Shown in pieces: positions 1 through 38,587 of a stretch of 38,587 nucleotides of DNA. The position numbers and the translations under genes were made by a program. This DNA is from Acidobacteriota bacterium. Lineage in GTDB: Bacteria; Acidobacteriota; Blastocatellia; UBA7656. Within the stretch, counting starts at the first letter, position 1. Every line of letters begins with the position of its first letter. Below the pieces are notes generated by a model. That model was given only the letters and a program-made list of their open reading frames with translations, made no database searches and was not told where the DNA came from. The stretch spans positions 1 through 38,587 of the forward strand of contig JACQDB010000022.1 of the NCBI GenBank assembly GCA_016201275.1, written 5' to 3'.

Positions 1-2
1 GG

Positions 3-128
3 TTGTCCTTAAAAGTAAAAGCGAAGGAGTTGGGCAAAACGCTCTATCAAGTTCGCACAGATTTGTTTCGAGACTATCTGCGCGCAGAACTCAGAAATCC
101 GCGAATCCCGGTCTTTCAAGGTGTTTGA
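3..128 (+). CDS. Possible C-terminal fragment of a gene entering from the left
   Basis: An open frame runs in from the window edge and stops at TGA 126-128, giving 41 residues that look protein-like. It contains the stretch AKELGKTLYQVRTDLFRDYL, rich in amphipathic helix pattern, followed by a short basic tail. The pattern Leu-Gly, then Val-Arg, then Leu-Arg is compatible with the recognition helix of a sigma-70 region 4 or a similar helix-turn-helix, but it is too short to assign. A competing minus-strand frame (9-194) has no ribosome binding site. The upstream part is outside the window, so the start and the product are unknown. Confidence 0.3.
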   Translation: MSLKVKAKELGKTLYQVRTDLFRDYLRAELRNPRIPVFQGV

Positions 129-613
129 GCGAAAGTCCTGAAAATAAAAATTTTCTAACTCATCAGAAATTTTTGCGCCAAAACCTGCACTCATGAATTG
201 AAAGACGCCGCAGGGTATTTTTCAAATCTCATCAGAAAAGGAGCGCGCTAATGTTGAATCAGTCGCAGGTAACAGATCAGGGATCATTTCACCAGGGCTT
301 TCATCTCGTCGGCGGAAATGAAGACACCAGATCCACAGATATAAAAAATCCAGGACCAACATCGGAAAATGTCGACCGGGTTGGTGGGTGCGAAGATTCC
401 AGAAACAGCAACTTGGAAAAAGTGGCAGAACCACCAGCGGATAATCCCAGAGGCTGATTCTTCGCTGGCACATCATCTTTGTCGTCGGAGGACAATAGCG
501 ATTCGGATGGACAGTTGCTATTGAATGATTTGCCTTCGACGACAAAGCATCACGTCAACCAGCTGACCTGTTGGCACATCTACAATTCGATTGGACAGAT
601 TTGGAGAGACACG
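129..613. other. Leader region upstream of the CHAT operon, no certain gene
   Basis: These 485 bases separate the truncated first frame from the CHAT gene. The only element I can support is a possible small ORF at 251-457. On the minus strand a stretch ending at about 287 (peptide ending ISADEMKALVK) also reads as protein-like, with several aromatic residues before it, so part of this region could be the decayed 3' end of an older minus-strand gene. I found no convincing sigma-70 promoter, although the operon promoter must lie here or further left. Confidence 0.4.
251..457 (+). CDS. Possible small hydrophilic protein, 68 aa
   Basis: ATG 251 is preceded by a good ribosome binding site (AAGGAG at about 237-242, spacing 8). 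The product is acidic and polar. It has a weak internal repeat, VGGNEDTRSTDIKN then VGGCEDSRNSNLEK. I recognise no family. It sits directly ahead of the CHAT gene and might be the first gene of that operon or a leader peptide. The competing reading is that the region is non-coding or a remnant on the other strand. The ribosome binding site is the main argument for it. Confidence 0.3.
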   Translation: MLNQSQVTDQGSFHQGFHLVGGNEDTRSTDIKNPGPTSENVDRVGGCEDSRNSNLEKVAEPPADNPRG

Positions 614-1339
614 ATGGATGACAAAATAAAGATACTGTTCCTTGCCTCAAACCCTACGGCAAGCGGTCGGCTTCGACTGGACGAAGAATATGCCCAGGTC
701 AAAGAAGCGCTTCATCACGGCGAAAATAGGGATTCATTCGAGTTAATCGCTGAATTTGCAACCACTTCCAGGCGACTATTCGACGCTTTGCTCAGGCACA
801 AACCGCATATCGTCCATTTCAGCGGGCACGGAGATCAGAAAGGCGGCGGAATCGTTTTAGATGATGGCTTTGGCAACGTCAAACTGATCGATAAAAAAGA
901 TCTGACGGAACTTCTGGATGTACTCAAAGACAACATTTTCGCGGTATTTCTGAATTCCTGCTATTCGGCAGATCAGGCTGATGCCCTGGCTGATCTGGTT
1001 GATTACAGTATTGTCATAAATAACCCGATTGGCGACAATGCGGCAATCAATTTTGCCGCAACATTCTATCAGGCGCTTTCATTTGATCGAACCATAGTAG
1101 AAGCCTTCAAATTAGCCGCAATCAGCCTGAATATGAATGGTCTGACCGGCTCGACGGTGCCTGAGTTGCGCCTCCGGCAAGGCATTGAGAAACCCGCCTC
1201 GGTTTGTGCCTATCTGAAGCACGAAGTGAAGAGGCCAGAACCCGCACCGTCAGATCGTGCCGGAGAGCCGTCCATAAATAAAGGAACGATCATCACCGCT
1301 GGTACTGTGACGACTCTTAACATAACCAATAATCAATAG
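614..1339 (+). CDS. CHAT-domain caspase-like protease
   Basis: This is a 241-aa cytosolic protein and almost entirely a CHAT domain, a clan CD cysteine peptidase related to caspases and separase. Residues 7-35 carry the usual opening, ASNP followed by LRLDEE. The catalytic His is in HFSGHG (His72) and the Cys in NSCYS (Cys116), so it looks active. ATG 614 is chosen over an upstream in-frame ATG at 479 because GGAGAG at 602-607 is well spaced and the conserved domain starts there. The C-terminus (about residues 210-241) is a low-complexity linker ending in TVTTLNITNNQ, like a peptide in the 865-aa protein downstream. CHAT proteases in conflict operons act as effectors, often suicidal. The substrate here is unknown. 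Confidence 0.85.
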   Translation: MDDKIKILFLASNPTASGRLRLDEEYAQVKEALHHGENRDSFELIAEFATTSRRLFDALLRHKPHIVHFSGHGDQKGGGIVLDDGFGNVKLIDKKDLTELLDVLKDNIFAVFLNSCYSADQADALADLVDYSIVINNPIGDNAAINFAATFYQALSFDRTIVEAFKLAAISLNMNGLTGSTVPELRLRQGIEKPASVCAYLKHEVKRPEPAPSDRAGEPSINKGTIITAGTVTTLNITNNQ

Positions 1340-1360
1340 GATGCTCGCTCAAACCGCTGA

Positions 1361-1600
1361 TTGAGCCGGACGGCAAGAGCATCGTTATCGATAAATGACC
1401 TTGGAAACGTTTCGTCGTTTGAAAAGAATAATAACAGGGAAAAGATAGAAAAACTTAACTCATATGTGGACGCAAAGAACAACTCGATAAACGTCTACGA
1501 TTATCTCCATTTTCTGTCGAAAGAAATAAACGACGATTTGCGTAGAAATTGGGCGCAGGCATGCAGACATTATGTCTTATCAGTGCTCAAGCCGCAGTGA
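1361..1600 (+). CDS. Small helical ORF of unknown function, 79 aa
   Basis: The frame begins only with TTG 1361, has no clear ribosome binding site and no in-frame ATG. The composition is nevertheless convincing, with a charged helical segment (NREKIEKLNSYVDAKN) and an aromatic C-terminal half. It lies 21 bases after the CHAT gene and 116 bases before the 865-aa gene, on the same strand. It could be a small regulator or substrate of the protease, or a decayed gene. I recognise no family. Confidence 0.35.
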   Translation: MSRTARASLSINDLGNVSSFEKNNNREKIEKLNSYVDAKNNSINVYDYLHFLSKEINDDLRRNWAQACRHYVLSVLKPQ

Positions 1601-1716
1601 GACAAACATTCAGTCACCGTTGTCAGAAGCATCATTAATTTGCGACCGGATCGAGACCAGACAAGCTAATTCGCCTCTTGGCTCGTACCCGGCATCACCT
1701 GTGGAGAACATAGATT

Positions 1717-4314
1717 ATGGCTTGCGAGAATTGTGGCGCTGACTTGATCGAAGATGAAAATCATGAGTGCGACCCATCGAAGAAGAAAAAGAAGCAACCG
1801 CTCCAATTGGGTGGTGGCAGTAAGCAGACACCTGAAACCCACGATGACGACACGCAAACAGGATGTAATGGAAATATTATCGTAGAGGCGATTCTTCGAC
1901 AGGGCACTAAGAACGAATCAAATGAGAAGGAATCCAACGACTCGTCATCTACATCCAAGTCGCAGACTACGAATGTCAATATAAATATTAATAACCAATC
2001 AAAGGACGAGGAAGAAAAACCCCAAAATAATGGCTCTGGCAATACGCTGTTTGACCTGAGCGAACCTCTGGGTAAGACGAAGTACCAATTGCCTGATGAC
2101 ATCAAGACGCAGGCAGGACACTTTCTGTCAGTTGTTGATAAGGAATACCTGCTTATTGTAAGCAGCCCGGATCCTGGCACTACATATTTTGCCGGACGCG
2201 GATTAGTGGATATGTTGCAGATTCCGGATGACGAGCGAAGAAGGACATTGGATCTCACACATCCTCGCGACGAAATCGCCACGATTGATATCTATTCCCT
2301 GTTCGGGAAATCAGACACCCACATTGATGGAAACATGGTGGTTATCATCAGATGCGCCGGTACACCATCAGCGCGGTTTCTGGATTCACTATTCGACATG
2401 CAGACGCCCGATTTTTGCGGTGTACAAGACAAGTTGATAGGGCGTGGAACCTATTTGATCTGTTTAATCCCTTCGCAGGAATTAAACAGGCGGAAAATCT
2501 CACTCAAGCGTTTGCAGTGCAAGGTTTGGCATATCGACAGGCTCGGCTCCTTGCTGAAGGATTACTTTCCTGACACCTATGAGAGCGTGCAGGATCGTCT
2601 GCTCGATCAGCGAAAATATGGATTGTGGTCTGAGGACGAACAGGAATTCTATAATGAGGTGAAGACAGCGCTAGAAAATGGGAACTTGCCACAGAAGCTT
2701 GAGGCGAACCAGCCTGAGATTGAGAAAAAATCAACAGAGTATGTTATTCCTGAAGACAAACCTTTGCATCAGATGGTCTATTATGTTGCCACTTTTTTCC
2801 CCGATCTTAGCCCCAACGACTTCAACAAAGTCGTCCAAGTGCTGCTTGGCGACAGCACAACCACGATCAGCAAGACAATCACCCAGCAGTCCGAGGATGG
2901 AACAATCAGGCAGGTCACTGTTGAAGTGGAGAAACCGCTCCACGAGTTATGGCGGACATCCTCTGACAGTCTTCGCAGGGATTGTAATCTAAAATCCCAA
3001 CGTAAGGAATCCACTGTCATTGCGTTTTCAAAGGAATGGATGCAGGGTCATTTTAAGAAGCTCTTTGAAGAAAATCATAGCTTTTACCTCGAAAATCAAT
3101 TTGAAATGATTCAATCCACAGGGCTGCTTTTCTCTCCATCCGTGAAGGTTGCCGAAAATGTCATTACTCTGATTGTCGACCGCATTCTGACCTTTCCGGA
3201 TGTATATGACAAATTCTGGTTGTTCAATCTACTAAGAGTGGTGAACGCTACTCTTGAGGAAATCAGCGCTCTGTCCTGGATGCCGGACATTGTCCGCTTT
3301 CTACACGCCGAAAATGCCAAAAAACTGTATAACCGTCTCTCTGAACTGATCCGAAAAATGCTTGAGAATGCCTCACTGACCAAAATGGTCAACGGTTTAC
3401 TCGAAGAATTGATGCGTATCGGTGCACACGAATCAGTGTTTGAGATAGTAAAAAATCTGAGGTATGCATCCAATTTCAACGAATTCCATTGGTTAAGGCA
3501 ATTACTTGAGCAAGGCACTGCCGAGATCGCTCAATCAGTTCTGCACTATTTATTTAGCGAAATGAAACGCCTGAACTTTCGCGTGTACGAAGTGCTTCAT
3601 GCCCTGGACGGTTGGCTACCCGACCCGAACGACACGGAAAAAGGGTACTCAATCAGCGGATGCTCTCCTCTGAAGCTACTGGTGAAATACTATGAGTATT
3701 CTATGCGCGAGGTCACTTTTGAAAATCATGGTCAATGGCCCACGACTTACCCTTTGCTATTTGCTAAAGATTCAAAAACAGTAGGCGATAATTTTGGATT
3801 GCTGATTCGCTGTTTTTTCCATCCCTGGATGAAAGCTATATTGGCTGAAAAATCCGCCGAGGAGGAGCCTGAAATCTATTACTACACCGGCAGCTTCGTA
3901 GTTAGCTTATCATTGATACTGCTGAACTCGCCGGATCGGGATTGGGACAATTTGCCGCCGGAGCAGGTTCAATCTACTAATATTGAAACCGTAGGCACAC
4001 CTACCGCCGAGGTTGTTCGCAATGAAGCAAAAGAAAGGCAACTGCGTCCTGATGACCTATTTGAAATCCTGGTTCAAGAACTGGTGAAGGCAGCGGCGGA
4101 ACTACAGCAGCGAACCGTATATTCGGAACTTGCCGAATGTTGGAAGGATTATAAAACCTTATTTGTTCATCTCATCAACCAGATCGGCTATAAACAACCG
4201 GATATTCGGAGTCGTCTGATTGGTGCCTACAAAACAGTTCTCTATGTAGAATCCGAATTTAATCGCCTACGTGTTGAGGCGGTCGGTGTAGCGCAGCAAG
4301 TCAGTGTCAGCTAA
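1717..4314 (+). CDS. 865-aa protein: zinc knuckle, disordered linker, degenerate NTPase-like region, helical C-terminus
   Basis: I do not recognise a named family. Residues 3-18 form a Cys-x2-Cys-x9-His-x-Cys knuckle, followed by a Lys run. Residues 25-108 are disordered and include NVNININNQ at 86-94. From about 110 an alpha/beta region starts: EYLLIVSSPDPGTT (about 133-146) sits where a Walker A loop would be but lacks the Gly-Lys-Thr/Ser signature, then a strand MVVIIRCAG (about 217-225) and GTYLICLIPSQ (about 254-264) resemble Walker B and sensor strands. This suggests an inactive STAND/AAA-like module. Residues 480-865 look all-helical, possibly HEAT-like. GGAG at 1703-1706 supports the start. 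The gap to the next gene is 26 bases. Its likely role is signal integrator between the membrane motor and the CHAT protease, by inference only. Confidence 0.75.
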   Translation: MACENCGADLIEDENHECDPSKKKKKQPLQLGGGSKQTPETHDDDTQTGCNGNIIVEAILRQGTKNESNEKESNDSSSTSKSQTTNVNININNQSKDEEEKPQNNGSGNTLFDLSEPLGKTKYQLPDDIKTQAGHFLSVVDKEYLLIVSSPDPGTTYFAGRGLVDMLQIPDDERRRTLDLTHPRDEIATIDIYSLFGKSDTHIDGNMVVIIRCAGTPSARFLDSLFDMQTPDFCGVQDKLIGRGTYLICLIPSQELNRRKISLKRLQCKVWHIDRLGSLLKDYFPDTYESVQDRLLDQRKYGLWSEDEQEFYNEVKTALENGNLPQKLEANQPEIEKKSTEYVIPEDKPLHQMVYYVATFFPDLSPNDFNKVVQVLLGDSTTTISKTITQQSEDGTIRQVTVEVEKPLHELWRTSSDSLRRDCNLKSQRKESTVIAFSKEWMQGHFKKLFEENHSFYLENQFEMIQSTGLLFSPSVKVAENVITLIVDRILTFPDVYDKFWLFNLLRVVNATLEEISALSWMPDIVRFLHAENAKKLYNRLSELIRKMLENASLTKMVNGLLEELMRIGAHESVFEIVKNLRYASNFNEFHWLRQLLEQGTAEIAQSVLHYLFSEMKRLNFRVYEVLHALDGWLPDPNDTEKGYSISGCSPLKLLVKYYEYSMREVTFENHGQWPTTYPLLFAKDSKTVGDNFGLLIRCFFHPWMKAILAEKSAEEEPEIYYYTGSFVVSLSLILLNSPDRDWDNLPPEQVQSTNIETVGTPTAEVVRNEAKERQLRPDDLFEILVQELVKAAAELQQRTVYSELAECWKDYKTLFVHLINQIGYKQPDIRSRLIGAYKTVLYVESEFNRLRVEAVGVAQQVSVS

Positions 4315-4340
4315 TTCTAGAATAAATCGAGAGGTAAATC

Positions 4341-6830
4341 ATGGCTCAAGTGTATGGATTGGATGTTGTAATTGTACAAACTCCTAACGGACGAGACGAC
4401 GCGCCAAGCGGCAAGCAACTGATCACCATAGATAAAAATACAGGCAAGAGCGTCCGGAAACAGAGCATCCTGGGTAGAATCGGCAAAGATTTGAAATATT
4501 ATCTCGTGTCGAACAACAATAATGCCATCAATGTCGCCGAATGTGAGTTGATCGACATTGTGCTGCCCTATTTTGATTATAAGATCAAGCTGGATATACG
4601 CTACCACGCCAGTTGCAATCCCGGAGATGAGACCAGGCTTGCCGAAGGGTTGTTTGATCGTATTGATCCGCCTGCCGTCGTGCTCAATAACAAAATAAAG
4701 CAGTGGGTAAATCAATTGAGCCGCAATGATGCCGAATCTTTCATCAATGCCTATTTCGAGAATAAAAATCGCCTGCGAGCCGATTTAAGTCGGCGGGCTT
4801 TTGAGGAGACAGGCGTTAATCTTGTAATCGATATGACGCTTGTCGGTGAAAAGACTCTCAATCCGATAACCATAAAGCTTGATGCGGTCAATTTTCGGGC
4901 ATGCGATTATGATCAGGAAGAAACTTTCAAAGTCAGAGCCGAACTGACTGTGGACAGCCAGAATAAAGTTAAAGCGCTGTTGAATGCCAGTAAAGAGCCG
5001 GAACTTCGCGAGATGGTTCCCAGAGAGTTGGGAAACTACATTCGCGAAAGGGTAACCCTGCAACAGCTTTATCTTGAGTTTGATGGTGATGAAGTCAAGA
5101 GTCCCCTGAAAGCGCATTTTAATGATATTTTGCGTCCTTTTGGACGAAAGCTTGAAATCATCAAGGTTGAAGGGAAGTCTGACGCTTCGCTTAAGCCATA
5201 CTTTCCTGCGCAGAAGGACGTTAAATACTGGATTCAGGAGTATCCGGAACTGGTAACCATCAAAAACACTGTGCAGATGGTTTTGTTTGATCTGGCCAGT
5301 TATCGTAGATCCGGTTCCGAGGATCTTGACAACTGGCTTGAGAAAAAATTGGACAGGATTATCGATGAACAGCTTTTTGAAGCCAAATATATCGACTTAC
5401 TGCTGCATTTCAAAGTGCTGGAACAGACGATAAAGGCAGCCTTAACCAAAGAGGCGCACGCCATTGGTTACGAAATCAAGCATCTGGTAACCGTCCCTGA
5501 TCTGGAACCCATTACATGGAAAACCGGAATGTCGATTACAGCAGAGGGCGAATATGAAACCCGCGTCGCCGGTCTGTATGTCAAGCTGAAAACTGAAATC
5601 GAAGCCCGTATCCCTAATCTTGAGACCATACGTGACTATCTGAACCGCAATCGCCAACAGAATGTCAAAGAGCTAATGAAGGAAGCGGCCAAAAGGGTTA
5701 CAAGGCAATTCATTCATAAAGTGCTGCCCGAGCGGTTTTATATGCGCTTCAACTTCACCGATACTGCGGAAGAACCGCCGGTGGAACAAGAACTCAAGCG
5801 GCTCATAGGAGAGGTGCTTGAGCAAGATTTCGGCGCTGAGATTATTGATATAACGCCGAAGCCTGTGGAAACGGAACTGGTTGAACGTTACAAAGCTCTC
5901 AAGGAGCAGATCGGTAAGTTTGAGGTAAAACTGGAACTACTCAACGATGTCGAGTCGGTTGTCTTCAGCGGTATGTTCCAGATCGAATCAGTTGACCTTA
6001 ATGGGTGGGATAAATTCCAGTTGAAGAAATACAGTCTCGACGAAATCCGCAGCTTTATGGAAGAAAGCATCAAGGCAAACCTGGCCACATTCGGCAGCAA
6101 TATACTTGCCTACAGAACCGTTCAGGAACGCAAGCAAATTGAGCAGTATGTTAAAGATATTGCACAGGAATACGTCAGAGAAGGTTTTGGTCTGATTGCT
6201 AAAATCCATACCGTTCATCGTCATGTAACAGCCTCTGAACAGGATGAAGTCCGTTTGACTCTACAGGAAATGAAGACAGCAAATGAAACTCATATACGGC
6301 GTCTGATAGCAAAGGGAACCACAGAGCTTGAGATAGATCAGGAAAAGCTTAACACAATTAAACAACTGGAGCACGACCGCCTCAGTCTTTTCAGTGTGCC
6401 GGGAAGCGAGAAACAGATTGAGAAGATTGAAGACCAGATACGGCGGCTTAAGGAGGAGGTAGATAATCAACGTCCTCCGAGCATAGATAAGGTAAAGTTG
6501 AAATATCTGACGGCGTTCCCAAGTAACGGACAAAATAACCTGCCAATGTTAGGGGCGGCGACGGCATCACCGGACGATACAGATTACCCTGAAAAGACCG
6601 ACAATAATCCTTTCGACATGCCGGAAAGCGAGGAACAGGTAGAGAAGATAGATGGTCAGATACGGCAGATTAAAAAGGAGGTAGAGGATCAACGTCCTCC
6701 AAGCAAAGATCAGGTAAAGACGAAATACCGGAAGGTATCTTCCGACGGATGGAACGAACTGTCATCACAGGGCGTGACAGAAGCGCCGGATGGTACGGAT
6801 TATTCTGAAGAGGTTAACAATGAATATTGA
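4341..6830 (+). CDS. 829-aa protein with tandem SPFH/band-7-like modules
   Basis: The protein reads as about five successive units of 85-105 residues (approximately 75-165, 193-278, 303-390, 405-510, 526-625). Each starts with strands such as YKIKLDIRYHA or KFEVKLELL, has a long charged helix with paired Arg/Leu residues, and ends with a Gly followed by a short strand (GVNLVIDM, GYEIKHLV, GAEIIDIT, GFGLIAKI). That layout is typical of SPFH (stomatin/prohibitin/flotillin) domains, which build large membrane-associated rings. The units are very diverged and there is no obvious N-terminal membrane anchor. Residues 640-710 look coiled-coil. The C-terminus holds a tandem duplication (685-735 and 759-808). 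GAGAGGT at 4330-4336 supports the start. The stop overlaps the next gene by 11 bases, so the two are translationally coupled. SPFH assignment is inference. Confidence 0.65.
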   Translation: MAQVYGLDVVIVQTPNGRDDAPSGKQLITIDKNTGKSVRKQSILGRIGKDLKYYLVSNNNNAINVAECELIDIVLPYFDYKIKLDIRYHASCNPGDETRLAEGLFDRIDPPAVVLNNKIKQWVNQLSRNDAESFINAYFENKNRLRADLSRRAFEETGVNLVIDMTLVGEKTLNPITIKLDAVNFRACDYDQEETFKVRAELTVDSQNKVKALLNASKEPELREMVPRELGNYIRERVTLQQLYLEFDGDEVKSPLKAHFNDILRPFGRKLEIIKVEGKSDASLKPYFPAQKDVKYWIQEYPELVTIKNTVQMVLFDLASYRRSGSEDLDNWLEKKLDRIIDEQLFEAKYIDLLLHFKVLEQTIKAALTKEAHAIGYEIKHLVTVPDLEPITWKTGMSITAEGEYETRVAGLYVKLKTEIEARIPNLETIRDYLNRNRQQNVKELMKEAAKRVTRQFIHKVLPERFYMRFNFTDTAEEPPVEQELKRLIGEVLEQDFGAEIIDITPKPVETELVERYKALKEQIGKFEVKLELLNDVESVVFSGMFQIESVDLNGWDKFQLKKYSLDEIRSFMEESIKANLATFGSNILAYRTVQERKQIEQYVKDIAQEYVREGFGLIAKIHTVHRHVTASEQDEVRLTLQEMKTANETHIRRLIAKGTTELEIDQEKLNTIKQLEHDRLSLFSVPGSEKQIEKIEDQIRRLKEEVDNQRPPSIDKVKLKYLTAFPSNGQNNLPMLGAATASPDDTDYPEKTDNNPFDMPESEEQVEKIDGQIRQIKKEVEDQRPPSKDQVKTKYRKVSSDGWNELSSQGVTEAPDGTDYSEEVNNEY

Positions 6831-8316
6831 TGCGATGTTACGACCTGCTCGGCGACAAAGATACGCGATATCCTCGGTAAAGGAGCTGCTGTGGAGCCCA
6901 GGCTTCTGGTTGGCGCAGCCATACTTTTTGTCTCTGCTTGTGGCTAGCCTCATCGCGCTTCTGGTTCTCGCTCCTTATACATACGAATTTGCGGGCGGCT
7001 GGGTCTTCCTGACCCTGGTGATTCATCTGTTGACCGGATGGGGGGCTTTTTACGCCGCCAATTCGCTGGCAAAAATTGAAGTCGAACGCGCCATTTTGGC
7101 AGAAGTGGAATCAAAAGGCGCAGACTATTTGCGAGCTGTTAAAGCTGGTCGCCTTTCACGCATAGACCTGGATCACCTGGAAGAGACGATTCTGCCGCAC
7201 AATCAGTCAACCCCTCCTCCTGCGATGATTCGACTCTTTCAAAATATCTGCAAAGAGGCCAGAGATCGTCGATTTGAATCCAGCGTCAGTGTCATTCAGC
7301 CATATCGGGACGAAGTTATCGAAGACATTTTTCGTCTTCAGAATCTCCAGAAAATAACCCTGTGGCTTGGCATTCTGGGTACTTTTGTCGGCATGATTCT
7401 GGCACTACAAGCGGTTGATTGGGACAGTATAAAAACTGATGACGGTTTTCTAAGCGTTCTGAAAGGAATGTTTGACGCATTGTTCGTGTCGTTCAGCGCC
7501 AGTCTGGCGGGACTGGAAGCGGCCGTAATACTTGGCTTTTTACTTCTTGCTCTGCGAAGCAAACAGCAGGATTACTTCAAGGCGATGGAAAACGTTGTGC
7601 TCACTATGTTGTCGCTAGCCAGGAATGCGATCAACAAAGACGATTTTCTCTCGGAGTTCAGTCAGATCAATGTTACGGTCAGCGATCTCAGCGATCGTGT
7701 CAACGAACAAACGAAGGAGTTATCCGACAGAATGATTCGGGTTCAGAGTCAAATCAAAGTTCAAACGGATCAGATCGACCAGGGCATTACAAAACTCACC
7801 GCCACCGGTATACAGTTCGATAGGTTTCTACATCAGGTCAGTAACATTCAGCAAGAATTTATCAACGATGTCAAAGGCGTTTATGATTCAATAGCATTGA
7901 ATAAACTTGGTACTGTGCTTCAGCAGACTATAGCCGAATCAGGAACGCACCTTTCCATCGCTCTTACTACGAACCTGAATCAAGTGACAGACCAGTTAGC
8001 CAGATTTAACGATATCGTTAAGGTAGCAAATGACACCAGAGAAAATCAGATGCGCCTGGTTGCAGAACATATAGACGAACTGGAGAAGCAGATGAGTGCC
8101 CAATCAATGGGAAATACCAAAGTGATGGAACAGGTAGCCCACTACCTGAAATCCATGAACAGTGAAACCAGTATTACAACGTATCTGCGGGCCGAAATTG
8201 GCCAATTGTCAAAACAGGTGCGTGACTTAGTCCAGATCATCGAAAGATCGAAACTTGTTCAGCGTCGCCGTACCGTCAGAGAATTTCTCACCGACACCTT
8301 TGCAAGACTTAGCTAG
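6820..8316 (+). CDS. zorA-like: MotA/TolQ/ExbB-type channel subunit, ZorA-like
   Basis: This 498-aa inner-membrane protein has hydrophobic segments at about 34-54, 60-80, 178-199 and 216-245, the four-helix layout of MotA/TolQ/ExbB proton channel subunits. LGILGTFVGM (183-192) is the family's TM3 signature. After TM4 a cytoplasmic tail of about 250 residues is predicted to be coiled coil, with repeated Gln/Asp heptads (SDRVNEQTKELSDR). A long tail of this kind is characteristic of ZorA rather than of flagellar MotA. ATG 6820 is preferred over ATG 6790 because AAGAGG lies just upstream and it overlaps the SPFH-like gene's stop, as coupled genes do. It should pair with the following gene as a 5:2 stator-like complex. 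ZorA-like is based on architecture, not alignment. Confidence 0.8.
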   Translation: MNIDAMLRPARRQRYAISSVKELLWSPGFWLAQPYFLSLLVASLIALLVLAPYTYEFAGGWVFLTLVIHLLTGWGAFYAANSLAKIEVERAILAEVESKGADYLRAVKAGRLSRIDLDHLEETILPHNQSTPPPAMIRLFQNICKEARDRRFESSVSVIQPYRDEVIEDIFRLQNLQKITLWLGILGTFVGMILALQAVDWDSIKTDDGFLSVLKGMFDALFVSFSASLAGLEAAVILGFLLLALRSKQQDYFKAMENVVLTMLSLARNAINKDDFLSEFSQINVTVSDLSDRVNEQTKELSDRMIRVQSQIKVQTDQIDQGITKLTATGIQFDRFLHQVSNIQQEFINDVKGVYDSIALNKLGTVLQQTIAESGTHLSIALTTNLNQVTDQLARFNDIVKVANDTRENQMRLVAEHIDELEKQMSAQSMGNTKVMEQVAHYLKSMNSETSITTYLRAEIGQLSKQVRDLVQIIERSKLVQRRRTVREFLTDTFARLS

Positions 8317-8346
8317 TCGAAACAAAACAGCTTGGATAACCGATTT

Positions 8347-9012
8347 ATGAGAAGCCTTAACGATTTATTATCAGAAGATACCAATCAATTTGGGCCTGGC
8401 ACGGACTTGGTCATTGCATTGCTTGCGGTATTGCTGGTCATCGTCCTGATCAGCGCCCGTCTTTACTCCAAAGAAAAGATAAGGAACACTCAGTTTGCCG
8501 CCGACGGTAAACTGAAACAAGAGGCTCTTGACCAGGCAAATGAGAAGCTGGCAAAGAATTCTCAGGGGAAATTCAAGCTTGCCACAAGCAGTTTTTCAGC
8601 AGGGGATTTCCTGATAAATCCTGCCACTGAGTTCCGCAATCGATCCGAAGCAAACGCCAAAGTTGCAACGATTATAGCTGAATATGAGAAGATACAGTCA
8701 GATTATCCTTATATCTTCATTATCGGTCACGCCAATCAGATTGACGTCAAGGGTACCAGTGATAACGGTCCATTGGCACGTCAAAAAAGGAACTGGGACT
8801 TTGCTGGACGGCGGGCCGTCGAGGTAGGAGGTATGCTTGGGGCGCATCTTTCTCTGTTACAGCAGGATAAACTTGTGATCGTGTCTGCTGGCGAATTTGA
8901 TCTGAAGCTGCCCGCCAGTCCAGATTCGCAGGAAAATGCCTGGGTCGAGGTAGTTTTCGGCAAAGAATGGAAGCTACCAGCTCGCGAAAGTCAGTCCGAC
9001 CAACGCAAATAG
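8347..9012 (+). CDS. zorB-like: MotB/OmpA-like stator partner, ZorB-like
   Basis: A single transmembrane helix spans residues 20-38 and begins with Asp20 (GTDLVIALL), matching the proton-carrying Asp of MotB/ExbD/ZorB. A helical linker (45-75) leads to a periplasmic OmpA-like peptidoglycan-binding domain (about 78-215) with IIGHAN (125-130) and NWDFAGRRA (149-157), the family's GH and N-x-A-x-x-RA motifs. The usual Asp of GHxD is Asn here. The product is 221 aa if ATG 8347 is used; TTG 8332 is possible, but only 8347 has any upstream GGA. It follows the channel gene by 30 bases. Together they form the ion-driven motor of this operon, anchored to the cell wall. Confidence 0.8.
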   Translation: MRSLNDLLSEDTNQFGPGTDLVIALLAVLLVIVLISARLYSKEKIRNTQFAADGKLKQEALDQANEKLAKNSQGKFKLATSSFSAGDFLINPATEFRNRSEANAKVATIIAEYEKIQSDYPYIFIIGHANQIDVKGTSDNGPLARQKRNWDFAGRRAVEVGGMLGAHLSLLQQDKLVIVSAGEFDLKLPASPDSQENAWVEVVFGKEWKLPARESQSDQRK

Positions 9013-9017
9013 AGCCA

Positions 9018-9085
9018 ACAAGAGGAGAGCTATGCGCCAAAATTGTGCCAACAACGGTTTTATAGGAACCCAACCTATTAGATAA
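9018..9085 (+). pseudogene. Cut-off start of a further operon gene
   Basis: Six bases after the ZorB-like stop there is a strong ribosome binding site (AGAGGAGAG) and ATG 9032, but the frame closes after 17 codons at TAA 9083-9085. The decayed IS3 sequence begins shortly afterwards, at about 9109. The simplest reading is that a next gene of the operon began here and was removed by a deletion or insertion. The 17 codons are too few to identify it. It could also be a genuine leader-size peptide. Confidence 0.4.
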
Positions 9086-9108
9086 AAGCTTTGTACAGAG
9101 GGTATAGC

Positions 9109-9530
9109 AAATTTTGATATCACTACTCCAAACCTGATTGGCCCGTTCCATTTTTACCCCTCGGAGCAGATACGCGTGAGTCTGCTGTCCCTCTGCTAGT
9201 TGCGACAGCTTCGATTTCGGGCAAATCGTTTCTAACTTCATTTGCAGCAGCAAGTGCTACAGGCGCTCATGATTAACAGTGTATCTCTACTGGTTGAGCC
9301 AAGCGGGTCATCCGCCGAATGTCGTAAAATGACGTCCGCGTAAACTGCTCATCTAAGAGGCGCATCAACTCTAAGCCCTCCTTGCTCTCCGGCTGAGGCT
9401 TATAATAGAAGCTACTGCGGGTGCCGCCGAGTAACTGGCATTGGCGGTGCAGGCTGATTTGTTGCTGGTCGACTTCAATCCAAGGTCGATTGTCATTAAT
9501 CAAGCAATCCAACTTTTTTGAGCCAGTCAA
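9109..9530 (-). pseudogene. IS3-family transposase OrfB remnant
   Basis: The first part (9273-9530) reads ISLHRQCQLLGGTRSSFYYK and LMRLLDEQFTRTSFYDIRRMT, the N-terminal signature of IS3 OrfB. Frame is then lost. In a second frame, RYTVNHERL is followed by an in-frame stop, then LETICPKSK, AYLLRGVKMERANQVWSSDI, which corresponds to the segment just before the DDE catalytic core (usual form YLLRGLxIxxPNQVWxxDI). Similarity ends near 9109, so the catalytic core is gone. At least one frameshift, one stop codon and a large deletion make it non-functional. Confidence 0.75.
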
Positions 9531-9786
9531 GTTCGACTTTCAATTGCTCGATCTGCTGATTGAGCTTCGCCTTAAAGTCATCCTCGTCGCGAACCACGTG
9601 GCTGCGCTGATCTGGGAAGAGCTCTGGAAGTTGCACCAAGGCGAGTTTCGTCCAACTGCTGACCAAATTCAGATTCATACTATAGAGAGATAGGATTTCG
9701 TTGACAGTGTATCGTTCTTGGATAGCTCCTAGCTTTTGTGATAAATTTGTGACAAGGTGAGGCAGATACCAGCGTAAATCGGCCAT
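9496..9786 (-). pseudogene. IS3-family transposase OrfA remnant
   Basis: The C-terminal half matches the OrfA pattern: YTVNEILSLYSMN is the helix-turn-helix part, QLPELFPDQRS follows, and QIEQLKVELDWLKK is the classic leucine-zipper end of IS3 OrfA. The N-terminal 20-25 residues do not look like OrfA, so the start is replaced or decayed. It overlaps the orfB remnant, as is normal for frameshift-expressed IS3 genes. Confidence 0.7.
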
Positions 9787-10042
9787 AATCCTCTCTCTGG
9801 TCGGTGGCTAAACCCTGTGGAAAATTCAACCAGTTGCAGCCAATTGCAGTCCGACGCACGGTTGAATCGTTGTCCTCATAGTCCAAAGCTACGGGCGAAA
9901 ACCTTGTGGCATATTTGTGGCAGAACTGTATAGAAAACCATCGAAAAAGGTAGAATTGTATAATTGACCGACTGACTGCAAATCGTTGTAAATAGAAGGT
10001 TATTGGATTAGATAGAACGGGAAGGATGCAAAAAAAGCAGGG
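9787..10042. other. Non-coding island edge between IS3 remnant and tRNA fragment
   Basis: No open frame of protein-like composition was seen. The segment contains a short direct repeat (TGTGGCATATTTGTGGCAGAA around 9907-9927, split as TGTGGCA twice). Such sequences are frequent next to phage attachment sites, but alone this is weak evidence. Confidence 0.3.
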
Positions 10043-10080
10043 TTACGAAACCGATGCTCTACCAACTGAGCTACGCTGGC
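10043..10080 (-). pseudogene. 5' part of a tRNA-Thr(CGT) gene
   Basis: Reading the minus strand from 10080, GCCAGCG, TA, the D-arm GCTC-AGTTGGTA-GAGC and the anticodon arm start TCGGT-TTCGTAA are a textbook tRNA 5' half with anticodon CGT (Thr). From about 10042 on, the expected 3' side of the anticodon stem, the T-arm and the acceptor strand CGCTGGC are missing, replaced by CCCTGC and a T run. A break in the anticodon loop is a classic site for tyrosine-recombinase integration. The island side is to the left. No integrase gene is in the window. Confidence 0.65.
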
Positions 10081-10112
10081 AAATCGTGTTACAGGTTTTA
10101 GAAAACAGCTTT

Positions 10113-10274
10113 TTACGGCCTCCAGAAATCGCCTTGCGGCTGATTTGTGGCCGGGGCTGATTGTACCTTACTTCGCGCCGCCGCTTCAACCGTGCGACGC
10201 TTGCCTTCATCCGGCGCACCAACTATCGCATAGCGACGCGACTCATTTTCGCTAACCACTGGCTTCGCAATCTG
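10113..10274 (-). other. In-frame open extension after the stop of the NTF2-like gene
   Basis: After TGA 10275-10277 the same frame continues for 53 codons to TAA 10113-10115. The composition resembles the low-complexity cytoplasmic tails common in this genome (KPVVSENESRRYAIVGAPDE and then QSAPATNQPQGDFWRP). It may be a tail cut off by a CGA-to-TGA change, a readthrough product, or chance. Confidence 0.3.
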
Positions 10275-11000
10275 TCAAACGCTTCGTCTGCCGCGCATCA
10301 CCCAGGCCAATATGAAGCCGAGCAACAAGCCGCCGAGACCTGCGCCCACGCCGACTTTGGTAACATAACTTTTCGCCGCCGCTGTCACCGGATTATCGAG
10401 GATATTGGCACCGAGGTGCAGGTTCAAAATTTTCCACTTGCCGCGCTCTTTGATCACCGTCGCCGTCCAGCGACTGGTCATGGTGCGGGTATCGCCATCG
10501 GAAAAATTATAGGTGTCGGTTGAGGTGCCGTGACTGAGACCTATATTGTCGCCGACGAATTCCGTCAAAGCGTCGGCTTCGGGATTGAAGACGATGCTCT
10601 TCAAAGGCGCATTCGCACCGGTCAACAACGTGGCGAAGTGAGCTTTGAAGTCATCGAAATTGGTGAACACTTTCTGGTCAACCGTGGTGATGGAAAACGG
10701 CTCGTGAAAGAGCGGCTTGAGGGCGTCAAAGTTTTTGGCGTTGACCGCTTCTTTGGCGGTTCGCAACAAAGCGCGCAATTCTTCATGATCTTGTTCACGA
10801 TTGCCCGATGCAACGGACGCCGGTTGAACGGTCGGTTGAACGGCAGGCGCAGCCGCTTGATTCGTATTCGCGGTTGATGCCGGGGCCGACGGTGTGGCGG
10901 TGCTTGAATCTCTGGGGATGGCTTGAGCAAAGGCGTTGATGCCGACGACCATTAGAGCCATACAGAGTAACAACAGCTTGCTGACGAGCTTGGTTTTCAT
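10275..11000 (-). CDS. Exported NTF2/SnoaL-like protein with C-terminal membrane anchor
   Basis: The 241-aa product begins with a signal peptide (about residues 1-27, ending in AFAQA), then a Ser/Ala/Pro/Gln-rich linker (28-68), an NTF2-like (SnoaL-type) cone domain (about 70-205, with helix ELRALLRTAKEAVNAKNF and strands ending in RGKWKILNLHLG), and a C-terminal transmembrane helix (about 213-233) followed by basic residues. The periplasmic domain could bind a small ligand or mediate dimerisation. The role is unknown. GGAGGAACT immediately before ATG is an excellent ribosome binding site. The frame stays open for 53 codons after the TGA stop, which is noted separately. Confidence 0.8.
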   Translation of the reverse strand: MKTKLVSKLLLLCMALMVVGINAFAQAIPRDSSTATPSAPASTANTNQAAAPAVQPTVQPASVASGNREQDHEELRALLRTAKEAVNAKNFDALKPLFHEPFSITTVDQKVFTNFDDFKAHFATLLTGANAPLKSIVFNPEADALTEFVGDNIGLSHGTSTDTYNFSDGDTRTMTSRWTATVIKERGKWKILNLHLGANILDNPVTAAAKSYVTKVGVGAGLGGLLLGFILAWVMRGRRSV

Positions 11001-11392
11001 AGTTCCTCCGCGATTCGCTTGTCAAACTTTGAGGGGTTGCGCTGACAAAAAATCCCTGAGCAGATTAGCAGTTTTCAGGCGGTTGTCAAACACCTGCGCG
11101 AGCCGATCAAGGCAGCCATAAAGTTCAAGCCGTGGGGTGACGAAAGTTCAAAGTTTGCCAACCCAACCGGCCTTCTCAGCAGATCAAACGGCTGTAGCGG
11201 ATGAGCGCGGATTATCCGTCTTCAGTCGCTCACTCCGCCGCAGCCGCTGGGAATTCACACGACGCAGGCATCACGATGAGCTGTCGCAATGCAATTTTGC
11301 CAACGCCCTGCCGCGTAGGTTTTGCTTGCGTCCCTCATTCGCGGCTTCCTATAATGCTGGCCATCGGGCATTCGCGTGAGGGAGATTTCCGA
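11001..11392. other. Divergent intergenic region
   Basis: These 392 bases separate the minus-strand NTF2-like gene from the plus-strand diiron oxygenase. The right end holds a credible promoter at 11326-11355. The frame of the oxygenase is open back to 11201, but that extension (Ala/Ser/His/Arg-rich) lacks a ribosome binding site and overlaps the promoter, so I treat it as non-coding. Nothing else was recognised. Confidence 0.5.
11326..11355 (+). promoter_or_regulatory. Putative sigma-70 promoter of the diiron oxygenase-ferredoxin operon
   Basis: A perfect -10 box TATAAT at 11350-11355 is preceded, with an 18-base spacer, by TTGCGT (11326-11331), a weak -35. Transcription would start near 11362, about 30 bases before ATG 11393. 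Confidence 0.5.
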
Positions 11393-12592
11393 ATGAATCA
11401 ATCGCTTTCGCAACGGCAAAACCAATCTTTGCTCGATGACCACAAGACCTGTCGCAAGCTGGAACTGAATTATCGCCGGAATCAACAGCAGGACAACACC
11501 CGCAACCTGGATGCGCTGGCGGCAAAGTTTCGCTATGAAGATTGTCAAAACGTGCGCTGGAACCCGGAAAATTTTTCCCTGCTTTACGGCACGAAACTCT
11601 GGCACGAAGCGACCGCCACGCAGCGCACCAAACTCAATCAGTTGTACTGGGTGGCGTACTACTCGCAAATTATTTCGGCGGAAATCGCGACGATTTTTTT
11701 CAATCAAACCAGCGCCGCAGGACTCTATGCGCTCGAAGATTTTCGCCTTGTCTGCGACACCCTTGATTTGGAATCGGCGCAGGAGCGAGCGCACATCAAC
11801 GTCTTCAAAAAAATCTCCGAAGATTTCGAGCAGGCGGTGTTTGGCGAACGCCTGTTCACCTACGCCATGCGCGGTCCGTTTGTCGAGACCATGATTCATC
11901 ACCACAGCAATCGCGTGAAAAAGTTCTGGCGCTGGCTGCAACTGCACGCTTTCACGCTGTTGTCATCGGGCAATGCCTTCATCGGCTGTCAATATTTCAC
12001 CGTGCGCGGCGTGCGGACGTTGAACGGCAAATTGATTCAACATCAACTCAGCCGGTTTTATGCAAAGAGCGAAGACCAAGCTAACGCCGCGATTCCTTCG
12101 CAGGTCAGCTATTGTCATTTCCTAGACGAGTCGTTTCACTTCAACAGCTCGACGGTGATTTCGCACGATGTGTTGCAGTCGGTAAAAGCGCCTACGCAGT
12201 TCGAGCGCTTTGTGGCGAATCGCGCCCTGCGCGGCACGCAACAAGACCACTATCATTTTTCCACAGCAATCAATGGGCTGTTCTGGTACGACCCGGCGCT
12301 CTTTGCGAAGGTTTATAAAATTCTGCGCTCGCCAATTTTTCAGATGAGTGACCAGGAAGCGCGGCAGATGATGACCGAATGTTTTACCAAAGACAGCGAT
12401 GGCTTGCAGCTTTCGGCACAGAGCCGCCAAATCGCTTTGGAGTCGTATTGCGAATATCTGTCGGCGCTCGACTATGTGAGCCGCGACAATAAAGCGATGG
12501 CGATTATGCGGCGCAATTCCATCGCTCGACACCTGGCAACCAATCGCCGCGAGTTGAGGAAATTTTTTCTTGCGTTGGATGCCGGTCAATGA
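11393..12592 (+). CDS. AurF-like diiron oxygenase
   Basis: The 399-aa protein has the ferritin-like ligand pattern of AurF/CmlI-type non-haem diiron oxygenases: Glu97 (SAEIATIFF), the Glu131-x-x-His134 pair (QERAH), a Glu near 164 (FVETMIHHH), the Glu246-x-x-His249 pair (DESFH) and a further His258 (ISHDV). AurF enzymes N-oxygenate aryl amines, using electrons from a reductase or ferredoxin. The substrate here is unknown. ATG 11393 follows GAGGGAG at 11378-11384. The stop overlaps the start of a ferredoxin gene (ATGA), which fits a dedicated electron donor. Some related proteins act in fatty-acid or natural-product chemistry instead. Confidence 0.7.
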   Translation: MNQSLSQRQNQSLLDDHKTCRKLELNYRRNQQQDNTRNLDALAAKFRYEDCQNVRWNPENFSLLYGTKLWHEATATQRTKLNQLYWVAYYSQIISAEIATIFFNQTSAAGLYALEDFRLVCDTLDLESAQERAHINVFKKISEDFEQAVFGERLFTYAMRGPFVETMIHHHSNRVKKFWRWLQLHAFTLLSSGNAFIGCQYFTVRGVRTLNGKLIQHQLSRFYAKSEDQANAAIPSQVSYCHFLDESFHFNSSTVISHDVLQSVKAPTQFERFVANRALRGTQQDHYHFSTAINGLFWYDPALFAKVYKILRSPIFQMSDQEARQMMTECFTKDSDGLQLSAQSRQIALESYCEYLSALDYVSRDNKAMAIMRRNSIARHLATNRRELRKFFLALDAGQ

Positions 12593-12900
12593 ATCCCCAT
12601 CGTGACGAATTCATTATCCGCTTTTCGCCGCCGACGCACGCCCCGCTATGGCTCCAACGCGGCGCGGTGTTGTCCGAGCATTTAACCATAGACAATTCAC
12701 CGCTGTTGTTCGGTTGTCGCACGGGCATTTGCGCCACCTGTTTGATAGCGGTGCTGGCACAGGAAAATGGCGAACTGTTGCCGCCTGCGGATGACGAAAA
12801 AGAATTGTTGGAGATTGTCGCGCCTGCTGACGCAAAGGCGCGCTTGGCTTGTCAGATTGAATTGTGCGCCGACCTCACGATTCACTATTATGGCAAATGA
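12589..12900 (+). CDS. [2Fe-2S] plant-type ferredoxin
   Basis: A 103-aa protein with the CX4CX2C...C cluster-binding pattern: Cys43, Cys48, Cys51 (GCRTGICATC) and Cys88 (LACQIEL). Length and spacing match the chloroplast/adrenodoxin-like fold. ATG overlaps the oxygenase stop (ATGA), so it is translationally coupled and very probably supplies electrons to the diiron site. No dedicated ferredoxin reductase is adjacent, although two oxidoreductase genes follow. Confidence 0.85.
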   Translation: MNPHRDEFIIRFSPPTHAPLWLQRGAVLSEHLTIDNSPLLFGCRTGICATCLIAVLAQENGELLPPADDEKELLEIVAPADAKARLACQIELCADLTIHYYGK

Positions 12901-12908
12901 GGCGACAA

Positions 12909-12926
12909 GATGTTGTCGGCAACATC
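12909..12926 (+). terminator. Hairpin after the ferredoxin gene
   Basis: GATGTTG and CAACATC form a perfect 7-bp stem with loop TCGG, followed by GTTTG. It lies 9 bases after the ferredoxin stop. The T tract is short, so termination would be weak. Confidence 0.35.
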
Positions 12927-12994
12927 GTTTGAAAAACTCTCAAGCGATGCGGCGAAATCTGCTGCGGCAGTTGAATCGGTGACACAAGGAATTT

Positions 12995-13423
12995 ATGGTG
13001 ACGCGAAACTGGGAAAAGATTGAGGCCGATTTTTTTCGTCAACTGAATCAATGGGTGGAGCCGCTGGTGCGCGCTGGCCTCGGCTCGCCTTTGCCCTGGA
13101 GCAGCGGCGCTATCGTGCTGGAGACGACCGGGCGCAAGAGCGGACAATTAATCAAAGTTCCTTTGCTGGCGACACGGATTGGCGATTTGGTATTGATTGG
13201 CACGGTGCGCCCAGGCTCGCAATGGCTGAAGAATCTGGCGGCCAATCCCCAAGTCAAGTATTGGATTTATGGACAGCCGCGCTCAGTGACGGCGTTTGTG
13301 TTTGCCCGCAATGTAGCTCAACCGCAAGCGGCGACGCTGCCGCAACGTGCGGCGGGTCTGGCGAATCTGATCCTGCCGCAATGCCAGTTGTTCGGCGTCA
13401 GTTTTGCGATTCTGGTTCCGTAA
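12995..13423 (+). CDS. Nitroreductase/quinone reductase of the DDN (F420-type) family
   Basis: The 142-aa protein matches the split beta-barrel DDN family (deazaflavin-dependent nitroreductase, DUF385-like): VLETTGRKSGQLIKVPLL (about residues 42-59), then LVLIGT and GSQWLKNLAANPQVKYWI (about 75-92). Members bind F420, or in some cases other flavins, and reduce quinones, nitro groups or fatty acids. Cofactor use in this organism cannot be told. It follows the ferredoxin gene by 94 bases on the same strand. The last 25 residues diverge from the usual ending of the family. Confidence 0.7.
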   Translation: MVTRNWEKIEADFFRQLNQWVEPLVRAGLGSPLPWSSGAIVLETTGRKSGQLIKVPLLATRIGDLVLIGTVRPGSQWLKNLAANPQVKYWIYGQPRSVTAFVFARNVAQPQAATLPQRAAGLANLILPQCQLFGVSFAILVP

Positions 13424-13471
13424 AAATTCCTGAAGGTTTCCCTGCGATGATTGGATAAAGGAGATATTTCA

Positions 13472-14485
13472 ATGGCAACAAATAAACAGATCACCCTTGC
13501 AGCACGACCCACAGGCTTGCCCAAAGAGGCCGATTTTCAGCTTGTTGAAACGCCGGTGCCGCTGCCCGGCGACCATGAATTCATGGTGCGCGTCATCTAT
13601 CTGTCGGTTGACCCGTATATGCGCGGGCGCATGAACGATGTGAAATCTTACGCCGAACCTGTCAAGCTTGGCGAGGTGATGGTGGGCGGCGCGGTCGGCA
13701 AAGTCGTGCAATCGAACCATGCGGATTTCAAAGAGGGCGACATCGTTGAAGGGCCATTCGGCTGGCAGCAATATGCGCGCTCGGATGGCAAGGGCGTCAG
13801 AAAAATAGACCCGACGTTAGCCCCGATTTCAACCGCTGTCGGGGTCTTGGGAATGCCGGGACTGACAGCGTATTTTGGCCTGCTCGACCTCTGCCATCCG
13901 CAACCCGGCGAAACCCTGGTGGTTTCGGGCGCAGCAGGCGCAGTCGGTTCGTTCGTCGGTCAGATTGGCAAACTCAAAGGTTGCCGCGTCGTCGGCATTG
14001 CCGGAACCGATGACAAAATTGATTTCCTGGTCAACCAACTGGGTTTTGACGCGGCCTTCAATTACAAGACCACGGACAATTATGTTGCCAAATTGAAAGA
14101 GCTTTGTCCGAACGGCATTGATTGTTATTTCGATAACGTCGGCGGAGCGATTACCGATGCGGTGTTCATATTGATGAATCAGCGCGCACGCATTTCCATC
14201 TGCGGACAAATTTCGCAATACAATTTAGAAACGCCCGCCATGGGACCGCGCATCTTGCTTTCCCTGCTGTTGGTCAAACAGGCCAAAGCCGAAGGCTTTC
14301 TGGTTTTTCAATTCGCCGACCGTTACGAAGAAGGCTTGCGCCAAATGGCCGCGTGGATTCACCAAGGCAAGTTGAAATACACCGAGACCATCGAAGCAGG
14401 CATCGAAAACGCCCCCCGCGCTTTCATCTCCATGTTGCAAGGCAAGAACACCGGCAAGCAGTTGGTGAAGATTGCCGACGAATAA
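13472..14485 (+). CDS. NADP-dependent oxidoreductase, CurA/leukotriene-B4 dehydrogenase-like
   Basis: The 337-aa protein belongs to the zinc-independent medium-chain dehydrogenase/reductase group that reduces alpha,beta-unsaturated ketones with NADPH. Visible marks are LSVDPYMRGRM near residue 45, the Rossmann loop SGAAGAVGS with GIAGTDDKIDFL downstream, and DCYFDNVGG. The length is normal. AAAGGAGA at 13457-13464 decides for ATG 13472 over the upstream TTG 13451. It lies 48 bases after the DDN-type gene and may be co-transcribed with it. Confidence 0.88.
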   Translation: MATNKQITLAARPTGLPKEADFQLVETPVPLPGDHEFMVRVIYLSVDPYMRGRMNDVKSYAEPVKLGEVMVGGAVGKVVQSNHADFKEGDIVEGPFGWQQYARSDGKGVRKIDPTLAPISTAVGVLGMPGLTAYFGLLDLCHPQPGETLVVSGAAGAVGSFVGQIGKLKGCRVVGIAGTDDKIDFLVNQLGFDAAFNYKTTDNYVAKLKELCPNGIDCYFDNVGGAITDAVFILMNQRARISICGQISQYNLETPAMGPRILLSLLLVKQAKAEGFLVFQFADRYEEGLRQMAAWIHQGKLKYTETIEAGIENAPRAFISMLQGKNTGKQLVKIADE

Positions 14486-14511
14486 TTTTGACGCACTGGT
14501 ATTGGCGTGTA

Positions 14512-14588
14512 GGCTCTCTAAATGTTGTATGTCATTGCGATGCACAACACCATATGTTGATGCCCTGCACCGAAGAAACGGGAGAGCC
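14512..14588. repeat. Hairpin-rich intergenic repeat
   Basis: GGCTCTC at 14512-14518 pairs with GAGAGCC at 14582-14588. Inside are a second pair (TGTTGT and ACAACA) and a small palindrome, CAACACCATATGTTG. The inner CCATATGTTG also occurs inside the palindromic element before carB. It may be a related small element, but the shared sequence is only 10 bases. Confidence 0.3.
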
Positions 14589-14754
14589 ATAAATTTTTTT
14601 CACGAAGGAGACCACGACCCCGCCGCCTCAACGTGCGTGGATAGCGTGGAGTTCGCGGTTGCCTTCATGAGCTTGCGGCAAAGCAAGGCGCGTCTTGTCT
14701 GCATGACAAATTCACCCCATATGAAAACGGCGCGTCTCGAAATTCAAAGCCCCT

Positions 14755-16209
14755 TTACACCTTGCGCGTTTTCCATTGGCCACGCCGGAACATCACGATA
14801 CTGACCACCGCGACCAACGACTCGGCGATGGCGATAGCGATGAAAACGCCTCTTGGCCCCAAGCCTGCCAACACAGCTAAGGAATAGGCCAGAGGAATCT
14901 GCACCAGCCAGTGACACAGCAGATTGATAAAGGTCGGCGTTGTCGTATCGCCCGCGCCGTTGAACGATTGCACTACGATCATGCCATACGCATAAAAGGC
15001 ATAACCGAAACTGATGTAGCGCAAACAGTCCCTGCCGTAAGTCACCACCGAAGGATCAGTGATAAACAGTTTGATCAGCGATTCGGCAAACACGATGTAG
15101 ATAATCGAGATGCTCAACATAAAAACAAAATTGAAATGCCCGGCCATCCACACCGATTTTTCGGCGCGGTCGGGTCGTTGCGCGCCGAGATTCTGCCCGA
15201 CCAAAGTTGCCGCCGCGCTCGCCATGCCAAACGATGGCAGGATCGAAAAGATGATGATGCGTATGGCTATCGTGTAACCGGCGCTGGCCTGCGCGCCGAA
15301 TTCGTTGACGATGCGAACCAGAAAAATCCAACTCGAAGTGGCAATCAGAATTTGAAACATTCCGCCCAGCGACAAGCGCAACAATTTCACCATCACATCG
15401 AGTTGGAAACGCAATTGCCGCAGCTTGATGTGAACCCGCGCCTTGCCGCTGGTCAAATAATAAAGCTGTATCAAGACGCCTGTGCCGCGCCCTATACTGG
15501 TCGCCACCGATGAACCCATGACGCCGAGTTTGGGAAACGGCCCTATGCCGAAAACCAGGAATGGCACCAGAATGATGTTGATGATGTTGGCAATCCACAA
15601 CACCCGCATAGCGATGGCCGCATCGCCCGAACCACGAAACACGGCGTTGAGCAAAAACAGCAGCATGATGATGACATTGGCTCCCAGTATCACCTGCCCG
15701 TAGCCTGCGCCAATGGCGATGACGGCGGCATCGGCGTGCATCACGCGCAGCAGATTGGGCATGAAAAAGATGCCTACAAAACTGATCGGTAGTGAAACCA
15801 ATATGGCGATGAAGATGGATTGCATTGCCGCCGATGACGCGCCCGCCGGGTCTTTTTCGCCGATGCGACGAGCAACCGTAGCAATCACAGCGGTACTCAA
15901 ACCCATCGCTACGGTGAAGACCAACGACAGCATGGATTCAGTGATGCCGACAGCGGCGACCGCTTCTTTGCCGAGTTGGGCAACCCAGAAGGCATCCACG
16001 ATGCCAAACAACGATTCCATCATCATCTCTAAAATCATCGGCACGGAAAGCAAAATGATGGCGCGGCGAATATCGCCTTGCGTAAAGTCCTGACGCGAGC
16101 CGCGCAGCGCTTCGCGCAAGGTTGCCAGCCAGCCGGTTTGGGGTTGAGTTTGGGGTTCGATTATTTCCGGTGCGGCAGCCGTCGGTTCGACTTCTTTGAT
16201 ATAACTCAT
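14755..16209 (-). CDS. MATE-family multidrug/Na+ or H+ antiporter
   Basis: The 484-aa integral membrane protein has about 12 hydrophobic helices in two related halves, the MatE fold. Helix 1 follows a cytosolic N-terminus of about 50 residues (FTQGDIRRAIILLSVPMILE), and each half carries the recurrent pattern in which a small amphipathic start leads to VDAFWVAQLG or YTIAIRIIIFS. Such proteins export cationic drugs or metabolites. ATG 16209 is chosen because GAGG lies just upstream; the open frame continues 20 residues further without a binding site. It is transcribed away from the dienelactone hydrolase and has no linked regulator. Confidence 0.88.
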   Translation of the reverse strand: MSYIKEVEPTAAAPEIIEPQTQPQTGWLATLREALRGSRQDFTQGDIRRAIILLSVPMILEMMMESLFGIVDAFWVAQLGKEAVAAVGITESMLSLVFTVAMGLSTAVIATVARRIGEKDPAGASSAAMQSIFIAILVSLPISFVGIFFMPNLLRVMHADAAVIAIGAGYGQVILGANVIIMLLFLLNAVFRGSGDAAIAMRVLWIANIINIILVPFLVFGIGPFPKLGVMGSSVATSIGRGTGVLIQLYYLTSGKARVHIKLRQLRFQLDVMVKLLRLSLGGMFQILIATSSWIFLVRIVNEFGAQASAGYTIAIRIIIFSILPSFGMASAAATLVGQNLGAQRPDRAEKSVWMAGHFNFVFMLSISIIYIVFAESLIKLFITDPSVVTYGRDCLRYISFGYAFYAYGMIVVQSFNGAGDTTTPTFINLLCHWLVQIPLAYSLAVLAGLGPRGVFIAIAIAESLVAVVSIVMFRRGQWKTRKV

Positions 16210-16631
16210 GGAGACCTCGATTACTGAAAAAACGCCAGTGAAAGTGCAGGAAAATCCGCACAGGCGCAAAGCACAACACGCCGCCTGGAGGAGTAGAAAG
16301 AACCTCCTGGCGTCAACGCTTCAAGCCCCTAACGGAAACGTGATGGATACAGGTGAGCTATGCGATTGGAAACTAGCTGATCTTCATAGGCATACTCTTT
16401 TTCGTCGTACCGCGATTTTATACCTTGTCTATGCGAATGCCGTCAATTGCCAAACGCCTGATTCATTTTTGCGGTTGCAGAAAAATTTCCCGCGTCGGAT
16501 TTTTTCTGATGAGCGCCAAACTTTTTCTCTTGCGTCCGCGCTTCGATTTCATCAGCGAGTTTGTTACAGTCTTATTCCGCCAGGGGCGCAATCACTCGGA
16601 AGCATTGCTCGATTTCAGGAAGGAAACCCTT
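16210..16631. other. Divergent intergenic region with one hairpin
   Basis: These 422 bases lie between the MATE and dienelactone hydrolase genes. I see an imperfect hairpin at 16282-16312. The hydrolase frame is open back to 16425, but that part is Arg/Phe-rich, has no binding site and is probably non-coding. No strong promoter was found. Confidence 0.4.
16282..16312. repeat. Inverted repeat
   Basis: CGCCTGGAGG (16282-16291) and CCTCCTGGCG (16303-16312) pair over 9 of 10 bases around an 11-base loop. It is about 75 bases before the MATE start on its coding strand. It could be an attenuator-like structure or a dispersed repeat. Confidence 0.35.
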
Positions 16632-17372
16632 ATGTTAATCACTACAGCATTCACCGACATCACAGTTGATGGTAATTCGATGCGGGCGTTTATCGCCGCG
16701 CCGCAAGCCGCAGGCAAATATCCCGGCATTCTCTTTTATTCGGACATCTTTCAATTGACCGACACCATGTTGCGTTCGTGCGCGAGGCTGGCAGGCTATG
16801 GCTTTGTGGTCGCCGCGCCGGAAATTTATCACCGTCTTGAACCGAGCGGCACGGCCCTGCCGTTTGACGATGCCGGTCGCATACGTGGACTTGATGACGC
16901 CGCCAAAACGCCTGTCGCTCATTTCGATGCCGATTGCCGTGCGGCGCTTGATTATCTGGCGCGTCATCCGTTGGTTGCCGACGGGCAAATCGGCGCTGCC
17001 GGATTTTGCATCGGCGGGCATCTTTCGTTTCGTGCCGCTTTGCAAAAAGAGGTGCAAGCGACCGTCTGTTTTTACGGCACAGGGATTCACAACGGCAAAC
17101 TGGGACAAGACGAAGACGCCGGTTCGCTGCAACGCGCCGCCGAGATTTGCGGTGCGTTGCTGATGATTTGGGGGACGGGCGACCCGCACATTCCCGCCGC
17201 TGGCCGCGCCCAAATCGCAGCGGCTTTAGAGCAGGCCGGAGCAAAGTTTTCCCAGAAATTTTATGAAGCCGAACACGCCTTCATGCGCGATGTTGGGCCG
17301 CGTTACGACCCCGAAGCTACGGACCTAGCCTTTGCCGATATGGTCGCGTTGTTTCGCCAGGTGTTGCGATAA
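16632..17372 (+). CDS. Dienelactone hydrolase family protein
   Basis: The 246-aa alpha/beta hydrolase has the complete family triad: nucleophile Cys126 in GFCIGG, Asp174 in GTGDPHIP and His205 in EAEHAFMRD. Dienelactone hydrolases open dienelactones in chlorocatechol degradation. Stand-alone chromosomal copies such as this often have undefined ester or lactone substrates. ATG 16632 follows GGAAGGAAA and starts exactly at the family's beginning. The length is typical. No catechol pathway genes are nearby. Confidence 0.88.
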   Translation: MLITTAFTDITVDGNSMRAFIAAPQAAGKYPGILFYSDIFQLTDTMLRSCARLAGYGFVVAAPEIYHRLEPSGTALPFDDAGRIRGLDDAAKTPVAHFDADCRAALDYLARHPLVADGQIGAAGFCIGGHLSFRAALQKEVQATVCFYGTGIHNGKLGQDEDAGSLQRAAEICGALLMIWGTGDPHIPAAGRAQIAAALEQAGAKFSQKFYEAEHAFMRDVGPRYDPEATDLAFADMVALFRQVLR

Positions 17373-17487
17373 GAACGAAAAATAAGAGTGCAACAACCGC
17401 CGCTTGGCGATAAGCAAACAGCGATTGACATTCGTTTTTGAGATGACCGGTACGGTGAGCAAGACCGACAACGAGGAGAAGCCGATT

Positions 17488-17774
17488 ATGTCAATGAATA
17501 TTTCCCTGTCGCCGGAGTTGGAATAAAAGATTTATGCGCGAGTGCAGAGCGGCGAGTATGCGTCGGCAAACGAAGTCATCGGCGAGGCCTTGCGTTTGTT
17601 AGAGGAACAGGAAGAACTTCGTAGAATCGAGCAGGAAGCCTTGAACGCGAAGTCGGCCTCGGTATCGCGCAGATCGAAAGAAGTGAGGGGCTGGTTTATC
17701 ACTCGGCAACGGAACTGGCAGAGGAAATTAAAAACGAAGCCCGCCGACCACAACCAACCACAGGTAATTCATGA
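17488..17774 (+). pseudogene. parD: Broken ParD-type antitoxin
   Basis: GAGGAGAA and ATG 17488 start a ribbon-helix-helix antitoxin, MSMNISLSPELE, which is cut by TAA 17524-17526. The same frame then continues with KIYARVQSGEYASANEVIGE and ALRLLEEQEELRRIEQE, the ParD core. At about 17638 the frame shifts by one base and the real C-terminus continues as LEREVGLGIAQIERSEG, then LVYHSATELAEEIKNEARR, to TGA 17772-17774. Restoring both sites gives a normal ParD of about 95 residues. The stop overlaps the toxin ATG. GTG 17542 could restart translation, but the toxin-binding end would still be out of frame. Confidence 0.8.
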
Positions 17775-18064
17775 ACCGGCTGGTTATTTCTCCACAAGCG
17801 AAAACGGATTTACTGAACCTTTGGGCTTTTGCTTTTTATGATGATGGTCAGGCCGCCGACCGTTTAATCGAAGAGTTTACGGCGAAGTTCGATACCTTGC
17901 TCGCCTTTTCTGAAATCGGCAGAAGCCGTGAAGATTTAGGGGCGGGACTTCGCAGTTTTCCGTTGCAACGCTTGGTAATTTTTTATCGCCTGATTGCCGA
18001 TGGCATAGAAATTTTTCGCGTTCTACAGGGCAGACAAAACTTTGAAGCGCTTTTTTCCGAGTAA
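17771..18064 (+). CDS. parE: ParE/RelE-superfamily toxin
   Basis: The 97-aa protein has the compact ParE fold: LVISPQAKTDLLNLWAFA, a second helix with DRLIEEFTAKFDTLL, then GRSREDLGAGLRSFPLQRLV and IFYRLIADGIEIFRVLQGRQ, ending in a short helix. ParE toxins poison DNA gyrase. The frame is complete with the conserved basic and aromatic residues. ATG overlaps the antitoxin's stop (ATGA), so expression depends on translation of parD, which is broken here. That may silence the toxin, or the toxin itself may be inactive. Confidence 0.85.
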   Translation: MNRLVISPQAKTDLLNLWAFAFYDDGQAADRLIEEFTAKFDTLLAFSEIGRSREDLGAGLRSFPLQRLVIFYRLIADGIEIFRVLQGRQNFEALFSE

Positions 18065-18065
18065 G

Positions 18066-18093
18066 ATTGGCCGTATGAATAGCGGCGGCCAAT
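18066..18093. terminator. Hairpin between convergent genes
   Basis: ATTGGCCG and CGGCCAAT form a perfect 8-bp stem around 12 bases, immediately after the parE stop and ahead of the convergent FAD oxidase's end. There is no T tract, so it is at best a weak or bidirectional terminator. Confidence 0.35.
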
Positions 18094-18210
18094 GACGCAA
18101 TCGTGACGAGCTTACGCAAAGCGTGTCTATGCGTCCGGGCAGTGCCGTCGGGACTGCGCCACTCGCCGCCGGAGTGAAACATTTTGCGCTCTTGCGCTTT
18201 GGGGATTGGT

Positions 18211-19749
18211 TTACAGGTTTTCCGCCGCAAACATCTTTTTGTAGTGGCGATACCAATCGCTCTGGAAAACTTCCTGCGGGTCATACTGCAACTTCATCTG
18301 CAAAAAATTTTTGAACTGCGGATAACACGCCTCGACCTGTTCGCGTCGCGCATAGCGATGATAGGTCAAGTAATAACTGCCGCCATGTTTTAGCCCTAAA
18401 TCAATCAGACTGCGAAAGCTATTGGCGGCGCGTTCGAGGCCTTCGGCGTTGTGCGTGACGTGCAGATTGAAAATCACACAAGCCCAACTCTGACGCGCCC
18501 ACGCCAGAAAACTCTCGGTGTCTTGTTCAATCAAACGCACCGTGCCGTAAATCACATTGGCCTGTTGCTGGCGCAAGATGCGTTTGGCGTCTTCCATAAA
18601 CTCTACGAGTTTTTCACGCGGCACATAGATTTCCGTTATCATCTCGGTCGCGTTCACTGGTGCGCCGAGCTTGCGGTCTAACGCCTCGTGATAGTTGTCC
18701 ACATAAGCCGCTGAAAGTTGCCAATCCGACCAATAAATCTGCCCAGAGGTGGCAAGATAACGCTTCGTATAAACGTCAAAGGCGCGCTTCTTGTACTTAT
18801 GCGTGTAGTAAGTAAGCCGCGCCCAATCTTCGGGGTGAAAGCGCGTCGGGTTTTCGGTTATTGGCGTTGCGGGGGCAACCGGACGATAGCAGGAGAAGAC
18901 GCCGCGCCCTAAAAAACTTTCGCGCTGGCTGTCGGTAGCGAATTGAAAATCGCCGTACAGATAACCATCTTTGATGCGCTGCGCGAACCGCTGCGGAATC
19001 TCTGCGGTGTTGCAAATCTCGACGATGCGTTGCACTTTTTGGCGTTCCCACAAACGCAACTGCACCGAGGTCACGATGCCGAACAAACCGTAGCCGCCTA
19101 TCGCCAGACGAAAAAGCTCGGCGTTTTCCTGGCGCGAACAGTTCACAAGTTCGCCATCGTAATTCATCAAAGTGAAGGCTTCCACCTGATCAATGATGGG
19201 TTTGAATTTCAGTCCGCGCCCGTGAACATTGGAGGCGAGCGCACCGCCTATCGAAAGTCTATCTGCGCCGGTTTGCTTTTGCACAATGCCCCATTTGCCA
19301 TCACCCTCTTGATTTTTTTTCAGATAATCGAGCAAGGCAGGCCATTCGATACCGGCTTCGACTTCAACGATGCCGCGCTCTTTGTCGAAGTGCAAAACGC
19401 GATTCATCGAAGTCATATCCACAAGCATATTATCCGTACCGAATTGTTGCCCGCCCATCGAATGTCGCCTGCCGCAAATGCTCAACGGTGCGCCGCTGGT
19501 CTTGGCGCTGTGAATGATGGCGCGCACACCCTGCACAGAGTTCGGCGTATAAACCGCCGCGACGCGAGTGCGATTGAGTTGCGAATGAATGTCGTTGACA
19601 AAATTTTCAGCGCTCGCCTGGCTCTTTAATGTTGCCTTGAGGGGCGCGCTATATTTGGCTGCGCCTCTGGCCAACAGCGGCGCAGGCCAAGCGGCAACGG
19701 CGCAGGAAATTTTTAAGAATCCCAGAAACTCTCTACGTGAAATGGGCAT
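18211..19749 (-). CDS. Tat-exported FAD-linked oxidase (VAO family)
   Basis: The 512-aa protein begins with a twin-arginine signal (SRREFLGFLK) and an Ala-rich hydrophobic stretch, so it should be folded in the cytoplasm and exported. The FAD_binding_4 (PCMH) domain spans about 60-230: VAAVYTPNSVQGVRAIIHSA, then GRRHSMGGQQF, where His96 is the usual covalent FAD attachment site, then LSIGGALASNVHGRGL. The C-terminal part matches ALO/BBE-like substrate domains loosely. Close families include sugar-lactone oxidases and glycolate oxidase subunits. The substrate is unknown. GGAGG precedes ATG. It stands 42 bases after the upstream small exported protein gene on the same strand. Confidence 0.8.
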   Translation of the reverse strand: MPISRREFLGFLKISCAVAAWPAPLLARGAAKYSAPLKATLKSQASAENFVNDIHSQLNRTRVAAVYTPNSVQGVRAIIHSAKTSGAPLSICGRRHSMGGQQFGTDNMLVDMTSMNRVLHFDKERGIVEVEAGIEWPALLDYLKKNQEGDGKWGIVQKQTGADRLSIGGALASNVHGRGLKFKPIIDQVEAFTLMNYDGELVNCSRQENAELFRLAIGGYGLFGIVTSVQLRLWERQKVQRIVEICNTAEIPQRFAQRIKDGYLYGDFQFATDSQRESFLGRGVFSCYRPVAPATPITENPTRFHPEDWARLTYYTHKYKKRAFDVYTKRYLATSGQIYWSDWQLSAAYVDNYHEALDRKLGAPVNATEMITEIYVPREKLVEFMEDAKRILRQQQANVIYGTVRLIEQDTESFLAWARQSWACVIFNLHVTHNAEGLERAANSFRSLIDLGLKHGGSYYLTYHRYARREQVEACYPQFKNFLQMKLQYDPQEVFQSDWYRHYKKMFAAENL

Positions 19750-19791
19750 CGGGAAACCTCCGACAGTGGTGCAATCCTTGTGAAATATTGA

Positions 19792-20367
19792 TCAAGGTCT
19801 GGTCAGCGGTGCGCCCACAGCGGCGCGTGCGGCTTTTGCCTGTGTGACAAAACTATCGGCAGTGTCGCCCGGCACATCGTTCAACAAACGTAGCGAATAC
19901 ACGGTTCCGGTGGCGACGATGATTTGGGTTTTCACATGAGTGACAGTGAACGGATAGCGCAAGGTCAAAGCCGCGTGATCAACCTCCAGTTTCAAATCGG
20001 CCTCCGCTAATTCTTTGACCAAAATGTAGCCCATTTCGAGAAAGCCTTTCTTCTTCATCAAAGCGTCTTCGATGGATTTGCGTTTGACCCAAATTGAGTT
20101 TGATTTCACATAAACGCGGCGCGCCGCAGCCAGCAGTGCCAAGGGCTGCGCTTGGTGCAGCGATTCCTGAGCGCTGGGCGCGGGACTGAGATGCGGCGAT
20201 GCAGGCGGCGTTTGATGGTTCGCCAGCGAATTCTTTGAAGTTTTCCAAACTGGTTGTATCGAAGGCGCAGGGGTTTGCGCCTGTGCAGAAAACAATGCAG
20301 CACAGAACATCAACAGGCACCCCTTGAAAGCGCGACGATTTTTGTGGCGCTGGTATGCTTGAGACAT
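19792..20367 (-). CDS. Exported protein of unknown function, 191 aa
   Basis: A basic N-terminus and the hydrophobic stretch CLLMFCAALFSAQAQ form a signal peptide. A Pro/Ser-rich linker (about 35-75) follows, then a compact alpha/beta domain with VYVKSNSIWVKRKSIEDALM and ADLKLEVDHAALTLRYPFTV. Proteins of this type are common in Acidobacteriota and lack a defined function. AGGAGAA, spaced 8 bases, supports ATG 20367 over ATG 20397. It is downstream of a GntR regulator gene and upstream of the FAD oxidase on the same strand. The regulator could control both. Confidence 0.65.
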   Translation of the reverse strand: MSQAYQRHKNRRAFKGCLLMFCAALFSAQAQTPAPSIQPVWKTSKNSLANHQTPPASPHLSPAPSAQESLHQAQPLALLAAARRVYVKSNSIWVKRKSIEDALMKKKGFLEMGYILVKELAEADLKLEVDHAALTLRYPFTVTHVKTQIIVATGTVYSLRLLNDVPGDTADSFVTQAKAARAAVGAPLTRP

Positions 20368-20444
20368 AGCCCGGTTCTCCTTTTGCTGAGTTATCATTCG
20401 CCGTGAATTGTAGGCAGAAGCTCACAGGCTTTGCGGATGAGTTA

Positions 20445-20464
20445 TGACACTATTTGAAGTGTCA
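20445..20464. promoter_or_regulatory. Dyad TGACAC-N8-GTGTCA, possible operator or terminator
   Basis: A perfect 6-bp dyad overlaps the stop codon of the GntR gene and lies about 80 bases upstream of the next minus-strand start (20367). It could be the regulator's own binding site for the downstream pair, or a weak transcript-end hairpin. Confidence 0.35.
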
Positions 20465-21379
20465 CAATGAGGCCAGCGGTTTGCTGAGAAAATCTTTGAA
20501 GTTGCGAAGCTCATCAAGCGAGGCATCGGCGATAATGCGAAAGACGCGAAAGTTACACCCTGGCGGCATACGCTCGGCGGTCAGGGCATCGGTAATCACC
20601 AGCCAGTTGGTGTGCAAACCTTTCTGCCAATCCGCTTCATCGGGGTGACGAAAGCAGATGGTTTCGGGATCAATGCCAGCGGCCACCAAAACCGTGCGCG
20701 ACCATTTGAACAACTCTCGCCAGCGCGACACCACAGTAATTAAATCCTCTCGCGTAGGCCGCTCTTTGCCCTGCAATTCATCCGACACCGAACGCATATG
20801 CAGAAGCATAAACGAGGTGTCCGGCGGCAGAGCGGCGCGCACCTGTTCAGCGCGACTATACAACGTGATGGGAGCCGCGCCGACTAATTTGCTGGCACAC
20901 GCTTCGATACTTGCGGTGGCAACACTAAAGCCGGTGGCCTGAAGAATCTCCGCCGCTAAAATATTGCGAAGCTCTTCGTCGGGTTCGATCAACAAAAAAT
21001 GTTGCGGCGGCTGTGCGTCTAGCCAGCGTTTGACGCGTGCGGCAATCTCGCTCATCGCGTAACCTTTTGAGCGCGCCTCTTGAAACAACTTCGCTATCAG
21101 CCGGTCGAGTTCAAGCGCCGCATCCATCGCGGCATCGGCATTCAACTCGCGCACATAAACGCCGCTGCCTTTGCGAAACTCCACCCAGCCGCGACTGGCC
21201 AGACCCCGATAAGCAGCGCTGACCGTGTTGGCATGAACTTCGAGACGATGCGACAGTTCGCGGGTGCTGGGCAGTTTTTGCGCGGGGGGCAAATCACCGC
21301 TGATGATGCCAAGCGTTATCTGCGTAATGATTTGCTCGCGCAGCGGTACTTCACTATTTTTCGACAACCAGATTTTCAT
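20462..21379 (-). CDS. GntR-family transcriptional regulator, YtrA-like N-terminus
   Basis: Residues 1-75 are a typical winged helix: PLREQIITQITLGIISGDLP, QKLPSTRELSHRLEVHANTV, YRGLASRGWVEFRKGSGVYV. The rest (about 80-305) is not one of the standard FadR, HutC or MocR effector domains. It includes FLLIEPDEELRNILAAEILQ, which looks like a receiver or periplasmic-binding-like alpha/beta start. ATG 21379 is taken as the start of the winged-helix family; the frame extends 12 residues further upstream. It heads a minus-strand series with the 191-aa protein and the FAD oxidase. Confidence 0.82.
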   Translation of the reverse strand: MKIWLSKNSEVPLREQIITQITLGIISGDLPPAQKLPSTRELSHRLEVHANTVSAAYRGLASRGWVEFRKGSGVYVRELNADAAMDAALELDRLIAKLFQEARSKGYAMSEIAARVKRWLDAQPPQHFLLIEPDEELRNILAAEILQATGFSVATASIEACASKLVGAAPITLYSRAEQVRAALPPDTSFMLLHMRSVSDELQGKERPTREDLITVVSRWRELFKWSRTVLVAAGIDPETICFRHPDEADWQKGLHTNWLVITDALTAERMPPGCNFRVFRIIADASLDELRNFKDFLSKPLASL

Positions 21380-21430
21380 TTGCTTTTGCACCCCGAAGCG
21401 CACCCAGCACATCAAGAAGTTAAAAAAGAT

Positions 21431-21460
21431 TCTTCGTGTTCCTGGTGTCCTTGGTGGTTC
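21431..21460. repeat. Diverged copy of the CTTCGTGTTC repeat
   Basis: This 30-base stretch closely resembles each arm of the 29-bp inverted repeat found before coaE (36302-36392), with a few substitutions. It lies between the PQQ-like gene's end and the GntR gene's start. It marks a dispersed repeat family in this genome. Confidence 0.45.
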
Positions 21461-21464
21461 CCAA

Positions 21465-22802
21465 TTATTTGCGCCTGGTAATGCGATAAAGTTTCGAAGC
21501 GGTGCGAATGATTAAACTGCCGCGTGCGATGGCCGGAGTTGCCATGCACATTTCATCGAGAGAATTTTTGCCGATGACTTTGAACTCTTTGCCAGCCTGA
21601 ATCACAAAGGTATCGCCGTCTTCGCTCAAGGCGAAAATCTTGCCGTTGTAGGCCCAAGGCGAAGCGGTGAAGGCAGTGGTCGCCGGGTCTATGCGATGTT
21701 TGCCGTAAATCTCTTGGCCGCTTCGGGCCTCGTGCGCCGTGAAAAATCCTCTGTCGTAAAGGGTGTAATAAATGTCGCCGTAAATAATCGGCGAAGGGTT
21801 GTAGGGGCCAGCTTGCGGCTGATACCAACTGATAAAGCGGTTGCTCTGTTCGCCCGGCTTGAGCGAGATGTCACCGCTTGCGCCTGAGCGAATCGCATAG
21901 ACCGGACGATGCTGGTCGCCTACATAGCCCGAAGCGATGTAGAGCAAACCGAATTTTGCAAACGGCGTCGGAATGGCTATCGAAGACATACCGGAAAATT
22001 CCCACAACAACTTGCCGTCCAGAGCGTAAGAGCGCACGCGGTCAGTGCCGGAGGTGATGATTTCGGCGCGCTTGTCATTTTCCCATATGTAAGGCGTCGC
22101 CCAGTTAGTGCCTTCTTTGCGGTCGCTGCGCCAGATTTGCTCGCCGGTCTTTTTATTCAAAGCGAGGATGAACGATTGTTCCTCGTTATCGTTGACGAGG
22201 TAGAGGCGGTCTTGATACAGCACCGGCGAGGCGGCGGTGCCCCAGCCGTAGCGCGTTTTGTAAGCCGTGAATTTTTTCGCCCACAGGAGTTTGCCTTTCA
22301 TATCGAAGCAGAACAAACCGAGGTTGCCGAAATAGGCATAAAGTCGCTCGCCATCGGTGACAGGGGTTTCCGATGCGTAAGAATTTTTCAAGTGACGCGA
22401 TTGCGTAGGCGATGGCACGGCTTTGTGAACTTCCTGCTGCCATCTGATTTTTCCGCTGTTGAAATCCACGCAATAAACGACCCAGCGATGTTCGCCTTGT
22501 GCCGCCGGTCGTTCGCCACCAAGATACAAACCCTTCCTGGGTTTTTCGCCAGCGACGGAACTGATGACGGCGGTGACGAAAATGTGATCGCCCCAGATAA
22601 CCGGCGAACTCCAGCCGCCCCCCGGAATGTCTGTAGCCCAGGCGACGTTTTCCGTCTGGCTCCAGCTTTCCGGTAACTTCGCATCATCGGCAACTACGCC
22701 CGTAGCGCCTGCGCCGCGAAATTGCGACCAGTTGGTTTGCGCTGATGAGGCCGTGTAAAACCATAATGACAGCAACAAAGCCAAGCACGATTTTGTACGC
22801 AT
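21465..22802 (-). CDS. Exported PQQ-like beta-propeller protein
   Basis: The 445-aa protein has a signal peptide (MRTKSCLALLLSLWFYTASS) and then a beta-propeller built from PQQ-type blades: NWSQFRGAGATGV, WRSDRKEGTNWATPYIWEND, LDGKLLWEFSG, LNKKTGEQIWRS, YVGDQHRPVYAIRSG. Such single-domain propellers resemble BamB and PQQ-dependent dehydrogenases but usually carry no PQQ. Their role in Acidobacteriota and Planctomycetes is unclear. AGGAGG directly before ATG 22802 supports this start over the extended frame. It is divergent from the cytochrome-like gene. Confidence 0.82.
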   Translation of the reverse strand: MRTKSCLALLLSLWFYTASSAQTNWSQFRGAGATGVVADDAKLPESWSQTENVAWATDIPGGGWSSPVIWGDHIFVTAVISSVAGEKPRKGLYLGGERPAAQGEHRWVVYCVDFNSGKIRWQQEVHKAVPSPTQSRHLKNSYASETPVTDGERLYAYFGNLGLFCFDMKGKLLWAKKFTAYKTRYGWGTAASPVLYQDRLYLVNDNEEQSFILALNKKTGEQIWRSDRKEGTNWATPYIWENDKRAEIITSGTDRVRSYALDGKLLWEFSGMSSIAIPTPFAKFGLLYIASGYVGDQHRPVYAIRSGASGDISLKPGEQSNRFISWYQPQAGPYNPSPIIYGDIYYTLYDRGFFTAHEARSGQEIYGKHRIDPATTAFTASPWAYNGKIFALSEDGDTFVIQAGKEFKVIGKNSLDEMCMATPAIARGSLIIRTASKLYRITRRK

Positions 22803-23164
22803 AGTGCCTCCTGTGGCGAAAGGTCTTGAACCAATAACGTGGTTCTCGACCACGAAAACCATTCAACGAACGAGAAACCCGCCGTAGCAAATACTGCGTT
22901 ATTTTGCGTTCGGCTTGATGAAGGCTTCAACCGTTGAGCATTCTATGGCTTTGCTCAAAGGGATGCAAAGGGTCGCGGGGAATCGCCATCAAGCGGCGCG
23001 TGCGAGTCGCTTGATAGCCCTGATGCGGCGCTTGGTTTGTCGTGGTCGCAGAACTTTCGCAGTGGGTTTTCGATGCGCCTTGTGGTAAAAGTTTTGGTGG
23101 TGGACAAGGGGGCGAGAGGTTTCGTAGTCCGCGTGGGAAAATCGTTGTGATGCAGAGAGTCTTT
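22803..23164. other. Divergent intergenic region
   Basis: These 362 bases between the PQQ-like and cytochrome-like genes contain no convincing gene. One short hairpin motif, ACGTGGTTCTCGACCACG near 22838, resembles the sequence at the left end of the toxin-antitoxin insertion (35040). The upstream open extension of the cytochrome gene is Gly/Arg-rich and lacks a binding site. Confidence 0.4.
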
Positions 23165-24436
23165 ATGAATTCATGGAAAACCGTTTGCCGCGCCGCTGTG
23201 ATGGTGCTGTTTATCAGTTGTCTTTTATCGCTGGCTCTGCGCGTCGCGGCGCACGAGCCGATCACCACGAAAGTGCGCTTCAATAAAGAGGTGGTGCGAA
23301 TCCTTGCGCGCAGTTGTTTGAGTTGTCATCGCCCCGGCGGCATCGCCCCATTTTCGCTGGCGACCTATGACGAAGCGCGCCCTTGGGCGAAGGCTATCAA
23401 AGAAGAGATGCTCGAAAGGCGTATGCCGGTGTGGCACGTTGTCAAAGGCTATGGCGAATTCCGTAACGCGCCGCGCTTGACGCAACGCGAAATCGAATTG
23501 CTGGTCAATTGGGTAGAAGGCGGCGCGCCACGCGGCGAAGAAAAAGATTATCCAAGCACGCCGGTTTATACGGATGATTGGGCGCTGGGCAAACCCGATG
23601 CGGTGTTGGCGCTTTCGCAAGAACAGAAAGTTGCTGCGGACACGGATGAGGTTCGCACCTTTTCCCTGCCGACGAATTTCAAAGAAGAGCGCTGGCTGCG
23701 CGCTCTGGATGTGCGCCCGACCAACGGCGCGGTGGTGTTGTCGGCGACGCTCTATATGGAAAGAACATCTTCAAGTAGTGCCGCCGCTACAGCAGCCGTG
23801 ACGAACGCCGCGCCCTCGGACAGCGGCTTGGCGTTCGCCACCTGGATGCCCGGTCAGCAAGTGATAGCGTTGCCCGATGGCGTTGCCAGATTAATTCCAG
23901 CCTATTCGCGTTTGGTGGTGAAGATTCATTATCGCGGCAATGGCGAAGCGGCTACAGATCGCAGCGCTGTCGGTTTGTACTTTGCCAAAACTCCGCCGCG
24001 AAAAGTCGTGCGCGATGTCGCCATTACCGATGCTGCGGCAGTGATACCGGCGGGGCCAACGGCGCATCCCCTCAAGGCCTCGTTTACCATAACCGAAGAT
24101 AGCGAGGCGATAGCGATTCGCCCGTTTGAAAATTCCTTGATGATCTCTTTTCAAGCCTCGGCGTTTTTGCCTGATGGTTCAGAGCGCGTGTTGATTTGGT
24201 CACGCGGCAATAAATACGACTGGCAGCCGACTTATTATTTCAAATCCGGCGTGCGGTTGCCGAAAGGCACACACATAGAAGTCACGGCGTACTTCGATAA
24301 TTCGGACGACAACCAGAATAATCCCCACGACCCGGCAAAAGCCTTGCGCTGGTCGGAGATTACCCATGAGCCGTTATGTGATTTGATGATTGCCACGAGT
24401 CGCAGAGCCTCTACTGAATCGGTATCCTTAAAATGA
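23165..24436 (+). CDS. Cytochrome c / copper type II monooxygenase-like secreted protein
   Basis: The 424-aa protein starts with a signal peptide (VMVLFISCLLSLALRVAAHE). A single haem c motif, CLSCH at 51-55, and the following RPGGIAPFSLATYDEARPWA form a cytochrome c-like domain (about 38-125). The C-terminal half has WMPGQQVIALPDGVARLIPA and LVVKIHYRGNGE, the core of the copper type II ascorbate-dependent monooxygenase (PHM/DBM) fold, apparently only partly preserved. Proteins of this architecture are common in Acidobacteriota and probably handle electrons in the periplasm. GAGAG 7 bases upstream favours ATG 23165; ATG 23150 is possible. Confidence 0.72.
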   Translation: MNSWKTVCRAAVMVLFISCLLSLALRVAAHEPITTKVRFNKEVVRILARSCLSCHRPGGIAPFSLATYDEARPWAKAIKEEMLERRMPVWHVVKGYGEFRNAPRLTQREIELLVNWVEGGAPRGEEKDYPSTPVYTDDWALGKPDAVLALSQEQKVAADTDEVRTFSLPTNFKEERWLRALDVRPTNGAVVLSATLYMERTSSSSAAATAAVTNAAPSDSGLAFATWMPGQQVIALPDGVARLIPAYSRLVVKIHYRGNGEAATDRSAVGLYFAKTPPRKVVRDVAITDAAAVIPAGPTAHPLKASFTITEDSEAIAIRPFENSLMISFQASAFLPDGSERVLIWSRGNKYDWQPTYYFKSGVRLPKGTHIEVTAYFDNSDDNQNNPHDPAKALRWSEITHEPLCDLMIATSRRASTESVSLK

Positions 24437-24472
24437 ACCGACCACTGATTGGCCTGTGGCAGTCCGCAATCT

Positions 24473-26095
24473 TTACGGACGACAACCATTGTTCTCGATG
24501 TGGTCATCTTTGATTTTGAATTTTCTCGGCTCGCTCAAAGTTTGTTTGATGGTCACTCTACCGGTTTTGACACAGTTGTCTAATTCTCCATTTATCTTTC
24601 CCGCTTCGCCTCTGCCGCTGAAGTTCAGCTTGCACGTCGCTGGCGTGACGAGGCTGGTTCCCTCGAAACGATAGGCAGTGCCATTGCTGAAATAGTTGAC
24701 AAGAAAAACTCCGGTGACTGAATTCAGCTTGAGATAATTTTCACTTCCGGCATCTTTCAAGCACCGATCAAAAATTAATTCATCTTGATAGCGGGCGATA
24801 GCGAAGACTGGGCCGCTCGGGCTGTCCGCCGTTCCCGCCGCCACCACCTTGCCATCCGCCTGTATCACAATGGCGGCAGCCTCATCAAGTGAAGCGAATC
24901 TATCGGGGAAAAAACTTACTACGGTCTTGGCTTCCGTACTGGTCTCGGTATCTAATCTGCCATCGTTGCGATAACGCGCCATCACAAAATAGCCACCAAA
25001 GTTAGACGGTTTGATCGCTTGCCCCACTACGATGATTTGCCCTTTGGGAGACAAGCTTATAGCTGTAGCATAATCGGCTCGACCAAAAAAGTCGGTCTTT
25101 ACCAAGCCATTATTGCCGAAACTCAAATCCAACGTGCCATTGCTTTCATAGCGGGCAAGCGCAAAATCAAAGCCCATACCGCCAATGGTAAAACCGGCAA
25201 CCACAATCTTGCCATCCGGCTGAATGGTCAAGGCGCGCGCTTGATCATTGCCCAGCGCAAAGCTGGTAATCACTTTTCCGTTATTGCCAAATTGGGTATC
25301 GAAACTGCCATCAGGATTGAATCGCAACAACGCGAAATCCTGGTCATAAAGCGTGCTGGTGGCGTATCCTGCCACTACGATTTTGCCGTCCGCTTGTAGC
25401 TTTGCAGCCCACGCCTGATCGTCGTTAAGCGTTAGATCAACCACCACCGTCCCGCCTGTGCCAAAGCTCTGGTCAAGGCTGCCATCGCTGTTGTACCGGG
25501 CAATGGCAAAATCAAATGAGGGCCGTTTGAAAGCGTACCCAACCGCCAATATTTTATTGTCGGGTTGAATCAAAAGGGCTCTGATGTTGTCTGAATTTTG
25601 GAAGAAGTCGGTAGAAACTTTTCCTCCATTGCCGAAGGTCGGGTCTAAATTGCCTTGCCTATCGTATCTTGCGAGGGCGAAATCATTGCCTGTAGCAGAA
25701 GAGATGAAGGCTCCTCCCGCGACCAGAATTTTTCCGTCTGCTTGAATCTGCACCGCCGAGGCGATGTCCACATTGCCGGCAAAGTCTGTAGAAATTTTTC
25801 CGCCTTTGCCGAAGCCCGAATCCAGACTGCCATCCAGTTCATATCGGGCTATGGCAAAATCGGTATTTGAGGTAGCCGTAAACGCCTCTCCCACAGCCAC
25901 CAATTTCCCATCCGGCTGAAGAACTACTGAATGTAGATTCGCCCGCGAGCCAAAACTGGTGGTGACCATTCCGTTGTTGCCAAAGCCGGGATCCAAATCG
26001 CCTGTTTTGGCCTTACCCGAAGGTGAAAAGAGAAAAGAAAGACCGGCAAGAGCAACGGCAACAAATGCCGCTATCCGATAGTGCTTTTTGTTCAT
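24473..26095 (-). CDS. Delta-60 repeat protein
   Basis: The 540-aa secreted protein (signal peptide about 1-27) contains about seven tandem delta-60 repeats of roughly 55 residues, each with a LDPGFGNNGMV-like turn followed by VQADGKILVAG. These repeats form a beta-propeller-like secreted domain first noted in delta-proteobacteria and frequent in Acidobacteriota. The last 80 residues are a separate domain of unknown type with two cysteines. ATG 26095 is selected because GAGGG precedes it. The function is unknown, probably a surface or extracellular structural protein. Confidence 0.85.
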   Translation of the reverse strand: MNKKHYRIAAFVAVALAGLSFLFSPSGKAKTGDLDPGFGNNGMVTTSFGSRANLHSVVLQPDGKLVAVGEAFTATSNTDFAIARYELDGSLDSGFGKGGKISTDFAGNVDIASAVQIQADGKILVAGGAFISSATGNDFALARYDRQGNLDPTFGNGGKVSTDFFQNSDNIRALLIQPDNKILAVGYAFKRPSFDFAIARYNSDGSLDQSFGTGGTVVVDLTLNDDQAWAAKLQADGKIVVAGYATSTLYDQDFALLRFNPDGSFDTQFGNNGKVITSFALGNDQARALTIQPDGKIVVAGFTIGGMGFDFALARYESNGTLDLSFGNNGLVKTDFFGRADYATAISLSPKGQIIVVGQAIKPSNFGGYFVMARYRNDGRLDTETSTEAKTVVSFFPDRFASLDEAAAIVIQADGKVVAAGTADSPSGPVFAIARYQDELIFDRCLKDAGSENYLKLNSVTGVFLVNYFSNGTAYRFEGTSLVTPATCKLNFSGRGEAGKINGELDNCVKTGRVTIKQTLSEPRKFKIKDDHIENNGCRP

Positions 26096-26119
26096 ATTCC
26101 CTCGCAATAAAATACTCGG

Positions 26120-26530
26120 TTATGTCAGATGGTTTTTGGATTCGATTTGCACCAGCTTACCGTTCGCGGGTTGGTTCAACTCGTCGCGCCACAAACAATC
26201 GGCGACGCCAAACGGGCCGTCCATCGTGCCGTCGTAATCTCTGCACATCTGTGGGCGCGTTTCATAAACGCCGCAAACGTAATGCGTCTGGCCGTTGGGC
26301 GCGGAGATTTCCTGCAAGGCGTTGCAGCGTTGCGGTATGGTGAAAAAATATTCCAGCCTGCCGCGCTTCTTCACATAATCAATGGTAAAGCCGTGCAACT
26401 CCATCCAGTAAATTTCATCACGCACTTCATCATCCACTTCGCCGCCGTAAAAACTCATGGCCATACAACACTTGCCGCATTGCAGACACAATTCCGATTT
26501 GCGCTTCGCCGATAATCTGGTCTTTTTCAT
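26120..26530 (-). CDS. YkgJ-family cysteine cluster protein
   Basis: A 136-aa protein with the family's CLQCGKCC motif near residue 15 and later YVCGVYETRPQMCRDY and a further Cys (VADCLW), which together are thought to bind zinc or an iron-sulfur centre (UPF0153). GAGAGAG precedes ATG. It ends 24 bases before the delta-60 gene's start on the same strand. The function is not known. Related proteins methylate or modify flagellin in a few bacteria. Confidence 0.85.
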   Translation of the reverse strand: MKKTRLSAKRKSELCLQCGKCCMAMSFYGGEVDDEVRDEIYWMELHGFTIDYVKKRGRLEYFFTIPQRCNALQEISAPNGQTHYVCGVYETRPQMCRDYDGTMDGPFGVADCLWRDELNQPANGKLVQIESKNHLT

Positions 26531-26915
26531 GTTGCTCTCTCAAGATTCATGCATTGTGGGTGTCTTAGTTCGTTTGCCCATCGCCATCGCCGCTTCGCCT
26601 CATGGCGATGGGCATTGTACACAGTTTTGTCGGCGAAAAAAATGCCGCCTGCACAAGCGGAACTTTTCGCCCATCTTTCAAAGCCGGCGTCACGAAGTCG
26701 CAAGCCTTGATTGGTCACCGGACGCGCTATGTTTTGCGCCCACAGAAATTTCTTCGGCGCTTTGCAATCTTCCGACTGCCGCTCATTCGTACACTTGATG
26801 GCAGCGATATTTCAATTCATCGGGCGGCGCGTGGCATAGCCATTGCAGAGATAGCCGCGTATGCAAAAGCAGCACATCAGGTGATGTATGGGTTTATGAA
26901 TCAAGGGAGGTTTCT
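26531..26915. other. Divergent intergenic region with a 13-bp hairpin
   Basis: These 385 bases hold a perfect 13-bp inverted repeat (26575-26614), listed separately. A 105-codon plus-strand frame (26602-26919) starts inside that hairpin, lacks a ribosome binding site and overlaps the next gene, so it is not accepted. No clear promoter was identified. Confidence 0.45.
26575..26614. repeat. 13-bp perfect inverted repeat
   Basis: TGCCCATCGCCAT (26575-26587) and ATGGCGATGGGCA (26602-26614) pair perfectly around a 14-base loop. There is no T tract. It could be a REP-like hairpin or a regulatory structure in the leader of the YkgJ-like gene. Confidence 0.6.
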
Positions 26916-27317
26916 ATGACATTAGGTCTAACTCTGAGCGTGGTCGGATTAACCGCGATTGCCCTCTTCATGTGGAAAAAAAATCAGGAGATTACCGGCC
27001 AATTACTCGACACTCGGGTGTATTTAAAAACTCTTGGCGTACAAATTATTTGCGGCAATTGCTCAGGAGAAGGTGAAACCCCTATTCGCACCTACCTGGA
27101 TGCTCATGGCAACTGCTCGCAATGCGGCGGGGCCAGCTATGTGCTGGCGTCAACGCTGGGGGTGTATGCTTTGCTGGCGAGAGAGGCACAATTGTATGGA
27201 AACCAAGCGCGCTTGTATGAAATAGAGACAGGCGTGCAGGCCAATATGGGGCGCGTCATTTCGCTGGAAGAACACTTGGCCAATCGCGGCGAGCGCGTGG
27301 AAAAACTGGCTTCGTAA
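26916..27317 (+). CDS. Small membrane protein with two CxxC knuckles
   Basis: The 133-aa protein has an N-terminal transmembrane helix (LGLTLSVVGLTAIALFMW), then CGNC and CSQCG pairs about 25 residues apart, a probable zinc ribbon, a second hydrophobic stretch (ASYVLASTLGVYALLA) and a helical C-terminus. AAGGGAGG with ideal spacing supports the start. I recognise no named family. It is monocistronic and convergent with the nucleotidyltransferase gene. Confidence 0.65.
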   Translation: MTLGLTLSVVGLTAIALFMWKKNQEITGQLLDTRVYLKTLGVQIICGNCSGEGETPIRTYLDAHGNCSQCGGASYVLASTLGVYALLAREAQLYGNQARLYEIETGVQANMGRVISLEEHLANRGERVEKLAS

Positions 27318-27346
27318 TTTTTTGCTTCACCGGGACAGCCCCCACT

Positions 27347-27392
27347 CTACTCAGTTTCTTCGCCGCAGTCTGGCAAAGAAGAAACTGAGTAG
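27347..27392. repeat. 15-bp perfect inverted repeat, possible terminator
   Basis: CTACTCAGTTTCTTC and GAAGAAACTGAGTAG pair over 15 bases around a 16-base loop, with an inner GCC/GGC. It sits between two convergent genes, 30 bases after one stop and 83 bases from the other. It lacks a T run, so it could be a bidirectional hairpin terminator or a dispersed palindrome. Confidence 0.6.
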
Positions 27393-27474
27393 TCTGTAGC
27401 CAAAGGCTGGATAAACGGTATTCAACACTTCGTAACCAGTCGCGTTTCCGCCTCGCCCTCACCGCTTCGTCGCG

Positions 27475-28062
27475 TCACTTGCGCGGCTGCAAATAGGCTT
27501 GAAACTCCTGCGGATAATCGAAGTCAATTAAAATTCTATCGTCGGGGAGGTTGACGAAAAGAGTCTCGGCTTGATGCGCCGCGACGACCTGACGCAAGCC
27601 TTGTTGTGGGTCTAGCGCCAGAATTTCCGCTTTAAGTTTGGCGTCCATCACAATCGGGTGGCCGCGCCGATTGTCGTAAACAGGAACCGCTATGGCCGGA
27701 CGCGCTTGTGCAAAAGCGGCGATCACGCTTTGAATAATCTCCGCATCAAGTTGCGGTTGATCGGCCAGCGCAATAACGATGGCGGTAGTTTTTTCAGCAA
27801 GCGCCGCAACGCCGCATTGCAGCGAAGAACTCATGCCGGCTTTGTAATTGGCGTTGAACACAAAATGGACGGGGTAAGCGGCGAGCGCCTGGCGCACCTC
27901 GGCGTCGCGGTGACCGGTGACGACAAAAACTTCTTGCAGCCCTGCGACCAGCAAATTTTCCACACAGCATTCAACAAAAGTTTTGCCGTTGAGGTGCAAC
28001 AGTTGTTTGAAATCGCCCATGCGTTTCGATTCACCTGCCGCCAGCAGTATAGCGGAAATCAT
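27475..28062 (-). CDS. MobA/MocA-like nucleotidyltransferase
   Basis: The 195-aa protein is a complete NTP_transf_3-type enzyme: LLAAGESKRMGDFKQLL (nucleotide-binding loop, residues 5-21), VTGHRDAEV, NANYKAGMSSSLQCGV, and the metal-binding ALADQPQLD. This pattern is that of MocA, molybdenum cofactor cytidylyltransferase, which matures cofactors for xanthine-dehydrogenase-type enzymes, or of the close MobA group. No molybdoenzyme gene is adjacent. GGAGGTGA before ATG 28062 and the family start both exclude the longer open frame to 28323. Confidence 0.82.
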   Translation of the reverse strand: MISAILLAAGESKRMGDFKQLLHLNGKTFVECCVENLLVAGLQEVFVVTGHRDAEVRQALAAYPVHFVFNANYKAGMSSSLQCGVAALAEKTTAIVIALADQPQLDAEIIQSVIAAFAQARPAIAVPVYDNRRGHPIVMDAKLKAEILALDPQQGLRQVVAAHQAETLFVNLPDDRILIDFDYPQEFQAYLQPRK

Positions 28063-28321
28063 CCCTTGATTTTCACCTCCACTGCGGAAAGACTCAAGCG
28101 GGAAATCCGCCGATGCAAAAAAATCACGGCTACCGACAGGGGCATATGAGTCTCTACGCGGAAGTGAAATAGCAGCGAAGCAAAAGTCTTGATAGAACAT
28201 GGCGCAGGCGATTTCTTTTTGCCGAAGCAAGCGCGCTTGTTTTATAGTTGCGTGCAGAAAGCGCTGGCAGCTCAAGCGGACGGCGGCGCAAAGCCAAGAC
28301 GCTTCACTGGAGTTTTGACAC

Positions 28322-28819
28322 ATGACTGCGACAACTTATTGCTCGAAGTGCGGCGAAAAAATCACAACCGCAGCAAGTTTATTATCAGGGTTGGTCGTCG
28401 TCTGTCCGCGTTGCCAAAAAACTTCGCTGACAAAATTTGCCGCGTTGATTGCACTGTTGACGCTTGGTCTGCTCGCCGGTTTTTTCATAGGCCGCTTGAC
28501 GAGGCCGCGCCCGTCCTTCCAATTCATAGGCTCGACGGTTGATTTGCAAAGCGCCCGCCAGTCGGCAAGCAACGAGCCCCACGAAGCCACCGCGAATCAC
28601 GAAACGCCAAATCGTCCACCGCAATCCGACAGCCTTGCGCCGCCGACCATTGCCGCAGAAGCCGCCTTGACCGTTTGCGGCGCGCCCACCAAATCGGGTC
28701 GCCCCTGTCGTCGAAAAGTGCGCGGCGGCGGCTACTGCTATCAACACAAAGACAAGGTGAACGCCACTACATCAAGCGCGCCACCGCCACCAAGCGAGGC
28801 CGTGCGCGCTTCGCCATAA
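28322..28819 (+). CDS. Zinc-ribbon membrane protein with C-terminal CCCH motif
   Basis: Residues 7-33 form a zinc ribbon (CSKCG and CPRCQ), residues 40-56 a transmembrane helix (LIALLTLGLLAGFFIG), then a Pro/Ser/Ala-rich linker. The C-terminus carries VCGAPTKSGRPCRRKVRGGG then YCYQH, a Cys-x8-Cys-x8-Cys-x3-His motif (about 118-141) seen in small DUF5763-like proteins. The function is unknown. It is followed 10 bases later by kptA and may be co-transcribed with it. Confidence 0.6.
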   Translation: MTATTYCSKCGEKITTAASLLSGLVVVCPRCQKTSLTKFAALIALLTLGLLAGFFIGRLTRPRPSFQFIGSTVDLQSARQSASNEPHEATANHETPNRPPQSDSLAPPTIAAEAALTVCGAPTKSGRPCRRKVRGGGYCYQHKDKVNATTSSAPPPPSEAVRASP

Positions 28820-28828
28820 TTCAACAAC

Positions 28829-29368
28829 ATGGAAAAACGATTAATCAAAATCAGTAAATTTCTGAGCCTGGTATTACGTCATCAGCCGGAAGAGATCGGC
28901 CTGCAACTCGATCCGGCGGGTTGGGTTTCGGTCAACGAATTATTGCGCGCCTGCCGCGCCAAAGGTTTCGCCATCACCACGGAAGAGTTGCAGGAGGTTG
29001 TACGCGACAACGACAAACAGCGCTTCACCTTCAACGATGACCATTCGCTGATTCGCGCCAATCAAGGCCATTCCATCGAAGTCGAATTGGAGTACGCGCC
29101 ACAAACGCCGCCCGCCATTTTGTATCACGGCACGGCCACACGATTTGTGAATTCGATCCAGGCGCAAGGGCTGTTGAAAGGCAAACGCCTGCACGTACAT
29201 CTTTCGCCTGATGAAGCCACCGCTATCAAAGTCGGCTCGCGGCACGGCCAACCTGTGGTCTTGAAAATTGCCGCGCTGCGAATGCACGAAGACGGCCTGA
29301 AATTTTATTTATCGAAAAACGGCGTGTGGCTGACCGCAACAGTGCCTGCGGACTACATCATTTTTTAA
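28829..29368 (+). CDS. kptA: RNA 2'-phosphotransferase (Tpt1/KptA)
   Basis: The 179-aa protein matches KptA along its length: an N-terminal winged-helix lobe (SKFLSLVLRHQPEEIGLQLD, GWVSVNELLRA) and an ADP-ribosyltransferase lobe (LYHGTATRFVNSI, HVHLSPDEATAIKVGSRHG, FYLSKNGVWLT). The enzyme transfers an internal RNA 2'-phosphate to NAD, forming ADP-ribose 1'',2''-cyclic phosphate. In yeast it finishes tRNA splicing. Its bacterial role is unclear and may be RNA-damage repair. The usual Arg-His-Arg-Arg catalytic residues appear to be kept. ATG lies 10 bases after the preceding stop. Confidence 0.93.
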   Translation: MEKRLIKISKFLSLVLRHQPEEIGLQLDPAGWVSVNELLRACRAKGFAITTEELQEVVRDNDKQRFTFNDDHSLIRANQGHSIEVELEYAPQTPPAILYHGTATRFVNSIQAQGLLKGKRLHVHLSPDEATAIKVGSRHGQPVVLKIAALRMHEDGLKFYLSKNGVWLTATVPADYIIF

Positions 29369-29427
29369 GTCCGTTTGGGCGGGCAAAAACTCTGGTCATC
29401 GGCATTTCAAAAGCCCAATTGAAAATT

Positions 29428-29458
29428 CGCCTTCCGCCTTCCGCCTTCCGCCTTCCGC
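29428..29458. repeat. 7-base tandem repeat CGCCTTC x4
   Basis: Four exact copies of CGCCTTC followed by CGC. The last copy can pair with GGGAAGG just downstream as a small hairpin. It lies in the gap between kptA and the permease gene. Confidence 0.8.
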
Positions 29459-29469
29459 AAGGGAAGGGT

Positions 29470-29499
29470 TTGTCGCTTCAATTCCGCATCCTGTATGAT
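29470..29499 (+). promoter_or_regulatory. Putative promoter of the permease gene
   Basis: TTGTCG (29470-29475) and TATGAT (29494-29499) are spaced by 18 bases, about 48 bases before ATG 29548. The -10 is good and the -35 is weak. Confidence 0.4.
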
Positions 29500-29547
29500 T
29501 AGCGATTCAATCGGCGCGTGGTTTGCCGACGATGACGGGCACTCAAT

Positions 29548-30627
29548 ATGGACAATCTGGTTTTATCAAATCTTCTCTATCGCAAGACGCGCACGTTTAC
29601 GAGCGCTGCCGGGGTGGCGCTCGGCGTAGTGCTGGTGGTGATGACGCTGGGCGTGGTCAACGGATTTTTGAATGAACAGGGGCGACGCAATTCGGCAGTC
29701 ACCGCCGAAATCATGTTTTACCCGGAAGGCAGTTCGCTGCTGAGTCTGTCGCCGACGCTTTCCATAAGAGCGGAATTGCTGGACAAAATTCGCGCCATCG
29801 AAGGGGTCAGCGAAGTCGTTCCCGTCGGCGAATTGCTTCGCAGCGGCAGAGTCATTGACGGCATTGACTTCGAGTCGTATCGCAAAGTTTCAGACGTGCG
29901 CGTGGTTGAAGGCCGCGCCGTGCAAAGCGGCGACGAAGCAATGATAGATCGCGTATCGCAACGCGATAGAAAATTGAAGGTCGGCGACCAGATCGAACTC
30001 TTTGAACGCTCGTTTCGCCTCGTCGGCATTTATGAGCCGGAATCTTTGGGGCGCATTAAAATCCCGCTCAAGACGTTGCAGGATTATCTCAACCGCCCCA
30101 ACCTATGTTCGCTAGTGTTGGTGAAGGTGAAAAACCCGGCGATGCAGGAAGTGATTGCTCGAACCATCAAAGAAAATTTTCCTGATAATGAAGTGCGCCT
30201 GTCCCGCGATCTGCCGATTCTCTATGCCAGAGGCACACCGGCCATGCACACCTTTTTGAAGGTCGTCGTCGGTCTGGCGATGGTCATCAGTTCGCTGGTT
30301 ATCTTGTTGGCCATGTACACCACCGTAACCGAACGCACGCGCCAGATTGGCGTGTTGAAAAGCCTGGGCGCATCGAAAAGTTGGATTGCCGGAGAGATTG
30401 AAAAAGAGGCTTTCTTGATTAGCTTACTCGGCGTTCTGGCAGGTTTTCTGTTGTCCATTGCGGCCAAATTTCTGGTGCAGCGATTGTCCAACGTCAACAT
30501 AGACCTGGAGCCGAAATGGTTTGTTTACGCATTGATTTTCGGTTTGCTGTCGGGTTTGCTCGGCGCGTTGTATCCGGCCTTGCGCGCCGCCAATCAAGAC
30601 CCCGTGAAAGCCTTGAGCTACGAGTAG
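29548..30627 (+). CDS. ABC transporter permease, MacB/FtsX type
   Basis: The 359-aa protein has the MacB-type layout: one N-terminal helix (about 20-41), a periplasmic MacB_PCD domain (about 42-225), and three C-terminal helices (about 232-255, 285-308, 325-345) forming the FtsX domain, with TERTRQIGVLKSLGASKSWI and the closing ALRAANQDPVKALSYE. Such permeases act in mechanotransmission for export of lipoproteins, peptides or drugs and require an ATPase partner. None is adjacent, so the ATPase must be encoded elsewhere. No strong ribosome binding site was seen before ATG. Confidence 0.88.
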   Translation: MDNLVLSNLLYRKTRTFTSAAGVALGVVLVVMTLGVVNGFLNEQGRRNSAVTAEIMFYPEGSSLLSLSPTLSIRAELLDKIRAIEGVSEVVPVGELLRSGRVIDGIDFESYRKVSDVRVVEGRAVQSGDEAMIDRVSQRDRKLKVGDQIELFERSFRLVGIYEPESLGRIKIPLKTLQDYLNRPNLCSLVLVKVKNPAMQEVIARTIKENFPDNEVRLSRDLPILYARGTPAMHTFLKVVVGLAMVISSLVILLAMYTTVTERTRQIGVLKSLGASKSWIAGEIEKEAFLISLLGVLAGFLLSIAAKFLVQRLSNVNIDLEPKWFVYALIFGLLSGLLGALYPALRAANQDPVKALSYE

Positions 30628-30746
30628 CCAGCGGTGCGCCGCAAGGGTTGACGAAAACAGGGTGACGATTTTTCGTGACCGGTGGTTGACGGCAGAGCCT
30701 TTCAACTTTCGCTTGATGGGCAGCGTACACAAATTGGAGGTGAACT

Positions 30747-31319
30747 ATGTATTGTCCAAAGTGTGGCTCGCACAATCAGGACGAGTTGAAATTCTGTACG
30801 CGCTGCGGCATCAACCTCGGCGTGGTCGCTGATGCTTTGACGGGCAACGCCGCAGACGAGATGGAAACTGATGAACGCTTGGTCGCGCTGTTGACCGATT
30901 ATTATCGCGGACGGCGCAATATGCTGCTGGGCTTTCTGCTGACTGCCATCGGCGGCTTGAAACTATCGCTGCTCAGTTTGTTCAAGGTTCCCGATACGCT
31001 CGGCTTTGTCATCCTCATCGCGGCGTTTGCCGCCATACTGATTTTCGGCCTCGCGTGGTTTTTGCTGGGGGCGACAAAGTGGAACAATTCGAGCAGCGAA
31101 TTGAAAGCGCTGGGTTATGACAATCCGCGCAAGGCTTCGCCTAAACGCAAAAAGCCCATCGCCGCTTTAGCGGAAGGCTCGACGGTGATGAACGTGAAAA
31201 AATATACGACGGATTCTTTGCCGCACGAGGCCTTACTTGCGCCGCCCAGCGTCACCGAAAGCACGACTCGATTTTTTGCGGAAGACCATCAAGCCGCGCC
31301 GTCAGAAGTAGCAAAGTAA
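30747..31319 (+). CDS. Zinc-ribbon membrane protein, 190 aa
   Basis: Residues 1-25 carry a zinc ribbon (MYCPKCGSHNQDELKFCTRC), followed by an acidic helix, two transmembrane segments (about 53-73 and 78-105) and a basic, Ala-rich C-terminal tail of 80 residues. GGAGGTGAACT directly before ATG is an excellent binding site. Its last codons form one copy of the target duplication that flanks the palindromic element downstream. I recognise no named family. Confidence 0.7.
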   Translation: MYCPKCGSHNQDELKFCTRCGINLGVVADALTGNAADEMETDERLVALLTDYYRGRRNMLLGFLLTAIGGLKLSLLSLFKVPDTLGFVILIAAFAAILIFGLAWFLLGATKWNNSSSELKALGYDNPRKASPKRKKPIAALAEGSTVMNVKKYTTDSLPHEALLAPPSVTESTTRFFAEDHQAAPSEVAK

Positions 31320-31320
31320 G

Positions 31321-31422
31321 TAGAGCGTGTCGCAGGATTCCAGCAGCCGCCCATATGTTGTGGATAAATAAGTCATCACACACAATATATGGACAGAGCC
31401 TCCATTGAGGCAACACGCTCTA
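31321..31422. mobile_element. 102-bp palindromic MITE-like element with 15-bp target duplication
   Basis: Terminal inverted repeats TAGAGCGTGT (31321-31330) and ACACGCTCTA (31413-31422) are perfect. An inner stem, CCATATGTTGTG (31351-31362) with CACAATATATGG (31381-31392), pairs over 11 of 12 bases. The element is flanked by the direct repeat AAGTAGCAAAGTAAG (31306-31320) and AAGTAGCCAAGTAAG (31422-31436), 14 of 15 identical. It encodes nothing. It lies between the zinc-ribbon gene and carB and can fold into a long hairpin, so it may also end transcription. Confidence 0.75.
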
Positions 31423-31460
31423 AGTAGCCAAGTAAGCAAAAGACGCGAACCCAATATTTC

Positions 31461-34400
31461 ATGCCAAAACGTACAGACATCAAAAAGATTTTAATCGTCG
31501 GCTCAGGGCCTATCGTCATCGGCCAAGCCTGCGAATTCGATTACTCCGGCACCCAAGCCTGCAAGGCGCTCAAGAGCGAAGGCTTTGAAGTCATCTTAAT
31601 CAACTCGAATCCGGCGACGATCATGACCGACCCGGAACTTGCCGACCGCACCTACATTGAACCGTTGACGCCGGAAGCGGTGCGCGCCTGCATTGAACGC
31701 GAACGCCCAGACGCCTTGCTGCCCACCGTGGGCGGCCAGACCGCTTTGAATATCGCTGTCACACTGGCCGAAAACGGCACGCTCGAAGAATTCGGCGTTG
31801 AACTGATCGGCGCGAAACTCGACGCCATCAAAGTCGCCGAAGACCGTTTGTTGTTCAAACGCGCAATGGAAGAGATCGGCATCGCCATGCCGCGTTCCGG
31901 CTATGTCAAATCGTTGCAGGAAGCTCACGACTTAATCAGCTTCGTAGGCTTTCCGGCCATCATTCGTCCATCGTTTACCTTGGGCGGCACGGGCGGCGGC
32001 ATCGCTTACAATTCTGAAGAGTATGATGAAATCGTCACCCGCGCTTTGCAGGCTTCGCCACTGCATGAAACTTTGATCGAACAATCCATCATCGGTTGGA
32101 AAGAGTACGAACTGGAAGTGATGCGCGACCTAGCCGATAACGTCGTCATCATCTGTTCGATAGAAAACTTCGACCCGATGGGCGTACACACAGGCGATTC
32201 GATCACCGTCGCTCCGGCGCAGACCTTAACCGACCGCGAATATCAGGTGATGCGCGATGCGGCTTTGCAAATCATCCGTCGCGTAGGCGTCGAAACCGGC
32301 GGCTCGAATATTCAATTCGCGCTCAACCCTGCAAACGGCGCTATGATTGTCATCGAAATGAATCCCCGTGTGTCGCGTTCGTCGGCGCTGGCCTCGAAAG
32401 CCACAGGGTTTCCGATTGCCAAAATCGCTGCCAAACTTGCCGTCGGCTACACGCTGGATGAAATCCCCAACGACATCACGCGCAAGACGCCCGCGAGTTT
32501 CGAGCCGACCATTGATTACTGCGTAGTGAAGATTCCCAAGTGGGCGTTTGAAAAATTCCCCTCTTCCGACCCGACGCTTGGCGTGCAGATGAAATCGGTA
32601 GGCGAAGCGATGGCGATTGGCCGCACCTTCAAAGAAGCGTTTCAAAAAGGGCTGCGCTCATTGGAAGTGCGCGGCGGCTATCGTGTCCCCGACAATCTTG
32701 ATGATAGCGAATTGCGAAGAAGACTGGTCGTGCCTTCGGCGGAACGAATTTACTTTACGCTTCATGCCTTGACGGTTGGTTATTCCATCGCAGAGGTTCA
32801 CGAACTGACCAAAATAGATTTGTGGTTTCTAGACAACCTCAAAGAGATCATCGAACGCGAACACGAATTGCGAGGCCGAGCGCTTGAAACGATTTCGCAT
32901 GATGAATTGTACGCCGCCAAACAGATGGGCTTTTCGGATTTGCGCCTGGCAGCCTTGTTGACCAATTCGCAAGGCGCAGCGCTTGCCGAAACCGAGGTGC
33001 GAAAGCGGCGCATTGAACTCGGCGTGCGGCCTGTGTTCAAGCGCGTGGACACCTGCGGCGCGGAGTTTGAATCGTTCACGCCGTATCTCTATTCGACCTA
33101 TGAAGACGAAGACGAAGCGGCTGTCACCGACCGCAAAAAAATTATCATTTTAGGTTCCGGCCCGAATCGCATAGGCCAGGGTATAGAGTTCGATTATTGC
33201 TGTTGCCACGCCGCTTTTGCGCTCGATGAAGAAGGCTACGAGAGCATCATGGTCAACTGCAATCCCGAAACCGTTTCGACCGATTACGATACCTCAGACC
33301 GTTTGTATTTCGAGCCGGTAACTTTTGAAGACGTGATGGAGATTGTCGAAAAAGAAAAGCCCACGGGAGTGATTGTGCAGTTCGGCGGACAGACGCCTTT
33401 GAATCTGGCGATGAAACTTTTAGGCGCGGGCGTTCCCATCATCGGCACTTCGCCCACCTCCATAGACCTCGCCGAAGACCGCAAATTATTTGGCGCATTG
33501 CTCAACCAGTTGCAGATTCCGCAACCGCCCAACGGCACGGCTACGTCGAACGAAGAAGCGCGCAACGTCGCCGCAGAGATTGGCTATCCGGTGCTGGTGC
33601 GACCTAGTTACGTGCTAGGTGGGCGAGCTATGCAAATCGTTTATGACGACACGAGTCTTGATAATTACATGACGCACGCGGTCGCCGCGTCGCCCGAACA
33701 TCCGGTGTTGATTGATTCTTTTTTAGAGAACGCCAGCGAAATAGACGTGGACGCTTTGTGCGATGGTGAGCGCGTAGTCATCGCGGGCATTCAACAACAC
33801 ATAGAAGAAGCGGGCATACATTCGGGCGATTCGTCGTGCGTGCTGCCGCCTTATGGAATTAAAGACGAGCATCTTGATGCGATGCGGCGCTACACGCGAG
33901 AGATGGCGATGGCATTGAAGGTCGTAGGACTGGTGAACATTCAATTCGCTATTTTCAACGACAAAGTTTACGTGCTGGAAGTGAACCCGCGAGCTTCGCG
34001 CACCGTGCCTTTTGTGTCGAAGGCGACGGGCGTACCGCTCGCCAAAATAGCTGCCAAGCTGATGATCGGGCGCAAGCTTTCGGAGTTCAATTTGCCGGAG
34101 GAATTGCAGGTAGAGCGCTTTTACATCAAGACGCCGGTCTTTCCGTTCGTCAAGTTTCAAGGCGTTGATCCGATTTTAGGGCCGGAGATGCGTTCGACGG
34201 GCGAAGTGATGGGCGTAGCGGAAAATTTCGGCGGCGCATATTTGAAAGCGCAACAGGGTGCAGGAACCCGCTTGCCGCGTGAAGGCGGCGTCTTCATCAG
34301 CGTCAACGATCAAGACAAACCGTTTGCCGTAGAGTTGGCGCGAGAGTTGATCGAAATGGGTTTTCGACTGGTTGCAACTAGAGGCACGCAGCGCATTATT

Positions 34401-34691
34401 GAGAGCGCCGGACTCGAATGTGGTTTCGTTTACAAAGTCAACGAAGGTCGTCCGAACGTATCCGATATGATTAAGAGCAAGCAGATAAATTTAATCATCA
34501 ACACGCCGCTCGGTCGCGTGTCGTTTTACGATGAGCGAGCGATTCGCCGAGCGGCTATGCAATACAGTGTGCCGTGCGTGACGACGATGACAGGGGCGAC
34601 GGCGACGGTTGCGGCGATACGGGCGTTGCGCGAGGAAACGCTCACGGTGCGAAGTCTTCAGGAGTATCACGCGCAGGCGGCAGCGAAATAA
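31461..34691 (+). CDS. carB: Carbamoyl-phosphate synthase large subunit
   Basis: The 1076-aa protein is full length. It makes carbamoyl phosphate from bicarbonate, two ATP and ammonia (from the CarA subunit) for arginine and pyrimidine synthesis. Two homologous halves are visible: [19 protein letters not shown] near residue 13 and [18 protein letters not shown] near 560, each beginning an ATP-grasp module with [16 protein letters not shown] and [16 protein letters not shown], and [18 protein letters not shown] with [18 protein letters not shown]. The C-terminal MGS-like allosteric domain follows. carA is not in the window. No ribosome binding site is evident before ATG, and the palindromic element ends 38 bases upstream. 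Confidence 0.98.
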
Positions 34692-34726
34692 ACATTCAGG
34701 AGCGTGGCAATTCTTTCGAGGATTTC

Positions 34727-35002
34727 ATGAATTTCAAAACCGAAGCCCAGAAAAAAGTCTATGAGAAGATGCGCGAGTATCTCTTCACGCTGTTTGGCGA
34801 AGTGAACGTCACGACCATGGCAGAGGCGCTGGCGTTTCGTCCTTCGCATCAATCTCAACAAGGTGTGCGCTATTTTTTGCGTCGCCTGAAAACGGATGGA
34901 CTGACAAAGTCAGAGGCCGAAGAATTGCAATGCTTCGGCGAATGGGAACACTTGATGCAATTGGTCAAAGCTCACGCTCATCTATATGCGAAGGGGCGAT
35001 AG
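34727..35002 (+). CDS. Chimeric ORF: duplicated ybjN 5' end fused to other sequence
   Basis: The first 35 residues (FKTEAQKKVYEKMREYLFTL, FGEVNVTTMAEAL) are the same as the N-terminus of the YbjN-like protein at 35788, encoded by a 100-base copy with two silent differences. After residue 35 the sequence is unrelated, charged and helical (RYFLRRLKTDGLTKSEAEEL, CFGEWEHLMQLVKAHAHLYA). CGAGGAT precedes ATG. The second half may be the tail of another gene captured by the rearrangement. It probably yields no working YbjN domain. Confidence 0.5.
   Translation: MNFKTEAQKKVYEKMREYLFTLFGEVNVTTMAEALAFRPSHQSQQGVRYFLRRLKTDGLTKSEAEELQCFGEWEHLMQLVKAHAHLYAKGR
34733..34832 (+). repeat. 100-bp direct repeat, left copy (ybjN 5' end)
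   Basis: This stretch is identical at 98 of 100 bases to 35794-35893. Both differences are silent third-base changes. The two copies flank the PIN toxin-antitoxin module. Confidence 0.95.
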
Positions 35003-35051
35003 TGAATCCAAAGCGCCTTCCTTCCACTTTGCGTCAGTAACGTGGTTGCTC

Positions 35052-35435
35052 TCACCACAAGCGTTTAATCGGGTATGAATCAAAGGCTGTGTCTGCGCTT
35101 ACGAGGGGAAGGTTTTCAACAATGGCTTGCGCGATAATCATCCTATCGAACGGGTCACGATGGTGAAGCGGCAGGGTAGAAACCATCGTCAAATGACTCA
35201 AACGAATTGGAAGCTTATCAATGCTATTGACTTTAAGTTGTTGCGCGATAAATTTGTTGTAAGACTGCGGCAGCATAAGTTTGCCGATGCTAACCTTGAT
35301 CGCAATCTCCCAGAGGCTTGCGATGCTGATCAGCAAATCCGCATCGCTTTCCAGCAAATCTAAAGCATCATCGCTCAGGTTCGCGCTATCAAGGATGAAC
35401 CAGAGGAAGGTGTGCGTATCAATCAAAAGCTTCAT
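35052..35435 (-). CDS. vapC: PIN-domain ribonuclease toxin (VapC-like)
   Basis: The 127-aa protein is a complete PIN domain: LLIDTHTFLWFI with Asp6, SLWEIAIK with Glu43, HHRDPFDRMIIAQA with Asp94 and Asp97, and LVSADTAFD with Asp115. These acidic residues coordinate the metal of this nuclease fold, which cleaves tRNA or rRNA. The pattern (DTHTFLW, HRDPFDR) is that of the subgroup paired with Phd-type antitoxins. Its ATG overlaps the antitoxin stop by 4 bases (ATGA). Confidence 0.92.
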   Translation of the reverse strand: MKLLIDTHTFLWFILDSANLSDDALDLLESDADLLISIASLWEIAIKVSIGKLMLPQSYNKFIAQQLKVNSIDKLPIRLSHLTMVSTLPLHHRDPFDRMIIAQAIVENLPLVSADTAFDSYPIKRLW

Positions 35436-35725
35436 TCCATGTACTCTTTGAAATCCTCTAAGGGTTCATCGAAATCATCGGAGATCGTAATTAGTCCTTT
35501 GGCGCTTCCGGCACGGCGACGTGGGCGGGGTTCATCAGAATCATCCGAAATCGTCATCAAGCCTTCGGCGCTGCCAGATTTGGGGCGCAGCCTGGCTTGC
35601 GGAATCGGCACAAGCTTAACGACCGGCTGCTCGTCTTTGGCGATTACAATCTCTACGCCGTTTAAGGCCGCTTCGATCAAATCCGGCAAATGCGCTCTAG
35701 CTTCGTCAATGTTTACTTGCTGCAT
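35432..35725 (-). CDS. Phd/YefM-type antitoxin with duplicated C-terminal segment
   Basis: Residues 1-40 are a standard Phd fold that binds DNA (VNIDEARAHLPDLIEAALNG, then EIVIAKDEQPVVKLVP). The usual toxin-wrapping segment appears twice: GSAEGLMTISDDSDEP at 51-66 and GSAKGLITISDDFDEP at 73-88, a 22-residue period. The second copy has the more typical sequence and is followed by the normal end LEDFKEYME. AGGAGGGG before ATG is very strong, as expected for an antitoxin made in excess. The extra copy may lengthen the protein enough to bind the toxin twice or change the complex ratio. Confidence 0.9.
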   Translation of the reverse strand: MQQVNIDEARAHLPDLIEAALNGVEIVIAKDEQPVVKLVPIPQARLRPKSGSAEGLMTISDDSDEPRPRRRAGSAKGLITISDDFDEPLEDFKEYME

Positions 35726-35766
35726 GATTGCCCCTCCTGGTTTTGCGTTACGTGGTTGACTGTGCG

Positions 35767-35775
35767 ATTATAGCA
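35767..35775 (-). promoter_or_regulatory. Extended -10 promoter of the toxin-antitoxin operon
   Basis: On the minus strand the sequence TGCTATAAT is a perfect extended -10 element. Transcription would begin near 35760, 35 bases before the antitoxin ATG at 35725. No good -35 is seen, and the upstream part of the promoter overlaps the start of the ybjN-like gene. Confidence 0.6.
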
Positions 35776-35787
35776 GACAATTTTACT

Positions 35788-36267
35788 ATGGTGTTCAAAA
35801 CCGAAGCCCAGAAAAAAGTCTATGAGAAGATGCGCGAGTATCTCTTCACGCTGTTTGGTGAAGTAAACGTCACGACCATGGCAGAGGCGCTGGTGTTGCA
35901 GGAAGGCTCGACGTTTGTGTATGTGCGTGCGGCGGCGATTGGCGAACGCCAGACGAGCGTGGAAATTTTTTCTTATGTCATCGTCGAAGTCGAAATCACC
36001 GATGCCTTGATGCGTTACCTGCTCACTTACAATTTGAAACTCGTGCTGGGCGGCTTCGGCTTATCCATAGACGACAACGGCAAAGGCACGGTGGTCTTGA
36101 CGCATACGATACTCGGCGATGCGCTGGATAAAGAGCAACTCTATACCTGCGTGACGGCGATTGCGCGGGTCGCCGACGACCTCGATGATAAAATCGTGCA
36201 GATGTTCGGCGGCAAAACCGCGCTCGGCAAATTGAGCGCGCCGCCGCTTGTTGAAGTGTGGGAGTAA
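35788..36267 (+). CDS. YbjN-domain protein (T3SS chaperone-like fold)
   Basis: The 159-aa protein matches the YbjN/CesT-like chaperone fold: a helix FKTEAQKKVYEKMREYLFTL, then strands VYVRAAAIGERQTSVEIFSY and a long helix TDALMRYLLTYNLKLVLGGF, and a final helix with LYTCVTAIARVADDLDDKIV. YbjN-type domains bind peptides; the role here is unknown. Its ATG has no ribosome binding site and lies next to the promoter of the toxin-antitoxin pair, consistent with the module having been inserted at the gene's 5' end. The first 35 codons are repeated at 34727. Confidence 0.8.
   Translation: MVFKTEAQKKVYEKMREYLFTLFGEVNVTTMAEALVLQEGSTFVYVRAAAIGERQTSVEIFSYVIVEVEITDALMRYLLTYNLKLVLGGFGLSIDDNGKGTVVLTHTILGDALDKEQLYTCVTAIARVADDLDDKIVQMFGGKTALGKLSAPPLVEVWE
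35794..35893 (+). repeat. 100-bp direct repeat, right copy (ybjN 5' end)
   Basis: This is the partner of 34733-34832. This copy is in frame with the complete YbjN-like gene, so it is the original or functional copy, while the left copy keeps the position next to carB. Confidence 0.95.
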
Positions 36268-36301
36268 ATCAATCGCAGGTTTTTGCTAACAGAAAAACAT
36301 C

Positions 36302-36392
36302 AACCACGAAGAACACAAAGAACACGAAGCGTTGAAGAGAAAAAAATAAAAAGCCTCTTTAGGGCTTCGTGTTCTTTGTGTTCTTCGTGGTT
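36302..36392. repeat. 29-bp perfect inverted repeat, dispersed family
   Basis: The arms at 36302-36330 and 36364-36392 are exact reverse complements over 29 bases with a 33-base A-rich loop. Each arm is made of near-repeats of GAACACAAAG/GAACACGAAG. A diverged single arm occurs at 21431-21460. The right arm ends 15 bases before the coaE start, so the hairpin forms part of its leader. Confidence 0.9.
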
Positions 36393-36407
36393 CAATCAAT
36401 TAACAAT

Positions 36408-37022
36408 ATGCTCAAAGTTGGATTAACCGGTAGCATCGCCGTAGGCAAAAGTTTTGTCGTCGCCGTCCTCAAAGAGTTGGGCTGCGCGGTTTTCGATGCC
36501 GATAAAATTGCTCATTCGGTGATGACGCCCGGTAAAACTGCCTACGAAGATATCGTGAAAGAATTCGGCGCAGAGGTGCTTGCCCAAGACCTGACGATTG
36601 ACCGCGCCAAACTCGGCGCAATTGTGTTTGCCGACGCTACTCGCCGCCAACGCCTGAACGAAATCGTTCACCCGCGAGTCATCGCCGAACAGAACCGTCT
36701 GCTTGCCGAAGTCGAAGCTGCCGAACCCAACGGCATAGCCGTGATTGATGCGGCGCTGATGATTGAATCGGGCGGCTACAAGCGATTCGATAAATTAATC
36801 GTGGTTTATTGCGAACGCGAAACGCAGATCGAACGCTTGATGCAACGCAATCAAATCAGCCGCGCAGATGCCGAGCGCCGAGTCGGGGCGCAGCTGTCAT
36901 CGGATGAAAAACGCCGCTACGCCGATTATGAAATCAACACCGAAGGCAGCTTTGCAGAGGTGCGAGAGCGCGTCCAGCGGGTTTATGAAAGCTTGCGGCA
37001 ATTGCAAATTTTACCCGCCTGA
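36408..37022 (+). CDS. coaE: Dephospho-CoA kinase
   Basis: The 204-aa enzyme phosphorylates dephospho-CoA in the last step of CoA synthesis. The P-loop is GSIAVGKS (residues 8-15), followed by the substrate loop CAVFDADKIAHSVM and GAEVLAQDLTIDRAKLGAIV, then RLNEIVHPRV and DAALMIESGGYKRFDKLIVV, all typical. The length is normal. ATG 36408 fits the family start; upstream codons (MFFVFFVVQ) come from the inverted repeat. No ribosome binding site is visible and the leader contains a 29-bp hairpin, so translation may depend on its structure. Confidence 0.94.
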   Translation: MLKVGLTGSIAVGKSFVVAVLKELGCAVFDADKIAHSVMTPGKTAYEDIVKEFGAEVLAQDLTIDRAKLGAIVFADATRRQRLNEIVHPRVIAEQNRLLAEVEAAEPNGIAVIDAALMIESGGYKRFDKLIVVYCERETQIERLMQRNQISRADAERRVGAQLSSDEKRRYADYEINTEGSFAEVRERVQRVYESLRQLQILPA

Positions 37023-38183
37023 TTAAATCGTTTCGATCAAGCGCGTCAACAACGTGGCGCGGCGCCCAATATCACTGATAAGTATATGTTCGTGTTCAGC
37101 GTGCGCGCCCTCGCCGTCAACGCCCAGGCCGTCAAGCACCGGCACGCCCAGCGCCGCGATGAAATTGCCGTCGGAGCCACCGCCTACCGAGGCTTCCTGT
37201 AAATCATAATCCATCTCGGCGGCTAAATTTTTCGCGTGAGCAAACAGATCGGCAATCGCCTGCGTGCGAACCAGTGGCGGACGATTGATGCCGCCTTTGA
37301 TTTCCAGTTGCGCGCCGTCAAGCATCGGCATCAGATTGGCCATTGCTTCTTCTATGCGTTGGCCTTCTTCGACTCTTTCAAAACGCATATCAATCGCAGC
37401 GTGAGCTTCTGCGGCGACGACATTCGATAGCGTGCCGCCGCGCACCACGCCTACGTTGATGGTTGTGCCGCGTTCGTAATCGGCGAATTGATTAATGGTC
37501 AAAATCTGCTGCGCCAGTTCATTGATGGCGTTGATGCCGCGCCGTATGTCATTGCCCGCGTGCGCCGAGCGTCCGCGCACAATCAATTCAAATTCGCCTA
37601 CGCCTTTGCGCCCGGTCTTAATTGTGCCGCCGGGTACAGGAGGCTCCAACACCAAAGCGGCTTGCGAATGTTGCGCTTCTGCTTCAATCAAGGGGCGCGA
37701 AAAATGGCTACCGGTCTCTTCATCGCAGGTCATCAAAAAGGTCACAGGGCGCTGGCTCTGGCGTCCCAATTCCTTGAGCGCCAGCAGCGCAAATGTCGCC
37801 AGCGTAACGCCCGCTTTCATATCAAAAATCCCCGGCGCATATGCCTTGTCGCCGTCAATCGTGAAAGGGCGCAAGGCCAGCGTGCCAAGCGGCCATACGG
37901 TATCGAGATGACCGACGACGAGCAATTGTTTCGCATCCGGGTTGGCGTTGTGCGGAAAACGGGCGCGCAGGGTTGCGCCGAATTTGGCGTCGCGGAACAG
38001 ATCAACCGCCGCGCCGAATTGCGTCAAGCGTTCACCGAAATTTTCAGCTATGCGAGTGGTGGCGTCGGCTTCGCCCGACCTGGATTCCTGCTCGACCAGC
38101 CAACGAATGAAAGCGAGGATTTCGGTTTGTTTTTCGGCAAAGTGCGCCAGCAGTGCGGCGCTGGAATTTTCTGCTTGTGTCAT
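37023..38183 (-). CDS. M20-family metallopeptidase
   Basis: The 386-aa protein belongs to the ArgE/DapE/CPG2 group of zinc carboxypeptidases. Metal ligands and catalytic residues are visible in VVGHLDTVWPLGT, GIFDMKAGV, TCDEETGSHFSRPLI and the dimerisation domain starting GVGEFELIVRGRSAHAG. The C-terminal ASVGGGSDGNFIAALG and AHAEHEHI complete the site. The similarity is closest to glutamate carboxypeptidase-like members, but the substrate is not certain. ATG 38183 is chosen because the domain starts there; the frame extends to 38234 but runs into the terminator. No ribosome binding site is evident. Confidence 0.9.
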   Translation of the reverse strand: MTQAENSSAALLAHFAEKQTEILAFIRWLVEQESRSGEADATTRIAENFGERLTQFGAAVDLFRDAKFGATLRARFPHNANPDAKQLLVVGHLDTVWPLGTLALRPFTIDGDKAYAPGIFDMKAGVTLATFALLALKELGRQSQRPVTFLMTCDEETGSHFSRPLIEAEAQHSQAALVLEPPVPGGTIKTGRKGVGEFELIVRGRSAHAGNDIRRGINAINELAQQILTINQFADYERGTTINVGVVRGGTLSNVVAAEAHAAIDMRFERVEEGQRIEEAMANLMPMLDGAQLEIKGGINRPPLVRTQAIADLFAHAKNLAAEMDYDLQEASVGGGSDGNFIAALGVPVLDGLGVDGEGAHAEHEHILISDIGRRATLLTRLIETI

Positions 38184-38234
38184 GAGGAAAGTTGTAACAG
38201 AGCCGCAAGCCGCCTTACAACTCCTGCCAATCAA

Positions 38235-38259
38235 AAAGGCTGACCCAGTGTCAGCCTTT
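38235..38259 (-). terminator. Rho-independent terminator
   Basis: AAAGGCTGAC and GTCAGCCTTT form a perfect 10-bp stem with a 5-base loop, and the minus-strand transcript ends in a run of five T. It would stop transcription from the gene to the right, just ahead of the M20 peptidase gene. Confidence 0.7.
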
Positions 38260-38467
38260 CAATGAAGATGTATGCAGAGTTGGTGTTGTTGATATACAAA
38301 GCCAAAGTGCAAGATCTTAACCAAGCAAACGATCAACGATTTGCGCGAAATCGTTATTACCCGACCTAAGCGCTATTTAATCAGCACTTAAAGAAAGCGT
38401 GGTTACAAATAGGTTACAAACCGCTTCAAAAAAACCTGATTTTTATGTAACTCCGTTGCGGAAAGTA

Positions 38468-38587
38468 TCACTCGCGCTTTGTCATTTGAGGCAAATGCTC
38501 TTCCAGCCAATGCTGTAGGCGCGTTTGTACCCCAGGTGAGAGCTTGAGTACCAGGTAAACGAAACTCAAGGTCTCAAAGATTTCAAA
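38468..38587 (-). CDS. C-terminal 39 residues of a gene entering from the right
   Basis: A minus-strand frame is open from the window edge to TGA 38468-38470. It reads FEIFETLSFVYLVLKLSPGV then QTRLQHWLEEHLPQMTKRE, a plausible protein end. A terminator follows about 210 bases downstream. The family cannot be judged from this piece. Bases 38260-38467 between stop and terminator contain nothing I recognise. Confidence 0.4.
   Translation of the reverse strand, partial: FEIFETLSFVYLVLKLSPGVQTRLQHWLEEHLPQMTKRE

What the first reader, a model, noticed from the sequence alone, without database searches (positions are those of the whole stretch)
4341..6260. Five diverged SPFH/band-7-like units in one polypeptide
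The 829-aa protein repeats a pattern of strand pair, long amphipathic helix and Gly-strand ending at about 85-105 residue spacing. SPFH proteins normally have one domain and oligomerise into rings. A single chain with about five could pre-form a ring segment around the motor tail. This is pattern reading; sequence identity between units is low.
Basis: inference. Interest (0 to 1): 0.7.

Follow-up and report, generated by a model that had tools for sequence, protein, structure and literature searches.

The report
Five-unit SPFH scaffold beside death-type effectors
A bacterium encodes one protein chain with five copies of a scaffold domain that usually occurs once per chain and assembles into rings, and relatives of this gene sit in clusters that look like bacterial cell-death or defence signalling systems.

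Summary
The 829-aa ORF (4341-6830) is predicted to contain five consecutive beta-beta-alpha4-beta units (residues ~76-630), then a long helix. Units 3 and 4 match solved SPFH domains (prohibitin Z 13.8, flotillin-2 band 7 Z 11.3). Profile self-comparison supports repeats ~110 residues apart, clearly for units 2-4, fairly for unit 1; unit 5 rests on predicted topology. Two of six distant homologues lack one unit-sized block, at different places. No membrane segment is predicted.

The motor reading is not supported as the general one: ZorA/ZorB-like genes follow only in the window (1 of 7 loci). Conserved in 7 of 7 is a pair, an ~850-aa helical-repeat adaptor plus the multi-SPFH protein, beside CHAT, caspase or TIR genes, and in 5 of 7 a DUF4407 membrane protein. 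Effector tails share short motifs with the adaptor of the same locus (pairing permutation 16 of 5040; clear in 3 of 7, marginal in 1, absent in 3, the window among these). I read it as a soluble SPFH scaffold in a rare, modular, probably cell-death or defence signalling system. Function is inferred, not shown.

The parts
479..1339 (+). CHAT-family gene (ORF from TTG 479; the part shared with G001 begins about the ATG at 614). 'HFSGHG' and 'NSCYS' carry the His and Cys expected of the caspase-like clan (motif recalled)
   Evidence: Pfam CHAT E 7.2e-9; PADLOC chat E 6e-11; 41% identical over 251 columns to the CHAT protein beside the G001 homologue; sequence
1277..1336 (+). CHAT C-terminal tail (residues 267-286), resembles by eye the Asn-rich stretch of the next protein; not significant here (z 0.5)
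1717..4314 (+). Adaptor ('middle') protein, 865 aa: one N-terminal CxxC, disordered tail, low-confidence central part, helical repeats at ~440-860
   Evidence: AlphaFold2 mean pLDDT 59.8; helical-repeat matches, FANCD2 Z 9.5; related proteins beside the SPFH gene in all 6 other loci: G001 24%, G424 21%, Flavivirga 20%, G1075 22% over 131 columns, G447 and G503 aligned
1864..2001 (+). Adaptor N-terminal tail (residues 50-95) with an Asn-rich stretch, where other loci carry the motif shared with effectors
4341..6830 (+). Multi-SPFH protein, 829 aa, no predicted membrane segment
4566..4850 (+). SPFH unit 1 (residues 76-170)
   Evidence: topology; in-register match to unit 2 over 77 columns, 2 of 100 shuffles as good
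4860..5183 (+). SPFH unit 2 (residues 174-281)
   Evidence: Band_7 E 0.062 alone; SPFH profile, 0 of 60 shuffles as good
5193..5510 (+). SPFH unit 3 (residues 285-390)
   Evidence: prohibitin 8rrh_A Z 13.8, 2.1 A over 102 residues; Band_7 E 0.023 alone
5520..5873 (+). SPFH unit 4 (residues 394-511)
   Evidence: flotillin-2 band 7 1win Z 11.3, 2.1 A over 110 residues; unit 2-unit 4 hhalign score 29.5, 0 of 100 shuffles as good
5901..6230 (+). SPFH unit 5 (residues 521-630), by predicted topology; sequence support weak
   Evidence: E-E-H-H-H-H-E; unit 4-unit 5 3 of 100 shuffles as good
6231..6467 (+). Long helices after the last unit (residues 631-709), probably coiled coil
6790..8316 (+). ZorA/MotA-like membrane protein, 508 aa, four hydrophobic segments and a ~250-aa tail; from its first ATG the ORF overlaps the SPFH gene by 41 bases
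   Evidence: PADLOC ZorA3 E 2.9e-10; MotA_ExbB E 0.001, below its cut-off
8332..9012 (+). ZorB/OmpA-like protein, one hydrophobic segment
   Evidence: OmpA E 0.0069, below its cut-off; ZorB1 E 0.0075

Best explanation
SHOWN BY COMPUTATION: the 829-aa protein is predicted to be a soluble chain of five diverged SPFH (stomatin/prohibitin/flotillin/HflK-C type) units followed by a long helical segment, and in 7 of 7 loci its gene adjoins that of an ~850-aa helical-repeat adaptor beside CHAT, caspase or TIR genes. INFERRED: the pair is the core of a rare signalling module of cell-death or defence type. The SPFH chain is a pre-linked scaffold that docks on the cytoplasmic part of a membrane partner (DUF4407 in 5 loci, ZorAB in the window) and holds the adaptor there. 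When envelope damage or infection disturbs that assembly, the adaptor's disordered N-terminal tail is freed or clustered and gathers the effector through a short homotypic, possibly amyloid-like, motif shared by adaptor and effector tails. Clustering activates the peptidase or TIR enzyme. Several units in one chain fix the local stoichiometry and spare free ring assembly. Likelihood by step: all five units SPFH-fold 0.84; two-gene core with swappable effectors and membrane partner 0.8; motif-mediated effector recruitment 0.45 (0.3 for the window itself); membrane scaffold role 0.4; defence rather than another stress role 0.5.
For: Fold and repeat. Unit-number variation: in G001 (617 aa) 11 of the 113 columns of unit 3 remain, in G1075 (613 aa) 19 of the 113 of unit 2. 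Conserved core: adaptor and multi-SPFH genes adjacent in 7 of 7 loci, adaptors related. Effectors: CHAT at 4 loci (window; G001 by similarity; G447, G503), caspase at 3, TIR at 2. Membrane partner: DUF4407 at 5 of 7, ZorAB-like in the window. Motif: z 9.7 (G1075), 7.8 (G001), 4.0 (Flavivirga TIR), 2.6 (G503); same-locus pairing reached by 16 of 5040 permutations. Other signalling genes: kinase, PP2C and vWA in Flavivirga, kinase in G001 (below one Pfam cut-off, above another), ThiF/E2/JAB in G1075 and ThiF/JAB in G447.
Against: No experiment of any kind. The shared motif is not significant in the window, G424 or G447, and some cross-locus pairs are raised too (G424 effector with G447 adaptor z 3.6). 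In G447 the CHAT gene is on the other strand. pTM is 0.37 and the alignment has 5 rows, so unit-unit geometry is unknown. Units 1, 2 and 5 were not matched singly to solved structures. SPFH profile does not detect units 1, 4 and 5. Unit 5 scores higher against the unrelated adaptor than against any other unit. In one search only about half of the ten pairs (1-2, 2-3, 2-4, 3-4, 4-5) align roughly in register; the rest are short and shifted. ZorAB association rests on one locus. No DUF4407 in the window or at G424.
Confidence: 0.5

Rival explanations
1. Motor ring: two or more five-unit chains form a ring around the ZorA tail or the ZorAB stator, as the SPFH-fold FliL ring is proposed to surround the flagellar stator unit, and gate ion flow or rotation. 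Two chains would give ten units, the FliL number.
For: The gene overlaps the ZorA-like ORF by 41 bases; FliL structures are among the fold matches (7sgn Z 9.5, 6ahq Z 9.4); FliL forms decameric rings with an inner diameter comparable to the stator unit (PMC6426602, passages).
Against: ZorAB-like genes at 1 of 7 loci; no relative of the window's ZorA in the other 92 of 93 genomes searched with the single sequence; FliL is periplasmic behind a membrane helix, this chain has no predicted membrane segment; two homologues have four units; Pfam FliL did not come up at E <= 1.
Confidence: 0.15
2. SPFH-like fold without SPFH ancestry: a repeat of a common alpha/beta topology (ribosomal chains match too) used as a plain spacer or scaffold.
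For: Ribosomal small-subunit chains, eS1 by recall, score Z 9-9.8, mostly on unit 4; units 1, 4 and 5 are at noise against an SPFH profile; PDB sequence search with the 28-row unit profile finds no SPFH protein and only chance hits.
Against: SPFH chains lead both fold searches; whole-protein Band_7 score exceeds the cut-off; unit 2+3 profile matches SPFH proteins (E 0.0048, 0 of 60 shuffles as good) on the same diagonal as the Pfam matches.
Confidence: 0.1
3. Protein quality control: the chain works like HflK/C or prohibitin, caging or regulating a protease at the membrane, in a housekeeping stress response.
For: SPFH complexes are linked to protein quality control (PMC12624060, passages); a CHAT or caspase gene at 7 of 7 loci.
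Against: Rare distribution (4 of 162 class genomes; 2 of 396 phylum genomes); CHAT and caspase exchanged and TIR added; no FtsH family among the 10 window proteins scanned.
Confidence: 0.13
4. The predicted topology is partly wrong: units 2-4 are SPFH, units 1 and 5 are other alpha/beta domains.
For: Unit 5 pairs: 1 to 6 of 100 shuffles as good, and an unrelated protein scores higher; units 1 and 5 undetected by SPFH profile; 5-row alignment.
Against: Block means of pLDDT 70-91 in unit 1 and 68-89 in unit 5, with the same order of elements; unit 1-unit 2 match over 77 columns in register.
Confidence: 0.12

Closest known systems
SPFH superfamily: stomatin, prohibitin, flotillin, HflK/C, erlin
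   Same: Unit fold (prohibitin Z 13.8; stomatin Z 12.2-12.8; flotillin-2 Z 11.3); long helix after the domain
   Different: Five units of this core in one chain (known proteins are described with SPFH1 and SPFH2 parts; the unit matches one core domain); no membrane anchor predicted; low sequence similarity
FliL (stomatin-like flagellar stator protein)
   Same: SPFH fold (Z 9.4-9.5) and, in the window only, a MotAB-like neighbour
   Different: One domain, periplasmic, membrane-anchored; here five units, predicted soluble
Zorya anti-phage system
   Same: ZorA3-like and weakly ZorB-like genes in the window
   Different: No ZorC, D, E, F or G among the 10 window proteins scanned; SPFH chain, adaptor and CHAT instead
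iSTAND and other ternary conflict systems (Kaur et al. 2020, PMC7159879; passages and section 20 read)
   Same: TIR and caspase domains, vWA, kinase and PP2C themes, helical repeats, membrane association of some systems
   Different: No MoxR among the proteins scanned; adaptor not shown to be a STAND NTPase; the passages read mention Band seven domains but no multi-SPFH chain
Amyloid-motif signalosomes (recalled; listing)
   Same: Short motif shared by effector and adaptor of one locus in 3-4 of 7 loci
   Different: No known motif family was matched; amyloid formation untested

Membership tests
SPFH superfamily | SPFH fold: twisted beta sheet with four helices, about 105 residues | tested here: met
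   Units 3 and 4: Z 13.8 and 11.3, 2.1 A; same predicted topology in units 1, 2 and 5, not matched singly
SPFH superfamily | Band_7 sequence profile | tested here: met
   25.3 bits against cut-off 23.6 for the whole window protein; but only 1 of 5 members of A5 matches at E <= 1 and a six-frame Band_7 search of the own genome did not list the window
SPFH superfamily | Membrane anchor | tested here: not met
   Hydropathy: no 19-residue window above 1.6 in the window protein nor in 4 of 5 other homologues tested (G1075 not tested); the G001 peak of 1.71 lies inside its unit 5. Acylation not tested; SPFH definitions ask for the domain, and most, not all, complexes are at membranes
SPFH superfamily | Ring or cage oligomer | not testable with these tools
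   No multimer prediction available
FliL | Periplasmic SPFH-fold domain behind one membrane helix, in flagellar operons | tested here: not met
   No membrane helix; no flagellar family except the weak MotA_ExbB match in the 10 window proteins scanned, FlxA-like match below cut-off
Zorya | ZorA and ZorB motor pair | tested here: inconclusive
   ZorA3 E 2.9e-10; ZorB1 E 0.0075 only
Zorya | Type-specific effector ZorC/D, ZorE or ZorF/G | tested here: not met
   None at E <= 1 among the 10 window proteins scanned
MoxR-vWA ternary systems (iSTAND, VMAP) | MoxR AAA+ ATPase with a vWA protein | tested here: not met
   No AAA match among the 10 proteins each scanned of window, Flavivirga and G1075; vWA only in Flavivirga; G001 has an AAA protein beside an injection-system gene
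iSTAND adaptor | Inactive STAND NTPase domain | tested here: inconclusive
   Residues ~150-280 modelled at pLDDT 36-59; no NTPase family among matches at E <= 10
Amyloid-signalling effector pair | Same motif in effector and adaptor tails | tested here: inconclusive
   Clear in G1075, G001, Flavivirga TIR, marginal in G503, absent in window, G424, G447

The most novel reading that the evidence does not exclude
A so far undescribed bacterial signalling or immune module whose core is a soluble, covalently pre-linked SPFH ring segment. It couples a membrane machine (DUF4407 or a ZorAB motor) to an adaptor that templates CHAT, caspase or TIR effectors through amyloid-like motifs. In the window two five-unit chains could close a ten-unit collar around the ZorA tail, like a cytoplasmic FliL ring, turning motor state into effector clustering.
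Probability: 0.3. Interest if true: 0.88.

Novelty: new variant of a known kind. Interest (0 to 1): 0.68.

Why it matters
SPFH proteins are known as subunits that assemble into rings (24 in HflK/C, 26 in the erlin complex; PMC12624060, passages). A chain with several units fixes the order of units in sequence, so one polypeptide could show unit-unit contacts directly. The cluster also links the SPFH fold with CHAT, caspase and TIR genes and with DUF4407, a membrane family named in only 3 papers of the library searched, and makes a membrane-to-effector pathway testable with two core genes.

Tried and rejected
Homologue search: the single-sequence scan of genome contigs found no relative; viral contigs, phages and plasmids found none. 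PDB sequence searches gave no hit, two chance hits, and for the unit profile only unrelated chains (ATP synthase b, E 0.0016 at best). NCBIfam gave nothing usable. A first SPFH profile from 30 loci was faulty: 8 were dropped for stops and 2 of the 22 kept were empty; with it no single unit exceeded the best of 60 shuffles (unit 3 nearest, z 2.8). I rebuilt it from 30 of 30 loci and quote that. One search also used the faulty profile. Repeat windows shifted by 30 residues gave lower scores, best 20.8. Fold-search rows do not cover units 1, 2 and 5; this is untested, not negative. The adaptor as an inactive STAND NTPase is not shown. Literature: 'band 7' + Zorya + antiphage 0 papers; tandem or multiple SPFH wording 2 papers, one seen in the listing only, one in passages, neither on such repeat chains; SPFH with caspase/CHAT/TIR/vWA, with TIR/defence terms and a Band_7 query showed nothing on multi-SPFH chains in the rows listed, which are a part of the papers found.
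Full report
Observation. The ORF at 4341-6830 (+) encodes 829 aa. Pfam Band_7 passes its cut-off for the whole protein (25.3 bits, E 1.8e-5) although no single stretch passes alone, as a sum of weak copies would. AlphaFold2 on an alignment of the window protein with four homologues (mean pLDDT 72.8, pTM 0.37) gives five units of two strands, four helices and one strand: 81-167, 176-278, 288-387, 397-508 and 524-627, then helices from 631 to 709. Unit 4 ends 500-508 and unit 1 has a short extra helix at 170-173 after it. Four helices and a twisted sheet is how the FliL paper describes the SPFH domain (PMC6426602, passages). First strands are 95, 112, 109 and 127 residues apart.

Repeat test. 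Sliding hhalign self-comparison of a 6-row alignment gave its best matches at offsets near 110, 220 and 330. With fixed 110-residue windows the pairs unit 2-3, 2-4 and 1-2 align in register (scores 26.2, 29.5, 18.3), while 400 shuffled comparisons have mean 10.3 and maximum 19.3; windows shifted by 30 residues score lower, best 20.8. With AlphaFold-defined units the sum of ten scores is 180.7 against 105.0 +/- 6.1, maximum 122.2, in 100 shuffles. Single pairs are reached by 0 to 22 of 100 shuffles. Pairs 1-2, 2-3, 2-4, 3-4 and 4-5 align roughly in register; 1-3, 1-4, 1-5, 2-5 and 3-5 are short matches, mostly shifted. Against segments of the unrelated neighbouring protein 7 of 10 pairs exceed the control's 95th percentile (16.0) and 2 of 10 its maximum (20.4), and that maximum is a unit 5 comparison. 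So units 2-4 are clear, unit 1 fair, unit 5 weak by sequence.

Relation to SPFH by sequence. Units 2 and 3 alone hit Band_7 at E 0.062 and 0.023. Against a profile of 30 single-SPFH domains from relatives, the unit 2+3 profile scores 22.5 (E 0.0048; 0 of 60 shuffles as good), unit 2 18.6 (0 of 60), unit 3 14.8 (4 of 60), units 1, 4 and 5 are at noise. The matched positions lie on one diagonal and agree with Pfam's.

Fold. Foldseek against PDB ranks HflK/C, prohibitin, stomatin, flotillin and erlin chains first, 8 with E <= 0.001. VIA-align gives unit 3 prohibitin 8rrh_A Z 13.8 (2.1 A, 102 residues) and P. horikoshii stomatin Z 12.8, and unit 4 mouse flotillin-2 band 7 Z 11.3 (2.1 A, 110 residues). 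FliL reaches Z 9.5, ribosomal chains 9.8. The tool warns that other parts of the model are barely tested.

Unit number varies. Seven homologues were found: window, G001, G424, G447, G503, Flavivirga aquimarina (L018) and G1075. G001 (617 aa) and G1075 (613 aa) have a long internal gap over window residues 278-361 and 157-267; 11 of 113 columns of unit 3 and 19 of 113 of unit 2 remain. The gaps join equivalent points of successive units, so these chains have about four units. Which unit is missing depends on the alignment.

Distribution. 4 of 162 genomes of the class (own included); 2 of 396 of the phylum draw (own included); 1 of 395 drawn from the phylum of Flavivirga (itself) and 2 of 397 from its family. 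The genome-contig scan with an alignment, limited to two peptide patterns, gave 4 loci: three with Acidobacteriota or Thermoanaerobaculia titles and Flavivirga aquimarina. Contig lengths show that the three are G503, G447 and G424. The window's genome shares a class with G447 and G503, so it is Acidobacteriota by kinship (inference).

Neighbourhood. Adaptor gene and multi-SPFH gene are adjacent in 7 of 7 loci. The window's adaptor is related to those of G001, G424, Flavivirga (20%, E 6e-20) and G1075 (22% over 131 columns, E 5e-8), and aligns with those of G447 and G503. CHAT at the window, G001 (by similarity), G447 (opposite strand) and G503; caspase at G424, Flavivirga and G1075; TIR at Flavivirga and G1075. 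DUF4407 lies within the fetched stretch near the pair in 5 of 7; a DUF4407 model found none in the window or L017. In the window the next ORFs are ZorA3-like (E 2.9e-10) and weakly ZorB/OmpA-like. No relative of that ZorA was found in the other 92 of 93 genomes searched with the single sequence. Further genes: vWA, PP2C and kinase with DUF4407 in Flavivirga, kinase with DUF4407 in G001, ThiF and JAB in G447, ThiF, E2 and JAB in G1075.

Motif. The last 60 residues of the effector and first 150 of the adaptor share a motif within a locus in G1075 (FQNDVMFGNNNTIN / FEQDVIFGNRNTIN; z 9.7), G001 (z 7.8), Flavivirga TIR (z 4.0) and marginally G503 (z 2.6), not in the window (0.5), G424 (0.6) or G447 (-0.5). 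The Flavivirga caspase tail, tested only, gave p 0.12. Same-locus pairing is reached by 16 of 5040 permutations. Raised cross-locus cells: G424 effector with G447 adaptor z 3.6 and with the window's 2.8; Flavivirga effector with G503 adaptor 2.8; G503 effector with G424 adaptor 2.6.

Adaptor. AlphaFold2 mean pLDDT 59.8; N-terminus disordered, residues about 440-860 helical repeats, with FANCD2 and importin-like matches at Z 8-9.5 that may mean only a common arrangement. A STAND-like core is a guess.

Interpretation. The repeat and the fold are computed results. The scaffold role, membrane docking, motif-driven clustering and defence purpose are inferences from neighbours. The motor-ring reading survives only for the window. 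In print: Kaur et al. 2020 (PMC7159879; passages, section 20) mention Band seven domains among conflict-system effectors. Searches for tandem or multiple SPFH chains showed none in the rows listed; the library lacks most subscription papers, so novelty in print is not proven.

Noticed in passing
L018 499-16841: Flavivirga aquimarina locus packs two TIR and a ThsB-like TIR gene, caspase, T4SS coupling protein, vWA (with an N-terminal stretch that looks ubiquitin-like by eye), PP2C, kinase and DUF4407 around the multi-SPFH gene.
   Followed up: partly
L057 5488-17894: G1075 locus adds ThiF E1, E2 (UQ_con) and JAB genes, a ubiquitin-like conjugation set, next to caspase, TIR, adaptor, multi-SPFH and DUF4407.
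   Followed up: partly
L013 12814-17400: G447 has ThiF, JAB and DUF4407 downstream of the SPFH gene, as in G1075.
   Followed up: partly
L004 2903-8129: Contractile injection system tape measure protein and an AAA ATPase lie beside the G001 cassette.
   Followed up: no
L013 809-5175; L014 13353-17286: Large TPR-like proteins that end in a CHAT-like region by eye, each near a small ORF that looks like a sigma factor by eye, flank the cassette in G447 and G503; no family scan was run on them.
   Followed up: no
window 11201-12900: AurF-like protein (below cut-off) followed by a 2Fe-2S ferredoxin-like gene.
   Followed up: no
window 1717-1770; L004 10266-12851: The adaptors of the window and G001 begin with one and two CxxC motifs, like a zinc ribbon; no such motif was seen by eye at the start of the other five.
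   Followed up: no
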